Shown here: in pieces, positions 1-64,000 of the stretch
Position numbering within the stretch: position 1 is the stretch's first letter
Layout of the letters: each line of letters opens with the position of its first letter
Assembly: GCF_014647115.1 (NCBI RefSeq)
Contig: NZ_BMOO01000002.1
Location: forward strand, 434,001-498,000
Direction: 5' to 3'
DNA length: 64,000 bases
DNA from: Halarchaeum rubridurum
GTDB taxonomy: Archaea > Halobacteriota > Halobacteria > Halobacteriales > Halobacteriaceae
Notes under the pieces: model-generated
What the model was told of the DNA's origin: nothing
What the model saw: only the letters and a program-made list of their open reading frames with translations
Databases searched by the model: none
Made by a program: the position numbers and the translations under genes

Positions 1-884
1 TCGGAGGCCCCGTAGGGGATGGCGCCCTCGGTGATGAAGGAGAGGCCGAGCGGGATGGCGTTCTTCGCGTTCTCGTACATCTCCGCCGGGTACTTCTCGG
101 GGGCGACGAGGTTGGCGAGCGCCATGCCGAGCGGCGGCGTCATGCCCGCTATCATCACGGCCGCCATCGGCCCGTAGAGCTGTTCGCTGATGAGACCGGT
201 GGCGAAGACGTACGCGACCTTGTTTATCGGACCGCCCATGTCGAAGGCCATCATCCCGCCGAGAATCGCGCCGACGAGGAGCGCCTGGCCGCCCTGCATG
301 TCGCGGAGCCACGCGGTCAGCGCGGCGTTGAGGATGGAGACGGGGACGCCGACGACGAACAGCATCACGGGGAGGAGCACGAGCGTCGTCGCCACCGGGA
401 TGACGAGCACCGGCATCATCGGCTCGATGAAGCCGGGGACGTCGCGGCGCTTGAACCACAGCGCGACGTACCCCGTTATCAGGCCGGCGACGAGCGCGCC
501 GAGGTAGCCGGCCCCCGCGGCACCACCCTGGATACCGATTATCGTCCCGGCCTCCTGCAGGACGTTCCCCTGCTGGATGAGGTACGAGAGGACGAACCCG
601 GGGGCGAGTCCGGGCCTGTCGGCGATGGCGTACGAGATGTACGCGCCGAGAATCGGCACCATGATCGTGAGACCGATGCTCCCGACCTGCGCGAAGAACC
701 ACCCGAGGGTCCCCGTCGCCTCGAAGACGTTCGTGACGTCACCGAAGACGCTCGCCGACGCGTAGCCGAGCGCGAGGAATATCCCGCCGATGGTGACGAA
801 CGGGATCATGTGCGACACCCCGGTCATCAAGTCGTCCTTGATGGAGGTCAGGTAGTCCCGATACGCTGTGGTCAGATCTGCCAT
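1..884 (-). CDS. ptfC: PTS fructose transporter subunit IIC (partial, C-terminus beyond window)
   Basis: Integral membrane permease of a fructose phosphotransferase system; it would move fructose across the membrane coupled to phosphorylation to fructose 1-phosphate by the IIA/IIB partners. About 294 codons are visible, starting MADLTTAYRDYLTSIKDDLM, followed by several long hydrophobic segments and the EIIC signature DMGGPINKVAY near residue 215. The reading frame is still open at base 1, so the protein is truncated by the window, not broken. It lies 77 bp downstream of the 1-phosphofructokinase gene on the same strand, as in the fructose cluster of Haloferax volcanii (glpR-pfkB-ptfC). A TTTTAA box on the minus strand at 914-919 is about 30 nt before the ATG, so it may also have its own promoter. 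Family assignment is firm; fructose specificity is inferred from neighbours. Confidence 0.9.
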   Translation of the reverse strand, partial: MADLTTAYRDYLTSIKDDLMTGVSHMIPFVTIGGIFLALGYASASVFGDVTNVFEATGTLGWFFAQVGSIGLTIMVPILGAYISYAIADRPGLAPGFVLSYLIQQGNVLQEAGTIIGIQGGAAGAGYLGALVAGLITGYVALWFKRRDVPGFIEPMMPVLVIPVATTLVLLPVMLFVVGVPVSILNAALTAWLRDMQGGQALLVGAILGGMMAFDMGGPINKVAYVFATGLISEQLYGPMAAVMIAGMTPPLGMALANLVAPEKYPAEMYENAKNAIPLGLSFITEGAIPYGAS

Positions 885-961
885 GGTCTGTCACGATAGT
901 TGTTCGAGGGTGGTTAAAACCGTTCGGTTGTGCGCTCTTCTGCAGGTATTTGACCGACGCC

Positions 962-1870
962 CTACCGCCGCCGGACGCGCACGTCGTCGCGGACGGCCGC
1001 GATTCCGGTCACGTCGGGCACGCTCGTCCCCGCGACGCCGACGACGCGGGAGGCGACGGCGACGCCCTGCGCGAGCGCCGTCGCGTCGTCCGCGCCGTCG
1101 TCGTACGCCGCGAGCACGCCCGCAAGGAGCGAGTCGCCCGCCCCGACCGTGTCCACGACGTCGACGTCGAGGGCGTTCGCGACGAACGCCCCGTCGGGGC
1201 CGACGAGTACCGCGCCGTCGCCGCCCAGCGAGGCGACCACGCGCTCGTACCCCGTCTCGCGCAGCGCCTCCGCCGCCGCGATACAGTCCTCGACGCTTCC
1301 GGTCGCCATCCCCGTCGCGGCCGCGAGCTCCTCGCGGTTCGGCTTGCAGAGGGCGTACTCCTCGTCGAGCTCGGCGAGCAGCTCGCCGCCGACGTCGACG
1401 GTCGTCGCCCAGTCGCCCGCCGCCGCGAGCCGGTCGACGGCCCCGGGGCCGACGCCCGGCGGGAGGCTCCCGCCGACGACGAGCGACGGCGGCGCGAACT
1501 CGCGCACGCGCGAGAGCAAGTCGTCGACGGCCTCCGGGGTCACCCGCGGACCGTCCTGATTGACCTTGTACTCGCCGTCCGGCGCGAGAATCGTCTGATT
1601 GAGTCGCGTGGACTCCCCGACGGCGACGAACGCCGTCTCGAAGCCCGACTCGGCGAGCTCGTCCGCGAGCACCCGGCCGAACGGGTCGCCCAAGAATCCG
1701 CTCGCGGCCGTCTCGGTGTCGAGCGCGCGGAGGTACTGCGAGACGTTGATACCCTTCCCGCCCGCGTCGATGCGCGCGCCGTCCGTCCGGGCGACGGTCC
1801 CGGCGTCGAGCGGCTCGTCCAGTTCGACCGTGTAGTCGAGCGCGGGGTTCGGCGTGACCGTGAGAATCAC
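962..1870 (-). CDS. pfkB: 1-phosphofructokinase, PfkB family
   Basis: Cytoplasmic kinase expected to phosphorylate fructose 1-phosphate (the PTS product) to fructose 1,6-bisphosphate with ATP. The 302-aa protein begins MILTVTPNPALDYTVELDEP, typical for the FruK/LacC subgroup, has the glycine-rich first PfkB signature AGGKGINVS at residues 36-44 and the second signature DTVGAGDSLLAG at 240-251 with the catalytic aspartate D246. The start is a GTG at 1868-1870 that overlaps the glpR stop codon (GTGA), indicating translational coupling to the regulator upstream. The next gene downstream is the PTS IIC permease, which supports fructose 1-phosphate rather than ribokinase-type substrates. Confidence 0.93.
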   Translation of the reverse strand: MILTVTPNPALDYTVELDEPLDAGTVARTDGARIDAGGKGINVSQYLRALDTETAASGFLGDPFGRVLADELAESGFETAFVAVGESTRLNQTILAPDGEYKVNQDGPRVTPEAVDDLLSRVREFAPPSLVVGGSLPPGVGPGAVDRLAAAGDWATTVDVGGELLAELDEEYALCKPNREELAAATGMATGSVEDCIAAAEALRETGYERVVASLGGDGAVLVGPDGAFVANALDVDVVDTVGAGDSLLAGVLAAYDDGADDATALAQGVAVASRVVGVAGTSVPDVTGIAAVRDDVRVRRR

Positions 1871-2628
1871 GCCGTGACCTCCTCCGTCACGTGCACGCCC
1901 GCGGCGTCCAGCGTCTCCGCGAGCCGCTTCGGGAGCGCGGCGTCCGTGACGAGGTGATCGACGTCCGACAGGTCCGCGAACTGCACGAAACTGCGCTCGC
2001 CGACCTTCGAGCCGTCACAGACGAGCACGACCCGGTTCGCCTTCTGCACCATCAGCTCCTTCATCCGCGCCTCGTTCTCGTTCGGCGTCGTCAACCCCGC
2101 CTCGACGTCGAGGCCGTTCGTCCCGAGGAAGAGGAGGTCGAAGTTCGTTCGCTCCATGAACGATTCGGCGGTCGGGCCGACGAGCGCGCGCGTGCGACGC
2201 CGGAACGTCCCGCCGGTGAGCTTCACCTCCTCGACGCGGTCCCCGAGCTCGACGGCGAGCGGCGGCGAGTTCGTCACCGCGAGGAGGTCGTTCGGGACGC
2301 GTCGCGCCACCTCCGTCGTCGTCGTCCCCGCGTCGAAGAAGACGACTTCGGTGTCCGCGACCTCCTCGACGGCGCGCGCCGCGATGGCGCGCTTCGCCTC
2401 CAGGTTCTTGACCTCGCGCTCGTCGTACGACCGCTCGTTGGCGACCGACGTGGCCGGGAGCGCCCCGCCGTGGCTGCGCTCGATGAGTCCCTCCTCCGCG
2501 AGCGCCCGCAGGTCGCGCCGTATCGTCGCCTTCGAGTAGTCGAGTTCGTCCGCGAGCTCCGAGACGGACTGGCCGTCGTGCGTCGACACCAGTTCCACTA
2601 TCTTCCGTTTTCTCGCTTCCGGTAGCAT
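1867..2628 (-). CDS. glpR: DeoR/GlpR-family transcriptional regulator
   Basis: Cytoplasmic DNA-binding repressor of sugar metabolism. From the chosen start (MLPEARKRKIVELVSTHDGQ, 253 aa) there is an N-terminal DeoR winged helix with recognition stretch SVSELADELDYSKATIRRDL at about residues 17-36 and a C-terminal phosphosugar-binding DeoRC domain (FFDAGTTTTEVAR, TNGLDVEAGL). An in-frame upstream start at 2664 exists, but a TATA-like box on the minus strand at about 2667-2676 places the transcript start near 2643, so 2628 is preferred. GlpR of Haloferax volcanii represses pfkB and fructose genes during growth on glycerol; the same role is inferred here from the overlapping pfkB and the following PTS gene. 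It is divergent from the aIF1A gene. Confidence 0.92.
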   Translation of the reverse strand: MLPEARKRKIVELVSTHDGQSVSELADELDYSKATIRRDLRALAEEGLIERSHGGALPATSVANERSYDEREVKNLEAKRAIAARAVEEVADTEVVFFDAGTTTTEVARRVPNDLLAVTNSPPLAVELGDRVEEVKLTGGTFRRRTRALVGPTAESFMERTNFDLLFLGTNGLDVEAGLTTPNENEARMKELMVQKANRVVLVCDGSKVGERSFVQFADLSDVDHLVTDAALPKRLAETLDAAGVHVTEEVTA

Positions 2629-2666
2629 TGCTGGACGTGGTCTCTGTCGAGAGGAGACGCGCACCG

Positions 2667-2676
2667 CGTATAACTA
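2667..2676 (-). promoter_or_regulatory. TATA-like promoter of glpR-pfkB
   Basis: On the minus strand the AT-rich TAAATAGTTATA stretch in an otherwise GC-rich region lies about 40-45 nt before the glpR ATG at 2628 and would start transcription near 2643. Its position is the argument against the longer start at 2664. Confidence 0.5.
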
Positions 2677-2764
2677 TTTATTTCCGGTCCTGTTCGTTTC
2701 CGCTCGAATCTGGGCGAAACGGTCCCCTCCGGGTCGCTCGCCGCCCGGTGACGAAGGGGAACCG

Positions 2765-2769
2765 TTTAA
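2765..2769 (+). promoter_or_regulatory. TATA-like box of the aIF1A gene
   Basis: CGTTTAACC is centred about 27 nt before the ATG at 2794, the spacing expected for a leaderless haloarchaeal transcript beginning at the start codon. Confidence 0.5.
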
Positions 2770-2793
2770 CCGTGTCGCCGGCCTACTTCCTGT

Positions 2794-3078
2794 ATGAGCG
2801 ACAATCAGGGCCGACGGAACCTCCGGATGCCCGACGACAACCAGGTCTTCGCGGTCGTCACCGAGATGCTCGGTGGGAGCCGCGTGCAACTTCGCTGTGC
2901 GGACGGCAAAGAGCGGATGGGGCGTATCCCCGGCCGGATGAAGTTCCGGACGTGGATTCAGGAGGGCGACGTCGTCATCGCCGAACCGTGGGACTGGCAG
3001 GACGAGAAGGCGAACGTCGAGTGGCGCTACGACGACGACGCCGCCGAGCAGCTGCGCGAAGAAGGCCACATCCAGTAA
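2794..3078 (+). CDS. eif1A: Translation initiation factor aIF-1A
   Basis: Archaeal homologue of eIF1A; binds the small ribosomal subunit A site during initiation. The 94-aa protein has a short basic N-terminal tail ([13 protein letters not shown]) followed by an S1/OB-fold with the family hallmarks [33 protein letters not shown] and [18 protein letters not shown]. Its length equals that of the family. The start is supported by a TATA-like box 27 nt upstream. It stands alone between the divergent glpR and a downstream aldolase gene, and is probably monocistronic. Confidence 0.97.
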
Positions 3079-3118
3079 GACCCGACCGGCGCCGTCCGCG
3101 CGGTGCTCTGATTCGGGG

Positions 3119-3182
3119 GGCGCGTTGCCGCGTTGTCGCGCCGCCGCGTTGCCGCGTTGCCGCGTTGTCGCGCCGCCGCGCC
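3119..3182 (+). repeat. Short imperfect GC tandem repeats (GCCGCGTT/GTCGCG units)
   Basis: The 150-bp gap between aIF1A and the aldolase contains a tract of GCCGCGTT and GTCGCGCC units in which a roughly 20-bp block (CGCGTTGCCGCGTTGTCGCG) occurs twice. It lies upstream of the preferred aldolase start at 3230. An in-frame reading of the tract gives an arginine/proline-rich extension without family character, so it is treated as non-coding. Confidence 0.6.
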
Positions 3183-3229
3183 CGGTGCCGGCCCGGACGC
3201 TTTTGCTCGCGCCGCACTTCGCCACTGGC

Positions 3230-4015
3230 GTGGACCCGCGACACAACGCGCTCCGCCGAACGCTCGCTCGTGACGAGCCGGCGTTCGGCGTGCTCGACAA
3301 CACGTACAGCCCCGCGGCCGTCGAGGTCGTCGGCGAACTCGGCTTCGACTTCGTCTGGATCGACCTCGAACACGGCGGGCCGAGCCCGTGGGACGCCGAC
3401 GCGCTCGCCGACCTCCTGCGCGCGGCCGAGTTGACCGACACCGAACTCCTCGTCCGTATCCCGGAGGCGAACCCGTCGATGGTCCGCAAGGCCCTCGACG
3501 CGGGCGTGCGCAACGTCTTCCTCTCGCGCGTCGAGAGCGCCGCCGAGGTCCGCGACGCCCTCGCGGCCGCGAACTTCGAGTACGACGGCTCGCCGGGTCG
3601 TCGCGGCCTCGCCGGCCCCCGCTCGGCGCGCTACGGCCTCGCGGACGACTACGTCGGGACCGAGGACGAGGAAATCTGTCTCGGCGTGACGGTCGAGACC
3701 GTCGAGGCCGTCGAGAACATCGACGAGATACTCTCGGTGCCGGAGCTCGGTTTCGCCTTCCTCGGGCCGAACGACTTCTCCGTCGCGTACGGCTCGCCCG
3801 GCGATGTCGGCGACCCCGAGGTTCAGGCGGCCGTCGAGACGGTGCACGACGCCGCGCTCGCCCGCGACGTGACGCTCGGCGGACTCACCTTCGGGATGGA
3901 CGACGTCGTCGAGAAGGTCGAACGAGACTACCAACTCCTCCACGTCGGCAGCACCCTCGGCGCGCTCACGAAGACGTTCGGTGACTGGCACGGCCGTTAC
4001 GACGACGCGCGCTGA
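3230..4015 (+). CDS. HpcH/HpaI-family aldolase (2-dehydro-3-deoxyglucarate aldolase-like)
   Basis: Class II, divalent-metal pyruvate aldolase of the HpcH/HpaI/citrate lyase beta family; such enzymes cleave 4-hydroxy-2-oxo acids (for example from homoprotocatechuate or sugar acid breakdown) to pyruvate and an aldehyde. The 261-aa product shows the barrel core GFDFVWIDLEHGG (catalytic histidine), LLVRIPEANP, the metal-binding glutamate in VFLSRVESAAEV and LGPNDFSVAYG. Start GTG at 3230 (VDPRHNALRRTL) is preferred over an in-frame start at 3125 because the extra 35 residues come from a GC repeat tract. No neighbouring gene fixes the pathway; substrate unknown. It converges with the MFS gene that ends at 4022. 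Confidence 0.85.
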   Translation: MDPRHNALRRTLARDEPAFGVLDNTYSPAAVEVVGELGFDFVWIDLEHGGPSPWDADALADLLRAAELTDTELLVRIPEANPSMVRKALDAGVRNVFLSRVESAAEVRDALAAANFEYDGSPGRRGLAGPRSARYGLADDYVGTEDEEICLGVTVETVEAVENIDEILSVPELGFAFLGPNDFSVAYGSPGDVGDPEVQAAVETVHDAALARDVTLGGLTFGMDDVVEKVERDYQLLHVGSTLGALTKTFGDWHGRYDDAR

Positions 4016-4021
4016 GACGCG

Positions 4022-5242
4022 TCAGCCCGCGACGCCGTCGTCCGGTACCTGCGTATGGACGACGAGCGCGGCGAGCACGCTGAGGCCGGCGGCGACGGCG
4101 AACGGGACGGCGAAGCCGGTGGCGCTGAGGGGGCCGGCGACGACGGGGCCGACGCCCGCACCGAGGCCGAACGCCGTCGTGAGCACGGAGAGGGTGGCGG
4201 CGTCGGTGCCGCCCGAGGCGTAGTCGCCGGCGAGCGCGAGCGCGGGCCCGAACGCCATCGCGGCACCGACGCCCTGGAGCGCGCGGAGGGCACCCAGCCC
4301 CCACGGCGTCGTGACGACCCCCTGGAGTAGGAGTGTCGGCGCGGTGACGAGGAGGCCGGCGACGACGAAGCGCTTGCGCCCGTGGCGGTCCGAGAGCCGA
4401 CCGGCGAGCGGTTGCGTGCAGACGAAGGTGGCGACGAACGCGGCGAACTGCGCGCCGAAGGCCGCCGCGCCCTGCCCGAGGCGGGCGTTGACCGCGGGCT
4501 CGATGGCGGCGAAGAAGGCGATGCCGAGCGCGAGCACGAGGGTGGCGACGCCGAGGGCGAAGACGGGGTCGAGGCCGCCCGCGCCGTCCGTCACGGCGAA
4601 CGCGACGTCCGTCGACGCCGCGGCGCTCGTGCTCGCGGGGTCGCGGACGAGCGCGAGGACGACGACGAACCCGACGGCGGCCGCGGCGGCGGCGACGTCG
4701 AAGGAGAGCGCGAACCCGCCGACGGTGTGCCCGAGGAGGGCGTAGGGGCCGCCGTCGACGAGGACGCCGGCGACGAGCGGGCCGACGCCGAAGCCGACGA
4801 GGCGGAGGGCGTTGAAGACGCCGAAGTTGACGCCGCGGTCCTCGGGCGTGCTGTACTCGTTGATGAGCGCGACGCTCGCGGTGACGGTGCAACCGACGCC
4901 GAGACCCTGGACCGCGCGCGCGGCGAACAGCCCGAGGTAGCTGTCGGCGGCGAGGAAGGCGAGGTCGGTGCCGACGAGGACGACGAGACCGGCGAGGACG
5001 AACGCGCGCCGGCGACCGAGCCGGTCCGAGAGCCGCCCGGCGGCCGGTTGGACCAGGGCGTCGAAGACCCCGAAGGCGGCGAGGACGACGCCGCTGAGGA
5101 CGGCGACGGAGAACCCGAGCGTTCGCCCGCCGACGCCCCCGCTCGCGACGTAGAGCGGGAGGGCGACGATGAGGAGCGCGTTCCCGAACGAGTCGGCGAG
5201 GCGCGCGATTCCGAGCGCGACGACGCGCCGGTCCACCGTCAC
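4022..5242 (-). CDS. MFS transporter (DHA1-like, 12 TM)
   Basis: Membrane secondary carrier of the major facilitator superfamily, probably a drug or metabolite exporter. The 406-aa protein has about 12 hydrophobic segments, the loop 2-3 motif GRLSDRLGRRRAF near residue 70 and a matching second-half motif GRLSDRHGRKRFV, as expected for a duplicated MFS fold. The GTG at 5242 (VTVDRRVVALGIARLADSFG) is the most natural start; an earlier ATG at 5290 would add a charged 16-residue tail. It resembles the MFS gene at 6851-8155 in opening motif (ALGIARLADSFGNALLIVALPLY versus ALAFARMADSVGNSF), so the two are likely paralogues. Substrate cannot be told. Confidence 0.88.
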   Translation of the reverse strand: MTVDRRVVALGIARLADSFGNALLIVALPLYVASGGVGGRTLGFSVAVLSGVVLAAFGVFDALVQPAAGRLSDRLGRRRAFVLAGLVVLVGTDLAFLAADSYLGLFAARAVQGLGVGCTVTASVALINEYSTPEDRGVNFGVFNALRLVGFGVGPLVAGVLVDGGPYALLGHTVGGFALSFDVAAAAAAVGFVVVLALVRDPASTSAAASTDVAFAVTDGAGGLDPVFALGVATLVLALGIAFFAAIEPAVNARLGQGAAAFGAQFAAFVATFVCTQPLAGRLSDRHGRKRFVVAGLLVTAPTLLLQGVVTTPWGLGALRALQGVGAAMAFGPALALAGDYASGGTDAATLSVLTTAFGLGAGVGPVVAGPLSATGFAVPFAVAAGLSVLAALVVHTQVPDDGVAG

Positions 5243-5314
5243 GCGTCCCCCCTCGCGGCGTGCATGGACGACCCTTCCGGGGCCGTCCACAAAGCCCCGC
5301 CGGAACCGACCCGC

Positions 5315-6286
5315 TCAGGCGGGCCGGACGGTCGTCCCCGCCTCGCCGTCGAGCGCCGCGGCGAGCGAGTCGGGGTCGGTGACGATAGCGCGCCCGCCCG
5401 TCTCGTCCACGAAGCGCGCACACGCGCCCACTTTCGGCCGCATGCTGCCGGCGGGGAACTCGTCGGCCTCGCGGAGCGCGCGGAGTTCGCCCGGCGTCGT
5501 CTCCCGAATCGGCGTCGGGTCGTCGCTCGCGTAGTCCTGGTACACCGCGTCGACGTCCGTGAGCATGACGACGGTGTCGGCGTCGACGACGTCCGCGACG
5601 AGACGCGTCGTGTGGTCCTTGTCGACGACGGCGGGAACGCCCTCGTACGCCTCTCTATCGCTGTCGCCGGTGGCCGCCTCGCTCGCGGCGTTCTCGTTCG
5701 CCGTCTCGTCGCGCGGGACGACCGGGACGCCGCCGCCGCCCCCGCAGACGACGGGGCCGGCCCGGTTCTCGACGAGCGCGGCGAGGTGGTCGGCTTCGAG
5801 GAGTTCGATTGGCTCCGGCGAGGCGACGACGCGCCGATAGCGCGTCCCCTCGCCGCCGCCGTGGACTTCGGACGTCTCGAAGGGCTTCTCGGCGGCCTCC
5901 GACGCCGTGTAGTAGGGACCGACGGGTTTGGCGGGGTCGTCGAAACCGGGGTCGTCGGGGTCGACGCGGACGCGCGTGACGACGGGGGCAGGCGGCCCGC
6001 CGAAGGCGTCGCCGAAGCCCGTCTGGAGGAGGTAGCCAACCTGGGCCTGCGTCTCGGCGACGAGGACGTCGAGGGGTTCGGCGTCGCCTTCGGACTGCTC
6101 CTCGGCGAGCAGCCGATTGCCGACCTGCGGGCCGTTGCCGTGCGTGAAGACGAGGTCGTGGCCGCGCTCGTGGAGCGGTTCGAGGGCGGCGCGCGTCTCG
6201 TCGATGCGCGCGCGCTGTTCGGCGACCGTCCCCTCACCGGAGCGGAGGAGGGCGTTCCCGCCGAGCGCGACGACGAAGCGGCTCAT
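5315..6286 (-). CDS. arcC: Carbamate kinase
   Basis: Amino-acid-kinase fold enzyme that interconverts ATP plus carbamate with ADP plus carbamoyl phosphate, normally the last, ATP-forming step of arginine deiminase or agmatine/purine fermentation. The 323-aa product begins MSRFVVALGGNALLRSGEGT and has the family blocks THGNGPQVG, CGGGGGVPVV (substrate loop), VVDKDHTTRLVAD, MLTDVDAVY and FPAGSMRPKVGACARFVDETGG. Length fits the family. An in-frame start 38 codons upstream gives a non-conserved tail and is rejected. No arcA/arcB neighbours are in the window, so the local pathway is open. Confidence 0.93.
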   Translation of the reverse strand: MSRFVVALGGNALLRSGEGTVAEQRARIDETRAALEPLHERGHDLVFTHGNGPQVGNRLLAEEQSEGDAEPLDVLVAETQAQVGYLLQTGFGDAFGGPPAPVVTRVRVDPDDPGFDDPAKPVGPYYTASEAAEKPFETSEVHGGGEGTRYRRVVASPEPIELLEADHLAALVENRAGPVVCGGGGGVPVVPRDETANENAASEAATGDSDREAYEGVPAVVDKDHTTRLVADVVDADTVVMLTDVDAVYQDYASDDPTPIRETTPGELRALREADEFPAGSMRPKVGACARFVDETGGRAIVTDPDSLAAALDGEAGTTVRPA

Positions 6287-6400
6287 ACCCGTCGTGGCGG
6301 GCGACGGCCGAAGGGCGTTGCGGCCGACGGGCCCCTCGCGTGCCCCGTGACACCACGGCGTCCGCAGTATCGACCCCACGCTGTCCGCAGAAATCGTCAC

Positions 6401-6805
6401 TCAGGCGCGACGCCCGCGGACGGCGAGCGCGACCATGCAGACGGCGATGAGACAGAACGCGACGAGCGACTGGTTCGGGATGGTCACGGGGCGAACGTGG
6501 ACGGCGGCGCACCCGCCGAAGGTGCAGGTGCCGCCCGCGACGACCTGGAGGTACGACTGGTAGGCGGCGAGGGCGATTCCGCCGGCACAAAAGGGGAGGA
6601 CGAGGCGATAGACCCCGTCGTCGCCCGTGAGGAACGCGTACGCGAGGACGCCGACGAGCGGGTACATGAGGATTCGCTGGTACCAGCAGAGCTCGCAGGG
6701 CGGGTAGCCGAGGACGAGGCTGTACGTCAGGCTCCCGGCGGTGGCGACGGTGGCGAGGAGCGCCGCGACGGCGAGGAGGGTGCGCGAGCGGGGGCGTGCG
6801 GTCAC
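6401..6805 (-). CDS. dsbB: DsbB-family disulfide bond formation protein
   Basis: Small four-helix membrane oxidoreductase that passes electrons from DsbA-like extracellular thiol oxidases to quinones. The 134-aa protein has four hydrophobic segments, the first cysteine pair in PCELCWYQR (C37, C40) and the second pair in GGTCTFGGC (C94, C99), the two redox pairs of the family. It is short but complete compared with bacterial DsbB. It lies just upstream of carbamate kinase and downstream of a MFS carrier on the same strand, with 114 bp to the arcC start; no functional link is evident. Confidence 0.92.
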   Translation of the reverse strand: MTARPRSRTLLAVAALLATVATAGSLTYSLVLGYPPCELCWYQRILMYPLVGVLAYAFLTGDDGVYRLVLPFCAGGIALAAYQSYLQVVAGGTCTFGGCAAVHVRPVTIPNQSLVAFCLIAVCMVALAVRGRRA

Positions 6806-6850
6806 ACCGACCGTTCGGCGCGCACCCCTTTATCCGCTTTCGCTCGCGTC

Positions 6851-8155
6851 TCAGTCCGCGGCCGCGGGGTCGGCGTCGGCGCGGTCGCCGGACGGCCCGC
6901 GCTGGACGGTCTCGTCGACCTGCGAGTAGACGAGGAGGAAGCCGAGGAACGCCAGCACGGCCCCGAAGACGAACGGCGCGGCGTAGGACGTCCCGAACGG
7001 GAGCGTGAAACCGGCGAGGTAGCCGGCGGAGAGCGGGCCGATGGCGACGCCGAGCCCGAACGCCATCGTGAGGACGGAGAGCGTCGTCCCGGAGCTCCGG
7101 CCCTTGGCGATGTCGCCGGCGAGCGCCATCGCGGGCGCGAAGACGGCCGCGCCGGCGACGCCCTGGAGGAAGCGCGCCGCGACCATCCCGAGCGGCGTCG
7201 TGACGAACCCCTGCGCGAGCGTCGTGGGGACGAGCAACAGGAGGCCGGCGAGGATGAACGGTTTGCGGCCGTACTCGTCGCTCCAGGCGCCGATGGGGGC
7301 CTGCAGGAGGACCTGCGCGAGGACGAACGCGGCGAACTCGATGCCGAACCACGTCGCGTTTTGATCGAGTGTGGCGTTGATGTGGGTGGCGAGCGGTTCG
7401 AGGAGGGCGATGCCGACGGCCATGAAGACGGAGGCGACGCCGAGCGTGAAGACGGGGTCGAGGAGCTTGCCCTCGCGCTCGTGGTCGAGGACGGCGATGC
7501 TGAGGTCCTCGCCGGCCTCCTCGCCGAGCTCTTCGGGGTCGGGGTCGGAGACGAGCAGGTGGACGAGGACGGCGCCGACGAGCGAGGAGACCGTGGCGAC
7601 GTAGAACGCGGACTCGAAGCCGGTAATCGACACCCCGAGGAGGGTGTACGGCCCGCCGGCGACGACGCCGCCGGCGACGACGGGACCGAGCCCGAAGCCG
7701 ACCATCCGGAAGGTGTTGAAGACGCCCATCGAGCCGCCGCGTCCGGCGTCCGTGGAGAGTTCGTTCACGAGCGCGACGGTCGCGGGGACGGTGAGCGCGA
7801 CGCCGACGCCCTGCGCGACGCGGATGAGCAGGACGGCGGCGTAGCTCCCGACGAGCGTGTAGACGAAGTTCGCCACCGTCAGGAGGAGCAACCCGGCGAT
7901 GACGAAGACCTTCCGCCGACCGCTGCGGTCGGAGAGGTTGCCGGCGAACGGCTGGATGGCGCTGTTGAAGAAGCCGAACATCGAGAGGATGATTCCCGTG
8001 ATGAGCGCGGGCGCGAGCCCGAACGTCCCGCCGGAGACGACGCCGCTGGCGATGTAGAGCGGGAGGACGACGATGAGGAAGGAGTTCCCCACCGAGTCGG
8101 CCATCCGCGCGAACGCGAGCGCGAGGATGCGCCTGTCGGTATCGAGGACGCCCAC
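6851..8155 (-). CDS. MFS transporter (12 TM)
   Basis: Major-facilitator carrier, 434 aa, with about 12 membrane spans, loop motifs GNLSDRSGRRKVF and GAWSDEYGRKPFI and a central acidic loop (DPDPEELGEEAGEDLS). The GTG at 8155 is chosen because it is preceded by a strong Shine-Dalgarno-like GGAGGTGA about 7 nt upstream and because the reading frame further upstream codes for arginine/alanine-rich sequence with no family character. It is a likely paralogue of the carrier at 4022-5242; both belong to drug-exporter-like MFS groups, substrate unknown. It is divergent from the DMT carrier at 8316. Confidence 0.88.
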   Translation of the reverse strand: MGVLDTDRRILALAFARMADSVGNSFLIVVLPLYIASGVVSGGTFGLAPALITGIILSMFGFFNSAIQPFAGNLSDRSGRRKVFVIAGLLLLTVANFVYTLVGSYAAVLLIRVAQGVGVALTVPATVALVNELSTDAGRGGSMGVFNTFRMVGFGLGPVVAGGVVAGGPYTLLGVSITGFESAFYVATVSSLVGAVLVHLLVSDPDPEELGEEAGEDLSIAVLDHEREGKLLDPVFTLGVASVFMAVGIALLEPLATHINATLDQNATWFGIEFAAFVLAQVLLQAPIGAWSDEYGRKPFILAGLLLLVPTTLAQGFVTTPLGMVAARFLQGVAGAAVFAPAMALAGDIAKGRSSGTTLSVLTMAFGLGVAIGPLSAGYLAGFTLPFGTSYAAPFVFGAVLAFLGFLLVYSQVDETVQRGPSGDRADADPAAAD

Positions 8156-8315
8156 TATCGTCTCACCTCCGCGGTCGTGTCGGTGTATCTCTCGTCCATG
8201 GTAGATAGTAACTGAACGGTTAGTCAGTCGTACGAGAACCCTAGCCGCCGTCGCGTATAAGGGTTGCGCCGGACGCGGCCCTCGCGGGCGGCGCCCCCGC
8301 CCCCGTCGCGCCCGA

Positions 8316-9272
8316 ATGGACGGATACAAACCGCCCGACTGCGTTCGGATTCGCGTGACCGCGAGACGCGACGCCGCGCTGTACCTCGGGCTGGCCGCCG
8401 CGTGGGGGACGGCGTTCGTCGCCACCGACGCCGCCCTCGACGTGGTGCCGCCGGTGTCGCTGGCCGCCGTCCGATTCGACGTCGCCGCGCTCGCCCTGTT
8501 CGCCGTCGCCGCCCTCCTCGGGCACTCCCTCCGACCGCGCGGGCGCGGCGATTGGGCCCCGATTCTCCTCGGCGGCGTCTGTAACATCGGCCTCCACCAC
8601 GCGCTCCTCTTCGCGGGCCAGCGGACCGTCCCGCCCGCCGTCGCCGCCACGCTCCTCGGCCTCGTGCCCGTGTTGACTCCCGCGGCGGCGCGGGTGGCGC
8701 GCGCGGACGACCGGCTCGCCCCGCGCGGCGTCGCCGGCGTCCTCGTCGGCTTCGCGGGCGTCGCGCTCATCGCGCACCCCGACCCGTCGAACCTCGCAGC
8801 GAGCGTCGGCGTCGGCCTCGTCCTCGCGTCCGCCGCCGTCTGGACCGTCGGGGCCGTCCTCGTCGACGAGGACGACGCCGCCCTCGGCGGGCTCGCCCTG
8901 CAGGCGTGGACGCTCCTCGTCGGCGCGCTCGCGCTCGACGCCGCCGCCCTCCTCCTCCCCGGTCAGTCGTTCGACGCGGCGGCCGTCCCCCTCCCGACGG
9001 TCGGCTGGGTGCTCTACCTCGCGCTCGTTCCCGGCGCGCTCGGCTTCCTCGTCTACTTCCGCCTCCTCGACCGTCTCGGACCGGTCGAGATGGGGCTGAT
9101 AGAGTACGTCATCCCGCCGTTCGCGGCGCTGTTCGGCTGGCTCCTCCTCGGCGAGACCATCGAGACGGCGACCGTCGGTGGCTTCGTCGCCGTCCTCGCC
9201 GGCTTCTGCCTGCTCAAGGGCGACGTCCTCCGGCGGCGACTACGCGCGTGGGCGGACGCCGTGCTCGCGTGA
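8316..9272 (+). CDS. EamA/DMT-superfamily transporter
   Basis: Ten-helix drug/metabolite transporter of the EamA (RhaT-like) family, usually an exporter of amino acids or other metabolites. The 318-aa protein has two EamA repeats: AALYLGLAAAWGTAFVATDAAL starts the first and VLASAAVWTVGAVLVDED the second, ending with the conserved EYVIPPFAALFGWLLLGETI block before the last helix. ATG at 8316 gives a 13-residue hydrophilic start; a GTG at 8355 (VTARRDAALYLG) is an equally possible start. Substrate cannot be inferred. Confidence 0.87.
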   Translation: MDGYKPPDCVRIRVTARRDAALYLGLAAAWGTAFVATDAALDVVPPVSLAAVRFDVAALALFAVAALLGHSLRPRGRGDWAPILLGGVCNIGLHHALLFAGQRTVPPAVAATLLGLVPVLTPAAARVARADDRLAPRGVAGVLVGFAGVALIAHPDPSNLAASVGVGLVLASAAVWTVGAVLVDEDDAALGGLALQAWTLLVGALALDAAALLLPGQSFDAAAVPLPTVGWVLYLALVPGALGFLVYFRLLDRLGPVEMGLIEYVIPPFAALFGWLLLGETIETATVGGFVAVLAGFCLLKGDVLRRRLRAWADAVLA

Positions 9273-9371
9273 AAGCGGCGGGACCGAACCGGGGACGAGC
9301 GCACCCGTCCGGCCGCGGGCGCTCGGTCGGTGCCGGAACGGTTATGCGGTGGCCGATTCACACCACGGGAC

Positions 9372-9935
9372 ATGAGCGACGACCTCTCGGAGACCGCAGC
9401 GGACCTCGCCAGTGACCTCGTCCGCGAGGACATCGTGGTCCTCTCGCGACCGGACGTCAACCACCGACTGAAGACCCGCCTCGACGTCTCCAAGATCGAC
9501 CACGACCTCGTGACGGAGGCGTTCGCCGACGAAGGATGGGAGTACAGCCGCCACCTCTACTACCACCCGCAGGCGCTGCGCGACGCGACGACGGACCTCG
9601 CGGACGACCTGCGCGGCGACGGCCGCCTCCTCGTCACGCACGACGAGGTCTGCGACGAACTCGCGCGCGAGAGCCAGGAGGAGGAGCCGGTCCGCGACCA
9701 CGTCACCGGCTGGAAGCAGGGCGGCTTCGACGAACTCGTCCGCGGCGCGCTCGAAGAATCCGGCTGGCGACACGAGACGGTCGAGCGCCGCGGGCACGAC
9801 CTGCGCGTCTACCTCCGGCCGCTGTACGCCGTCTTCGAGGAGAGCTACCCGAGCGGGAAGTCGCCGCTCACGACGGACGAACTGTTCTCGCACTACCTCT
9901 CCACCTCGATGGCGGACGCGCTCGAAGACCGCTGA
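9372..9935 (+). CDS. Conserved haloarchaeal-type protein of unknown function
   Basis: Soluble, acidic 187-aa protein with no domain I can name. It begins MSDDLSETAADLASDLVRED and contains repeated helical segments with tyrosine/tryptophan-rich strands (WEYSRHLYYHPQAL, WRHETVERRGHDLRVYLRPLY), and ends with a helical tail. Two related halves are suggested by the pair VTEAFADEGWEYSRHLYYHP and VRGALEESGWRHETVERRGH, possibly two winged-helix-like repeats. The start at 9372 is preferred over an in-frame ATG at 9330, whose 14 extra residues are arginine-rich. It is cytoplasmic by composition. Strong haloarchaeal codon use supports that it is a real gene. Confidence 0.8.
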   Translation: MSDDLSETAADLASDLVREDIVVLSRPDVNHRLKTRLDVSKIDHDLVTEAFADEGWEYSRHLYYHPQALRDATTDLADDLRGDGRLLVTHDEVCDELARESQEEEPVRDHVTGWKQGGFDELVRGALEESGWRHETVERRGHDLRVYLRPLYAVFEESYPSGKSPLTTDELFSHYLSTSMADALEDR

Positions 9936-10194
9936 GCGACGCGCCGTTCCGTCCCCTCCCACCCCCTCCCGCTCGACTGCCCGTCTCCCAGCTCACTTGA
10001 ACCCCATCGCGGGAGGAGTACCCACGCGGTCCCGCCGCTCGGATTTTGGCACCCCTAAATATTCCGTCGCCGTACGGTGGTTTCGCCCGCCACGGACCCG
10101 CGGACGCCACCCTGTGGAGGAAGGGGCGGAACGGAACGAAGCGAGTAACTATTTTTGCCTGGGGCGAGAACGACCTGACGAATGGTGACACGTA

Positions 10195-11655
10195 GTGACT
10201 GATTTATCCGAACGAACGACCGCGCTCCGCGTCGCCGGGGCGGACGCCGCGGGCTTGGTGGCCGGCGTCGAGCGCGACGACGTCCCCGTCGTCGCCGTCG
10301 GCTCGACCGGCGCACGCGCTCTCGAACCGCTCGTCGTCGCGACCCACGAGGGGACGTCGGCGTTCGTGCCGAACGCGGACGCGGACGACGTCGCGGCCGC
10401 CGCCGACGCGCTCGCCGACGGGGACCTCCCCGACGCGACCGCGCGAGTCGACCACGACGACGCACAGACGTCGCTCCCGCTCCCCGACATCGAGGGGTTC
10501 GCGGGCGAGCGCAGCGCCCTCGCGCGCTGTGGCTGGACCGACCCGAGCGACCCCGACGACTACGCGAGCGCCGTCGGCTTCAGCGACGCCGACGCCGACG
10601 CCGTACTCGAGGCCGCCGAGGGCCTCCGCGGTCGCGGCTGGGGCGACTGGTGCGTCGACGAACCGTACGCCGACCTCTGGGCGGGCGTCCGCGAGCGCGA
10701 CGGACCGACCTCCGTCGTCGTGAACGCCCACGGCAACCCCGGGGACGCCCTCCTGCTGGAGAGCGACCCCTACGCCGTCCTCGACGGGGCGAGCGCCGCC
10801 GCGCGCGCCGTCGACGCCGATTATCTCTATCTCTACGCGAGCGAGGCCGACGCGGTCGCCCTCGAACGGGCGCGCGACGCCGCCGCGGCCCGCGACTACG
10901 GCGTCCCCGTCGAAGTCGTCGCCGGCCCCGACGTCTATCGGGCCGCCGAGCCGACGATGGCCATCGAGGCCATCGAGGGCAACCATCGCCTGGAGGCGCG
11001 CCTGCGCCCGCCGGGCCCCGAAGTCGAGGGCATCTACGGCAACCCGACGGTCGTCCACACGGCGCGCACGTACGCGCACCTCGCGGGCGCGCTCCACGGC
11101 GACGCCCCCGACACGCGGGTCGTCTCCGTGACGGGCGACGTGACCGAGGCGACGACGGTCGAACTCGCCGAGTCGGACACCGTGGCGAGCGCGACGGCCG
11201 CCGCGGGCGTCGACGAGTTCACGGCCGCCTGCGTCGGCGGGAAGTTCGGCGGCCTGACGACCGACCTCGACGTCGAGGTCGCCCCCGACGCGCTCGACGG
11301 GGCGGACCTCGGCACCGAGGGCGTCGTCGAAATCCTCGGCGAGGACCGCTGTCCGGTCGCGTTCGTCGGCCAGCGGACGAACGTCGCCTCGGAGACGAAC
11401 TGCGGGCGCTGCGTGCCCTGTCGGGAGGGGACGACGCAGCTCACGGAGAAGCTCCGCGACGTCTACGACGGCACGTACGACGAGGGCGGCATGACGGAGC
11501 TGATGGGCGTGATGGAGTCGACGAGTATCTGCGCGTTCGGGCGCGACGTCCCCCGCACGGTGCGGACGGCGATGCGGGAGTTCGACGACGCGTTCGAGGC
11601 GCACGCCGACGGGGACTGCCCGAGCGGCACCTGTGCGGTCGGAGGGACACAGTAG
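10195..11655 (+). CDS. NuoF-like NADH-dehydrogenase/formate dehydrogenase beta subunit
   Basis: First gene of a formate-dehydrogenase-type operon; expected to carry electrons between the catalytic module and NAD(P). The 486-aa protein matches the NuoF/HoxF/FdhB layout: an FMN/NAD region (GLRGRGWGDW, VVVNAHGNPGDALLLESDPY), the EGNHRLEARLRPPGPEVEGIYGNPTVVHTA stretch typical of NuoF split here as GNHRLEAR and GIYGNPTVVHTA, an SLBB-like middle and the C-terminal 4Fe-4S domain NCGRCVPCREGT plus STSICAFG. Start is GTG at 10195. The glycine-rich FMN loop is clearly altered from the usual GRGGAGFPTG, so flavin binding should not be assumed. It ends with the TAG directly before the ATG of the next gene. 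Confidence 0.82.
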   Translation: MTDLSERTTALRVAGADAAGLVAGVERDDVPVVAVGSTGARALEPLVVATHEGTSAFVPNADADDVAAAADALADGDLPDATARVDHDDAQTSLPLPDIEGFAGERSALARCGWTDPSDPDDYASAVGFSDADADAVLEAAEGLRGRGWGDWCVDEPYADLWAGVRERDGPTSVVVNAHGNPGDALLLESDPYAVLDGASAAARAVDADYLYLYASEADAVALERARDAAAARDYGVPVEVVAGPDVYRAAEPTMAIEAIEGNHRLEARLRPPGPEVEGIYGNPTVVHTARTYAHLAGALHGDAPDTRVVSVTGDVTEATTVELAESDTVASATAAAGVDEFTAACVGGKFGGLTTDLDVEVAPDALDGADLGTEGVVEILGEDRCPVAFVGQRTNVASETNCGRCVPCREGTTQLTEKLRDVYDGTYDEGGMTELMGVMESTSICAFGRDVPRTVRTAMREFDDAFEAHADGDCPSGTCAVGGTQ

Positions 11656-12585
11656 ATGAGTTCTGAACACGCAGACAGAGCAGACGCACCGCCGCTGACG
11701 GAGACCATCGCGCCGGGGACGGCCACCGACCCCGACGTGAAGAGCGCCGACGAGGCCACCGTGACGGTCGACGGCCAGGACGTCGTCGTCCCGGAGGGCT
11801 CGACGGTCATCGAGGCCATCGAGGCCGCGGAGACGGCGGGTGAGGTCCCCGCCCTCTGCTACTACGACCGCGACAGCCCGGAAGCGGAGAAGATCGGGCC
11901 GCGAAGCGAGTGTCGGACCTGCATGGTCGAGACCGACGAGCACGGGATGGTGCCATCGTGTAGCTTCCCGGCCGAGGACGGCCTGACGGTCTCGACGGAC
12001 GACGAGGCGGCCACGGAGGCCCGCGACGTCAACCTCGACCTCGTCCTCTCCGACCACAACCTCCGCTGTACGACCTGCGGGAAGAACGGCCGCTGCGAAC
12101 TGCAGGACGCGGCCATCGACAACGACGTCGAGGAGCCTCGATACGGCGTCTTCGACGACCGAGAGGCCTACGAGCCCCTCGACGATTCGAGCGACTTCAT
12201 CCAGATCGACCGCAACAAGTGCATCCTCTGTAACCGCTGCGTGGACGCCTGTAACGACGTGCAGGTCGAGGGCGTCCTCCGGATGGAGGGGCACGGGAAG
12301 GACACCCGCATCGGCTTCCAGAACGGCTCGGAGACGATGGAGGACTCGACCTGTGTCTCCTGTGGGCACTGCGTGACGGTCTGCCCGACGGGGTCGCTCG
12401 TCGAGCAGGGCATCACCGACGCGGCGACGATTCCCCTCCCGGGCTTCAGCCAGAAGAACTCCATCGGGAAGTCCCTGGAGAGCACGGGCAAGGAGAAGAA
12501 GGGGCCGATGACGCGGATGAAGCGCGACGAACCGAAGGACCTGACGGGCGAGGAGCCCGACGAGAACCCCGGAGATTGGCTATGA
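11656..12585 (+). CDS. Iron-sulfur subunit (NuoG N-terminal/ferredoxin-like) of formate dehydrogenase
   Basis: Electron-transfer subunit of 309 aa equivalent to the N-terminal part of NAD-linked formate dehydrogenase alpha chains, here a separate protein. Visible cluster sites are a 2Fe-2S ferredoxin site (C68, C86, C89, C102), a His-Cys3 4Fe-4S site (H134, C138, C141, C147) and two ferredoxin 4Fe-4S sites (C189, C192, C195, C199 and C233, C236, C239, C243). It begins immediately after the NuoF-like gene and overlaps the next gene by ATGA at 12582-12585, so the three are translationally coupled. Cytoplasmic by composition, no signal peptide. Confidence 0.9.
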   Translation: MSSEHADRADAPPLTETIAPGTATDPDVKSADEATVTVDGQDVVVPEGSTVIEAIEAAETAGEVPALCYYDRDSPEAEKIGPRSECRTCMVETDEHGMVPSCSFPAEDGLTVSTDDEAATEARDVNLDLVLSDHNLRCTTCGKNGRCELQDAAIDNDVEEPRYGVFDDREAYEPLDDSSDFIQIDRNKCILCNRCVDACNDVQVEGVLRMEGHGKDTRIGFQNGSETMEDSTCVSCGHCVTVCPTGSLVEQGITDAATIPLPGFSQKNSIGKSLESTGKEKKGPMTRMKRDEPKDLTGEEPDENPGDWL

Positions 12586-14861
12586 GTAGTAACAACGAGC
12601 GGAAGGAGGGCGTCGCTGGCTTCATGCAGCGCGCCAAGGAGCAGGCGAACAGGAACGTCGAGCACTTCGCGGAGGGGATGGCCGCCGGGTCGATGCCGGA
12701 GGGCAAGCTCTTCGACATCGCCCAGCAGATCAGCGACAAGCGCCTCGGCGAACTCACCGTCGACAGCACGACGTGTGGCTACTGTGCGGTCGGCTGTCGA
12801 TTCGACGTCTACACGGACGGCGAGGAGGTGCTGGCGACGCGCGCCACGGACCCCGAGGAGTCCCCCGTCAACGACATCTCGACGTGCGTGAAGGGGAAGT
12901 TCTCCTACAGCTTCGCCAACTCCGAGGAGCGCCTCACCGACCCGCTCGTCCGCGACGAGAACGGCGAGTGGCGCGAGGCCACGTGGGACGAGGCCCTCTC
13001 GCGCGTCGTCGAGGGCTTCCAGGACATCATCGACGAGTACGGCAACGAGGCGATGAGCGTCATCGCGTCCTCGAAGGCGACGAACGAGGAGAACTACCTG
13101 ATGGGCAAGTTCGCCCGGCAGGTGCTCGGGACGAACACCGTCGACAACTGCAACCGCCTCTGTCACTCCTCCACGGTCGCCGGCCTCGCCAAGACGTACG
13201 GCTACGGCGCGGCGTCCATCAGCGTGAAGGACTTCGAGGAGGCGGACCTCATCTTCCTCACCGGCTCGAACACGACGGAGGCCCACCCCGTGCTCGGCAC
13301 GCGCGTCAAGCAGCACGTCAAGGAGGGCGGCGAGCTCATCGTCTTCGACCCGCGTGAGACGCAGATCGCCGAGTACGCCGACCAGTACACCTCGATCCGG
13401 CCCGGCTACGACACCGTCTGGGTCAACGGCGTCACGCGCTACATCATCGAGAACGACCTCTACGACGAGGAGTTCGTCGAGGAGCGCACCGACGGCTTCG
13501 AGGAGGTCAAGGAGGCCGTCTCCGAGTTCACCCTCGACTACGTCGAGGAGGTCACGGGCGCGCCGCCCGAGGACATCGTCTCCGCCGCCGAGGCCATCGC
13601 GGAGGCCGACCGCACCGTCTTCGGGTGGACGCTCGGCATCACCGAGCACTCCCACGGGACGGACAACGTCGCGTCGCTCGCCAACCTCGCCGCCATCACC
13701 GGGAACGTCGGCAAGCCCGGGACCGGCGTCTCGCCGTTCCGCGGCCAGAACAACGTGCAGGGCGGCGGCGGCGACATGGGCCCCCTGCCCGACAACTTCC
13801 CCGGCTACCAGAAGGTCGCGGACGACGAGGTCCGCGCGAAGTTCGAGGAGGCGTGGGACTGCGAGATTCCCGCCGAGCGGGGCTACTACACGACCGAGAT
13901 GTTCAACGCCTTCGACGACGGCGACCTCGAGGGCATGTTCTGCATCGGCGAGAACCCCTCGCTCTCCGAGCCCGGCAAGAAGCACGCCGACGAGGTCCTC
14001 GCGGACATGGAGTTCCTCGTCGTGCAGGACCTCTTCATGAACGAGACGGCGAAGTACGCCGACGTCGTTCTGCCCGCCGTCTCCTTCCTCGAAAAGGAGG
14101 GGACCTTCGCCAACACGGACCGTCGCGTCCAGAAGGTCAACCAGGTCCTCGAGAAGAAGGGCAACGCGAAGGCCGACTGGGAGATTCTCCAGGCGCTCGC
14201 CAACCGGATGGGCCGCGAGTGGGACTACGCGGACACGAACGAGATCAACGAGGAGATGCGCTCGTTGACGCCGATCTACGGCGGAATCAGCCACGAGCGC
14301 GTCGAGGAAGAAGGCGGCATCCAGTGGCCGTGCTGGGACGAGGACCATCCCGGGACCGAGCGCCTCTACACCGAGGAGTTCAACACGGAGAACGGGAAGG
14401 CGAACCTCACGCCGGTCGGCTACGCCGAGCCGATGTCCCCGCAGACCGAGGAGTTCCCGCTCACGCTCACCACGGGCCGCGTCCTCTACCAGTACCACAC
14501 GGGAACGATGACGCACCCCGAGGAGGGCATCATGAAGTACAACGACCGGGACTTCGTCGAAATCAACCCGGACACCGCCGCCTCCTACGGCATCGAGGAC
14601 GGCGACCCCGTCCGCATCGAGTCCGACAAGGGCGAAATCGTCGTCACCGCGCAGGTGACCGAGCGCATCGGCGAGGAGGCCGTCTTCGCGCCGATCCACT
14701 TCGCGGAGACCGCGGTCAACACGCTCACGGACTCCGAGCGCCTCGACCCGGAGGCGAAGACGCCCGAGTTCAAGGCGACTGCCGTCCGCATCAGCCCCGT
14801 CGAGGGCAAGCAGTCCACGAGCCGACCGGGGAGCGTCGAGCCCGCCCGGGGTGACGACTGA
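12582..14861 (+). CDS. fdhF: Formate dehydrogenase alpha (molybdopterin/W catalytic subunit)
   Basis: Catalytic bis-MGD oxidoreductase of 759 aa that would oxidise formate to CO2. After a 60-residue helical N-terminal extension not typical of the core fold, the 4Fe-4S site lies at C65, C68, C72 (CGYCAVGCRF) and C102 (STCVKG). The metal ligand is a cysteine, C194 in NCNRLCHSST, at the position where some relatives have selenocysteine. Further family blocks are EAHPVLGTRVKQ, GQNNVQGGGGDMG, NGKANLTPV and RVLYQYHTGTMT. ATG at 12582 is used rather than a TTG two codons upstream because it makes the ATGA overlap with the Fe-S subunit. No Tat signal, so the complex is cytoplasmic. Confidence 0.93.
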   Translation: MSSNNERKEGVAGFMQRAKEQANRNVEHFAEGMAAGSMPEGKLFDIAQQISDKRLGELTVDSTTCGYCAVGCRFDVYTDGEEVLATRATDPEESPVNDISTCVKGKFSYSFANSEERLTDPLVRDENGEWREATWDEALSRVVEGFQDIIDEYGNEAMSVIASSKATNEENYLMGKFARQVLGTNTVDNCNRLCHSSTVAGLAKTYGYGAASISVKDFEEADLIFLTGSNTTEAHPVLGTRVKQHVKEGGELIVFDPRETQIAEYADQYTSIRPGYDTVWVNGVTRYIIENDLYDEEFVEERTDGFEEVKEAVSEFTLDYVEEVTGAPPEDIVSAAEAIAEADRTVFGWTLGITEHSHGTDNVASLANLAAITGNVGKPGTGVSPFRGQNNVQGGGGDMGPLPDNFPGYQKVADDEVRAKFEEAWDCEIPAERGYYTTEMFNAFDDGDLEGMFCIGENPSLSEPGKKHADEVLADMEFLVVQDLFMNETAKYADVVLPAVSFLEKEGTFANTDRRVQKVNQVLEKKGNAKADWEILQALANRMGREWDYADTNEINEEMRSLTPIYGGISHERVEEEGGIQWPCWDEDHPGTERLYTEEFNTENGKANLTPVGYAEPMSPQTEEFPLTLTTGRVLYQYHTGTMTHPEEGIMKYNDRDFVEINPDTAASYGIEDGDPVRIESDKGEIVVTAQVTERIGEEAVFAPIHFAETAVNTLTDSERLDPEAKTPEFKATAVRISPVEGKQSTSRPGSVEPARGDD

Positions 14862-15586
14862 TGGCGCAACCGGTTCGTGAGGTCCCGGAGAGCGCGACGA
14901 ACCGGGAGCCCGAGCGACCCCAGGAGGGCCGCGAGGCTCTCGAATCCGTCCTTGAGGAGTACGGCGGCGACTACGCGGACGCCGCCGAGTACACGGACGA
15001 ACTGGAGAACGTCCTCGAAACCGCCATCCTCGTCATCTCCAGCGCGGACGACGAGGAGGTCGACTACGTCACCGACTCGATGGTGACGCTCGTGAAGGCC
15101 GGCGACGCCATCAGCACCGAGGGCACCGTCGCGCTCGCCGAGTCGTTCGGCGAGAATTCGGAGGGGTTCGCGGACCTCCTCGACGAACTGGTGCGCCTCG
15201 AACAGGACGGCCACCTCACGATGTTCCTCGACCTCGCGGGGACGCTCGCCGAGCCGCTCGACGAGGACGACGCCGAGCGCCTCGCCAACACCGTCGGGGA
15301 GAACGCCGAGTCGCTCGCGGACGTCCTCGACGACCTGATGGAGCTGAAGCAGGCCGGCCAGCTCGACGCGCTCCTCGACCTCGCCGCGACGTTTTCGGCC
15401 CTCGAGGCCGACGAGACGACCGCGAACGCCCTCAACGACGTCCTCGGTGCCGTCGGGGAGGCGGAGGAGGAGTCCGAGCCGATGGGTCTCTTCGGCGCGC
15501 TCGGCGCGCTCCGCAGCAGCGAGGCCCGCGCCGGTCTCGGCTACGTCGTCGAGATACTGAAGGGGCTCGGACGCCGTAACACCTAG
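14861..15586 (+). CDS. DUF1641 protein of the formate dehydrogenase operon
   Basis: Acidic helical protein, 241 aa, of the DUF1641 family, which often accompanies formate-dehydrogenase-like gene sets. Repeated hydrophobic/acidic helices of similar form (LADLLDELVRLEQDGHLTMF, LADVLDDLMELKQAGQLDAL) suggest an internal duplication. No cofactor motif is visible. Its ATG overlaps the fdhF stop (TGATG), and the next gene begins 1 base after its stop. Function unknown; an accessory or scaffolding role in the complex is inferred from position only. Confidence 0.85.
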   Translation: MAQPVREVPESATNREPERPQEGREALESVLEEYGGDYADAAEYTDELENVLETAILVISSADDEEVDYVTDSMVTLVKAGDAISTEGTVALAESFGENSEGFADLLDELVRLEQDGHLTMFLDLAGTLAEPLDEDDAERLANTVGENAESLADVLDDLMELKQAGQLDALLDLAATFSALEADETTANALNDVLGAVGEAEEESEPMGLFGALGALRSSEARAGLGYVVEILKGLGRRNT

Positions 15587-17524
15587 GTGATGCAAGAGGC
15601 GGGCGCGAACGACGCGAGCGACCGAACCGAACCCACGGGGACGACCGTCTGCCCGCTCTGTGCGGTCGGCTGTCACCTCGCGCCCGCGGACGGCGCGGAC
15701 GCTGACGGCCGGGCGCGCGGCGTCGCCGGCCCCGCGAACCCGAACGGCCGGCTCTGCGCGAAGGGCGCGAACGCCTTCGAGAGCGTCGCCGACCCCGACC
15801 GACTCACCGAGCCGCTCGTCCGCGAGGACGGCGAGCTCGTCCCGACGGACTGGGAGTCGGCGCTCGGCCGGGCGGCCGACGGCCTCCGCGACGTCGCGGC
15901 GGCGCACGGCCCCGACGCGCTCGCCTTCCTCGGCGCGCCTCACTGTTCGAACGAGGAGAACTACCTCTTACAGAAGCTCGCGCGCGCCGTCGGCACGAAC
16001 ACCGTCGACAACCGCGCGCGCCTCTGTCACGACAACGCCGCGGCGGCGCTCGCCGAGCGCTTTGGCTACCCGGCGTCGACGCTCGGGATGGACGAACTCG
16101 CGGAGAGCGACCTCGTCCTCGTCGTCGGCGCGAACCCCGCGATACAACAGCCCGTGGCGTTCAACGCCTTCGTCCGCGGGGGCGACGCCGACGTCGTCCA
16201 CGTCGACCCGCGAGCGAACGAGACGACGCGCGCGGCGGACGCCCACCTCGCGCCCCGGCCGGGGACGGACGCGCTGTTCTTCCACGCCGTCGCCGCCGAG
16301 CTCCTCGCGCGCGACGCCGTCGCCGAGTCGTTCGTCGCCGAGCGCACCACCGGCTCCGACGCCTACCGCGAGTCGCTCGCGGACGTCGACGCCGTACGGG
16401 CCGCCGCGGCGACCGACGTCCCCGCCGGTGACGTCCGCGACCTCGCCGAGCGTCTCGCGGCCGCGGACGGCGTCGCCATCATCGCCGGCACGGGCGTCGA
16501 GGCGGACGGCGGCGCGACCGCGCGCGCGCTCTGCGACCTCCTCTGTCTCACGGGGAACGTCGGCCGGCGGGGCGCGGGCTTCGCGCTCTTCCGCGGGCTG
16601 AACAACGAGCAGGGCGCGACCGACGTCGGCTGTCGGCCCGACGAACTCCCGGGGCACGCGGACGTCACCGACCCCGCGGCGCGCGAGCGCGTCGCCGACG
16701 TCTGGGGGTTCGACGTCCCCGCCGAACCGGGGCTGAACGAGAAGGAGGCGCTCGCCGTCTTCGGCGACGCCATCCACGGCGCGCTCGTCGTCGGCGAGAA
16801 CCCCGCCATCTCGAAGCGCGACGCCGACTGGACGGCCGAGCGGCTCGACGCGCTCGACGCGCTCGTCGTCGTGGACGTCTACGAGACGGAGACGACGGCG
16901 CACGCGGACGTCGTCCTTCCCGCCGCCGTCGGCGTGGAGAAGACGGGAACGGTCACGAACCTCGACCGCCGCGTGCAGGCGCTCGCCGCGGTCGCCGACC
17001 CGCCGGGCGACGCGCGCCCCGACTTCGAGACGCTCTGCGACCTCGGGACGCGCCTCGTCGGCGACGGTTTCGACTACGACGACCCGCGCGAGGCCTTCGA
17101 CGAACTCCGCGACGTGAGCCCGGTCCACGCCGACGTCGCCGTCGGCGAGCGGTGGGGCGACGACTACCGCGAGCGCTTCGCCACGCCCGACGGCCGCGCC
17201 GCCTTCGCGCCCGTCGAGACGGACGTCGAGGTCGCCGCGGACGGCCTCGCGCTCGTCGTCGGCTCGCGCGCCGGCGGCTTCGGCGCGACGGACGCGACGG
17301 CGGACGACCGCCTCCACCTCAACCCCGCGGACGCCGACGCGCTCGGCCTCGCCGACGGTGACGCCGTTATCGTTCACGGCGACGGCGCGAGACTCGAGAC
17401 AGCGCTCACCGTCGAGGACGGCCTTCGGGAGGGGGTCGCCTATCTCCACGCGGACGTCGCCGACCCGCTCGTCCGCGCCGGTACGGCGAGCGTCGAGGTG
17501 ACGCCCGCCTCGGACGCGTCGTGA
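15587..17524 (+). CDS. Second molybdopterin oxidoreductase (formate dehydrogenase/nitrate reductase-like alpha)
   Basis: A 645-aa bis-MGD oxidoreductase related to, but not a copy of, the upstream FdhF. N-terminal 4Fe-4S site CPLCAVGCH (C21, C24, C28 counted from the ATG at 15590) with a later fourth cysteine in GRLCAKG; metal-ligand cysteine in NRARLCHDN; then GANPAIQQPVAFN, FRGLNNEQGATD and a C-terminal MopB-CT domain (LHLNPADADALGLADGDAV). The start can be GTG 15587 or ATG 15590. It follows DUF1641 without a gap, making it the fifth gene of the operon. Possible roles are a second formate dehydrogenase, or a paralogous subunit with another substrate; the sequence does not decide. Confidence 0.85.
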   Translation: MMQEAGANDASDRTEPTGTTVCPLCAVGCHLAPADGADADGRARGVAGPANPNGRLCAKGANAFESVADPDRLTEPLVREDGELVPTDWESALGRAADGLRDVAAAHGPDALAFLGAPHCSNEENYLLQKLARAVGTNTVDNRARLCHDNAAAALAERFGYPASTLGMDELAESDLVLVVGANPAIQQPVAFNAFVRGGDADVVHVDPRANETTRAADAHLAPRPGTDALFFHAVAAELLARDAVAESFVAERTTGSDAYRESLADVDAVRAAAATDVPAGDVRDLAERLAAADGVAIIAGTGVEADGGATARALCDLLCLTGNVGRRGAGFALFRGLNNEQGATDVGCRPDELPGHADVTDPAARERVADVWGFDVPAEPGLNEKEALAVFGDAIHGALVVGENPAISKRDADWTAERLDALDALVVVDVYETETTAHADVVLPAAVGVEKTGTVTNLDRRVQALAAVADPPGDARPDFETLCDLGTRLVGDGFDYDDPREAFDELRDVSPVHADVAVGERWGDDYRERFATPDGRAAFAPVETDVEVAADGLALVVGSRAGGFGATDATADDRLHLNPADADALGLADGDAVIVHGDGARLETALTVEDGLREGVAYLHADVADPLVRAGTASVEVTPASDAS

Positions 17525-17590
17525 CGGCCCGCCGACGGCCGCGCACGCTTCGCAAACCGTTTTGCGTCTCGGCCGAGAAGTGAGCGCGTC

Positions 17591-18685
17591 ATGGCCGGCC
17601 GTCGCCGAACCGTCCTCCTCGTGTTCGCGCTCTGTCTCGTCGGGGCGGTACCGACGGGCGCGTTCGCCACACCCGCCTCGCCGGCGAGCGACACCGTCCG
17701 CGTCGGCGACGTCCAGATAGACCCCGACGACGTCGTGCTCGGGGCGACCCTGCACGCGAACGGGAACGCGACGTGGCGAGTCACCTATCGGATGCGGCTG
17801 GCGACGGAGAACGAGACGGCGGCGTTCGAGGAGTTCGCCGCCGACGTCCGGCGAAATCCCGCGGAGTACACGTCGGGCTTCGAGCGGCGAATGGGGGCGA
17901 CCGCGGCCGCGGCGGCGAACGCGACCGGCCGCGAGATGCGCGTCACGGACGTCTCCGTCGACGCGACGACGCGCCAACTCCCCCAGTCCTACGGCGTCGT
18001 CACCTACCGGTTCACGTGGACGAACTTCGCGGCGGTCGACGGCCCGCGGCTCCGCGCCGGGGACGCCCTCGCGCAGCTCTTCCTCGACGACGAGACGACG
18101 CTCATCGTCGAGTGGCCGGCGGCGTATCGCGCCACGACGGTCGACCCGCAACCGACGGACAGACGCGAGAACGCGGTCGTCTGGGAGGGGCCGCTCGAAT
18201 TTACGGCCGGGCAGCCGACGCTCGTCGCCACGAGCGCGCCCGCGTCGCCCGCGTCGACCGAGTCGGAACCCGCGACCGGCCCGTCGCCCGCCCTCTTGGC
18301 CGCCGGTGCGCTCGTGTTGCTCGCGTGCGCCGGCGGCGCGTTCTACGCCCTCCGGCGGACCGACCGCTTCGGTTCGACGGCCGCCGACGCGGGAGCCGAC
18401 GCGTCCGACGAGGAGGCGTCGACGGCCGCGACCGACTCTGGCGGCGGGGAGGCGGATGGCGAAGCGTCCGACGAACCGCCCGCGGAGCTACTGAGCAACG
18501 AGGAGCGCGTGCTCCGTCTCCTCGAGACCAACGGCGGCCGGCTGAAACAACAACAGGTCGTCCAGGAACTCGGGTGGACGGACGCGAAGACGAGCCAGGT
18601 CATCGGCGACCTCCGGGACGCCGGCGACATCGAGACGTTCCGCATCGGCCGCGAGAACGTCGTGCGACTCACTGAGGGGGAGTGA
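17591..18685 (+). CDS. Membrane-anchored protein with C-terminal winged helix (haloarchaeal type)
   Basis: 364-aa protein with an N-terminal signal peptide (RRRTVLLVFALCLVGAVPTG), an extracellular beta-rich domain (about residues 35-220, with GNATWRVTYRMRLATENET), one transmembrane helix near 235-257 (ALLAAGALVLLACAGGAFYA), a low-complexity acidic linker, and a cytoplasmic winged helix at the C-terminus (NEERVLRLLETNGGRLKQQQ, LGWTDAKTSQVIGDL). This is a well-known haloarchaeal architecture (DUF7345-like sensor plus DUF7343-like HTH); function is unknown but signal-to-transcription coupling across the membrane is the natural inference. It stands alone, 66 bp after the fdh operon. Confidence 0.85.
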   Translation: MAGRRRTVLLVFALCLVGAVPTGAFATPASPASDTVRVGDVQIDPDDVVLGATLHANGNATWRVTYRMRLATENETAAFEEFAADVRRNPAEYTSGFERRMGATAAAAANATGREMRVTDVSVDATTRQLPQSYGVVTYRFTWTNFAAVDGPRLRAGDALAQLFLDDETTLIVEWPAAYRATTVDPQPTDRRENAVVWEGPLEFTAGQPTLVATSAPASPASTESEPATGPSPALLAAGALVLLACAGGAFYALRRTDRFGSTAADAGADASDEEASTAATDSGGGEADGEASDEPPAELLSNEERVLRLLETNGGRLKQQQVVQELGWTDAKTSQVIGDLRDAGDIETFRIGRENVVRLTEGE

Positions 18686-18866
18686 GCGCTCCACTCGGCG
18701 CTCGGGTGACGGCGGCGGCGCCGACGCGGCCGGGTCGGGTGTCGACCCCGAGAAACGCACGACAACAGTGAGGCGAAAATCGGCTTAATCCGGTACGACG
18801 GTCGCCGATTCGGGTTTATCGACGCGGGTGTATATACGTTCACGGGCCGTGAGTGGTGACGAGCCG

Positions 18867-19955
18867 ATGCGTCACCCCGCCCCCGTACTGCTCGTGAGCC
18901 TGCTGGTCGTCGCCGCCGTCGTCGCGGTGCCGATGGCCGGCGCGACGACCGGTATCGACGCGACGAACGCGACGCCGGACGACACCGCGAACGGGACGGC
19001 GAACGACAACGGCACGATAGCGCCCGGCGAACGCCTCTCGGGCGTCGTCGGCGTCCAGAGCGCCGAACTCGGTGGCGACCTCGAAGCTCGGTCCTTCGGG
19101 GTTCGGGTCGCGCGCGCCGAGAGCGCGGACGCGAAAGCCGCGGTCGTCGCCGCACAGTTCGACGCGAGCGAGACGCGAGCGGACCGGCTCACCGACCGCC
19201 TCGCCCGTCTTCAGCAGGCCCGTCGGAACGAGAGCATCAGCCACGGCCAGTACATCGCCCGCGTGGCCGAGACACGCGCCGAACTCGACGCCGTCGCGGC
19301 GATGGCGAACCGAAGCGAGACCGTCTCCGCCGGCCTCCCCGACGACGTCCTCCGGGCGAACGGCGTGAACGTCACGGCGATTCGGTCGCTCCGGGAGCGC
19401 GCCGCCGAGGCGAGCGGTCCCGAAGTCGCCGCCATCGCGCGGACGATTGGCGGCCCCGACGGGCGCGCCCCCGCGAACGCCACCGAGCGGCGTAACCGAA
19501 CGGGGACGCCCGCGGCGGACCGACACCCCGGTTCCGACGGCAACCGCACCGCGACGCCGGTCGGTGGCGGGCCCGCCACGGCCGGCGGCGACCGACCGGC
19601 GACGCCCGCGAGCGACCGGGTCGAGAACGCGACGCCGAGCGCCGGTGATGCGTCCGGCGCGAACGCGACGGCAGTGGTAGATGGCGAACGAACGCCCGGC
19701 GAGGATACGGCGGCGACGGGGAGCGACGGGAATGCGTTCGGCACGAACGCGACGCCGAACGACGAACGGGCGTCCGGTGAGCGTACGACGACGCCGAGCG
19801 ACGAGCGGACGGCCGACTCGAACGCGACGGCGGATACTGCGCCGTCGACCGACGAGAACACCACGACGACCCGCGGCGGACGACCGGCCGACGCGAACGC
19901 GACGGCGACGAGCACTCGTGCCGCCGGCGCCACCAATGGCGACCGAGGCCGCTGA
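18867..19955 (+). CDS. Secreted/surface protein with Asn-Ala-Thr-rich low-complexity tail
   Basis: 362-aa exported protein. The start at 18867 gives a clean signal peptide (MRHPAPVLLVSLLVVAAVVA, cleavage after GATT region); the in-frame start at 18828 would put 13 hydrophilic residues in front. The middle (about residues 60-200) is a helical domain (TRADRLTDRLARLQQARRNE, YIARVAETRAELDAVAAMAN). The C-terminal 160 residues are a low-complexity tail rich in N-A-T, T-P and D-E, with many N-x-T/S sequons (for example ENATPS, GANAT, GTNATPN, DSNAT), consistent with a heavily N-glycosylated stalk. No membrane anchor follows. Function unknown. The gene ends 62 bp before CRISPR array 1. Confidence 0.75.
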   Translation: MRHPAPVLLVSLLVVAAVVAVPMAGATTGIDATNATPDDTANGTANDNGTIAPGERLSGVVGVQSAELGGDLEARSFGVRVARAESADAKAAVVAAQFDASETRADRLTDRLARLQQARRNESISHGQYIARVAETRAELDAVAAMANRSETVSAGLPDDVLRANGVNVTAIRSLRERAAEASGPEVAAIARTIGGPDGRAPANATERRNRTGTPAADRHPGSDGNRTATPVGGGPATAGGDRPATPASDRVENATPSAGDASGANATAVVDGERTPGEDTAATGSDGNAFGTNATPNDERASGERTTTPSDERTADSNATADTAPSTDENTTTTRGGRPADANATATSTRAAGATNGDRGR

Positions 19956-20017
19956 GCGCTCGCTCTCCCACGAACACACCATCGTCTCGGTCATCGACCA
20001 GGCGTCCCGTAGCGTTT

Positions 20018-23000
20018 GTTTCAGCCCCGTTCTGGGTTTCTACCGCGTTGCGACATACCCGCCAACGTAGTCGATAACTGGGAGGGTTTCAATCCCGTTC
20101 TGGGTTTCTACCGCGTTGCGACCTCCACGTCAAGCCACTCTTTCGAGCGCAGCCCGGTTTCAATCCCGTTCTGGGTTTCTACCGCGTTGCGACTGCGAAG
20201 CCCGGCCGCCACATCGAGATCGCCATCAAGTTTCAATCCCGTTCTGGGTTTCTACCGCGTTGCGACTAGGCGAACGCGCCGGAAATTGAGTTATCCAGCC
20301 TCCGTTTCAATCCCGTTCTGGGTTTCTACCGCGTTGCGACCACTCGGCAGGTCGGTTTTGACGTTGCTGTCCGGGAGTTTCAATCCCGTTCTGGGTTTCT
20401 ACCGCGTTGCGACAGCGCCGTGAGCGGACGGCCGACGCACTCGACGAGTTTCAATCCCGTTCTGGGTTTCTACCGCGTTGCGACGCGGAAGAGATCGTCG
20501 AGCACCTCCGTGTCCGGGAGTTTCAATCCCGTTCTGGGTTTCTACCGCGTTGCGACCGTCCGAGAACGCGCGACGGCTCTCAGCCATCGTGTTTCAATCC
20601 CGTTCTGGGTTTCTACCGCGTTGCGACACGCACATGACCGTCCGTTTCGCGCCGTCATAGTGCGGTGTTTCAATCCCGTTCTGGGTTTCTACCGCGTTGC
20701 GACTCGCGTCTACATCGGTGGCGCGGACGCGCAGCCAGGTTTCAATCCCGTTCTGGGTTTCTACCGCGTTGCGACCGTTCAGCCGATTCTCGTCTGCATC
20801 GCGCTCCAGTAGGTTTCAATCCCGTTCTGGGTTTCTACCGCGTTGCGACGTTGGAGTCCGTGACGGTGCCGGTCCCGAAGGACGAGTTTCAATCCCGTTC
20901 TGGGTTTCTACCGCGTTGCGACGTCCCGTACTGCGGCTCGTTCGCCGTCGGTGAGGAGGTTTCAATCCCGTTCTGGGTTTCTACCGCGTTGCGACCCCGC
21001 AGTATGGACAGCGAACCGAGTGATTACCAGTGTTTCAATCCCGTTCTGGGTTTCTACCGCGTTGCGACCCGTCGGAGACTGCGCGAGCGCGACCGTCTGG
21101 CAGTTGTTTCAATCCCGTTCTGGGTTTCTACCGCGTTGCGACTCGACGAGACCGACCGCTACACCGGCGTCCTCCATAAGTTTCAATCCCGTTCTGGGTT
21201 TCTACCGCGTTGCGACCAGTCGTACGCGTTCTTGGCGTCGAGGTTGTCGATCTGTTTCAATCCCGTTCTGGGTTTCTACCGCGTTGCGACCGTCGACGCA
21301 CGACGGTCGCATGGCCGTCACGGTCGGCAGTTTCAATCCCGTTCTGGGTTTCTACCGCGTTGCGACGTGTCGACGCCACCAGGAGGGATAGGTGGAGGGC
21401 GTTTCAATCCCGTTCTGGGTTTCTACCGCGTTGCGACCCACGCACCGTCACCGACCCGACTTCCTCGTACTCGTGTTTCAATCCCGTTCTGGGTTTCTAC
21501 CGCGTTGCGACTCCGCCAAGGTTTATTGGCTGACCGACGCGGGCCGATGTTTCAATCCCGTTCTGGGTTTCTACCGCGTTGCGACTCCGCCAAGGTTTAT
21601 TGGCTGACCGACGCGGGCCGATGTTTCAATCCCGTTCTGGGTTTCTACCGCGTTGCGACCAGCTGCTCGCCCACGTCGACGAGGCCGCCCACACGTTTCA
21701 ATCCCGTTCTGGGTTTCTACCGCGTTGCGACATAATCTCGTTGCGGCGCTTCTGGGCTGCCTGTTCTTCGTTTCAATCCCGTTCTGGGTTTCTACCGCGT
21801 TGCGACGCGACCGCGACCTACACCGCATAGAACCCTACTCCTGTTTCAATCCCGTTCTGGGTTTCTACCGCGTTGCGACACAGCGCGGTTGTGTCCGCGA
21901 TGTGCTTGCTGAGGAGTGTGACCGTTTCAATCCCGTTCTGGGTTTCTACCGCGTTGCGACTCGTTGCGCGTGACGGCCCAGACGGTTGCGTGCTGTTTCA
22001 ATCCCGTTCTGGGTTTCTACCGCGTTGCGACAGCCCGCGTCCTGACCGATCTGACGCTCGCCGATGTGTTTCAATCCCGTTCTGGGTTTCTACCGCGTTG
22101 CGACGATGCGGAATTGAGAGGGTGAGATTCGTGTCCGAGTTTCAATCCCGTTCTGGGTTTCTACCGCGTTGCGACCACCGCCGACCGTCCGAAAGAGAGC
22201 GTCGAGGAGCGTTTCAATCCCGTTCTGGGTTTCTACCGCGTTGCGACCGATCAGTATGGAGACGCATCCGCGTGGGTTCCAGACGTTTCAATCCCGTTCT
22301 GGGTTTCTACCGCGTTGCGACGCGGCGACTCCCCCGCCCATCCATCGCGTACTGCACGTGTTTCAATCCCGTTCTGGGTTTCTACCGCGTTGCGACCGGA
22401 CGCCGGAAGTGAAACAGCAACCTACTACTGTTTCAATCCCGTTCTGGGTTTCTACCGCGTTGCGACATCCCGAACCACAGTCTGGCCGGTTGTTGTGATA
22501 AGTTTCAATCCCGTTCTGGGTTTCTACCGCGTTGCGACCGGAAACAAGGAGGTGAGCGATGATGAGTAGTCCGCGTTTCAATCCCGTTCTGGGTTTCTAC
22601 CGCGTTGCGACCCGACGAAGAGTTGGGGTCGTCCGCGACGCCGGGGTGTTTCAATCCCGTTCTGGGTTTCTACCGCGTTGCGACCCTCGTCGAGAGTCTG
22701 CTAACCGGGCGAGTTCTGAAGTTTCAATCCCGTTCTGGGTTTCTACCGCGTTGCGACAAACCGAACGGGGTGACGCGCGGTGAGCACGCCCGACCTGTTT
22801 CAATCCCGTTCTGGGTTTCTACCGCGTTGCGACCGAGCGCGTTCTACGAGGGGCGGTCGGCATGACGTGTTTCAATCCCGTTCTGGGTTTCTACCGCGTT
22901 GCGACGGCCCAGCTCGCAAAGGAGAATCTCGCTCAGACGAGTTTCAATCCCGTTCTGGGTTTCTACCGCGTTGCGACCGAGGCGCTCGCGCGCCCGCGCT

Positions 23001-23410
23001 CGCGAGGCTGCGTTTCAATCCCGTTCTGGGTTTCTACCGCGTTGCGACGAGCGCGACGGCCGCCGTCGCGCCGCCGCTCGATGGTTTCAATCCCGTTCTG
23101 GGTTTCTACCGCGTTGCGACACGACGACGTCCCCGAGTGGTCGCAGCGGCTCGCGTTTCAATCCCGTTCTGGGTTTCTACCGCGTTGCGACCCTCAAACG
23201 CCCTCCAGGAACTCGCCGGCCTCGACGTGTTTCAATCCCGTTCTGGGTTTCTACCGCGTTGCGACGGGGCCTCGTGGCACTTCAGCCACGCGTCGAGCGC
23301 GTTTCAATCCCGTTCTGGGTTTCTACCGCGTTGCGACTCGACGCGCCCGAGACGGAGGACGGGGAGTGATGGAGTTTCAATCCCGTTCTGGGTTTCTACC
23401 GCGTTGCGAC
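20018..23410 (-). CRISPR. CRISPR array 1: 47 repeats of 37 bp, 46 spacers, transcribed leftwards
   Basis: Direct repeats of 37 bp, in transcript sense starting GTCGCAACGCGG and ending CGGGATTGAAAC, occur 47 times between 20018-20054 and 23374-23410. Spacers are 31-44 nt, mostly 34-38. The repeat most distant from the leader (20018-20054) is degenerate in the handle region (GCTGAAAC instead of ATTGAAAC), and the repeat next to the leader is perfect, which, with the ATTGAAAC 3' end, sets the direction as minus strand. Spacers at 21512-21548 and 21586-21622 are identical. The longest spacer is 44 nt (21880-21923). The array shares its repeat with array 2 and belongs to the type I-D cas genes between them. 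Confidence 0.99.
21512..21622 (-). repeat. Duplicated spacer in array 1
   Basis: The 37-nt spacer at 21512-21548 is repeated exactly at 21586-21622 with one repeat between them. On the plus strand it can be read as SAKVYWLTDAGR, a sequence resembling the end of a winged-helix domain, so the protospacer may lie in a mobile-element regulator gene (inference). Confidence 0.9.
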
Positions 23411-23526
23411 AGGGGGTATTTTTTCGGGGATAGTACCTATATCTTTCTCTGAAGACGCGTGAGAGGGGAGTCGATTCGTGGACCCCACCTGTCCACGGCT
23501 TTGAAAAGGGTCCACGAAGACGGCGA
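23411..23526 (-). promoter_or_regulatory. Leader and promoter of CRISPR array 1
   Basis: 116 bp between the csa3 stop and the first repeat, homologous to the array 2 leader. In transcript sense it holds an 11-bp inverted repeat TTCGTGGACCC ... GGGTCCACGAA (plus-strand 23508-23518 and 23475-23485; 44 nt outer length), a third half-site GTGGAC in the centre, then a block AGAGAAAGATATAGGTAC with a TATA-like element and a run ending ACCCCCT directly before the repeat. The inverted repeat ends 64 nt before repeat 1. Role as promoter and spacer-integration region is inferred from position and conservation. Confidence 0.85.
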
Positions 23527-24159
23527 TCATACGCGAAGTTGACCGGCGAGCGTTGGAGCGACGTGGCGCGTTTTCCCTTCCATCCATGTCTCGACGGTGC
23601 CATCGGCCTCAAGTGCATCGAGATGTCGGCCGACAGTGCTCCGGGATTTGTCAGCCTCCTTGGAGAGCTGGGGGAGTGTCATTTCTTCATCGGCAGAGAC
23701 GAGATAGCGGAGCGTCTCAAGGGTCGCATCCGATGGACGACTCATTAGATTCGGAATCGTGAGTTCTTCGATCTCCTCGTCCACATCTCTGAACTGGAGT
23801 GCCAGGTCAACGGCGGTCGGTCGAGCAATCGCAGCAACGGTCAACGGCAGAAAGATTTCTCGCGGCCCTCCATCGAAGTTGAGTACGACAGTCCCGTCTG
23901 CCGCCTCTAGGACGTCGACACACTCTAACACGGCGGTCTGAAACGATCCGTAGCTGATCTCCTCGACGACGACGTCCGATCCAGGGCCGAGTTCGTTGAC
24001 GGTCTGTTCGACGTCTCGGATCGCGTTCTTCGCCCGGTCGCTCGTATCGTCGTGCGGTCGGAGGAGAACGACGACGTCGTCCGCATCGAGGCCGTTGTTG
24101 AGAATCGGGCGCATCACGCGTGGGCTGTGATGCCCGATCGTCGAGACGTATGTGCGCAT
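23527..24159 (-). CDS. csa3: Csa3-family CRISPR regulator (CARF domain plus winged helix)
   Basis: 210-aa transcription factor. Residues 1 to about 135 form a CARF-type Rossmann domain (MRTYVSTIGHHSPRVMRPIL, VVVLLRPHDDTSDRAKNAI, GTVVLNFDGGPREIFLPLTV), which in this family senses a cyclic oligoadenylate-like or other ligand; residues 145-210 form a MarR/ArsR-like winged helix (SADEEMTLPQLSKEADKSRS, TVGRHLDALEADGTVETWM). Csa3 proteins in Sulfolobus control adaptation cas genes and CRISPR transcription. Here it is divergent from the cas operon and reads toward array 1. A palindrome spans its own start codon (24146-24163) and a half-similar palindrome lies at 24231-24246, consistent with autoregulation. 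A TATA-like TTTAGT (minus strand, near 24186) implies a leaderless transcript. Confidence 0.92.
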   Translation of the reverse strand: MRTYVSTIGHHSPRVMRPILNNGLDADDVVVLLRPHDDTSDRAKNAIRDVEQTVNELGPGSDVVVEEISYGSFQTAVLECVDVLEAADGTVVLNFDGGPREIFLPLTVAAIARPTAVDLALQFRDVDEEIEELTIPNLMSRPSDATLETLRYLVSADEEMTLPQLSKEADKSRSTVGRHLDALEADGTVETWMEGKTRHVAPTLAGQLRV

Positions 24160-24163
24160 ACGT
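24146..24163. promoter_or_regulatory. Palindrome over the csa3 start codon (candidate Csa3 operator A)
   Basis: ACGTATG-TGCG-CATACGT is a perfect 7-bp inverted repeat with a 4-nt centre. It covers the csa3 ATG (24157-24159) and the predicted transcript start. The core ACGTATGTGCG recurs, inverted, at 24231-24246. Confidence 0.55.
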
Positions 24164-24230
24164 TCGTTTGCAGTCGAATGTGACTAAACGGTTTGGCTTC
24201 GGTATCGTGCAATTGAGCGTCTAGAATTTC

Positions 24231-24246
24231 ATGTACGCACATACGT
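24231..24246. promoter_or_regulatory. Second palindrome upstream of cas6 (candidate Csa3 operator B)
   Basis: ATGTACGCACATACGT is an imperfect inverted repeat whose complement shares ACGTATGTGCG with operator A. It lies 88 bp before the cas6 ATG and about 70 bp from the csa3 start, between the two divergent promoters. A TATA-like AGATTCAAT with a CGAAA-type BRE follows at about 24257-24271, and a Shine-Dalgarno-like GAGGTG at 24325-24330 precedes cas6. Confidence 0.5.
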
Positions 24247-24333
24247 TTGCGCAACCACGAAAAGATTCAATAGGGTGACCGATCCAGATGTGCTCGTGAA
24301 TCGACACACGATCACCCCGCTTCGTGAGGTGTC

Positions 24334-25182
24334 ATGCGTCGGGTCGACTTAACGCTTGAGCCGGAGGGGTCATTCCCGGTGCCGACCGCGAACGGCTACC
24401 AGATCTACGGGGCCGTGCTCTCGGCGCTCGACGACGTCGACGGGGACGTCAGCACGCGCGTCCACGACTCCCCGATCGGGAGCCTGACGAACAGCGGCCT
24501 CCTCGGGACCTTCGACGGGAGCCACCGCGACCACCACAAACGCGTGATCCGCGAGGAGACGTACGACCTCAAAATCGGCGTCGCCGATCCCCGTGATCAG
24601 GAGGTCTTTCAGGCGCTCGCCGACGCGTTCGTCTTCAGCGGCGACATGCTCGAACTCGCTGACGGCGATTTCCGCGTCCGCGACTTCGCAAGCACGAACG
24701 CGACGCACGAGGAGATTCTCACCGAAGCCTCGAAGGTCGTCGAGCGGAATCACGACACCTTCGAGATTGAGGTACGCTTCAAGACGCCGACGTGCATCAA
24801 GGAGAGCGGGGAGATCACGACGATGTTCCCCCACCGTGGCAGCGTCTTCCGCTCGCTCCTGCGCAAATGGTCGTCGACGATTCCGGACGAGCGGGCCGAC
24901 GAGCTCGACCTCGCGATGACCCGCGAGGACTTCGAGGCGAACCTCATCGAGAAACCCGACGCACACACCTACGAGACGCACAGCGTCCTCGTCAACCGCG
25001 GCGAGGACGGCGGGCCCATCCTCCGACAGGGGTTCACCGCCGACTGTACCTACCGGTTCAAGGGCGCGAGCGACGCCATCCGGACCGCGGTCACGGCGCT
25101 CGCGCTCTTCAGCGAGTACGCTGGCGTCGGTGGGTTCGTCTCCAGAGGGTGTGGGACAGTCTCCGTGGAGGTGAAAGAATGA
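24334..25182 (+). CDS. cas6: Cas6 CRISPR RNA endonuclease
   Basis: 282-aa RAMP endonuclease that cuts pre-crRNA at the 3' base of the repeat hairpin, leaving an 8-nt ATTGAAAC handle. Two ferredoxin-like halves are visible; the C-terminal one carries the family glycine-rich loop GVGGFVSRGCGTVSVEV at residues 264-280. The N-terminal half has PTANGYQIYGAVLSALDD, as in other archaeal Cas6. The ATG has GAGGTG 4 nt upstream. It is the first gene rightwards from the csa3-cas6 divergent promoter and is separated from cas10d by a 400-nt gap containing a degenerate mini-CRISPR and a small ORF. Its own RNA substrate would include the crRNA-like element just downstream. Confidence 0.93.
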   Translation: MRRVDLTLEPEGSFPVPTANGYQIYGAVLSALDDVDGDVSTRVHDSPIGSLTNSGLLGTFDGSHRDHHKRVIREETYDLKIGVADPRDQEVFQALADAFVFSGDMLELADGDFRVRDFASTNATHEEILTEASKVVERNHDTFEIEVRFKTPTCIKESGEITTMFPHRGSVFRSLLRKWSSTIPDERADELDLAMTREDFEANLIEKPDAHTYETHSVLVNRGEDGGPILRQGFTADCTYRFKGASDAIRTAVTALALFSEYAGVGGFVSRGCGTVSVEVKE

Positions 25183-25240
25183 ACCGTAGTAGTTGCGACC
25201 AGTATAGGATTTCAATTCCTAGTGGATTTCTACCCGGACG
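25170..25240 (-). ncRNA. crRNA-like RNA (CreA/CreR-type degenerate mini-CRISPR)
   Basis: Minus-strand element in the cas6-cas10d gap. A degenerate repeat (psi-R, plus-strand 25209-25234 and a weaker 5' part to about 25243) keeps GGTAGAAA, a hairpin TCC-ACTA-GGA and the handle ATTGAAAT; the true repeat has GGTAGAAA, CCC-AGAAC-GGG and ATTGAAAC. The outer pair C:G has become U:A, so pairing is preserved. Next comes a spacer-like stretch CCTATACTG (25200-25208) and then GTCGCAAC (25192-25199), identical to the first 8 nt of the true repeat. The spacer-like stretch recurs as an 11-bp match at 25290-25300. A TATA-like GAGTATCT on the minus strand near 25264 sits about 26 nt before psi-R, and a T-rich stretch (TTCATTCTTTC) at 25170-25180 could end the RNA. 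CreA of type I-B CreTA modules has this layout. Confidence 0.75.
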
Positions 25241-25285
25241 CACCCGGAACTGGGATACCCAGATACTCGAATCTTCCGGTTCTAA

Positions 25286-25300
25286 TTCAACCAGTATAGG
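25286..25300 (+). promoter_or_regulatory. TATA-like promoter element targeted by the crRNA-like RNA
   Basis: ACCAGTATAGG at 25290-25300 repeats exactly the spacer-like region at 25198-25208. The TATAGG core followed by GCC resembles the CTATAGGTGCC promoter element of the array 2 leader. Transcription would start near 25320, about 25 nt before the ATG at 25348, and run into cas10d. Base pairing of the RNA (5'-CCTATACTGG) with the plus strand here would put Cascade over the promoter. The trinucleotide 5' of the match on the protospacer strand is GCG. Confidence 0.6.
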
Positions 25301-25347
25301 CGCCGCAACCACTAACTGCTTCGGCATGGTAGTGGCAAGTGCGCCAG

Positions 25348-25593
25348 ATGAACCACGCGAACTCCCCGGTTGCCCAACCAGTCGAAATCGTTACCAACAA
25401 CCGTCTCAGTGGCGACGCACGCTCCGGGCTCTTGATAGACGACCTTGGTCGGCAGTATCGGTACCTGTCATCCCACACGGTCGAAGAATCTGGGCGTGGT
25501 CTCGTCGATACAGCCGATGTACCCGGTGTAGGCCATCTCCTCTGGATTCGACAGTACTACCCACTCCACGAGGGCGAATCTGATGCCGACTGA
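25348..25593 (+). CDS. Small acidic protein of unknown function between cas6 and cas10d
   Basis: 81-aa protein, MNHANSPVAQPVEIVTNNRL at the N-terminus, then LIDDLGRQYRYLSSHTVEES and VGHLLWIRQYYPLHEGESDAD at the C-terminus. It has no lysine and an acidic end, as haloarchaeal proteins do, and its stop overlaps the cas10d start by 11 bp, pointing to translational coupling. An in-frame GTG at 25339 is a less likely start. I recognise no domain. It would be the first gene under the promoter matched by the crRNA-like RNA, so it could be a toxin-like or regulatory partner, or merely a leader peptide for cas10d expression; both are inference. Confidence 0.65.
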   Translation: MNHANSPVAQPVEIVTNNRLSGDARSGLLIDDLGRQYRYLSSHTVEESGRGLVDTADVPGVGHLLWIRQYYPLHEGESDAD

Positions 25594-28090
25594 CGATTCC
25601 ATCTGGGGCGACCGGGACGGGGACGTCCACCCCGCTCTCGCTGAGTACCTTGCGGACGTCGACCCGCGACTCCTCGACGTCGGCTGGGCGTTCGAGTCGG
25701 CGAAGAGCGTCGAGTACGACCTCACCGACCAGTCGATGCTCAATCACGTCCGGAACGGCGTGTTCGCGATCACGTGGCTGAACGAGGTCGCACCGTCGTT
25801 CGGCGCGTACGAACTGGACGACGACGACCTCCGTCGGGTGATCGCGCTGTTCGCCGTCCACGACCTTCACAAGCTACGCGGCGAGCAGTCGATGGACGAG
25901 GAGTACGACATCCCACGAGCGGAGGTCGAAGAGCTCGTCGACGCGCTCGGGGTCGACGGGTTCGGACCAGACCTCAGGATCGAAGACTTCCACGCGTCCG
26001 CGGTCGACCACGCGAACACGTGGAACTCGAACCCGGAGCACTCCACTCGAACGTACGGTCGGCTTCGTCCGTACGTCCGCCTCGCGGACGCGTTCGCGTC
26101 CTGTCCCACGCCGGAGTCGGCCGTCGTCGAACGGAACCAGCGCGCGCTCGACGTCGCGTACCCCGATGCCGACCTCGAACTCCGCCAGCACACGCTCGAC
26201 GACGTCAAGGGGATGCTCACGAATCTGCTCAACGGAGCCGTCAGTGAGGTCCTCGGTGATCGCGTGGGCTACGAGCCGCTCCTCGTCTATCAGGACGGCT
26301 GTGTCTACTTGACAGACGGCGACGCTCCCGACGTGGCCGTCGACGACGAACTGATCGAGGATGTCTACGACCGACTCCAGTCCACGATAGGCGACTCCCA
26401 TCCCGCGTACGACGACCACGACGCGCTCGCGGAGAACCTCTCGACGCAGTCACACGGCTTCTACACGATCAACGATCAGGACTTCTTCTACGCGGGCGCA
26501 CGGAACCTCCTCTACGCGGTCGCGGTGAAGGCCACACAGGACGCCGACCCCGACGCCGATCCGACCGACAGCATGGCGGAGACGATGGAGACGCTGAACG
26601 ACCGGCTCCCCATCGAGATCGATACGACCACGCGCGTCGCCCCGGGATACGCCCGTCTGGTGTATACGTTCGAACGGTCGTTCGTCGCTCCGATCGTGGA
26701 CGCCGGCTCGACGGACGAGGACGCGCTCACGCTCACGTGCCGGCTCTTCGAGGTCGACGAGGGCGTCCTCGACGGCCTCCGGGAGTTACGGGAGGACGAC
26801 GACGTCGACCTCACGGCCGGCGGCAAGTGGGACTACGCGTACGCGATCGGCCAACACGTCGCGGACCGCGCCCGCCGCGACGGCTGGACCGGGAGCGTGT
26901 CCCAGCACGTCGCGAAACTCCTCGTCACGAACCTCGACGCGCTCGACGGGGAGTGGGAGGACGCCGTCATGGCCGCACACACGGGCCGCTTCGAGACCGA
27001 ACTCCGCGCGTACGTCGCCGACGTCCTCCGCGTCGATGGGCGGGCGTCCCCGCCGACCGAGGAGCTGAACGACCTGACCGACCCCTTCGAGGAACATCAC
27101 GCGACCCGACGCGGGAAGACGTGCACGTTCTGCAATCGGGGCACGACGAGCACGCGGAAAAGCGACATGAAGGCGCCAAAGTCGCTCACGACGTTCCAAG
27201 CGGGGTACTCGAACCGGATACCCGCCGACGCCGGCCAGCCGGAGAAGCTCCTCGTCTGCACGCCGTGTCAGATCGAGTTCTCCCTCCGAGAGACCGGATC
27301 GAGTCGTCGCGACGCCGGCCGAATCTTCGTCCACCTCGTCCCCGACTACTTCTACACGCCGACGATGTGGGAGTTCTACTCCGAGCAGGTGTTCGCGCGG
27401 TTCACCGGCGAGGCGATGACGCGAGTCGGACACCTCGCCTCCGCGATGTTCGACCTCGCGACCAGCGACGCGGACCGGTCCAGCCCGGCTCCGTGCGCCA
27501 AGCTGATCTCGACCGTTCTGCGGGAGTCGACGCGCGCCGACGACGAGGGTGGTCGTTCGATGGTCGAAAGCATCCAACAGGACTTCGAGTCGGACGCCGG
27601 GTTCGGGACGCAGACCCTCTCGTTCTACAAACCGAAGGACAACGACACGGAGTTCCAGTTCTTCGGCGTCTTCGTCGGCCTCTCGGTCGCGTCCGCGATG
27701 GGGCTCCGGGCGTACGTCTCGGAATCCCCGCTCCCCGACCTCAGGGGTCGTGACTTCCAGGAGATGGCGAAACTCGACGCGGGGTTCTCGACCGTGAGCG
27801 GGTTCTACGGTCGTGACGTCCCGCTCTCGAAGTTCCGGGAGCGGCTCGGCGCCGCAGCGGCGCTGATCGGACTCGGGTACGAGCTCGCGCTCGACGACGC
27901 CCGGTTCGCGAAGTACCTCCGGGTCGTCCGGAACAAGCCGCTCCCCGGGTCGTACCTGCTGAAGCGAGCGGCACAGGACTCCGATGACGGCGGGGCCGCA
28001 CGGTACCTGCTCGAGGAAGCGGACTACCTCGACTATCACGGGAACCTCACGAACGACGCGGAGACCACCACGGAGACCATCAACAGATGA
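25583..28090 (+). CDS. csc3: Cas10d/Csc3, type I-D large subunit with HD nuclease domain
   Basis: 835-aa large subunit of the type I-D Cascade. The N-terminal HD nuclease domain shows H55 (SMLNHVRNGV), H93-D94 (FAVHDLHK), a histidine near residue 147 (ASAVDHANTW) and an aspartate in RLADAF near 174, the usual I-D location of the DNA-cutting HD site. A zinc ribbon of two CxxC pairs (CTFC near 512, CTPC near 559) interrupts the palm-like region. No GGDD cyclase motif is visible. It is somewhat short at the C-terminus for the family, and the next gene (ATGA overlap at 28087) encodes a separate helical protein that may supply the small-subunit part. Confidence 0.88.
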   Translation: MPTDDSIWGDRDGDVHPALAEYLADVDPRLLDVGWAFESAKSVEYDLTDQSMLNHVRNGVFAITWLNEVAPSFGAYELDDDDLRRVIALFAVHDLHKLRGEQSMDEEYDIPRAEVEELVDALGVDGFGPDLRIEDFHASAVDHANTWNSNPEHSTRTYGRLRPYVRLADAFASCPTPESAVVERNQRALDVAYPDADLELRQHTLDDVKGMLTNLLNGAVSEVLGDRVGYEPLLVYQDGCVYLTDGDAPDVAVDDELIEDVYDRLQSTIGDSHPAYDDHDALAENLSTQSHGFYTINDQDFFYAGARNLLYAVAVKATQDADPDADPTDSMAETMETLNDRLPIEIDTTTRVAPGYARLVYTFERSFVAPIVDAGSTDEDALTLTCRLFEVDEGVLDGLRELREDDDVDLTAGGKWDYAYAIGQHVADRARRDGWTGSVSQHVAKLLVTNLDALDGEWEDAVMAAHTGRFETELRAYVADVLRVDGRASPPTEELNDLTDPFEEHHATRRGKTCTFCNRGTTSTRKSDMKAPKSLTTFQAGYSNRIPADAGQPEKLLVCTPCQIEFSLRETGSSRRDAGRIFVHLVPDYFYTPTMWEFYSEQVFARFTGEAMTRVGHLASAMFDLATSDADRSSPAPCAKLISTVLRESTRADDEGGRSMVESIQQDFESDAGFGTQTLSFYKPKDNDTEFQFFGVFVGLSVASAMGLRAYVSESPLPDLRGRDFQEMAKLDAGFSTVSGFYGRDVPLSKFRERLGAAAALIGLGYELALDDARFAKYLRVVRNKPLPGSYLLKRAAQDSDDGGAARYLLEEADYLDYHGNLTNDAETTTETINR

Positions 28091-28527
28091 CGAACGCGAT
28101 CAAAGACGACATCACCGAACTCGCGAAGCTCGCGTACGATGCAGTGCGACCGCGAAACCAGTACGATTACCAGCCGTACTCCGTCGAGCGGGTGTTCCGA
28201 GAGTCGGTGAAAGCTGTCAAGAACACGCACGGTATTCGGATCGATCCGGACGAAGCCACGATGCGCATCGCGGGTCGCCTGGAGAAACTACCCTCGCGGA
28301 CCCGGAAGGCCCGTCGAGTGAAAGCCGAAGAGAGCGAGAGCGGCGATCCGTTCCATGAGCGGGTTGAGCGCTATGCGGAGACGTTTGTACAGCGACTGCT
28401 CGTCGAGCGCTACGAGTGTAAGCCGTCGCTGCTGAAACGGCAGGCGAACGACCTCGCCGACGGCTTCTACGCGGCGACGATTCGGCTGCAGCGCGAGACG
28501 ACCGACGACACCACGGAGACCAACTGA
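28087..28527 (+). CDS. Candidate stand-alone small subunit (Cas11d-like) of type I-D Cascade
   Basis: 146-aa protein, almost entirely helical by pattern (DDITELAKLAYDAVRPRNQY, DEATMRIAGRLEKLPSRTRK, RVERYAETFVQRLLVERYEC), ending in an acidic threonine-rich tail. Its start overlaps the cas10d stop (ATGA) and csc2 starts 2 bp after its stop, so it belongs to the effector operon. In other studied type I-D systems Cas11d arises by internal translation from the 3' end of cas10d; here a separate gene sits exactly at that place. A Cas11d role is inferred from size, helicity and position; I see no diagnostic sequence motif. Confidence 0.6.
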   Translation: MTNAIKDDITELAKLAYDAVRPRNQYDYQPYSVERVFRESVKAVKNTHGIRIDPDEATMRIAGRLEKLPSRTRKARRVKAEESESGDPFHERVERYAETFVQRLLVERYECKPSLLKRQANDLADGFYAATIRLQRETTDDTTETN

Positions 28528-28529
28528 CG

Positions 28530-29516
28530 ATGTTCGACTACGACACCTACCCCGAACTGGAGCGCGGTACCGTTTCCCGAGACGAGATGACGATCGCCCC
28601 GGAGAACAACTTCACGAACGTCCTCGTCCTGCGCGAACTGGAGAGCCACGCGGTCTTCACGACCGACGGGCAGAGCGCCGACCTCGCGAACGTCGCGGTC
28701 GGGTCGGGCGACGACCGCGAGACGTACTCGCCCGGACTGATGTTCATGCGCAAGCAGACGGGGAGCGACCGTCGGTTCGGCAAGTCGCTCCAGCGCGACC
28801 TCCTCGGAACGGAGTGTACGATGCAGGTCAACGGCATGTGCCAAGACTGCGTCGAGTGCATCCTCTACGGGAGCGCCGCGAGCGACGACGCCGACAAACA
28901 GCTCTCGGTCACGTCCCGCGTGATGTACGACACCGCCTACACGCTCCGCGACGCGACCGCGGTGATCGACGAGAAGTTCCAGAACGCGCCCGGCGACGAC
29001 TACGCGAAGACCGCGGAGGCGACGATCCGCGAACCCGACTTCTTCGAGCCGGGGACGCTGTTCCCCTCGGTCGTCACGCTCCGCGACGCGACGCCCGAGG
29101 AGCTCGCGTTCGTCCTCGGTATCACGGCGAAGAACAAACGCTACGGCGCCGCGACGTCCCGCCTCGGTCGCGTCAAGAACCACGTCCTTGGCGTCTACAC
29201 CGGGAGCGAGGAGGGACCGGCGAATCTCGGGCTGACGCGGGACGTCGTCACGCGCCTTCGCGACAGCGACGAGACGGGCGGTGACTCCATTCAGGACGTC
29301 ATCACGGCGGCGGCACACGACCCGGAACTCGTCGGGGACCTCCTCCGGGAGGCGTTCGACGACCGCGTCGACGCGGAACGCGGCGGCCTCGACCTCGAAC
29401 GCGTCCCGGACGAGACCGTCGACGACCTGCTCGAAGCCGCGACGGGCGACTCGCTCGCCGACGTCCTCGAAACGCAACTGGACGCCTCGCGAGCGTTCCT
29501 CGAACAGACCGACTGA
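28530..29516 (+). CDS. csc2: Csc2/Cas7, type I-D backbone subunit
   Basis: 328-aa Cas7-family RAMP protein that polymerises along the crRNA. It has the Csc2 hallmarks NVLVLRELESHAVFTTDGQS and MFMRKQTGSDRRFGKSLQRD, followed by a cysteine-containing insertion (NGMCQDCVECILYG) that could bind zinc, and SRVMYDTAYTLRDATAVIDE. The C-terminal 90 residues form an acidic helical extension (DDLLEAATGDSLADVLETQL). It lies 2 bp after the small-subunit candidate and 4 bp before csc1, in one operon. Csc2 with Csc1 and an HD-carrying Cas10d defines subtype I-D. Confidence 0.9.
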   Translation: MFDYDTYPELERGTVSRDEMTIAPENNFTNVLVLRELESHAVFTTDGQSADLANVAVGSGDDRETYSPGLMFMRKQTGSDRRFGKSLQRDLLGTECTMQVNGMCQDCVECILYGSAASDDADKQLSVTSRVMYDTAYTLRDATAVIDEKFQNAPGDDYAKTAEATIREPDFFEPGTLFPSVVTLRDATPEELAFVLGITAKNKRYGAATSRLGRVKNHVLGVYTGSEEGPANLGLTRDVVTRLRDSDETGGDSIQDVITAAAHDPELVGDLLREAFDDRVDAERGGLDLERVPDETVDDLLEAATGDSLADVLETQLDASRAFLEQTD

Positions 29517-29520
29517 GGGT

Positions 29521-30273
29521 ATGACGGCAGCACTCGAAGTGACGCTCCGGACGCAGGGGGAGGTCTGGTTCGCGAGCCGCGAGGTCGGTCGGCTCGCGGA
29601 CACGGAACCGTACTTCCTGAACACGGCGCTCTACTACGCGCTCGGCCTCGCGTCCGGCCGGTACGTCGACCGCTCGTTCGAGCCGACGTACCTCGACGAC
29701 ACCGACGCGGTCGCCGATGAGCTGTACGTGACGCCGGCGACGCCGTCCGACTCGCCCGGGACGGGACTCGCGAACCGAATCACGTCGACGTACAACACGA
29801 GCAGCGACGACTACGCGACCATCAACTACGCGGCAACGGACGACGAGAATACCGACGCCTCTCGAAACCTCCCAACGTACGGCCGCCGTCGCGTCCTCGG
29901 ACACGGGAACGAGCTCACGTGTTACATCGTCGGGCGGGGTCTCGACGCGGGCGAACTGGACGCGCGGGTTCCGGGATACGTTCGCCTCGGAAAGAAGCGC
30001 GGGAAAGCTCGCGTCGAGACCGAACCACTGACCGTCTCGGAAGGGTCCGGTGGATTCGATCTCGGTCATCCGATCGGCGCGTACGACACGGCGCTCACGC
30101 CGGTCGGGAACCTCGTGACGAAGCGGATGCGACCGACGCCGCTCGTGATGCAGGCCTCCTACGAGGGTTCGTACCTCGAACTCGAGACCCCGGATGGGGA
30201 CGACGAGGACGGTGAAGACGACGACGGCGTCCGCCTCCCCGCCGACGCGACGTTCCTCGAGACCAAGCGATGA
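29521..30273 (+). CDS. csc1: Csc1/Cas5, type I-D subunit
   Basis: 250-aa Cas5-type RAMP that binds the 5' handle of crRNA. The N-terminal block VWFASREVGRLADTEPYFLN followed by TALYYALGLASG is characteristic of Csc1. The C-terminus ends in an acidic stretch (DGDDEDGEDDDGVRLPAD). ATG at 29521 is chosen, 4 bp after the csc2 stop; the same frame is open further upstream but inside csc2. Its last codons overlap the start of cas3 (ATGA at 30270-30273). Confidence 0.87.
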   Translation: MTAALEVTLRTQGEVWFASREVGRLADTEPYFLNTALYYALGLASGRYVDRSFEPTYLDDTDAVADELYVTPATPSDSPGTGLANRITSTYNTSSDDYATINYAATDDENTDASRNLPTYGRRRVLGHGNELTCYIVGRGLDAGELDARVPGYVRLGKKRGKARVETEPLTVSEGSGGFDLGHPIGAYDTALTPVGNLVTKRMRPTPLVMQASYEGSYLELETPDGDDEDGEDDDGVRLPADATFLETKR

Positions 30274-32417
30274 GGGCCGCACTCCCACTTGCAGGCGTCG
30301 AGCTCCGACGCCACGACGACTCGACGTACCCGGTCGAGACGCCGGATTTCGAGCCGTACGCTCACCAGCAGGACCTCCGGGAGCTGTTTCGGAGCGCAGA
30401 CGAGTTCCTCGCGGTGAACGACAGCCCGACCGGCGGCGGGAAGACGATGTCGTGGCTCGCACCGATCGTCGAACGCGGTGAACACGCGCTCGCCGTCTAC
30501 CCGACGAACGCGCTCATCCACGACCAGTACGACCAACTCACCGAGGAACTCGAGGAGAGCTTCCCGGACGTTGGGGCGAGCGTCGAGGTGCTCCCGGTCA
30601 CCGCCGAGACACTCCGGACACAGTACGCAGCCGAGTACCCGGAAGCGGAGACGAACGGGGAACGGTTACAGCGACTCCTTCGAACGTACGTCTATCAGCG
30701 TCACGGTCCGGTCCTCGTCCTGACGAATCCCGACATCCTCGTGATGATGCGCAGACACATATACGGGTGGTCCGGTGATCCGGGCTCGCGGATCAGGCAG
30801 CTCAACGAGTTCGAGACGGTCGTCGTCGACGAGTTCCATCGCGCCGGTCGGAAAGAGCAGAACACGCTCCTGTTCGCGCTCGACGAGATGTACGACCTCC
30901 CCGAGTACCAGTGCGCGCTCTCGAAGGTCGTACTCCTCAGCGCGACGCCGACGACGCGCCTCGAACACCGCTTCGAGGAGGCGATGAGCGCGCCGTACCA
31001 TCGCGTGACCGGGCGTCGAGAAACTGTTGAGGAGCGACCGTTCGGCGAGACACCGACGAACGGATGGAGTGCGGTCATGCCCCCCGTCGACCTCGACGTC
31101 CGCTCGGCGTCGACGTTCGACACCGCAAGCGAACTCCTCGATGCGGATTGGGAGGACACAGAAGCGTTCGCCGACCAGCCCGGACGGACCGTCTTCATTC
31201 TCGACGGGATACACGAGGTTGACGAGGTATATACTCGCCTCTCGGGCGCGCTTGACGAGCGGACCGTCGTGCGAATCGACGGGTTCCACCGCGGTGACGC
31301 CGAGGAGAAACTGGACGACTTCGACGTGCTGGTGAGTAACTCCGCCGTCGAGGTCGGAATCGACTTCTCTGTCGACCGTCTCGTGTTTTCGGCTCCCGAC
31401 CGGGCGAGTTTCGTCCAGCGCCTCGGCCGTCTCCGAACGGAATCCGAGCCACAGTCCGCCCGCTGCTACGTTCCATCGACCGTCGCGGCTTCGCTCGCCG
31501 AGATCGAACACGACGGTCGTGTCCCGCGGGTGCATCTCGTCGAGACGCTCGAGGACGCCTATCACAACCCTCGGGAGTTCGAATCGTTCGACTGGCGGTA
31601 CTCGGCGGCCGAAGCATACCACCACGTCGAACGGCGTGCTCGCGATGCCAACTCGGAACGGGCCGAAGATATCCGCGAGAGGGGGTGGACGCGTATCCTC
31701 CGACACTTCGGCGGTGGCGATCCACCGCTCACTCTATCGGACGTCGAAGCGCACGCCGATGTCATCGACAGCGCGGTCGAACGCACGCTCCAGTGGTACC
31801 GCGGCGGCTCGCTACAAGCCCTCGTCTACGACAGGGAGCCGGGCGCCGACGAGCCGATCAAGACGTACGACCTGTTCTACCTCCTTCGTTACGGGGACGT
31901 CGAATTCTTCTCACGTGCCGGATTCGACGAGGTCGTCCCCAACGAGTACGCCGGCGACGTCTCCCACCTCGCGCCGTACGTCACGGGATACTGCACCTAC
32001 GACGGAACGATCGAAACGAACGACGACGGATACGGAAGGAGCGTACGTCTTCAAGCTATCTCAGAGATATACGGCTGGCTTCGCGGCGACGGCGCCGACG
32101 AGGGAACGCGGAAACCCCGTGAACTCGATGGAATCGGGATTGACGTCGATCCGGACGGAGCGGATCGGATCACGTCAATCGACCACCTTCGTGACGGGAT
32201 GGACGGGGACCTCGACGTGCTCTGCTACGCCCTGAAGGGGAATCCCTCGGAGGTCAAGAACCGATACGACCTCGGGACGTTTCTCTTCCTCTACCCGCTC
32301 GCCCTCGGCGACGAGCAGTGGTGTGTCGCGCTCGGTCTCGACGCGCTCTATCTTCACTGCGCGGTACAGGAGTCACAGAACGCCGTCGACCTCGAGAGCC
32401 TGGGGATCGATCTCTGA
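30270..32417 (+). CDS. cas3: Cas3' helicase of type I-D
   Basis: 715-aa superfamily 2 helicase that unwinds target DNA after Cascade binding. Motif I is DSPTGGGKT (about residues 52-60), the Walker B/motif II is VVDEFHRAG (about 184-192), motif III LLSATPTTR and motif VI SFVQRLGRLRTES (about 380-392). No HD nuclease domain precedes the helicase core, as expected for type I-D, in which the HD domain is on Cas10d. The C-terminal 250 residues have no motif I recognise. It overlaps csc1 by 4 bp and ends 1 base before cas4. Confidence 0.9.
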   Translation: MRAALPLAGVELRRHDDSTYPVETPDFEPYAHQQDLRELFRSADEFLAVNDSPTGGGKTMSWLAPIVERGEHALAVYPTNALIHDQYDQLTEELEESFPDVGASVEVLPVTAETLRTQYAAEYPEAETNGERLQRLLRTYVYQRHGPVLVLTNPDILVMMRRHIYGWSGDPGSRIRQLNEFETVVVDEFHRAGRKEQNTLLFALDEMYDLPEYQCALSKVVLLSATPTTRLEHRFEEAMSAPYHRVTGRRETVEERPFGETPTNGWSAVMPPVDLDVRSASTFDTASELLDADWEDTEAFADQPGRTVFILDGIHEVDEVYTRLSGALDERTVVRIDGFHRGDAEEKLDDFDVLVSNSAVEVGIDFSVDRLVFSAPDRASFVQRLGRLRTESEPQSARCYVPSTVAASLAEIEHDGRVPRVHLVETLEDAYHNPREFESFDWRYSAAEAYHHVERRARDANSERAEDIRERGWTRILRHFGGGDPPLTLSDVEAHADVIDSAVERTLQWYRGGSLQALVYDREPGADEPIKTYDLFYLLRYGDVEFFSRAGFDEVVPNEYAGDVSHLAPYVTGYCTYDGTIETNDDGYGRSVRLQAISEIYGWLRGDGADEGTRKPRELDGIGIDVDPDGADRITSIDHLRDGMDGDLDVLCYALKGNPSEVKNRYDLGTFLFLYPLALGDEQWCVALGLDALYLHCAVQESQNAVDLESLGIDL

Positions 32418-32418
32418 G

Positions 32419-33042
32419 ATGCCGGAGTCGAGCTTCAAGGACGAACTGGTCTACGTGAGTGCGCTGAACGAGTTCGTCTACTGTCCCCGTCGGTACTACT
32501 ACCAACGGTACTACGACGAGATCGGCGAACCGTACGAACTCGTCGACGGCCGCTCGAAACACGAGCACGCGTCCCGCCGTGGTGGCTGGGTGACGGAGCG
32601 GTACTTCCGCTCCGACGACCTCGAGTTGCACGGGAAGATCGACCTCGTGGACACCGAAAACGGGACACCGACCCCGGTCGAACGGAAGCGCTCGGAGAGC
32701 GGCTCGTACTATCCGAGTGACGAGATCCAACTCGCTGGCTACTGTATGCTGCTCGAAGATGCCATCGACGAATCCGTGAACGTGGGATACATCTACCTCT
32801 ACTCGACCGATACCCGACACTCGGTCCGTATCACACAGGACCACCGCGACACAGTCCGCGAGATACTACAGCGAATCCAGACCATGTCCGTCGATTCGAT
32901 CCCGCCGTTGACGCAGAATCCGTCGAAGTGCGAGGCGTGCTCCGCGAGAACGTACTGTATGCCCGGTGAAACAGCCGTTCTCTCCCCGTCTAAGGCAGAA
33001 GGAACGGGATGGGAGGGGACGACGGCAGGTGATCTGGCGTGA
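32419..33042 (+). CDS. cas4: Cas4 adaptation nuclease
   Basis: 207-aa PD-(D/E)xK exonuclease that trims prespacers and helps to select PAM and orientation. Iron-sulfur cysteines are C22 (YCPRRYYY) and C171, C174, C180 (CEACSARTYC); nuclease residues are D75 (GKIDLVD), E88-x-K90 (PVERK) and the QLAGY motif (Q104, Y108). The start at 32419 follows the cas3 stop by one base; the same frame is open further upstream inside cas3. Its stop overlaps the GTG of cas1 (GTGA), so the adaptation genes are coupled. Confidence 0.93.
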   Translation: MPESSFKDELVYVSALNEFVYCPRRYYYQRYYDEIGEPYELVDGRSKHEHASRRGGWVTERYFRSDDLELHGKIDLVDTENGTPTPVERKRSESGSYYPSDEIQLAGYCMLLEDAIDESVNVGYIYLYSTDTRHSVRITQDHRDTVREILQRIQTMSVDSIPPLTQNPSKCEACSARTYCMPGETAVLSPSKAEGTGWEGTTAGDLA

Positions 33043-34034
33043 AAGCGAGCCAAGGGATGTTCGACGACTCGGTCGTCTACGTGACGACGCAGGGTTCACA
33101 GGTCCGCATCGACGGCGGTCAAGTCGTCATCTACGACGTCGAGGGAGACGACGGCGAACTCGCGTCGTTCCCCGTCGAGAAACTCGACACGATCAACGTC
33201 TTCGGCGGCGTGAACTTCTCGACGCCGTTCGTCGCGACGGCGAACGAACACGGGATCGTGCTCAACTACTTCACGCAGAACGGGCAGTACCGTGGGAGCT
33301 TCGTGCCGGAGCGGAACACCATCGCAGAAGTCCGTCGCGCGCAGTACGCACTCGACGATGGCTCTGAGCTCACCATCGCGAAGGCCATGATCGCGGCGAA
33401 GGTCCGGAACGCGCGGACGATCCTCTCGCGGAAGGGCGTTCGCGGGACGACCGTGCTCAAGGACCTCGGCGAACGCGTCTCGACCGCGTCGAACAAGGAC
33501 GACCTCCGCGGCGTCGAGGGCGAGGCCGCCGAACGCTACTTCGACCGACTCGACGAGACGCTCGTCGACGACTGGACGTTCGAGACGCGCAGTAAGCGCC
33601 CGCCCGAGGACCACATCAACTCCCTGCTGTCACTGACGTACGTGATGATGAAGAACGAGGTGTTGAGCGCGTTACGCTGCTACAATCTCGATCCCTTCTT
33701 GGGCGTGCTCCACGCCGACCGACACGGGCGGCCGTCGCTCGCGCTCGACCTCCAAGAGGAGTTTCGACCGCTGTTCTGCGACGCGTTCGTCACCCGTTTG
33801 GTCAACCGAGGGACGATCACGCACGACCAGTTCGGCGACGATAATCGCCTCACCGACGACGGCTTTCGAGCGTACCTGGACAAGTTCGACGACTACATGA
33901 CCGAGGAGCTGACGCATCCGCACTTCGACTATCGCGTGAGCCGTCGAAAGGCGATCCGACAGCAAGTGATCCTCCTGCGGAAAGCGATCACGGGCGAGCT
34001 CGACGACTACCACGCACTGGAGGTGTCGAGATGA
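33039..34034 (+). CDS. cas1: Cas1 integrase
   Basis: 331-aa CRISPR integrase. The N-terminal beta domain (DDSVVYVTTQGSQVRIDGGQ) precedes the helical domain with metal ligands E160 (GVEGEAAERYF), H225 (LGVLHADRHGR) and E240 (LALDLQEEFRP). The start is GTG at 33039 overlapping the cas4 stop; a second methionine at residue 7 (MFDDSVV) is an alternative. It ends overlapping the cas2 ATG (ATGA). Together with Cas2 and Cas4 it would insert new spacers at the leader ends of both arrays, which carry homologous leaders. Confidence 0.96.
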   Translation: MKASQGMFDDSVVYVTTQGSQVRIDGGQVVIYDVEGDDGELASFPVEKLDTINVFGGVNFSTPFVATANEHGIVLNYFTQNGQYRGSFVPERNTIAEVRRAQYALDDGSELTIAKAMIAAKVRNARTILSRKGVRGTTVLKDLGERVSTASNKDDLRGVEGEAAERYFDRLDETLVDDWTFETRSKRPPEDHINSLLSLTYVMMKNEVLSALRCYNLDPFLGVLHADRHGRPSLALDLQEEFRPLFCDAFVTRLVNRGTITHDQFGDDNRLTDDGFRAYLDKFDDYMTEELTHPHFDYRVSRRKAIRQQVILLRKAITGELDDYHALEVSR

Positions 34035-34303
34035 GGTTGGCGGTGACGTACGACGTCAGCGACGACGCGAATCGGCGGCGCGTCTATCGGACGCTCGAAC
34101 GATACGGGGCGTGGCGACAGTACAGCGTCTTCGAACTCGACGTCTCGAAGAGCCAGCGGGTCGAACTCGAAGACGAACTCGAGAGTCACATCGAGCCAGC
34201 CGATGGCGACCGTATTCGATTGTATCGACTCTGTGAAGCCTGTCAGAAGGCGACGACCGACCTCGGAACGGAGCCGCCGGGGGAGCAGTCGAACGTCATC
34301 TGA
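34031..34303 (+). CDS. cas2: Cas2
   Basis: 90-aa ferredoxin-fold protein forming the centre of the Cas1-Cas2 integration complex. It shows the family opening MRLAVTYDVSDDANRRRVYR with D8, ERYGAWRQYSVFELDVSKSQ and RIRLYRLCEACQ. It overlaps cas1 by 4 bp and is the last cas gene; the leader of array 2 begins right after its stop and runs in the same direction. Confidence 0.95.
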   Translation: MRLAVTYDVSDDANRRRVYRTLERYGAWRQYSVFELDVSKSQRVELEDELESHIEPADGDRIRLYRLCEACQKATTDLGTEPPGEQSNVI

Positions 34304-34418
34304 CACCCCCTTCGTGGACCTTTTTCAAAGCCGTGTACAGCGGGGGTCCACGAACGGTCGCCACTCTCTCCTGCCGCCAGAGAAAACTATAGGTGCCATC
34401 CCCGAGAAAACACCCCCT
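34304..34418 (+). promoter_or_regulatory. Leader and promoter of CRISPR array 2
   Basis: 115 bp between cas2 and repeat 1. It holds the inverted repeat TTCGTGGACC (34311-34320) and GGTCCACGAA (34345-34354), 44 nt in outer length, whose end is 64 nt before the first repeat, the same geometry as in leader 1. A central GTGTAC replaces the GTGGAC of leader 1. The TATA-like AAACTATAGG at 34384-34393 lies about 26-33 nt before the repeat, then a run ending ACCCCCT touches the repeat as in leader 1. Confidence 0.85.
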
Positions 34419-37310
34419 GTCGCAACGCGGTAGAAACCCAGAACGGGATTGAAACAACGCTTCGAAGGACTCGGGGAGGGGGTGGCCGCCATGTCGCAAC
34501 GCGGTAGAAACCCAGAACGGGATTGAAACAGGTCTATCTTCGCGTAGTCTCCCTGCGTCGTCTTCGTCGCAACGCGGTAGAAACCCAGAACGGGATTGAA
34601 ACGACTACGAGCGCGGCGTCCCAATTGAGGACGTCGTGTCGCAACGCGGTAGAAACCCAGAACGGGATTGAAACAACTCGACGGTCGCGAGGTCGTCCGT
34701 CGAGACGCGTCGCAACGCGGTAGAAACCCAGAACGGGATTGAAACACGTCGTCGTCAACGAGACCGTCACGCTCGACAACGGTCGCAACGCGGTAGAAAC
34801 CCAGAACGGGATTGAAACGCCGCGACGATCGCGTGCTGCTCGCGGCGGCGCTCGGTCGCAACGCGGTAGAAACCCAGAACGGGATTGAAACTCTGACGCT
34901 CTATCACCGGTATTGTTAAGTTGATAACCTGCGACGGTGGTCGCAACGCGGTAGAAACCCAGAACGGGATTGAAACGCCGCAACAGCGATGTCGACGATG
35001 TCGGTGAGGTTTGTCGCAACGCGGTAGAAACCCAGAACGGGATTGAAACGCACCGAGTGGCGGCTCATCTGCCTCGATTGCGAGTCGCAACGCGGTAGAA
35101 ACCCAGAACGGGATTGAAACAGCGCGTCGACCGTATCGTCGTGGAAGCCCTCCGGGTCGCAACGCGGTAGAAACCCAGAACGGGATTGAAACAGGGACTG
35201 CATCTTGTCGGGTGGTTCGCGGAGCCCCTGAGCTTCGTCGCAACGCGGTAGAAACCCAGAACGGGATTGAAACCGACGGTGGTACTGTACGGGTTTGACG
35301 CGCCTATCGGTCGCAACGCGGTAGAAACCCAGAACGGGATTGAAACAAGAGCATGCGCTTGATGGAGTCGTCAAGTGGCGCGTCGCAACGCGGTAGAAAC
35401 CCAGAACGGGATTGAAACAGCATCCTCCAACTCTACTTCGACGATAATCGCGAGTCGCAACGCGGTAGAAACCCAGAACGGGATTGAAACAGCATGGATT
35501 AAGTATGCGCGCGAGGAGGTGAATCCGTCGCAACGCGGTAGAAACCCAGAACGGGATTGAAACAGTTTACGGTCTCCGAGATGCGGAACGCGAACGGCGA
35601 GTCGCAACGCGGTAGAAACCCAGAACGGGATTGAAACGATTCAGCCCCGTCGAGTGGGACATCGCCGAGACCCTCACGTCGCAACGCGGTAGAAACCCAG
35701 AACGGGATTGAAACGAACCAATCCGCGACGAGGCTGGTGTGCATGGCGAGTCGCAACGCGGTAGAAACCCAGAACGGGATTGAAACTCGGTTGCGTGGTA
35801 CATCTCTCGTGCCATACTACAGTCGCAACGCGGTAGAAACCCAGAACGGGATTGAAACAGGACAAGGAGGACCGGCAGGATGCCCCAGAGGGCGTCGCAA
35901 CGCGGTAGAAACCCAGAACGGGATTGAAACCTGACGTACATCGACAAGGCCGATAGCCTCGGCGGGTGTCGCAACGCGGTAGAAACCCAGAACGGGATTG
36001 AAACACGCCGAGACTTCGGTCACGCGATCCGTCGCAAGTGGTCGCAACGCGGTAGAAACCCAGAACGGGATTGAAACACGACGACGAGAGTGAGACCGAA
36101 CCGGATGGTGGCGTCGCAACGCGGTAGAAACCCAGAACGGGATTGAAACCTTGATGGATTCGAGGGGTCAATCAACATCCTGATGTCGCAACGCGGTAGA
36201 AACCCAGAACGGGATTGAAACACCGAAGCCGATGCCCGTACTCAATCCCGCTCGGGCCGTCGCAACGCGGTAGAAACCCAGAACGGGATTGAAACACGTA
36301 GATGCGGCGTGGCAACTCGGTGCGCGTGGTGGTGTCGCAACGCGGTAGAAACCCAGAACGGGATTGAAACAAAGAGCACGCGGATGCCGACCCGGAACTG
36401 GCGGTTGGTCGCAACGCGGTAGAAACCCAGAACGGGATTGAAACTCACGGTCACGGTGTTCGCCGCGTAGTCGACCGAGTGTCGCAACGCGGTAGAAACC
36501 CAGAACGGGATTGAAACAAGACAAGCGAATGCGAGACGAGTTCTTCGCTATAGTCGCAACGCGGTAGAAACCCAGAACGGGATTGAAACGATGCCGTGAC
36601 ACGGCTTTCCGTCGTCGACGTGTGCGGTGTCGCAACGCGGTAGAAACCCAGAACGGGATTGAAACGCGACGGAGAAGGAAGCAGAGCGCGAAGAAGAACG
36701 TCGCAACGCGGTAGAAACCCAGAACGGGATTGAAACTCCGTCACGTCAATAGTGTCCACAGGCACGCTGGGTCGCAACGCGGTAGAAACCCAGAACGGGA
36801 TTGAAACGTCGAACTCGGGGAACGGCGTCGCGTGCGCAATTGGTCGCAACGCGGTAGAAACCCAGAACGGGATTGAAACATCAGCAGGACGGCGGGGAGG
36901 AGCCACCACGGGATCGTCGCAACGCGGTAGAAACCCAGAACGGGATTGAAACCCGGCGAATAGGTCGAGGCAGACCCGAGTCATGTCGCAACGCGGTAGA
37001 AACCCAGAACGGGATTGAAACCGAATGAGTCGGCGCTCCATCGAGATCGGGACGTCCGGTCGCAACGCGGTAGAAACCCAGAACGGGATTGAAACTCGTC
37101 GCTCCATCCCCGCTCGGGCTGGCGGCCGAGGGTCGCAACGCGGTAGAAACCCAGAACGGGATTGAAACGCGTACCACGAGTCCTCGAAGTCTCGTGGCGG
37201 GTCGCAACGCGGTAGAAACCCAGAACGGGATTGAAACCGTCAGCAGTCAACCAGACGCGACGACCATCGTCAGGTCGCAACGCGGTAGAAACCCAGAACG
37301 GGAGTAAAAC
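34419..37310 (+). CRISPR. CRISPR array 2: 40 repeats of 37 bp, 39 spacers, transcribed rightwards
   Basis: Same 37-bp repeat as array 1, here with GTCGCAACGCGG first on the plus strand, from 34419-34455 to 37274-37310. The last repeat is degenerate in the handle (GGAGTAAAAC instead of GGATTGAAAC), marking the leader-distal end. Spacers are mostly 32-40 nt; two are long (34892-34939, 48 nt; 35193-35236, 44 nt). The leader lies on the cas side, so the two arrays diverge from the cas operon. Confidence 0.99.
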
Positions 37311-37601
37311 ACGACGCGGCAGCTGTTTCAATCAGTAGATATCGACAGTAACGACCGATTTCGCCGAGAGGGAGGTCTCGACGCGATAGTGGCGGCTGTC
37401 AAGGGCGAGGGGACGGTCGCCGGCGGATCACTGTCACGTGTAGTCGCGTCGGACCGGAGTATGGCCGGGACGGACTCAATGGCGGAGTCGAAGAACACGA
37501 CAGCGCAATCGGCCATGAGGGGCGATGCTGGGCAGCCCACACGACTGCGGGACGGCGTCACGCGCCTCGGAGTGCAGAGACGCGACGACGAGTGTAGCTA
37601 A
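37311..37601 (+). pseudogene. Possible gene remnant at the distal end of array 2
   Basis: A frame open from just after the last, degenerate repeat (stop TAA inside that repeat) to TAA at 37599-37601 codes for about 97 residues, including LFQSVDIDSNDRFRREGGLD and KGEGTVAGGSLSRVVASDRS. No start codon with promoter is visible and no family is recognised. It might be the tail of a gene cut by array growth or an insertion, or chance coding. The remaining stretch to 37826 shows no gene; a GTTTCAATC at 37325 matches the end of a CRISPR repeat (9 nt). Confidence 0.2.
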
Positions 37602-37826
37602 CTGTCGACCGTCTCGGGATCGAACCACCATCGGTCGAGGCGAGGGAACGCTTCAAGAACCGGAGGCTCGGCGACGAACGCGTCGTGATACCGGTGATGA
37701 CCGCTCCCACGATGGCTTCACGTCTCACTCACCGACTGGCGGACCGATAGTGGTTGCTCGCGTGGTAGCGGGTTCTCTCCGTGCCGAGCCACGGCATACT
37801 TGACGGCGTGGCCCGTTCGCCGTGGC

Positions 37827-39722
37827 ATGTCGGACGAACACGGTGGCTTCAAGCACGTCCGCGAGAACGTGGACGGCCACCCGATTCGGAACCTCCTCGG
37901 GTACGCTCGCCCGTACTGGCTTCGGCTGGTGGTGGGGGTCGTGGCGTCGTTCTGCACGCGCTTCGCGCGCCTCGTCCCGCCAATCGTCGTCGCGGCCGCG
38001 ATCAACCGCGTCGTCCTCCAGTCCGGGGAGCCGGGGCTGCTCGCCTCGCTCGGCCTCCTCCCCGGACACGGGATCACCGGGCAGGCCGCGAGACACGCGC
38101 TTCTCGAACGTCTCGTCGTGATCGCCGTGCTCGCGTACCTCGTGCGGTCGGTCGCGCGCTTCGCGTCACGCTACCTCCTCCAATCGACCGCGCAGAAGGT
38201 CCAGCGCGACCTGCGCGACGACACGTACGACCACCTGCAGCACCTCTCGATGGACTTCTTCGTCAACCACCAGACCGGCGGGATGATGTCCATCCTGAAC
38301 AGCGACATCAACCGCCTGGAGAAGTTCCTGAACACGGAGTTCCGCCAGCTCATCCGCGTCGTCGCGACCGTCGGCGGGATCGGCGTCGTGCTCTGGCTCT
38401 ACTCGCCGAAGCTCGCGCTGATCGCCCTCGCGCCCGTCCCGATAATCGGCGTCGCTTCCGGGCGCTTCCTCACGTGGATCGAGCCCCGGTATAAGTCGAT
38501 CCGGGAGACGGTCGCGCGACTGAACACGCGCCTCGAGAACAACCTCGGCGGCGCCGCCGTCATCAAGGCGTTCAACCGCTACGGCTTCGAGCGCGAACGT
38601 GTCGCCGAGCAGAGCCAGACCTACCACGACGAGAAGGTCGGGGCGCTCCGCATCCGCCGGGCGTTCTTCGCGGGGCTGCGCCTCCTCACCGGCGTCGTCT
38701 TCGTACTCGTCCTCTACGTCGGCGGTAGCGACATCGTCGCGGGTGCCCCGGGCGCGCTCAGCGCGGGTGCGTTCGCCCTGTTCTTCCTCTATCTGCGCCG
38801 GCTCTACTCGCCGATGCGGCGCGTGGGCAAGTCCGCGAACAAGTACCAGCTCGCGAAGTCCAGTGCGGAACGCGTCTTCGGTCTCCTCGGACGTACCCCG
38901 ACCATCACGAGCCCAGAGGACCCCTACGTGCCGGCGGCGGTCGACGGCCGCGTGACCTTCGACGACGCCACGTTCGGCTACGACGACCAGCCGGTCCTCA
39001 CGGACGTCTCCCTCGACGTCCCGGCGGGCGCGACCGTCGGCCTCGCCGGGACCTCCGGTGCCGGGAAATCCACACTCCTCAAGCTCATCCCGCGCTTCCA
39101 CGACGTCGATGCGGGCGCCGTTCGCGTCGATGGCGTGGACGTGCGCGACTACGACCTCGAGACGCTCCGCGAGTCGGTCGCCGTCGTCGAGCAGAACCCC
39201 TATCTCTTCTCGGGGACGATTGCGGAGAACATCGCGTACGGCGACCGGGAACTCCTCCGTGAGGAGTGGGAGGCGGACGCGGAGACCCGCGAGGCCGTCG
39301 TCGAGGCCGCCGAAGCCGCTGAGGCCGACGCGTTCATTGGGAACCTCCCGGAGGGCTACGACACGCTCGTCGGCGAGCGCGGCGTGAAACTCTCCGGCGG
39401 CCAGCGCCAGCGTGTCGCCATCGCTCGCGCGCTCCTCAACGACCCGGAGATAATCGTGTTCGACGAGGCGACCTCCGACGTCGATACGGAGACCGAGGAG
39501 CTGATTCAGGAGAGCATCGACCGCCTCATCGAGGACCGCACCGCGTTCGTCATCGCTCATCGGCTCTCCACGATCCGCGACGCCGACCGCATCGTCGTCA
39601 TGGCGGACGGCGAAATCGTCGAAACTGGCACCCACGACGAACTCCTCGCGGCCGACCGCGGATACGCCGCCCTCTGGGAGGCGCAAGCCGAGGACGACCC
39701 GGCGTCGACGACCGTGGAGTAG
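37827..39722 (+). CDS. ABC exporter, fused permease-ATPase (MsbA/multidrug type)
   Basis: 631-aa half-transporter expected to dimerise in the membrane and export lipids or drugs. The N-terminal 330 residues hold six membrane spans with the ABC exporter loop STAQKVQRDLRDDTYDHLQH. The ATPase follows with Walker A GTSGAGKST, Q-loop VVEQNPYLFSGTI, signature LSGGQRQR, Walker B IIVFDEATSDVDTET and the H-loop AHRLST. Start at 37827 (MSDEHGGFKHVREN) is preferred over an in-frame TTG/ATG region at 37800. It stands alone and converges with the next operon. Confidence 0.93.
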   Translation: MSDEHGGFKHVRENVDGHPIRNLLGYARPYWLRLVVGVVASFCTRFARLVPPIVVAAAINRVVLQSGEPGLLASLGLLPGHGITGQAARHALLERLVVIAVLAYLVRSVARFASRYLLQSTAQKVQRDLRDDTYDHLQHLSMDFFVNHQTGGMMSILNSDINRLEKFLNTEFRQLIRVVATVGGIGVVLWLYSPKLALIALAPVPIIGVASGRFLTWIEPRYKSIRETVARLNTRLENNLGGAAVIKAFNRYGFERERVAEQSQTYHDEKVGALRIRRAFFAGLRLLTGVVFVLVLYVGGSDIVAGAPGALSAGAFALFFLYLRRLYSPMRRVGKSANKYQLAKSSAERVFGLLGRTPTITSPEDPYVPAAVDGRVTFDDATFGYDDQPVLTDVSLDVPAGATVGLAGTSGAGKSTLLKLIPRFHDVDAGAVRVDGVDVRDYDLETLRESVAVVEQNPYLFSGTIAENIAYGDRELLREEWEADAETREAVVEAAEAAEADAFIGNLPEGYDTLVGERGVKLSGGQRQRVAIARALLNDPEIIVFDEATSDVDTETEELIQESIDRLIEDRTAFVIAHRLSTIRDADRIVVMADGEIVETGTHDELLAADRGYAALWEAQAEDDPASTTVE

Positions 39723-39950
39723 TGTCCGTCGAGGCGTGAGGCGGGTCCGGTCGACGATGTGGGGCCGCTTCTCGCTCGTCCGGGCGAAGCGGAGGCGTTT
39801 CGTGGCGAACGGCCGAGTCGGTCAGCCCCCGAGGCGTGATTCGTCGCCGGTGACGCTGTCGACGATGACGTCGCCGGCGTCGCGCTCGGCGAGCCAGAAG
39901 AGTTTGTGCGCGTCGGCCGGGGTGGTCCGCGCAGCGGCGAGCGCGCCGCG

Positions 39951-40751
39951 TCAGTAGTCGCCGAGGACGCCGAGTCGACGGGCACGCCGCGTCGCGAGCC
40001 CGAAGATGGCGTAGCCGAGCGCGAGGTAGCCGACGGACGTGCCGACGAGGACGGCGAGGGTGAACGAGTCGAACTCCCAGAGGTGGGTGCCCTCGACCAT
40101 CGCCCGCTGGAGCATCGCGCTCCCCTGGACGAGCGGCAGGAACCGCGTCCACGGGATGTCGAAGACGGGCGCGGAGATGAGGCCGATGAACGCGAACTGG
40201 AGGAGGTTCGCGACGTTCGAGATGCGCTTGTAGAGCACGCTCAGCCCGCCCATCACGAGGCCGAGGCCGAGCGCGCCCGCGACGGTGAGGAGCGCGACGG
40301 GGAGCACCGTCACGAGATTGAGGTCGAGGGGCGTCCCCGTGATGAGCAACATGACGGCGAGGACCACCGCGGAGGTCACGAACGTCCGGAAGACGATGGC
40401 GATGGACTTCGCGAACACCACCGGCCCGAAGCCAAAGGGCGTCATGAAGTGTCGCTCCAGCGTTCCCCAACTCGCCTCGGACTGGATGTCGTTCATGATT
40501 CCCGAGTACGCGCCCAGCGAGAGCGTCCACAGGAAGTAGCCGACGACCAGCCCCTCGATGGAGTCCGAGAAGGCCTGACCCGCGACGAGCGTCCCGCCGT
40601 AGAACATCAGCGCGAAGAAGAAGACGCCCATGAAGAGCCCGAGCGCCGCGTTCAGCGGGTACCGGACCCAGATGAGGAGGTCGCGGTAGACGACGGCCTT
40701 CAGGAGGTGGTAGTAGCCCCCGGTCCGCGCGGGGTCCCCGACGGCCGTCAT
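39951..40751 (-). CDS. ABC-2 type transporter permease
   Basis: 266-aa membrane subunit with six hydrophobic segments of the ABC-2/DrrB/NodJ class (YRDLLIWVRYPLNAALGLFM, SEASWGTLERHFMTPFGFGP, LLQFAFIGLISAPVFDIPWT). It is the partner of the ATPase gene immediately upstream; the ATG overlaps that stop (ATGA at 40748-40751). Such pairs export drugs, polysaccharides or lipids; the substrate is not evident. The SEASWGTLERHFMTP motif is the coupling-helix region of the ABC-2 class. Confidence 0.9.
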   Translation of the reverse strand: MTAVGDPARTGGYYHLLKAVVYRDLLIWVRYPLNAALGLFMGVFFFALMFYGGTLVAGQAFSDSIEGLVVGYFLWTLSLGAYSGIMNDIQSEASWGTLERHFMTPFGFGPVVFAKSIAIVFRTFVTSAVVLAVMLLITGTPLDLNLVTVLPVALLTVAGALGLGLVMGGLSVLYKRISNVANLLQFAFIGLISAPVFDIPWTRFLPLVQGSAMLQRAMVEGTHLWEFDSFTLAVLVGTSVGYLALGYAIFGLATRRARRLGVLGDY

Positions 40752-41869
40752 CGCCCGTCACCACCGTCACCGGCCGGCGGGTGGTTCGTCCGTGGTTCGC
40801 TTTCGGGTTCCGCCCCGTCGCTCGCGGGGTCACCGTCGGGAGTCGCGCTCGTCATCTCGACGAACACCTCCGCGAGGTCCGGCTGGACCGTCTCGACGCT
40901 CGCGACGTCGAGGCCGTGGGCCTCCATCGCGTCCGTCAGCCGGTAGAACGTCTCGGTGTCGGCGGCGACGTCGAAGCGCGCCCGGTCAGCGGTCCGCTGG
41001 ACGTCGGAGAGCTCGAAGCGCTCCCGTACGTCGTCGAGGGTCGCGTCGTCGACGCCGCGAACGGTGATGCGGTAGCCTCTCGTCTCGAAGCCCGCGAGCA
41101 GGTCCTCGACGGTGTCGTCGACGATCACCCTCCCCTCGTTCATGATGACGACGCGGTCGCAGACGTCCTCGATGACGTCCATGTCGTGACTGGAGAGGAC
41201 GAGCGTCAGCCCGCGTTCCTCGGCGAGCCGACGGAGTTCGCGCCGCAGTTTCAGCGAGCTCTCGACGTCCAGTCCGAGCGTTGGCTCGTCGAGGAAGGCG
41301 ACGGAGACGTCGCCGGCGAGCACGCTCGCGAGCGATACCTTCTGCTTCATCCCGCGCGAGAGCTCTCGAACCGCCGTGTCCGCTTTGTCCGCGAGGTCGA
41401 GATTATCGAGGAGGGCTTCGTGGCGGTCGGCGACGGCGTCGGGATTCTGCCCCCGTATCGCGGCGAAGTACCGAAGGTTCTCCCGGACCGTCAACCGCCA
41501 GTAGTCGTTGCGCGCGCCCTCCAGCATGGCGTCGACGTGCTCGTAGGCCGCTCGCGGGTCGGCGTGGACGTCGACACCCTGAATACGCACCGCGCCATCG
41601 TCGGGGAGGACGAGCCCGAGAATCGACTTGATGGTCGTGGTCTTGCCCGCGCCGTTCGGGCCGAGCAACCCCACGACTTCGCCGGGTGCGACGGTGAAGG
41701 AGACGTCGTCGACGGCGGTCACGGCGTCCGCGCCGTCCCCGAACGTCTTCGCGAGCCCGTCGACGTATATCGCGGCGTCGTCCGGCCCGAGCGACCGCGA
41801 CGTCGCGTTCGTATCTCCCGACGCGCCGTCCGAGCGGGCCTGATCGGTGTCGGTCGGACCGGTGGTCAT
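40748..41869 (-). CDS. ABC transporter ATP-binding protein (CcmA/DrrA type)
   Basis: 373-aa ATPase energising the ABC-2 permease downstream. An N-terminal extension of about 35 residues precedes the nucleotide-binding domain with Walker A LLGPNGAGKTTT, signature ELSRGMKQK, Walker B VSVAFLDEPTLGLDVES and H-loop VLSSHDM. The C-terminal part (VIVDDTVEDLLAGFETRGYR) is the DrrA-like regulatory domain, followed by an acidic proline-rich tail. The ATG at 41869 is used; a TTG one codon before it is not needed. Confidence 0.92.
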   Translation of the reverse strand: MTTGPTDTDQARSDGASGDTNATSRSLGPDDAAIYVDGLAKTFGDGADAVTAVDDVSFTVAPGEVVGLLGPNGAGKTTTIKSILGLVLPDDGAVRIQGVDVHADPRAAYEHVDAMLEGARNDYWRLTVRENLRYFAAIRGQNPDAVADRHEALLDNLDLADKADTAVRELSRGMKQKVSLASVLAGDVSVAFLDEPTLGLDVESSLKLRRELRRLAEERGLTLVLSSHDMDVIEDVCDRVVIMNEGRVIVDDTVEDLLAGFETRGYRITVRGVDDATLDDVRERFELSDVQRTADRARFDVAADTETFYRLTDAMEAHGLDVASVETVQPDLAEVFVEMTSATPDGDPASDGAEPESEPRTNHPPAGDGGDGR

Positions 41870-41952
41870 CAACTACCACCTGGTTCGGTGCTTCCGCAGA
41901 TAAGCCCAGCGCTCGGCCGAATGGCCGACCGCCGGCGCTAAGAGGGGTCCGG

Positions 41953-42777
41953 TCAGGTATCGGTGTGCGTCCCGGAGCCGTCAGTTATCGCGTCGAGGTC
42001 CGGGTAGTCCGCGATGAGGCCGTCGACGTCGTGTCGCAGGGCGTCGCGTGCGTCGGTCCAAGTGCGCGCCGTCCACGCGTTCACGGTGTACGCGTCGAGA
42101 CGCCGCGATGCCTCGACAGTCGTGAGAGACGTGATCGGGGGATGGATTGTGTCCGTCCCGAGCATCTCGGCCATCTCGAGGGCGGTCTCGACGGACTCGG
42201 CGAGCGGGGCGATCCGCGCGCTCGTCTCCCGTCGACGGACCGCTTCGAGGGCGCTCTGAGAGAACGAGGAGAACCACGTCCCCCGGGCGTTCGTATCGAG
42301 GACGTCGAGGACGCGGTCGACGAGCGGCTGCCACGCCTCCCGATGTGCCACACGGATTTCGTCGGGCGGGACGCCGTGTCGGGGCTCGACATCCCGGGGA
42401 CGTTTCAGTTCGACGTTGAGCGAGACCGACGCGGGAACCGCCTCGACGAAGCGCGCGAACGTGGGGACGTGCTCGCCGCTACCGAGAACCGTCGCCCCGG
42501 TCACGTAGTCGGTTGTGCGCTCCGCGACCCGTCCCGTTCGGTCGGTGATGCCGCGGCTCTCGCCGGACGCGTCGAGGGCCGGGTCGTGAAACACGACCGG
42601 GTCGCCGTCGGCCGTGGCGACGACGTCGCACTCGATCACGTCGGCGCCACGCGCGGCGGCGAGGCGGGCCGCCGCGGGCGTGTTCTCGGGTGCGAGCCCG
42701 GCGAAACCGCGATGCGCGATGACCGTCGGTGTCGACGGACCGTGCGCGTCGGTCCCGGGACGCTGTGGCGACGTCAC
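41953..42777 (-). CDS. ugpQ: Glycerophosphodiester phosphodiesterase
   Basis: 274-aa GDPD-fold enzyme that hydrolyses glycerophosphodiesters to glycerol 3-phosphate and an alcohol with a divalent metal. Catalytic region IAHRGFAGLAPENTPAAARL (HRG, E, N), then VIECDV (E-x-D metal pair) and VVFHDPALD; later SLNVELKRP carries another metal glutamate. Start GTG at 42777 is chosen because GGAGGTG lies 6 nt upstream on the minus strand; an earlier in-frame GTG at 42822 gives an arginine-rich tail. It is the last gene of a five-gene operon with a binding-protein-dependent ABC importer, suggesting uptake and hydrolysis of an organophosphate (inference). The family is sure, the symbol is by analogy. 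Confidence 0.88.
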   Translation of the reverse strand: MTSPQRPGTDAHGPSTPTVIAHRGFAGLAPENTPAAARLAAARGADVIECDVVATADGDPVVFHDPALDASGESRGITDRTGRVAERTTDYVTGATVLGSGEHVPTFARFVEAVPASVSLNVELKRPRDVEPRHGVPPDEIRVAHREAWQPLVDRVLDVLDTNARGTWFSSFSQSALEAVRRRETSARIAPLAESVETALEMAEMLGTDTIHPPITSLTTVEASRRLDAYTVNAWTARTWTDARDALRHDVDGLIADYPDLDAITDGSGTHTDT

Positions 42778-42823
42778 CGCTGACACCTCCCGAGAGCGCC
42801 GTCGGCGTGGTGTGGCGTGCACC

Positions 42824-43564
42824 TCACCATTCGACGAACGGGAGCGCCGGTGGGTCGAGCGAGACGAACTCGGCGACGAAGTCGTTGGCGGGGTCCTCGT
42901 AGATTTCCCGTGGTGTGCCGATCTGTTCGACGCGACCGTCGTTCACGACCGCGACGCGGTCGCACATCACCATCGCCTCCTCCTGGTCGTGCGTCACGTA
43001 GAGGCCGGTGACGTCCAATTCGGCGAGGAGGTCGCCGACTTCGCGCTGGAGACGCGTCTTCAGTTTCGCGTCCAGTCCGGTCATCGGTTCGTCGAGGAGC
43101 AGGATACTCGGCTCGATGGCGAGTGCGCGCGCGAGGCCGACGCGCTGCTGTTGGCCGCCGGAGAGCGTCGTCGGGTCACGGTCCTCGAACCCGCCGATGC
43201 CGAGCAGTTCGAGGAGATCGGTCGCGCGCTCGCGCCGGGCTGTTTTGTCGACGCCTCGCATCTTCGGGCCGAAGGCGACGTTCTCCGCGACGGTCATGTT
43301 GTCGAAGAGGGCGTACTCTTGGAAGACGAGACCGACGTTCCGGTTCTCCGGGGGGACGTGCGTGACCTCGTCGTCGTCGAAGCGGATCGTCCCCGAGGTC
43401 GGCGTCTCGAACCCCGCGATACTCCGCAGCGTCGTCGTCTTCCCGCACCCCGAGGGCCCGAGAACGCCCAGTACTTCTCCGTCGCCGACGGTGAACGAGA
43501 CGCCGTCCATCGCCGTCGTGTCGCCGTACGTCTTTCGCACCGAATCGAGTGTGACGCGTGCCAT
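42824..43564 (-). CDS. ABC importer ATP-binding protein (spermidine/iron/phosphonate type)
   Basis: 246-aa ATPase with Walker A GPSGCGKTTTLRS, Q-loop FQEYALFDN, signature TLSGGQQQR, Walker B ILLLDEPMTGLDAKL and H-loop THDQEEAM. It is shorter than PotA/FbpC relatives because the C-terminal TOBE domain is missing; it stops shortly after the GTPREIYEDPANDFVAEFV segment. Start ATG 43564 (MARVTLDSVRKTYG). It follows the second permease by 5 bp and precedes the GDPD gene, in the operon 46525 to 41953. Confidence 0.92.
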   Translation of the reverse strand: MARVTLDSVRKTYGDTTAMDGVSFTVGDGEVLGVLGPSGCGKTTTLRSIAGFETPTSGTIRFDDDEVTHVPPENRNVGLVFQEYALFDNMTVAENVAFGPKMRGVDKTARRERATDLLELLGIGGFEDRDPTTLSGGQQQRVGLARALAIEPSILLLDEPMTGLDAKLKTRLQREVGDLLAELDVTGLYVTHDQEEAMVMCDRVAVVNDGRVEQIGTPREIYEDPANDFVAEFVSLDPPALPFVEW

Positions 43565-43569
43565 TGTGT

Positions 43570-44445
43570 TCAGTGTCCTCTCGTGTCGAAGCCACGTCGC
43601 CCCAGCTGCTGGAGGAGGAGCGTGACGACGGCGATGATGCAGAAGAACATCGAGACCGCGGCGGCAGCTTTCGTGAACGAGCTGTTCGAGATGTGGCGCT
43701 GGAGGAAGACCGCGAGCGGCTGTGTACCCTTCGCCCAGACGATGTAGGAGAAGTTGAACTCGGCGGCGGCGAGCGCCCAGCAGATGATCGCACCGGAGAT
43801 GATGCCGGAGCTCGCGTTCGGGACGATGACCGTCAGGAACGTCCGCGGCCACGACGCGCCGAGCGAACGCGCGGACTCCTCAAGGCGGCGCAGCGGCATC
43901 GACTCGAACTCGCTCTGCACGGCCATCACCATGAACGGCGCTTTCAGGAGCGAGTAGCCGACGATGAGGCCGACGCTCGTCCCCGAGAGCTCGGGATACG
44001 CACGGAGGAACGCGACGCCGAGGATCACGCCCGGGACGAGCGGGAGGATCGACAGCGCGTTCACCCACTCCTTCCCGCGGAAGTCGTAGCGGGAGACCGC
44101 GTACGCGATCGGCACCCCGACGACGAGGTTGATCAGCACGCCGCCGAGCGCGAGGCCGACGCTGAACGCGAGTTCGGAGGGGACCATCAGCGTCGTCCCA
44201 CCGGCAACCGGGAGGGTGACGAGCGGGTCCCACCCCATGCTCCGCTGTGCGCCGAACGTCTCCGCGAGCCCGAGCACTTCCCGCCAGTTCTGGAGGGTGA
44301 CGAACCCCGAAGGGAGGACGCCGGTCCAACTGCGGGCGAACGACGCGACGACCGTGAGGACGATGGGGCCGACGAGGAAGACGACCGCCGCGAGGAGGAG
44401 CGCCGTCACGGCCGGCCGGCCGACGCGCCGCGAGAGGGCGACCAT
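43570..44445 (-). CDS. ABC importer permease 2 (PotC/PhnV-like)
   Basis: 291-aa BPD-type inner membrane permease with six spans and the EAA-loop region LEESARSLGASWPRTFLTVI followed by VPNASSGIISGAI. Hydrophobic segments alternate as in PotC/FbpB C-terminal halves. Its ATG overlaps the stop of permease 1 (44443-44447), which indicates coupled synthesis of the permease pair. Substrate not resolved: the group includes polyamine, iron, thiamine and phosphonate importers. Confidence 0.9.
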   Translation of the reverse strand: MVALSRRVGRPAVTALLLAAVVFLVGPIVLTVVASFARSWTGVLPSGFVTLQNWREVLGLAETFGAQRSMGWDPLVTLPVAGGTTLMVPSELAFSVGLALGGVLINLVVGVPIAYAVSRYDFRGKEWVNALSILPLVPGVILGVAFLRAYPELSGTSVGLIVGYSLLKAPFMVMAVQSEFESMPLRRLEESARSLGASWPRTFLTVIVPNASSGIISGAIICWALAAAEFNFSYIVWAKGTQPLAVFLQRHISNSSFTKAAAAVSMFFCIIAVVTLLLQQLGRRGFDTRGH

Positions 44446-45383
44446 CAGAGACCGACCTCCGCGCTCGTGTACCGCAGTCCCAGCACCGTGAACAGGAAGG
44501 TGAAGAGGAAGTAGACGGTCGCCATCGCGCCCGCCACCTGGACGTTCCAGCCGTTCCCGAGTTCGCGCGATATCTGGAGCGTCCAGACGACGAGCGTCTG
44601 GATGACGATGAGCGTCCCGAAGATCGCCAGCCCCGTGCGGAACGTGAGGATGACGGCCCCGGTGATACCCGGACGAATCTGCGGCAGGGTCACGTAGCGG
44701 AAGGTCTCGAACGGCGTCGCGCCCAGCGATTGTGCGGCCTCCTCGGCGGCCTCATCGACCTCCGCGTACGTCCCGCGGAGGATGAGCGTCGCGCGCGGCA
44801 CCATCGAGTAGACGAACGCGACGAACAGGCCGGGCACGCTCACCGCGAACGCGACGTCGAGCGGACGGCTCCCGGTGAGCGCGGCGACGATGGCCGTGAC
44901 GAGGCCGTTGTTCCCGAAGAGCACGAGGATCATGAACGCGGCGACGATCCCGGGGAGGCTAATCGGGAAGGAGACGAGCGTCACGAGCAGGTCCTCGCCC
45001 GGGAGGTCGTACTTCTCCAGCGCGTGCGCGATGGGGACGGCGAGCGCGACCGAGACGACGGTCGTCCCGGCGGCGAGCCAGAGGGAGTTGAACGCGACCG
45101 ACCGGTAGTACGGGTCGCCGAACAGCGTCGCGTACGCCCCGAGGGAGACGCCGACCGACCGATACTGGTCGGTGGAGACGCTGATTCGCACGACCTCCGC
45201 GAGCGGGTAGAGCCCGGCGAGGAGCACCAGGGCGGCGAACGGCGCGCAGAGGGCCGCGATACGGCGGTACTCCCGATCCCGCTCGGTGACGGGGTCGGAG
45301 AGCGCGTCGAGAACGCCGGCGACGCCAGTGCGCCGGTCGCGTCCCGTCGAGGGAGCGTCCGTGCCGGCGTGTCCGTCCGCCAT
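44445..45383 (-). CDS. ABC importer permease 1 (PotB/PhnU-like)
   Basis: 312-aa permease with six spans and an EAA loop EEAAQSLGATPFETFRYVTL then PQIRPGITGAVIL. The first 40 residues are a charged cytoplasmic stretch (MADGHAGTDAPSTGRDRRTG). It lies 2 bp after the solute-binding protein gene and overlaps permease 2. With the next genes it forms one binding-protein-dependent importer. Confidence 0.9.
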   Translation of the reverse strand: MADGHAGTDAPSTGRDRRTGVAGVLDALSDPVTERDREYRRIAALCAPFAALVLLAGLYPLAEVVRISVSTDQYRSVGVSLGAYATLFGDPYYRSVAFNSLWLAAGTTVVSVALAVPIAHALEKYDLPGEDLLVTLVSFPISLPGIVAAFMILVLFGNNGLVTAIVAALTGSRPLDVAFAVSVPGLFVAFVYSMVPRATLILRGTYAEVDEAAEEAAQSLGATPFETFRYVTLPQIRPGITGAVILTFRTGLAIFGTLIVIQTLVVWTLQISRELGNGWNVQVAGAMATVYFLFTFLFTVLGLRYTSAEVGL

Positions 45384-45385
45384 TC

Positions 45386-46525
45386 TCAGATGTTCGCGCC
45401 GCGCGTGATCGCTTGGATGATCGACTCCTGTCGCTCGACGAGTTGTCCGTAGTCCACTTGGAACTCCGTGCGCTCGTACTCCGCGGGGTCGATGAACTCG
45501 TCGGGGAGTTCGAGCTCCGCGGAGCGGATCGGCCGGACGTACGCGTCGAGGAACTGCCGCTGGCCCTCGAGCGAGAGCACGTAGTCCATGAAGAGCTTCG
45601 CCGCACCGGGGTTCGGGGCGTCCTTCAGGAGCGCGTAGCCGTAGGGCATGTTGAGCGCGCCCTCGTTTCCGTTCTCGCCGCCGAGCAGGGCGACGCCGAC
45701 GTTCTCCTCGGGGACCTCCGTGTTATTGTACTTCAGGTCGAGTCCGGAGTAGTCGTAGCGGAGGAACGTCGCGTACTCGCCGCGCGAGAACTGCGCGAGG
45801 AAGTTGTCGGTGAACTCCGCGCCGCCCTCTTGAATCCGGGTGTAGTAGTCGATGACCGGCTGGAGGTCGTCCATCGTCCCGCCGCGGGCGTTGTTGATCG
45901 AGAGCGCCGTCGCCAGTCCGACGGCGGCCTGTGGGGTCTGGAGCGCGAGGTCCTGCATGATCTCGGGCTGCAACAGGTCCTCCCACGTCGTCGGTTCCTC
46001 GAGGCCGCGCTCCTCGTAGATGTCTTTGCGATACGTGACGGCCGTCGTCACCCGTCGCGTCGCGGTCACGTGACCGTCGTCCGTCTTCAGCGACTCGGGG
46101 ACCGTATCCCAGCCGTTCGGCTTGTACGCCCGCGTGAAGCCGTCGTTGTGGGCGACGATGCCGTACGTGTACCCGCCGTTGTAGCCCGAGTGCGTCATGT
46201 CGTTCGCGTGCGAACGCATGTGCTGGAGGGCTTCCCCCGACGAGCGGTCGTCGTCGTGCACCGCGACGCCGTACGCGTCCTCGAAGGACTGCATCAGCGA
46301 CGGCCAGTTCATCCACCCCGACTGCACGCAGTAGAAGTACAGCATGTCCGGGAAGGCGGACGCCTCGACCGTCGTCCGGGAGTCACCGTAGCCGATGTCG
46401 TACGTCTCCGCACTCCCTGTCCCGGTCGTCGTCTGTTCGGTGGAGGACCCCGTGTTACAACCCGCGAGACTCGTCAGGGCGGCAGCGGAAGCAGTCCCGA
46501 TGAACTTCCGTCGTGTTGATACCAT
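45386..46525 (-). CDS. Extracellular solute-binding lipoprotein of the importer
   Basis: 379-aa substrate-binding protein. The N-terminus has a Tat signal (STRRKFIGTASAAALTSLAG) ending in the lipobox LAGC, so it is exported folded and lipid-anchored outside. The mature part is of the type I/II bacterial extracellular solute-binding class (DLLQPEIMQDLALQTPQAAV, MPYGYALLKDAPNPGAAKLF, YVLSLEGQRQFLDAYVRPIR), nearest to spermidine/iron/phosphonate binders. It is the first gene of the operon with two permeases, ATPase and GDPD. ATG 46525 is chosen over a GTG one codon upstream. Substrate unknown; an organophosphate is suggested only by the GDPD neighbour. Confidence 0.9.
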   Translation of the reverse strand: MVSTRRKFIGTASAAALTSLAGCNTGSSTEQTTTGTGSAETYDIGYGDSRTTVEASAFPDMLYFYCVQSGWMNWPSLMQSFEDAYGVAVHDDDRSSGEALQHMRSHANDMTHSGYNGGYTYGIVAHNDGFTRAYKPNGWDTVPESLKTDDGHVTATRRVTTAVTYRKDIYEERGLEEPTTWEDLLQPEIMQDLALQTPQAAVGLATALSINNARGGTMDDLQPVIDYYTRIQEGGAEFTDNFLAQFSRGEYATFLRYDYSGLDLKYNNTEVPEENVGVALLGGENGNEGALNMPYGYALLKDAPNPGAAKLFMDYVLSLEGQRQFLDAYVRPIRSAELELPDEFIDPAEYERTEFQVDYGQLVERQESIIQAITRGANI

Positions 46526-46797
46526 CACGTGGATGGGGCGTATTTCCGAAGAAAGCGGTTGCTATGAGCGGATTATACCACATCGGATACCTATAGAGAC
46601 GTCCCCCTCCTCCGCGGTTCGGTGCGAGCGCTATCGGAACGCGCGCGGGGACTCGCGGAGTCGCCACGAGTCGGCGGTCGGGTCGAGGCGGTGCGGTTCG
46701 GCACCGCGTTCGGCGGGGATACCGGCGTGGTAGAGCATCGCCGTGCGTTGGAAGACGGTGGGCGAGTGGCTGACCCGGACTGTGTGGGGGCCCGGAA

Positions 46798-47502
46798 TCA
46801 GGCCTCGGTGTAGTCGGGCCGCTCGGCGTACTCGATCGGGTCGTGGACGTCGATGTTCTGGAAGGCTTGGAGGCGGAACGCGCAGGCGTCACAGGTCCCG
46901 CAGGCGGGTTCGTCGTCGCGGTAGCAACTCCACGTGAGGTCGTAGGGGACGTCGAGGCCGGTGCCCTTCTGGGCGATGTCGGTCTTGGACCACTCGGTGA
47001 ACGGCGCCTCGATGCCGATTCGGGTGTCGTCCTTGGTGCCGACGTCGACGACCTGCTGAAAGGCGTCGAAGAACTCGGGGCGGCAGTCGGGGTAGCCGGA
47101 GAAGTCCTCGGAGTGTGCGCCCATGAAGACGGCGTCGCAGTCGTTCGCCTCCGCGTAGGAGGTCGCCATCGCGAGGAGGTTCGCGTTTCGGAACGGGACG
47201 TACGACGTGGGGATTTCGTCGCTTTCGAGGTCGGCGTCCTCGACGGCCATCTCCTCGTCGGTGAGCGAGGAGCCACCGACCTTCGAGAGGTGGTCGGTAG
47301 TGAGGTGGAGGAAGTCCGCGGCGTCGAAGTGCTCGGCTTGCGCCGTCGCGCATTCGTATTCTTTGTCCTCGGTGCGCTGGCCGTAGGAGGTGTGGAGCAT
47401 GTAGAGGTCGTAGCCACGCTCCTGCGCGACGGCGGCGGCCGTCGCGGAGTCCATCCCGCCGGACGCGAGCACGACGGCGCGCTTCTCGGTCGCGTCGCTC
47501 AT
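46798..47502 (-). CDS. queC: 7-cyano-7-deazaguanine (preQ0) synthase
   Basis: 234-aa ATP-dependent enzyme that converts 7-carboxy-7-deazaguanine to preQ0, the precursor of archaeosine in archaeal tRNA. The PP-loop VVLASGGMDSATAAAVAQER lies at the N-terminus (about residues 10-29); zinc cysteines are in CYRDDEPACGTCDACAFRLQ near the C-terminus. The start at 47502 (MSDATEKRAVVLASGG) follows the queE gene by 113 bp on the same strand; a long open frame upstream is spurious. queD, queE and queC are in pathway order here. Confidence 0.95.
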   Translation of the reverse strand: MSDATEKRAVVLASGGMDSATAAAVAQERGYDLYMLHTSYGQRTEDKEYECATAQAEHFDAADFLHLTTDHLSKVGGSSLTDEEMAVEDADLESDEIPTSYVPFRNANLLAMATSYAEANDCDAVFMGAHSEDFSGYPDCRPEFFDAFQQVVDVGTKDDTRIGIEAPFTEWSKTDIAQKGTGLDVPYDLTWSCYRDDEPACGTCDACAFRLQAFQNIDVHDPIEYAERPDYTEA

Positions 47503-47615
47503 CGCTGGCCCTCCACCGCGACGGTGAACGGGTGTCGGCCGGTGTCGACCGCGGGGTGTTCGAGCGACGAGTCGAGACGGGTCGTCGGGTCGTGAGAATC
47601 GTGTCGTGTCATAGA

Positions 47616-48395
47616 TCAGGTTCCGGGGGCGTCGTTCCAGAGGTCGACGTGCAGGCGGGGCGTGTAGCGATAGCCGTACTCGATGGCGAGGTCGGCGACC
47701 CTGTTCCGCGAGCCGTCCAACTGCTCGCGCGTCGTCCCCTCGGGCATCAGGAGGACGTCCGAATCCGCGACGGTCGTCGCGGCGGCGTTCCGAACGCGTT
47801 CGAGAAGGTCCTCGATCTCCGGGAGGTCGTCCTCGCCGGTGACGACGAACTTCAACTGGGAGTCGTAGGTGTCGACGAGGTCCGCGAGGGCGTCGATGTC
47901 GATACGGCGCTCCTCGTGGCGTTCGGCCCACTCGCCGTCACCCTTCGGGTCCTTCTCGGGAGTGGGCGTGCTGGAGGCGAGTTTCGGACTGATAGAGGCG
48001 AGGTCGATTGGAGCGTCGCGATAGATGGTGCCGTTCGTCTCGACGGTCGTGTGGTACCCCAACCCGTCGAGGCGTTCGAGGAGGGCGACGGACTGCTCGT
48101 GGATGAGCGGTTCACCACCCGTGAGGACGACGTGGTCGGCCTCCCCGTGAGACTCGATGTCCGCGACGATGTCGTCGAGGGTCATCGCGCCGTGCGTCGG
48201 TTCCCACGACGTGTGGTAGGAATCACAGAACCAACACCGGAGGTTACACCCAGAGGTGCGCACGAAGACGCTCGGCACGCCGGCGAGTGTCCCCTCCCCC
48301 TGCAGCGAGTAGAATACCTCGTTGATGGGGAGCGTCGCCGCGTCGTCGGCGTCCGCGGTCGGCGACGCCGCGTCGGCGCTCGCGTTGACGGGCAT
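47616..48395 (-). CDS. queE: 7-carboxy-7-deazaguanine synthase (radical SAM)
   Basis: 259-aa radical SAM enzyme acting between QueD and QueC in preQ0 synthesis. The cluster-binding segment is SGCNLRCWFCDSYHTSW, preceded by NEVFYSLQGEGTLAGVPSVF; LTGGEPLIHEQ and TVETNGTIY are further family blocks. About 25 acidic residues precede the core. Its ATG overlaps the queD stop (48393-48397), so the two are coupled. Next downstream is queC. Confidence 0.95.
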   Translation of the reverse strand: MPVNASADAASPTADADDAATLPINEVFYSLQGEGTLAGVPSVFVRTSGCNLRCWFCDSYHTSWEPTHGAMTLDDIVADIESHGEADHVVLTGGEPLIHEQSVALLERLDGLGYHTTVETNGTIYRDAPIDLASISPKLASSTPTPEKDPKGDGEWAERHEERRIDIDALADLVDTYDSQLKFVVTGEDDLPEIEDLLERVRNAAATTVADSDVLLMPEGTTREQLDGSRNRVADLAIEYGYRYTPRLHVDLWNDAPGT

Positions 48396-48847
48396 CAGTA
48401 CCTCCCCGCGCAGAGCTCGGCCGTCTCGCGGACGGAGACGGAGACGTCGGAGATACGGTCCGGAAGTACGTCCTGGAGTTTCTCTTCGAGGAGGACCCCC
48501 ATCACCTCAGCCGTCGGGGGGTGGTCGAGGACGACGAGGCCATCGGAGTCGCCGCTTTCCTCGAACGCCTCGACGAGCGGGTCGCCCGCCTCGACGAGGA
48601 AGCGATGGTCCCACTCGTCGATGACGCCCGTGACGTCGCCCTTGTCGACGACCCACCCGTCCGCCGAGAGCGTGCCGGTCACTTCGACCGAAATCTCGTA
48701 GTTGTGGCCGTGTGGACGGCTGCACTTCCCGTCGTGGTGGCGGAGGCGATGGCCCGTGCTGATGCGTATCGGCCGGTCGCCGCCGATCTCCAGCGTTCGT
48801 TCTCCCGCGTCGGCGAGTGGTGACGTGGGCTGCTGTTCCAGAGACAC
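48395..48847 (-). CDS. queD: 6-carboxy-5,6,7,8-tetrahydropterin synthase
   Basis: 150-aa tunnelling-fold enzyme making carboxytetrahydropterin from dihydroneopterin triphosphate, first committed step to preQ0. Zinc histidines are in STGHRLRHHDGKCSRPHGHN (which also carries the catalytic cysteine), followed by WDHRFLVEAGDPLVEAFE and VVLDHPPTAEVM. The GTG at 48847 is chosen because a TATA-like stretch (48871-48880) is about 25-30 nt upstream, consistent with a leaderless transcript; an in-frame start at 49066 lies upstream of that promoter. Confidence 0.9.
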   Translation of the reverse strand: MSLEQQPTSPLADAGERTLEIGGDRPIRISTGHRLRHHDGKCSRPHGHNYEISVEVTGTLSADGWVVDKGDVTGVIDEWDHRFLVEAGDPLVEAFEESGDSDGLVVLDHPPTAEVMGVLLEEKLQDVLPDRISDVSVSVRETAELCAGRY

Positions 48848-48870
48848 GACACTGTGTTCTTCGAGGACGG

Positions 48871-48880
48871 TTATAGTATT
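48871..48880 (-). promoter_or_regulatory. TATA-like promoter of queD-queE-queC
   Basis: AATACTATAA on the minus strand, with a CGAAAC BRE-like element further upstream (near 48893-48898), about 25 nt before the queD GTG. Confidence 0.5.
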
Positions 48881-48898
48881 ATCGCTGGAGTTTCGAGC

Positions 48899-49546
48899 GA
48901 ATACTAGAGTAGTATCTATTAGGAATCTGTCCGGAGAGGCGGCTCGGCGGTGAAATACGCCCGATGCCGTCGGTCTCGAACGTTCCGACGAGACGGGGGA
49001 CGTCCCCACGGTGTCGCCGTTCGGCGGAGGTGGCGCGGCGGTCGGCAAGCTAGCTGACCCGCCCAACGGCCCTGAAGACGTGTTTGTAAACCATTATAGA
49101 AGAGAAGCTATCGACTAACAGGAATGAATATAGTGTTGTGCTCGTCTATTTTCTTCAGATGTCAATAGAGCAGATAGAAAATGCTGAGTGCAGCCGCTTC
49201 GTTTCCGGGGGAATTGAGACGATTCACGACGGTACGGGACGCCTCGTGTCGCGTCCGTCAACTGCCACCCGTGTATCATCGGGCATATCGACTCGAAGCC
49301 GCGACATCGGGCGGGACGAGAGGCGAACCGGCGTCACCGTCGGCCAGTCAACCAAGAGAAGAGGAGGCGTCGGTCTTTCGCGGTCCTCGACAATAATTAT
49401 AATTTCTACACAGTATATTTGAATCTGATAATTGTGCGTCCGGGAAGTCGGACACCGACAACCGACGCGTGACGCCGATGACCGGATCGGCGAGCGGAGC
49501 GGAGTTGGAGACGGACCGGCGGATGGTGGTCGCGGCGACCCCGAAC
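48899..49546. other. Gene-poor, partly AT-rich intergenic region
   Basis: About 650 bp between the queD promoter and the IclR promoter. AT-rich islands (around 49080-49160 and 49395-49430) contrast with the genome composition. One frame of 94 codons (49138-49422, plus) can be read but has no haloarchaeal protein character or promoter spacing. I see no RNA gene or mobile element. Confidence 0.5.
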
Positions 49547-49553
49547 GTTATAG
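49547..49553 (+). promoter_or_regulatory. TATA-like promoter of the first IclR gene
   Basis: GTTATAG lies 23-29 nt before the ATG at 49576, fitting a leaderless transcript. Confidence 0.5.
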
Positions 49554-49575
49554 TCGTCGACAAGAGAGTGAGGGT

Positions 49576-50370
49576 ATGTCACAAGGAACGGGGTCGTTGA
49601 AGACCGTCGAACGGGCGTTCGACGTCGTGGACGTGCTTGGGCGGCTGGGCAGCGCGGGACCAGCGGCGGTCGCCGACGAACTCGACGTGACGCGGAGCAC
49701 CGCACACGACTATTTGGTGTCGCTCGCCGAGGCCGGATACGTCTCCCGCGAGGACGGCACGTACCGGCTCGGATACCGGTTCCTCCAGCGCGGGAGTCGA
49801 GTGAAGTACGGTGAACAGTTCTTTCGGGCTTCGCGCGCCCCGCTGGCCGATCTAGCGTCCGAAACCGGGGAGATCGCGCAGATCGGCGTGGAAGAGGCCG
49901 GGGAGTGGGTTCTAGTCCACGCCGAGCACGAGCGGCGGCTGGCGTGTATGGGCCCGTATCCGGGGATGCGGACGCCGCTGCACACGCACGCCGGCGGGAA
50001 AGTACTCCTCGCGTCGCTACCCGAGGCGCGTCGTGATCGGTTACTCGCCGATCCGCTCGCCTGCCGGACCGAGCAGACGACCACGGACGCCGGAGCGCTT
50101 CGTCGGGAGCTCGAACGGATCGCGGAGGACGGTTATGCCACGGATGCGGACGAGCAGTCGGTCGGTATCGGGTTCGTGGCGTGCCCGGTGACGTTCGACG
50201 GGACGGTGCTCGGGAGCGTGTCCGTCGCGTGTCCGTCCGGTCGGCTCAAACGGCCCGGCTACTGCGGCGAGCTCGAAGGGCAGTTGAACGCCATCGCGGA
50301 CGAGATCAGCATCAACTACCGCGAGCTACAACACCGTGAGATGTCGCGTGACCCGTACCAGTTCGAGTAA
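49576..50370 (+). CDS. IclR-family transcriptional regulator 1
   Basis: 264-aa regulator. The winged helix covers about residues 8-70 (LKTVERAFDVVDVLGRLGSA, VADELDVTRSTAHDYLVSLA) and the C-terminal effector domain follows (LADLASETGEIAQIGVEEAG, GKVLLASLPEARRDRLLADP, DEQSVGIGFVACPV). The start at 49576 is supported by the TATA-like box 23-29 nt upstream; an in-frame start 48 codons earlier is rejected. IclR proteins mostly control aromatic or carbon-source catabolism, and this one opens a region with a CoA-ligase, amidohydrolases and transporters and a second IclR gene at 57868. Confidence 0.92.
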   Translation: MSQGTGSLKTVERAFDVVDVLGRLGSAGPAAVADELDVTRSTAHDYLVSLAEAGYVSREDGTYRLGYRFLQRGSRVKYGEQFFRASRAPLADLASETGEIAQIGVEEAGEWVLVHAEHERRLACMGPYPGMRTPLHTHAGGKVLLASLPEARRDRLLADPLACRTEQTTTDAGALRRELERIAEDGYATDADEQSVGIGFVACPVTFDGTVLGSVSVACPSGRLKRPGYCGELEGQLNAIADEISINYRELQHREMSRDPYQFE

Positions 50371-50540
50371 CCGCGTGTCGGGTATCGCTCGGCGTCCGAT
50401 ATATACTGACGGTCCCAGTACTTCGCGCGACGCCGTAGCTCTGAGTCGAGGCGGCGTCCGTTACACCAATACGCGCGTAAAGGGACCGGCTCGGAACGAG
50501 TGGTGTCCGTCAGAAATACTCGGACGGATGCGCTGGGGCG

Positions 50541-52091
50541 TTAGTCGGAGTGGTCGAGCCGCTCGGCGGTCCCCTGTCGGTCGAGTTTCTGACTCGGCGT
50601 CTTCGGAATCTCGAAGTCGACGAAACGGTACTCTCGGGGGCGTTCGAACCGGGCGATCTCGTCGCTTTCGAGACACGCCTCGTCGAGGTCCGCGGCCGTA
50701 ACCGTCGGGTCGCTCCGGCGAACGACCGCCGTGACCTTCTGGCCGTACTCGTCGTCGTCGAGACCGACGACGGCAGCCTCCTCGACACCCGGGTGGTCGT
50801 TGAGCACGCCCTCGATGGGGCTCGGGAACACCTTCACGCCCTTCGACTTGATCATGAAGTCCTTGCGGCCTTCGAGATAGAGATAGCCGTCCTCGTCCTT
50901 GTAGCCGAGGTCGCCGGAGTACCACCACCCGTCGGTGAACTCCTCATCGAGGACCTCGCTCCGTTGCCACGCCCAGACGGGGCGGTCGGGCGCGTGCACG
51001 ATGACCTCGCCCACGTCGCCGACCGGGACCGTCGCGTCGGGCGCCCCCCCTTCCTCGACGACGCGAACCCGCGTGCCACCGGAGGGCTTGCCGACGCTTC
51101 CGAGGCGGTCCTCGGTGAACTCCTCGTTCTCCAGCATCGAGACGTCCACTTCCGTCGACGCGTACGCGTTCACGACGCTCTCGCAGACGGTCGAGCGGAT
51201 TCGCCTGAGCGTCTCGGGCTCGACCTTCTCGCCGAGGCAGAGCACGGTTTCGAGCGTGTCGACGTCGTAGGCGTCGACGTCCGTGTTTAGCACTTCGCGC
51301 CACATCGTCGGCACCATGGAGGCGTGCGTCACCCCGTGGCGTTCGACGGCGGCGAGCCACCGCTCCGGCCCCCAGTCGGTGAGGAGGACGAGCGAACTGC
51401 CGGCGAGAAGCGTCGCGACGACGCACTTGTACCACCCGCCGAGTGACGGCATCGTCTGGCTCATTCGCGTCTTCGAGCGGTTCGTGATGACGCTCGGGTC
51501 GCGGGCCTTCATGCGGAGGTTCCGGTACGTGTGACACCATCCCTTCGGGTCGCCGGTCGTCCCCGAGGTCCAGATGACCGCACCGATGTCGTCCTCGTCC
51601 AGATAGGTGTCCGGCCGAACGTCGTCCGTCGCGGCGACAAAGTCGTCCACCGAGCGCCCGTGTTCGCGCGCCGCGTCGCCGAGGACGACGATTTCGGGCT
51701 CGGCCGTCAGTCCGTCGACGACTCGCTCATCAACGAACGCCGCGTACGTCTCGCTGACGACGAGTATCGAGGGGTCGAAGTGGTCGATGGTGTAGCGGAC
51801 CGTCTCCGGGGAGGATTGGGTGTGAACGAACGAGGTGATGGCCCCGGCCTTCACCGCGCCGTTCCACGCAGTGACGGTGTCGACGCCGGTGTCACAGAGG
51901 AAGGCCACGCGGTCGCGGTGGCAGAGCCGGTCGGCGAAGGACGCGGCGAGGTCGGTGCTTCGCGCCTCGAACTCCCGCCACGTGAGCGCCGTTCCGGTGT
52001 CGTCGGCGAACGCGAGCCCCCCGGGGTGGTTCTCGGCCTGAATCGTCGAGAGCTCCCCGAGACTCGGTTGTCGGGTGCCGTCTCCCGTCAT
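50541..52091 (-). CDS. AMP-dependent acyl/aryl-CoA synthetase
   Basis: 516-aa ANL-superfamily enzyme that adenylates a carboxylic acid and transfers it to CoA. The phosphate-binding loop is VIWTSGTTGDPKGW, followed by TEVDVS (aromatic-box region), YSGDLGYKDEDGYLYLEGRK (A7/A8 motifs) and the C-terminal SQKLDRQGTAERL, where K is the expected adenylation lysine (PSQKLDR). The overall form is close to benzoate/cyclohexanecarboxylate CoA ligases and medium-chain synthetases; the substrate is not decided. Its convergent neighbour is the IclR gene, which may regulate it. Confidence 0.9.
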   Translation of the reverse strand: MTGDGTRQPSLGELSTIQAENHPGGLAFADDTGTALTWREFEARSTDLAASFADRLCHRDRVAFLCDTGVDTVTAWNGAVKAGAITSFVHTQSSPETVRYTIDHFDPSILVVSETYAAFVDERVVDGLTAEPEIVVLGDAAREHGRSVDDFVAATDDVRPDTYLDEDDIGAVIWTSGTTGDPKGWCHTYRNLRMKARDPSVITNRSKTRMSQTMPSLGGWYKCVVATLLAGSSLVLLTDWGPERWLAAVERHGVTHASMVPTMWREVLNTDVDAYDVDTLETVLCLGEKVEPETLRRIRSTVCESVVNAYASTEVDVSMLENEEFTEDRLGSVGKPSGGTRVRVVEEGGAPDATVPVGDVGEVIVHAPDRPVWAWQRSEVLDEEFTDGWWYSGDLGYKDEDGYLYLEGRKDFMIKSKGVKVFPSPIEGVLNDHPGVEEAAVVGLDDDEYGQKVTAVVRRSDPTVTAADLDEACLESDEIARFERPREYRFVDFEIPKTPSQKLDRQGTAERLDHSD

Positions 52092-52255
52092 CGGTTATTG
52101 CCCCACCGGTGCGCTGTCAGGAGCCGAACGGCACTCTTTGAGAAGTAATCGCATGATCGTGTGAACACGACTTCACCAGTGGCGACTATAAGCTTTGGGC
52201 AGGTGAAAGGGAAAGGAACCACCGAGCGATGACGCCCCCGCGGCGCCGCGGGGCG

Positions 52256-54001
52256 TCACCAGCGAAAGAGGTTGAAGCGTTTGTACTTCGTGGCGTGAAG
52301 CAACAGCACGACGACGATGAACAGGAGAGTAATCGAGACGCCGAAGGCGTACGTCTCCGCGTGTGTCGTGGCCTGGTTCGAGATACGATAGAGGACGGAG
52401 GAGATCATGGGCGTGTCCGGGCTCCGGAGCATCATCACGATGGGCATCTCCATGGCGATGAAACTGAACGAGAGGATCCAGGAAATCCGCGTGAGGTCGA
52501 ATATCACCGGCACGAGGAGGCTGTATATCGACCGAATCGTGCTCGCACCCGAGACGGCACCGGCTTCGAGGAGCGACGTGTCGACCTGGAGCACCGCCGT
52601 CTCCATCGTCCGGACGTTCGAGGGGATGTACTTGATGTAGAAGGCGACGAGAAAGATAGCTATCGTACCGTAGATCGGGACGAAGTCGAGGAACTTGAGG
52701 TACATGACCATCATGGCGAGCGCCAGCGACACCGCGGGGATGCCGATGGGGAAGAACGCCAAGTAGTCGATGACCTTCCGGTACTCGATGCTGGACTTGT
52801 TGACCACCCACGCGATGACGATGCCGGTCCCCGTGAGGAGGAACGCCGCGATGAAGGCCACGAGGAAGCTGTTGGCGGCCGCGTCGATCAGCTCCGCGTC
52901 GCCGATCATCGCCGTGTACCCCTCGAAGGTGATCGAGGAGATAATTTGCTCGGCGGACATGACGTGCGGGGGCATGTAGTAAGGAAGCAGGGAGTTGTAC
53001 ACCATGAACAGGCCCGGGACGATCACGGTCACGAAGATGAACAGGCCGGTGAGCGCCGAGTAGACGTATCGCCAGCGGCCGACGTCGACGCTGTCGGCGA
53101 CGAACCCCTCACCGGAGACGGTGACGTACTGGTTCGTCTTCCCGAGCATCCGCTTGTAGAGGTAGAGGAGCGGGATGGCGACGCCGACGAGGAAGACCGC
53201 CTGCACCATGGCGACGCCGTAGTCTATCGGGGGGACGTTCGTGCTCTGGTAGACCTTGATGGCGAGGACGGGAATCTCCGCGGGGAGGCCGATGATGAGC
53301 GGCACGCGAAACGACTCCAGCGTGATGAGGAAGGTGAAGACGAACACCACCGACAGCCCGGGGAGGAGCAGCGGCCCGGTGACGTAGCGGAGCGTCTGCA
53401 ACAGTCCCGCACCGGAGAGCCGACTCGCGTCCTCCAGGGTCCGGTCGATGCTGCCGAAGAGGGGGATGAGGAGGATCATCCCGATGGGGAGCATCCGGAT
53501 CGACTGGACGACGATCATCCCGACCATCGAGTAGATGTGGAAGGTCTCGAAACCCAGGAGCGCGGGGTACAGCCCGTTGTCACCGAGGAGTCGAATCCAG
53601 ACGGTCTCGATGACGACCGGCGGGTAGAAGAAGACGAGGAAGATCGAGAAGTAGTAGACGCGCCGAAGCGGGGCGTTGGTCCGCGCGATCACCCACGCGA
53701 CGCACCCCGCGAGGAACGTCGTGAGCGTGGCCGCCCCGACAGTGAAGACGAAGGTGTTGACGATGACTGGGCCGCTGTTCGTCACGAAGAGTCGCCAGTT
53801 GCGGAGGGTCAGGTCCGCCCAGAGGTTCGTCCCGTTCGCCCGGAAGCTGGAGAGGACGATGACGACGAAGGGGACGACGTTCAACAGGAAGAGCCCGACG
53901 ACGAGCGCGGCACCGAGCCAGCGGTTCCGGTTCGCGCTGTATCGGCGCTGTACTCGGTTCCACCCGCGGACGAGTGGGTTGGGTGATGACTCGTTACTCA
54001 T
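52256..54001 (-). CDS. Fused two-domain ABC importer permease (FbpB/ThiP-like)
   Basis: 581-aa permease holding two BPD-type domains in one chain, about 12 membrane spans, as in iron(III) FbpB. EAA-loop regions are LEDASRLSGAGLLQTLRYVT in the first half and LEAGAVSGASTIRSIYSLLV in the second. The start at 54001 (MSNESSPNPLVRGWNRVQRR) follows the binding-protein gene by 52 bp; the frame upstream of it is spurious. It forms an importer with the binding protein (54054-55160) and the divergent ATPase gene (55278-56420). Confidence 0.92.
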   Translation of the reverse strand: MSNESSPNPLVRGWNRVQRRYSANRNRWLGAALVVGLFLLNVVPFVVIVLSSFRANGTNLWADLTLRNWRLFVTNSGPVIVNTFVFTVGAATLTTFLAGCVAWVIARTNAPLRRVYYFSIFLVFFYPPVVIETVWIRLLGDNGLYPALLGFETFHIYSMVGMIVVQSIRMLPIGMILLIPLFGSIDRTLEDASRLSGAGLLQTLRYVTGPLLLPGLSVVFVFTFLITLESFRVPLIIGLPAEIPVLAIKVYQSTNVPPIDYGVAMVQAVFLVGVAIPLLYLYKRMLGKTNQYVTVSGEGFVADSVDVGRWRYVYSALTGLFIFVTVIVPGLFMVYNSLLPYYMPPHVMSAEQIISSITFEGYTAMIGDAELIDAAANSFLVAFIAAFLLTGTGIVIAWVVNKSSIEYRKVIDYLAFFPIGIPAVSLALAMMVMYLKFLDFVPIYGTIAIFLVAFYIKYIPSNVRTMETAVLQVDTSLLEAGAVSGASTIRSIYSLLVPVIFDLTRISWILSFSFIAMEMPIVMMLRSPDTPMISSVLYRISNQATTHAETYAFGVSITLLFIVVVLLLHATKYKRFNLFRW

Positions 54002-54053
54002 GGGGTGCGTTCGGACCGCGACGACCGGTGACGGTTCGTGGCTGCACGCTGTT

Positions 54054-55160
54054 TCACGAGAGCGGGAGGAGGCTGTTCGCCTTCTCAACGATGCGGCTCT
54101 TCGTCTCGGGAGTGATAAACATGGGGTGGATCGTCGTCTCCGAGAAGGCTTGGCGGAGCTGTTCGTTCCCGTGCTCGATGCCCGCGCGGATCGACGGGCG
54201 GCCGGCACCGTGGGCCGCGTTCGCTCGCTGTCCCTCCTCGGAGATCATGAACTCCACGAGTTTGCGCGCCGCCTTCGGATGCGGTGCGTTTTTCGAGACG
54301 GCGATGGGCGAGATCACGGCCCCCGTCCAGTCGGTCCGGACGGGCGCTATCGGCGCGCCGTCCTGAAGGAAGGGCGCGACGGCGGTGCTGCCGGCGACAC
54401 CGAATGCGACGTCGGACTGGCCGGCGACGAGCGACTCCGTGAACGCGCTCGTCGACTGGCCGGCGAACCGCGTCTCCATGTCGGCGAGGTCGGTGAAGTA
54501 CTGGTCGGCGCGCTCCTCCCCCCACTCGCGCGTGAGTATCCAGTACATCGAGGACATCGTGAACGTCGGCGCGCCGATGCGGTTCTCGAACTGCGAGGCG
54601 AGGATCGCGTCCCACGAGTCGACCGGTTCGTCGGTTCGGGACGTCGAGTACGCGCTCGTGTAGTTCGTCGTCGTCACGGGGAGCATCTTGCTCCGTTCCG
54701 TCTCGCTCGCCGTGCTCTCGACCTTCTCGACGAGTGCGTCCGAGTAGACGTCCTTGTACTCCTCCCACATATCGATCTCCGCGAAGTACGGTGTGAGGTC
54801 GTCGCGGAGGAACACCTGCGAGACGGAGTTGAGCACGTCGGCGCTGTGCTGGCCGTTCGACTCCTCGGTCTGGAACCGGGAGACGGACTGGTACCCTGGG
54901 GCGGTGACGGCGTTGACGGTGATCCCGGTCTCTTCCTCGAACGCCTCGAAGAACCCGGGACGGGACGCGGAGCCGTAGTAGACGACCGTGTCGGCCATCG
55001 AGTCCGAGCTCGTCGTCCCGCCAGTGACCGTCCCACCGTCCCCACCGGATTCGCCGCCGTCACCACCGCCGCTACCGGAGCATCCCGCAAGTGCCCCGAG
55101 ACCGACTGTTGCTGCTCCCGCCAAGTACGACCGTCGACTAAAGCGCTCTCGCTGCGACAT
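54054..55160 (-). CDS. Extracellular solute-binding lipoprotein (FbpA/iron-phosphonate type)
   Basis: 368-aa binding protein with a Tat lipoprotein signal SRRSYLAGAATVGLGALAGC followed by a glycine/serine-rich tether. The mature part is of the FbpA/AfuA class (VVYYGSASRPGFFEAFEEET, PHPKAARKLVEFMISEEGQR). No tyrosine pair typical of FbpA iron coordination can be confirmed by eye, so iron is not assumed. A TATA-like GTTATAT on the minus strand (55187-55193) is about 27 nt before the ATG. It shares a divergent promoter region with the ATPase gene. Confidence 0.9.
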   Translation of the reverse strand: MSQRERFSRRSYLAGAATVGLGALAGCSGSGGGDGGESGGDGGTVTGGTTSSDSMADTVVYYGSASRPGFFEAFEEETGITVNAVTAPGYQSVSRFQTEESNGQHSADVLNSVSQVFLRDDLTPYFAEIDMWEEYKDVYSDALVEKVESTASETERSKMLPVTTTNYTSAYSTSRTDEPVDSWDAILASQFENRIGAPTFTMSSMYWILTREWGEERADQYFTDLADMETRFAGQSTSAFTESLVAGQSDVAFGVAGSTAVAPFLQDGAPIAPVRTDWTGAVISPIAVSKNAPHPKAARKLVEFMISEEGQRANAAHGAGRPSIRAGIEHGNEQLRQAFSETTIHPMFITPETKSRIVEKANSLLPLS

Positions 55161-55186
55161 TACGGATGGTACTGTAACACACTCTC

Positions 55187-55193
55187 ATATAAC
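55187..55193 (-). promoter_or_regulatory. TATA-like promoter of the binding protein-permease operon
   Basis: GTTATAT on the minus strand about 27 nt before the ATG at 55160, in an AT-rich divergent intergenic region. Confidence 0.5.
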
Positions 55194-55247
55194 TGTTATC
55201 CTGATTAATGATGATGGATTGATGCGATGGGGCCGACTACACGAACA

Positions 55248-55254
55248 TTTATAA
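55248..55254 (+). promoter_or_regulatory. TATA-like promoter of the ATPase gene
   Basis: TTTATAA lies 24-30 nt before the ATG at 55278, a leaderless arrangement, back to back with the promoter for the binding protein. Confidence 0.55.
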
Positions 55255-55277
55255 TGATGAACAGGGTGTGATGAGGT

Positions 55278-56420
<1,143 letters not shown>

Positions 56421-56696
56421 GCGACCTAACACGGGATCGACACCCCCAACCTCGACCCCGGACCCGGTCGTCCGACGCGCTCGAAGCGGCGCCGAGCGAC
56501 GCGGCGAGGCGTCGCCGACCCCGCGGCCAGCGGAAGATATATACGGGCGGTCACGACACTACACGGACACCGGTACCGACGAAGCGGTCCGCGTCACGCC
56601 GTCGAGACCGACACAGATACGCATGAATCCCACGACCCACTACCGACGACGCGCACAGCACGACGACCGGACGGCCACGCCGATGGGGGTCGGCGC

Positions 56697-57773
56697 ATGA
56701 AGCCCGGGCGCTTCGTCGTCGACACGCACGTCCACGGCCAGCGGCACGCGGTCCGACTCGACAAGTCCGAGATCGAGGCCGGGTACGAGGACATCTCGCA
56801 CGTGATGCGGACCGCGACGCCCGCGGACGAAGCGACCGAGGACTCGGACGTCGTCGTCTACCCGAACACCGACCGAATCATCCACGACATGGACACCTAC
56901 GGTGTCGACCGTGCCGTGCTCCTCCCCGGTTTCGGGATGACGAACGAGATACACAAGCAGATGGTACAGGACCACCCGGACCGGTTCACCGCGCTCGCCT
57001 CGCCGGTGCAGACCGACAAGGCCGCCGCGCGCGGTGAGGAGGAGTGGACGATAGAGCGCGCTTGTGAGGAGCTCGACGACGTCCTCGAAGCGGAGGAGTT
57101 CGTCGGGATCGGCGAGTCCGCGCCGACGGACCCGACGCGCGACGAACGGATCGAGTGGCGCGAACGCCGGGACGAACTCAGGCAGGCGTTCGAGGTTGCC
57201 GACGCGCACGACGTCCCGATCAGTTGGCACTCGGGGACGGTGTCCGGGTACTCGGACGGGAAGTCCTCGCTGGACGTCTACCCGGACTGGGAGGACCCGA
57301 CGCTCGTCTCCGACCTCGCCGCCGAATACTCGGACGTCGACATCATCATCAACCACGGCGGGATGCAGGGGACGTGGCACGAGGACACCGTCGACGCGGC
57401 CTGCAAGGTCGCCGCCCGGCACAACAACGTCTACTTGGAGATCGGCCTCTACTGGGCGGACCTCATCCACAAACCGTTCAACGACCCGAACATCGACCTC
57501 AGCCAGCTGCTCTGGGGGACCGACTGGGGTGCGTCCATGGTGGCGCACGCCCAACCGAACGAGGAGCCGCCGATGTACTGGGACCAGATCGAGAGCCGCG
57601 GTCTCCCCGCGCACCAACCCGACTACTGGGGGACGTCGCTGCGTCAACTGGAGAAGTTCGTCTGGGACGAGGAGCTCCCGCAGGACGAGTTCAACCTCAT
57701 TCTCGGTGGGAACGCCTGCCGACTCCTCGACATCGAGCCACCGGAGAAACGTCTCTTCCCTGAGTACCTGTAA
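56697..57773 (+). CDS. Amidohydrolase-family (ACMSD-like) enzyme 1
   Basis: 358-aa metal-dependent TIM-barrel protein of the amidohydrolase 2 group, which includes decarboxylases of aromatic acids and lactonases. Metal-ligand HxH is in VVDTHVHGQ near residue 11; other barrel-end residues are SWHSGT, IIINHGGMQG and LLWGTDWGAS. GESAPTD and NAYLEIGLYW-like segments (NVYLEIGLYWAD) fit the group. The start overlaps a region without an upstream gene, 276 bp after the ATPase. The position, next to an IclR gene and another amidohydrolase, suggests a catabolic role; the reaction is not known. Confidence 0.87.
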   Translation: MKPGRFVVDTHVHGQRHAVRLDKSEIEAGYEDISHVMRTATPADEATEDSDVVVYPNTDRIIHDMDTYGVDRAVLLPGFGMTNEIHKQMVQDHPDRFTALASPVQTDKAAARGEEEWTIERACEELDDVLEAEEFVGIGESAPTDPTRDERIEWRERRDELRQAFEVADAHDVPISWHSGTVSGYSDGKSSLDVYPDWEDPTLVSDLAAEYSDVDIIINHGGMQGTWHEDTVDAACKVAARHNNVYLEIGLYWADLIHKPFNDPNIDLSQLLWGTDWGASMVAHAQPNEEPPMYWDQIESRGLPAHQPDYWGTSLRQLEKFVWDEELPQDEFNLILGGNACRLLDIEPPEKRLFPEYL

Positions 57774-57867
57774 GCGACGCCGTGAGGGCCGGCGCACGTC
57801 GGTTCGTGTCCCCGAGGACGAAACCGACCCGCACGCACCGGCCCGCAGTCACACAGACCGTCCGGTT

Positions 57868-58677
57868 ATGGTGGACGGTTGGAAAGAGCTATACGGGTCG
57901 CCGGTCTTCCACACGACCATGGGCGACAACGAGGCCAGCCGGATCGGAGCGGTCGAGCGGTTCGGGGAGATAATCGAGGTGCTCCGGGAGCGCGAGCCGC
58001 TGAGTTCGCGCGCCGTGGCGTCGGCGCTCGACGTTTCGAAGAGCACCGCACACGCGTACCTCGCCACGATGGAGGAGTTGGAGTACGTGACGCGCTCACC
58101 GGACGGCTACGCGGTGAGTCTGAAGTTCCTCGAGTACGGGATGGAGGAACGCGAGCGCCTCCCCATCGTCGACGTCGCGGCGGACACCATCGAGCAGTTG
58201 GCGAGCGACACGAGCGAGGCGGTCTACCTGGTCGTCGAGGAGCACGGCTACGGCGTGTACGTGGATTACGCGCTCGGAGAGCGGGCAGTCACGACGCACG
58301 CCATCGTCGGGACGCGCTCGCCGCTACACAGTATCGCGTCAGGGAAGACGATCCTGGCGCACCTCCCCGAAGAGCGCGTCGACGAGATCGTCGCAGCCCA
58401 CGGCCTCCCGGCGGAGACGGAGCGGACGATACAGTCCCGCGAAGCGTTAGACGAGACGCTGGCGCGCGTCCGCGAACAGGGGTACGCGATCAACGAGCAC
58501 GAGGCGAACGCGGGGACGCGGGCTGTCGGCGCACCAGTCGTCGTCGACGACGAGGTGGTCGCGGCAATCGCCGTGGCGGGTCCAGCACACCGGATTACAC
58601 CGGAGCGGATCGAGGCGGACGTGCTGGGCGAGGTCCTCGCGGCGGCGAACGAGATCGAGCTGACGTATCCCTCGTAG
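57868..58677 (+). CDS. IclR-family transcriptional regulator 2
   Basis: 269-aa regulator with winged helix (IGAVERFGEIIEVLREREPL, ALDVSKSTAHAYLATMEELE) at about residues 30-90 and the IclR effector domain (ASDTSEAVYLVVEEHGYGVY, SPLHSIASGKTILAHLPEER, NAGTRAVGAPVVVDDEVVAA). Start ATG 57868 is used; ATG 57919 (MGDNEASRIGAVERF) is an alternative that matches the usual IclR length better. It follows amidohydrolase 1 by 94 bp and converges with amidohydrolase 2. It is only moderately similar to IclR 1, so not a recent duplicate. Confidence 0.9.
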   Translation: MVDGWKELYGSPVFHTTMGDNEASRIGAVERFGEIIEVLREREPLSSRAVASALDVSKSTAHAYLATMEELEYVTRSPDGYAVSLKFLEYGMEERERLPIVDVAADTIEQLASDTSEAVYLVVEEHGYGVYVDYALGERAVTTHAIVGTRSPLHSIASGKTILAHLPEERVDEIVAAHGLPAETERTIQSREALDETLARVREQGYAINEHEANAGTRAVGAPVVVDDEVVAAIAVAGPAHRITPERIEADVLGEVLAAANEIELTYPS

Positions 58678-58897
58678 CGTCCGGTATTACTGGACGCCGC
58701 TCGCGGATTTACAGCGATACTGGCGTAACGCGACGGCGAGCGTGCGGTCTCAGGGTAGCCGAATACCCACGCACAAAGATAGTGAAGAACCCGACCGACA
58801 ATACTGGACGCCCTCGACGGGGTCGTGGTCGGCCGCACGGCTCACCGGTGGGAACCTGCGGGAAGAGGAGGCGTCGGTCGAGGAGCGGACGCAGTCG

Positions 58898-59884
58898 TTA
58901 CCGGTCGAGCAGGTCGAGGAGGTTGCCGCCGAGGATGGCCTCCCGGTCGGACTCGGGGACGTCCATCGCCTCGACGGCGGGGACGGTCTCGTCGAGCCAG
59001 AACCGGCCGCCGTCCGGGCCGAACGGGTAGTCCGCACCGAAGAGGACGTTGTCGGCACCGAAGAACTCGTAGCCACACTGGAGCGTGAGCTGCTTCCCGC
59101 GCGAGCTCACCGCCGTGTCTGCGTAGATGCGGTCGAAGTAGGCGTCGAGGGGCTGGGAGAGGTCGCTGACGGTCCCGACGTACAGTTCGGGGTCCTCGGA
59201 GCGACTCTGGTAGAACGAGCGGATGCGCTCGTCCACGAAGGGGAGGAAGCCGCCCATGTGGTGGGAGACGACGTCGATGTTCGGGAACTCGTCGAGCACG
59301 CCGTTGAACACGAGTCGCGCGAGCGCGACCGTCGTGTCGAACGGCCAGCCCAGCGCCTTGTATATCCAGGTGTCCTCGGCCTCGTAGTCGTGCCAGTCGT
59401 AGAGCTGTGGGTGAATCCACAGCGGGACGTCCGCCTGATTCAGGGCATCGTAGAACTCCGCGAACTCCGGGTCGTCGAGGAGACGGCCCTCGACGTTCGT
59501 GAACGTCTGGACGCCGGCCATGTCGAGGTCATCGACGGCCCGCCCGACCTCGTCGACGAACTCGCCCGTGAGGCGCGGAAGCGTGGCGACCGGGATGAAC
59601 TTGTCCGGGTGGTCGTCGGCGATGCGGCGAATCTCGTCGTTCGCCAGACGGGTCACTTCGAGGGCGTCCTTATCGGAGAGCCCCTCCCAGATCGGCGGGT
59701 GGGCGAGCGTGAGAACCTGCTTGTCGATCCCGAACTCCTCCATGTCCGCGATGCGGTTGTCGACGTCCATCAGGTGCGTCGCGGTTTCGAGGTTCGTCAC
59801 CTCGTCGTGTGGGTGGACCTCGACGAGTTTATCGTAGACCGCGGGTGGGAGGACGTGCGAATACGCGTCTATCACTGGTGGCAT
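58898..59884 (-). CDS. Amidohydrolase-family (ACMSD-like) enzyme 2
   Basis: 328-aa amidohydrolase 2 protein. Barrel motifs are VIDAYSHVLPP, PLWIHPQLYDWHDY, VVSHHMGGFLPFVDERI and LFGADYPFGPDGG, near those of ACMSD and resorcylate/5-carboxyvanillate decarboxylases. The first metal motif, usually HxH, reads YSH here, so one ligand is replaced by tyrosine. A TATA-like GTTTTG on the minus strand (59911-59917) is about 27 nt before the ATG. It is divergent from the GcvT/LigM-like gene, and the two may be co-regulated by IclR 2. Substrate unknown. Confidence 0.87.
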   Translation of the reverse strand: MPPVIDAYSHVLPPAVYDKLVEVHPHDEVTNLETATHLMDVDNRIADMEEFGIDKQVLTLAHPPIWEGLSDKDALEVTRLANDEIRRIADDHPDKFIPVATLPRLTGEFVDEVGRAVDDLDMAGVQTFTNVEGRLLDDPEFAEFYDALNQADVPLWIHPQLYDWHDYEAEDTWIYKALGWPFDTTVALARLVFNGVLDEFPNIDVVSHHMGGFLPFVDERIRSFYQSRSEDPELYVGTVSDLSQPLDAYFDRIYADTAVSSRGKQLTLQCGYEFFGADNVLFGADYPFGPDGGRFWLDETVPAVEAMDVPESDREAILGGNLLDLLDR

Positions 59885-60015
59885 GCGTTCTCACAAACCT
59901 GCGGTGGGTACAAAACCGTTTCCCAGTATCGAACTCCGGGGTCGGTCGGGGTGAAGTGGCGTGGTGTGAGAGGGGTGGCGGGAGGACGATGGGATGGGGT
60001 GGGTCGGAGACGAAG

Positions 60016-60021
60016 TATTAA
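60016..60021 (+). promoter_or_regulatory. BRE/TATA-like promoter of the GcvT/LigM-like gene
   Basis: CGAAG followed by TATTAA ends 24 nt before the ATG at 60046, the spacing of a leaderless haloarchaeal transcript. Confidence 0.55.
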
Positions 60022-60045
60022 GTGACGGTCCCGTGATGGTGGCGT

Positions 60046-61392
60046 ATGGTCCCTGAAGAGATACAGGCGTCTGCGGAGCCTGTGGAACTGCTCAGAGCGA
60101 AGGGAGAAGACTACACAGCGAACTTCCCGGTCGTCCCGAACGAGATTACGAACTGGATCGACGAGCAGCGCGCGATCACCGAGTCCGCCGCGCTAGCGAA
60201 CCTCTCACATCACATGGCGTCGCTCCGCGTCAGCGGCCCGGACGCGCGCGACCTCCTGCGCGACCTCAGCGTCAACAGTTTCGAGGAGTTCCCCATCGGG
60301 AAGGCCAAGCAGATCGTGATGTGTAACCCCAACGGCCACATCATCGGTGACGGACCGATGCTCCGCGTCGACGACGACGAGTACTACGGCCCGGGCGTCC
60401 TCTCCGCCAACTGGGTGAAGTACAACCAGGAGACGGGCGACTACGACGCGGACGTCGATATCGAGGCGCGGACGTCGGCGCTCGACGGCGACCCCGACAA
60501 GTTCGTCTACCAGGTCGCCGGCCCGAACGCCCCCGAAGTCCTCGCCGACCTCACCGACGCCGATCTCGGCTCCATCGGCTTCTACAACTTCGAGGAGATC
60601 ACCTTCGGCGGCGCGGACGGCGTGCTCGCACTCGGCCACGGGATGTCGACGGAGGCCGGCGGCTTCGAGTTCGTCGGCGACTTCGAGGACAGCGAGCGGG
60701 TCCGGGAGGCCATCGTCGAGGCCGGCGAGGCGTACGACCTCCGGCAACTCGGCTCGAAGGCCTACCACACGCTCTCCGTCAAGCTCGGGTGGCTCCCGCC
60801 GGGCGTCCCGCCGATCTACGACGTCGAGGAGATGGCCGATTACCGGGAGTGGCTCGACGCCGACAGCCGCGAAGCGACGTACTCCATCGACGGGAGCTAC
60901 GACTCGGACGACATCAGCGACTACTACATGAGCCCGGTCGAGCTCGGCTACGAGTCGCTGATCTCCTTCGACCACGACTTCGTCGGCCGCGACGCCCTCG
61001 AATCGCAGCTCGCGGAAGACCACCGTGAGCTCGTCACGCTCGAATGGAACGACGAGGACGTCGTCGACGTCTTCGCCTCGCTGTTCGGCGACGGCGGGCA
61101 CTACAAGTACATGGACCTGCCCCGCGTCGGGTGGGGGCGGGCGAACTACGACACCGTCACTGCGGACGGCGAGTTCATCGGCACGTCGCACTCGCGGTCG
61201 TACCAGTACGACATCCGCTCGATGATCTCCCTGTGCCGCATCGACCCCGAGTACAGCGAGACCGGCACGGAGGTCACGCTGACGTGGGGCGAGGCGTCCG
61301 ACTCGCCGAACCCGAAGGTCGAGGAGCACGAGCAGACGACGATCCGCGCGACGGTCCGGGAAGCGCCCTACTCCACGGACCAGCGGAAGTAA
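60046..61392 (+). CDS. GcvT/LigM-like folate-dependent methyltransferase (O- or N-demethylase)
   Basis: 448-aa aminomethyltransferase-fold protein. The N-terminal folate-binding domain has LSHHMASLRVSGPDARDLLR, MCNPNGHIIGDGPMLRVDDD and YQVAGPNAPEVL; the C-terminal barrel domain has SPVELGYESLISFDHDFVGR and TSHSRSYQYDIRSMISLCRI. Members include T-protein of glycine cleavage, dimethylglycine/sarcosine enzymes and LigM/DesA O-demethylases of vanillate and syringate; the form is nearer the latter (ITNWIDEQRAITESAALANL), without the glycine cleavage neighbours. In context with amidohydrolases, a CoA ligase and IclR regulators, removal of methyl groups from methoxylated compounds is a reasonable inference. 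Confidence 0.83.
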   Translation: MVPEEIQASAEPVELLRAKGEDYTANFPVVPNEITNWIDEQRAITESAALANLSHHMASLRVSGPDARDLLRDLSVNSFEEFPIGKAKQIVMCNPNGHIIGDGPMLRVDDDEYYGPGVLSANWVKYNQETGDYDADVDIEARTSALDGDPDKFVYQVAGPNAPEVLADLTDADLGSIGFYNFEEITFGGADGVLALGHGMSTEAGGFEFVGDFEDSERVREAIVEAGEAYDLRQLGSKAYHTLSVKLGWLPPGVPPIYDVEEMADYREWLDADSREATYSIDGSYDSDDISDYYMSPVELGYESLISFDHDFVGRDALESQLAEDHRELVTLEWNDEDVVDVFASLFGDGGHYKYMDLPRVGWGRANYDTVTADGEFIGTSHSRSYQYDIRSMISLCRIDPEYSETGTEVTLTWGEASDSPNPKVEEHEQTTIRATVREAPYSTDQRK

Positions 61393-61729
61393 GCGAGCGG
61401 CATCGACGAGAACGCGGGACGGCGCGAACACGAGACATCGACGCGACGCACCGAGACCGACGCGAGCACGCGACGCTGACGCGAATCGAGGAGGGACGAA
61501 CACGGGACATCGACGGCGCGGGGCATCGAGCCGTTACGACCCACTTTTCTTCGAGACATCCGACACCCACGGACGCCACCGCCCAGGGTGGGGGAGGCGG
61601 CGCGACGACTGTCCGAGCGACGTCAGCGGCCGCTCGGGTCAGACGGCTGCGCGCGTGACGGGGACGGGGAGCACGAACGCGTGAGGGAGACGGAAGAGAA
61701 CGAGCGCGGGTCGTCGGGAAGCGGTGTCG
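61393..61729. other. Convergent intergenic region with short direct repeats
   Basis: 337 bp without a gene. It has two near-identical stretches GAACACGAGACATCGACG (about 61428) and GAACACGGGACATCGACG (about 61500) and other ACGCGA-type repeats. No terminator hairpin is obvious to me; T-rich ends are absent. Confidence 0.5.
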
Positions 61730-62518
61730 TTACTCGGTCGGCTGGACGCCCTCGATCTCGGGTCGCCAGTCGGTCATGTAGTTGTGGAGGGGGACGATGA
61801 CGCCGTACTCGACGATGAAGAGGAAGACCATGAAGACGACGAGCCACGCCATCATCGCGGTCAGCTGGTAGTTGTCGAAGCTCCGCTTGAACATGAACCC
61901 GACGCCGCGCGTGAGGAGGAGCGCCTCGACGAGCAGCGTGATCTTCCAGCCGATGGAGAGCGCCGAGCGGACGCTCGTGAAGAGGAACGGCACGAGTTGC
62001 GGGATGATGACCTCCATGAACGTCTGATAGCGGCTCGCACCGAAGAACCCCGACATCTCTTCGAGATTCCGGTCGAGATTCCGCGCGCCCTCCCACATGT
62101 TCAGGACGACGAAGGGAGTGACGACGATGGGGACGCCGATGTAGCCGGCGAGCGGCGTGAAACCGAACCAGACGCCGACGAGGAAGACGACGACCAGCGA
62201 GGGGAAGGCGAGCCACCCGTACACCCAGGGCGACGTCGCGGTCTCCAGCCAGTCGGACGTCCCGAGCGCGACGCCGACGACGGTGCCGACGGCGAGACAG
62301 ACGACGAGCGAGACGAAAATCATCTCCGCCGTCTTCCAGACGTGGTAGTACCACATGTGGCCGTACGCGCCGGGTGTGGTCAGGATGACGCCGAGTTCCT
62401 CGACGACCGCCCCGACGCCGGGGAGGACGGCCGGGAAGGCGACGCTGCCGACCCACCAGATGACGAGCAGACCGAGCATCGACGCCACAGACCAGAGGAT
62501 GCGCCGGACCCGGTCCAT
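61730..62518 (-). CDS. ABC transporter permease (nitrate/sulfonate/taurine type)
   Basis: 262-aa permease of the SsuC/TauC/NrtB class with six spans (WSVASMLGLLVIWWVGSVAF, AEMIFVSLVVCLAVGTVVGV) and the EAA loop LEEMSGFFGASRYQTFMEVI followed by IPQLVPFLFTSV. The ATG at 62518 overlaps the ATPase stop (TGATG). The order ATPase, permease on the minus strand with a binding protein on the plus strand forms one importer. Substrate may be sulfonate, thiamine precursor, or an aromatic compound; not resolved. Confidence 0.9.
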   Translation of the reverse strand: MDRVRRILWSVASMLGLLVIWWVGSVAFPAVLPGVGAVVEELGVILTTPGAYGHMWYYHVWKTAEMIFVSLVVCLAVGTVVGVALGTSDWLETATSPWVYGWLAFPSLVVVFLVGVWFGFTPLAGYIGVPIVVTPFVVLNMWEGARNLDRNLEEMSGFFGASRYQTFMEVIIPQLVPFLFTSVRSALSIGWKITLLVEALLLTRGVGFMFKRSFDNYQLTAMMAWLVVFMVFLFIVEYGVIVPLHNYMTDWRPEIEGVQPTE

Positions 62519-63315
62519 CACGACACCACCTGCTCGTGGAACTCCGTGTAGAGTTCGGTCTCGCGTTCCGCGACGGCCGGGTCGTCGTAGTGGCGGGGGC
62601 GCTCGATGTCGACGTCGCGGCGGGCGAACATCTCGCCGACCTCGTTCATCATGTAGATGTAGTCGGAGAGGAAGACGGCCTCGTTGATGTCGTGGGTGAC
62701 GAAGAGGACGGTCATGTCCTCCTCGCGCCAAATCTCGAGGAGTTCCTCGCGGAGGTCACCAGCAGTAATCTCGTCGAGGCTGGAGAACGGTTCGTCCATG
62801 AGCAACATCTCGGGTTCGATAGCGAGCGCGCGCGCGATGGCGACGCGCTGTTTCATCCCGCCGGAGAGTCGACTCGGGTAGTTGTCGGCGTCGCTGAGGA
62901 GGCCGACCATGTCGAGATACTTCTCGATACGCTCGTCCCACTCCGATTCGGGGACGTCGCGGGCCTGCAGGGCGAACTCGATGTTCTCGGCAACCGTCCG
63001 CCATTCCAGGAGGCGGGGCTCCTGGAAGACGTAGCCGGAGGAAAGGTCGTCGGGCGTGACGTCGCGGCCACCGCGGCGCATCGTCCCCGAGGTCGGTTCG
63101 ACGAGGCCGGCGACGACGTTCATCAGCGTCGTCTTCCCACACCCGGAGGGGCCGAGGAGGGAGACGAACGAACCGGGTTCGACGTCGAGGTCGATCTCGT
63201 CGAGCACGAGGACGCGCCCCTGCCCGGGTTTGCCGTAGTACTTGACGATGTCTCGGAGTTCGAGCGTAGCGTCATCGCTGTCGGTCGCGTCGGCGGACCG
63301 TTGGCTTCGACTCAT
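62518..63315 (-). CDS. ABC transporter ATP-binding protein (SsuB/TauB type)
   Basis: 265-aa ATPase with Walker A GPSGCGKTTLMNVV, Q-loop FQEPRLLEWRTVAEN, signature RLSGGMKQR, Walker B EMLLMDEPFSSLDE and H-loop FVTHDINEAVFL. The Q-loop form QEPRLLEW is typical of nitrate/sulfonate/taurine ATPases. First gene of a two-gene operon with the permease; divergent from the binding-protein gene at 63459. Confidence 0.93.
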   Translation of the reverse strand: MSRSQRSADATDSDDATLELRDIVKYYGKPGQGRVLVLDEIDLDVEPGSFVSLLGPSGCGKTTLMNVVAGLVEPTSGTMRRGGRDVTPDDLSSGYVFQEPRLLEWRTVAENIEFALQARDVPESEWDERIEKYLDMVGLLSDADNYPSRLSGGMKQRVAIARALAIEPEMLLMDEPFSSLDEITAGDLREELLEIWREEDMTVLFVTHDINEAVFLSDYIYMMNEVGEMFARRDVDIERPRHYDDPAVAERETELYTEFHEQVVS

Positions 63316-63458
63316 GGACGTGTACTCGACTTACCCTCCAGTACTATGGTACTTTCGGACACACGAGGGGAGGACGGCGGCCGCGCGAATTATCTCACCC
63401 AGATGGGTGTACAAATTAAACGTTACAATTATGTGGGCGCTTCGCTAACTGTGGGAAC

Positions 63459-64000
63459 ATGCCACAGAGGACCAGACGGAACCTCCTGAAAGCGACGGGT
63501 GTCGCCGCGAGCGTCGGGCTCGCCGGCTGCGGCGGAACCGGCGGCAGTTCGGGCGGGGACGCCTCGTCCACGTCGTCGGGCGGCGAGGGAATGACGTCGC
63601 TCTCGCCGATGGCCATCGCGGGAACGATCAACCACCCACGGTGGTCGGCGGCGCTCGACCAGGGGTTCTACGCGGACCGCGGGCTCGACGTCACCCCGCA
63701 GTACAAACCGTTCCCCGCACAGATTCAGGCCGTCAGCGGCGGGTCGGTGGCGACGGCGCTCGAATCGTTCCTCCCGTACCTCGGGAACGTCGTCAAGGGG
63801 CAGGACCTCGTGACGTTCGGGTTCCAGGCTGGCCTCCAGAGCATCAACGCGCTCTACGTGCGCGCCGACAGCGACTACGAGACCATCGAGGACCTGAAGG
63901 GGGAACGTATCGGCGTTTGGTCGTTCGGCTCCTCGACCGTCCAAGCCTTCGAGGCTCTGATGGCTGAGCGGACGGGACTCAACCTTCGGAAGGACTTCGA
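63459..64000 (+). CDS. ABC transporter substrate-binding lipoprotein (SsuA/NMT1 type, partial)
   Basis: N-terminal 180 residues of a periplasmic-type binding protein, cut by the window end. A short Tat-like signal (TRRNLLKATGVAASVGLAGC) ends in the lipobox LAGC, then a glycine/serine-rich tether. The mature part starts with PMAIAGTINHPRWSAALDQG and FYADRGLDVTPQYKPFPAQI, and then LKGERIGVWSFGSSTVQAFE, typical of NMT1/SsuA proteins. It is divergent from its ATPase and permease, 143 bp away. Confidence 0.9.
   Translation, partial: MPQRTRRNLLKATGVAASVGLAGCGGTGGSSGGDASSTSSGGEGMTSLSPMAIAGTINHPRWSAALDQGFYADRGLDVTPQYKPFPAQIQAVSGGSVATALESFLPYLGNVVKGQDLVTFGFQAGLQSINALYVRADSDYETIEDLKGERIGVWSFGSSTVQAFEALMAERTGLNLRKDF

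What the first reader, a model, noticed from the sequence alone, without database searches (positions are those of the whole stretch)
25170..25347. Degenerate mini-CRISPR (CreA/CreR-like) between cas6 and cas10d whose spacer-like part matches a nearby promoter
Seen: on the minus strand of the 400-nt cas6-cas10d gap a degenerate repeat keeps GGTAGAAA, a hairpin (TCC-ACTA-GGA against CCC-AGAAC-GGG) and the handle ATTGAAAT. One stem pair has changed from C:G to U:A, so pairing is kept, which speaks for selection as an RNA. It is followed by CCTATACTG and then GTCGCAAC, the first 8 nt of a true repeat. The 11-bp ACCAGTATAGG of this spacer-like part (25198-25208) recurs exactly at 25290-25300, on a TATA-like element reading toward the small ORF and cas10d. 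Known: CreA RNAs of type I-B CreTA modules, first described between cas6 and cas8 of Haloarcula hispanica, guide Cascade by a short seed to repress the CreT toxin promoter; related RNAs repress cas operons. Inference: this is such a guard or autoregulatory RNA in a type I-D system.
Basis: partly seen in the sequence, partly recalled or inferred. Interest (0 to 1): 0.95.

Follow-up and report, generated by a model that had tools for sequence, protein, structure and literature searches.

The report
CRISPR-derived guide targeting its own operon
A worn-down, single-unit CRISPR next to the antiviral cas genes of a salt-loving archaeon appears to make a short guide RNA that points the CRISPR complex at a promoter inside its own gene cluster; this would be a self-control switch of a kind known in other CRISPR types but not, in the papers I could read, in type I-D.

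Summary
In the cas6-cas10d gap of a Halarchaeum type I-D locus, the minus strand carries a degenerate repeat (3-bp hairpin, handle ATTGAAAT), a 9-nt spacer-like stretch and the first 8 nt of a true repeat. Spacer positions 1-11 match 25290-25300 exactly; that site plus its 5' GGCG is unique in the genome. Eleven haloarchaeal loci in two I-D branches keep the element 34-73 bp after cas6. Seven guides match a site in their own gap at all of positions 1-5 and 7-11; an eighth is short only by a G-U wobble. Seeds differ between lineages, and guide and target change together. Seeds of 1,371 real spacers reach that match in 14 of 15,081 trials. Targets are flanked by GGCN (GGTG in the second branch). 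A window spacer and a sister-species spacer matching a halovirus are also preceded by GGCN, as expected of a PAM. Most likely it is a CreR/CreA-like RNA directing I-D Cascade to repress the internal promoter of a small ORF plus cas10d. Autorepression is favoured over a toxin guard. No transcription data exist here.

The parts
24334..25182 (+). cas6 (282 aa)
   Evidence: TIGR01877 E 4.5e-8, below the curated cut-off; orthologues next to I-D genes
25209..25240 (-). degenerate repeat psiR1: GGTAGAAA, 3-bp hairpin TCC-ACTA-GGA, 8-nt handle ATTGAAAT
   Evidence: conserved in 11 loci 34-73 bp after cas6 stop; hairpin 30/30 pairs
25200..25208 (-). spacer-like psiS CCTATACTG, 9 nt
25192..25199 (-). 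psiR2 remnant GTCGCAAC, identical to the first 8 nt of the array repeat
25198..25208 (-). guide seed, positions 1-11 (9 nt of psiS plus first 2 nt of psiR2)
25290..25300 (-). target (protospacer-like) 11-nt seed match, CCTATACTGGT
   Evidence: 11/11; with 5' GGCG unique in the 2.8-Mb genome
25301..25304 (-). PAM-like GGCG 5' of the target
   Evidence: GGCG/GGCC/GGCA at six loci; GGCG and GGCT 5' of two viral protospacer matches
25348..25593 (+). small ORF, 81 aa, predicted five-stranded OB-like barrel, overlaps cas10d start by 11 nt
25583..28090 (+). cas10d/csc3 large subunit
   Evidence: TIGR03174 E 2.6e-140
28087..28527 (+). separate ORF matching only the C-terminal end of Csc3 (Cas11d-like)
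   Evidence: TIGR03174 817-946
20017..23410 (-). CRISPR array 1, repeat GTCGCAACGCGGTAGAAACCCAGAACGGGATTGAAAC
34419..37310 (+). CRISPR array 2, same repeat

Best explanation
The element is a one-unit, degenerate CRISPR read from the minus strand. Cas6 is inferred to cut it after the psiR1 hairpin, giving a crRNA-like RNA with 5' handle AUUGAAAU and guide CCUAUACUGGU. Type I-D Cascade carrying it recognises GGCG and pairs with only seed positions 1-5 and 7-11 of the site at 25290-25300. That is too short for Cas3 attack but enough to sit on the promoter region upstream of the small ORF and cas10d, and so to lower transcription of the effector operon when Cascade is plentiful: CreR-like negative feedback. 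Shown here: the anatomy, the seed match, guide-target co-evolution across loci, the constant PAM-like flank, and its agreement with two viral protospacer matches. Inferred: transcription, Cas6 processing, Cascade binding, promoter position and repression.
For: Element present in 11 loci, always 34, 52, 60 or 73 bp after the cas6 stop, target usually 91-97 bp away on the same strand. Cognate seed match 10/10 in seven of 11; seeds of 1,371 array spacers reach 10/10 in 14 of 15,081 trials, and guides of other lineages do not match. Position 6 is mismatched in five of the seven full matches, as expected for type I crRNA. L052 and L055 differ inside the target only at position 6. L057 has its target on the opposite strand yet keeps GGC. 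PAM+seed occurs once in the own genome, none within one mismatch elsewhere. A window spacer matches a halovirus polymerase gene 30/37 (seed 11/11) with GGCG in front, and an L002 spacer matches the same virus 29/36 with GGCT in front; reversed spacers give nothing at that level. Literature: CreA acts through seed 1-5 and 7-11 (PMC8501985); CreR autorepression known in I-B, I-E, V-A (PMC13131331). Autorepression over guard: in the loci checked the small ORF overlaps the large-subunit start, so it is co-transcribed with it.
Against: No RNA or promoter evidence. L002 has only 8/10 seed matches (9/10 with a G-U wobble), L065 has no match, L053 keeps the guide but has lost the target. The haloarchaeal promoter was not identified by any tool; the TATA is read by eye. 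Only two protospacer families support the PAM, both imperfect; the L002 one mismatches at seed positions 1, 6 and 11. L003/L005 rare-codon mini-ORFs look like CreT toxins and could mean a guard.
Confidence: 0.62

Rival explanations
1. Guard/addiction module (CreTA- or CrePA-like). The same Cascade-guide complex represses a toxic product of the gap: a small protein in the window, or an RNA with rare codons in L003/L005. Loss or inhibition of Cascade then harms the cell.
For: What lies between target and cas10d differs between close relatives: 81-aa OB-like protein in the window, L057 and L031; 41-aa ORF with AGA-UAU-AGA in L002; L003/L005 ORF starting ATG ATA GCT AGG ACY AAR YTA AGR with four rare codons in the first eight and no codon-position bias (15:11:15 against 33:23:71 for cas6). 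PMC8501985 predicts CreT genes with rare codons at the start of a longer ORF. In L053 target and ORF were lost together.
Against: The ORF overlaps the cas10d start and would be read whenever cas genes are read through from cas6. The window ORF has few rare codons and none in its first 14, and no known toxin match.
Confidence: 0.28
2. Relic of a CRISPR unit with no present function; the seed match is chance or a local duplication.
For: Degenerate repeat and very short spacer; one conserved element (L053) has no target.
Against: Guide-target pairs stay matched while changing sequence between lineages, with position 6 free and a constant flank; cross-lineage guides do not match.
Confidence: 0.05
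3. The repeated motifs act as DNA operators for a protein regulator, not through an RNA guide.
For: Two copies of an 11-bp motif 92 bp apart look like paired operators in the window alone.
Against: The motif sequence differs between lineages, one copy is always fused to a crRNA handle, position 6 is free, and in L057 the second copy is inverted.
Confidence: 0.05

Closest known systems
CreR (cas-regulating RNAs; I-B, I-E, V-A)
   Same: mini-CRISPR with limited match to a promoter of its own cas genes, negative feedback through the effector (PMC13131331, PMC12737573)
   Different: here in type I-D (two branches); GGCN/GGTG flank; 9-nt spacer fused to an 8-nt repeat remnant; a small ORF lies between target and cas10d
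CreA of haloarchaeal CreTA (Haloarcula hispanica, Halobacterium hubeiense, type I-B)
   Same: lies in the cas operon (cas6-cas8 gap in H. hispanica), degenerate repeats keeping the 8-nt handle, seed pairing at 1-5 and 7-11, PAM next to the target (PMC8501985, PMC9458426)
   Different: I-B uses TTC PAM; CreT is a rare-codon RNA, whereas the window has an OB-like protein ORF overlapping cas10d
CrePA (CRISPR-repressed protein toxin)
   Same: crRNA-like RNA repressing a protein-coding gene (PMC12737573)
   Different: known CreP typically carries a KilA-N domain; the window protein is an 81-aa OB-like barrel with no toxin evidence

Membership tests
CreR | degenerate mini-CRISPR with crRNA-like handle | tested here: met
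CreR | limited seed complementarity next to a functional PAM, upstream of its own cas genes | tested here: met
   seed and conserved flank; flank agrees with two protospacer matches
CreR | the matched site is an active cas promoter | not testable with these tools
   TATA-like sequence read by eye only; no transcription data
CreR | RNA expressed, Cas6-processed and bound by Cascade | not testable with these tools
   no transcription data
CreR | represses cas gene transcription | not testable with these tools
   needs reporter or RT-qPCR
CreR | no toxin gene coupled | tested here: inconclusive
   small ORF of unknown activity
CreTA (type VIII toxin-antitoxin) | CreT mini-ORF with tandem rare codons downstream of the target | tested here: not met
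   window ORF has none in its first 14 codons; L003/L005 are suggestive
CreTA (type VIII toxin-antitoxin) | CreA seed 1-5 and 7-11 matching a site next to a PAM | tested here: met
   that the site is a promoter is not tested
CrePA | repressed protein toxin (typically KilA-N) | tested here: not met
   no Pfam or NCBIfam hit, OB-like fold
CRISPR array unit (immune) | full-length spacer between near-identical repeats | tested here: not met
   9-nt spacer, repeats degenerate; array spacers here are about 33-44 nt

The most novel reading that the evidence does not exclude
A type I-D guard in which the CRISPR-derived RNA holds down a small OB-fold protein (window, L057, L031) or a rare-codon leader ORF (L003/L005) coupled to cas10d translation. 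The same promoter then senses loss or inhibition of Cascade and answers both by making more effector and by releasing a growth-stopping or anti-inhibitor product. The cargo is exchanged between close relatives while the guide-target pair co-evolves.
Probability: 0.25. Interest if true: 0.85.

Novelty: new variant of a known kind. Interest (0 to 1): 0.72.

Why it matters
It extends RNA-guided self-regulation, reported for I-B, I-E and V-A (PMC13131331), to type I-D, whose effector is a type I/III hybrid, and to two diverged I-D branches. It predicts the interference PAM of haloarchaeal I-D systems (GGCN, GTG in the second branch) from regulatory targets alone, and two protospacer matches agree. 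It also gives natural seed-only targets with which I-D binding without cleavage can be tested, and a co-varying small ORF whose role can be tested directly.

Tried and rejected
PAM from array spacers: arrays or loci against phage records gave nothing, plasmids one weak hit, 292 genomes mostly composition noise. Only the relaxed ungapped scan of pulled halovirus contigs was useful. My first seed scan missed same-strand targets through a strand bug, corrected. Hairpin energy alone is not informative (z -1.3, 0.7 and 0.1). The hairpin as first argued is weak, because the stem change is shared by ancestry. OB-like ORFs in L062 and L065 looked related to the window ORF by eye, but profile comparison does not support it. 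Homologues of the window ORF elsewhere: none convincing in 391 genomes. Fold search: OB-fold only, no specific match.

Full report
Setting. The window is from a Halarchaeum genome (two genus neighbours are H. nitratireducens and H. acidiphilum). It holds a complete type I-D operon: cas6, a 400-bp gap, cas10d/csc3, a separate Csc3 C-terminal ORF, csc2, csc1, cas3', cas4, cas1, cas2. Two arrays with one repeat sequence flank it.

Observation. The 11-mer ACCAGTATAGG occurs exactly twice in 64 kb, against 0.04 expected with up to one mismatch. Counted from the handle, the match is guide positions 1-11 and ends at 12. GGC-N plus the seed occurs once in the 2.8-Mb genome, with no site within one mismatch elsewhere.

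Homologous loci. I searched haloarchaeal genomes for cas10d and cas6 relatives and fetched the loci. Eleven loci carry the crRNA-like handle on the minus strand 34, 52, 60 or 73 bp after the cas6 stop. Many other I-D loci have cas6 abutting the large-subunit gene and no element (for example L004, L013, L054, L056, L058). Guide / flank|target are: window CCTATACTGGT / GGCG|CCTATACTGGT; L005 CTTGTATGGGT / GGCG|CTTGTATGGGT; L003 CTTGTCTGGGT / GGCC|CTTGTATGGGT; L031 TATGTCGAGAT / GGCC|TATGTAGAGAT; L052 AGTGGCAGTGC / GGTG|AGTGGGAGTGC; L055 AGTGGCAGTGC / GGTG|AGTGGAAGTGC; L062 CTGAGCGATAT / GGTG|CTGAGGGATAT; L057 AAGGTTCTGGT / GGCA|AAGGTACCGGT, on the other strand; L002 TCTGTCCGGGT / GGCG|TCTGTATAGGT. 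L053 has lost the target region by deletion and L065 has no match.

Control. Seeds of 1,371 true array spacers tried on the same gaps reach a full 10/10 match in 14 of 15,081 trials; cognate guides do so in 7 of 11 loci. Guides from other lineages do not match, so guide and target change together. Because L003/L005 and L052/L055/L053 share ancestry, I count five independent full pairs. Position 6, known to be flipped out in type I crRNA, is mismatched in five of seven. L052 and L055 differ within the target at that position only. In L057 the one mismatch is a G-U wobble.

PAM. The flank is GGCN in the classical I-D branch and GGTG in a second branch, whose Cas7 and Cas5 hit Csc2 and Csc1 profiles but whose large subunit hits no NCBIfam model. 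Published I-D PAMs are GTN or GTH in cyanobacteria (PMC10212523) and GTN in Sulfolobus (PMC10577407). As an independent test I pulled 2 Mb of viral contigs, many of them haloviral, and scanned all spacers. The best match was a window spacer to the DNA polymerase gene of HVTV-1 and a relative (30/37, seed 11/11, 5' GGCG). The second was an H. nitratireducens spacer to the same virus (29/36, 5' GGCT; seed positions 1, 6 and 11 differ). Reversed spacers gave no match at 0.78. Further hits in more distant branches (L017, L059, L060) do not show GGCN and may be chance.

Hairpin. Ten psiR1 elements keep all 30 cells of a 3-bp stem through TCC/GGA, CTC/GAG, GCC/GGC and wobbles. Permutation support is modest: 0.005 over rows, 0.033 over unique arm pairs. 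PMC9458426 reports no conserved hairpin for haloarchaeal I-B repeats and surmises that Cas6 there does not read structure, so this is supporting evidence only.

What is repressed. The target lies upstream of a small ORF and cas10d. In the window this ORF (81 aa) has a homologue in L057 (BLASTP E 2e-9) and a probable one in L031, and is predicted as a five-stranded OB-like barrel (mean pLDDT 82) with no specific structural match. In L003/L005 the ORF opens with four rare codons in eight and shows no codon-position bias, recalling CreT. In the loci checked the ORF overlaps the start of the large-subunit gene (11 nt in window, L002, L003; 20-23 nt in L031 and L057; 4 nt in L062), so both are on one transcript. 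In Haloarcula hispanica a strong promoter in the equivalent gap feeds the downstream cas genes (PMC9458426). I therefore favour autorepression of the effector operon (0.62) over a guard (0.28); both could hold at once.

Literature. CreR autorepression is described for I-B, I-E and V-A (PMC13131331) and CreA seed rules for I-B (PMC8501985). My searches found no I-D case, but the original CreR paper is not in the library and may list predicted ones.

Limits. No transcripts, no promoter mapping, two protospacer families only.

Noticed in passing
28087-28527: The C-terminal part of Csc3 (profile 817-946) is a separate ORF overlapping cas10d by 4 nt, i.e. a naturally split Cas11d-like subunit; L031 has a longer 989-aa Cas10d.
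   Followed up: partly
L053:10314-12782 (also L052, L055, L059-L063): Second haloarchaeal I-D branch: Csc2- and Csc1-like proteins and Cas3', but a ~820-aa large subunit that hits no NCBIfam model.
   Followed up: partly
L053, downstream of the guide: Guide element kept intact while target region and small ORF are deleted relative to L052/L055: an orphan guide.
   Followed up: partly
21474-21621: Two adjacent repeat-spacer units in array 1 are identical over 74 nt, a duplicated spacer.
   Followed up: no
array 1 (spacer ACGAGTACGAGGAAGTCGGG..., reverse strand): Spacer matches the DNA polymerase gene of halovirus HVTV-1 and a relative, 30/37 with perfect seed and 5' GGCG.
   Followed up: yes
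20019-20042 and 37286-37309: Each array ends in a decayed terminal repeat (2 changes in the 24-nt core).
   Followed up: no
L003 9781-10011, L005 1911-2141: ORF start ATG ATA GCT AGG ACY AAR YTA AGR, rare codons kept in two genera, possible CreT-like or translation-throttling leader.
   Followed up: partly
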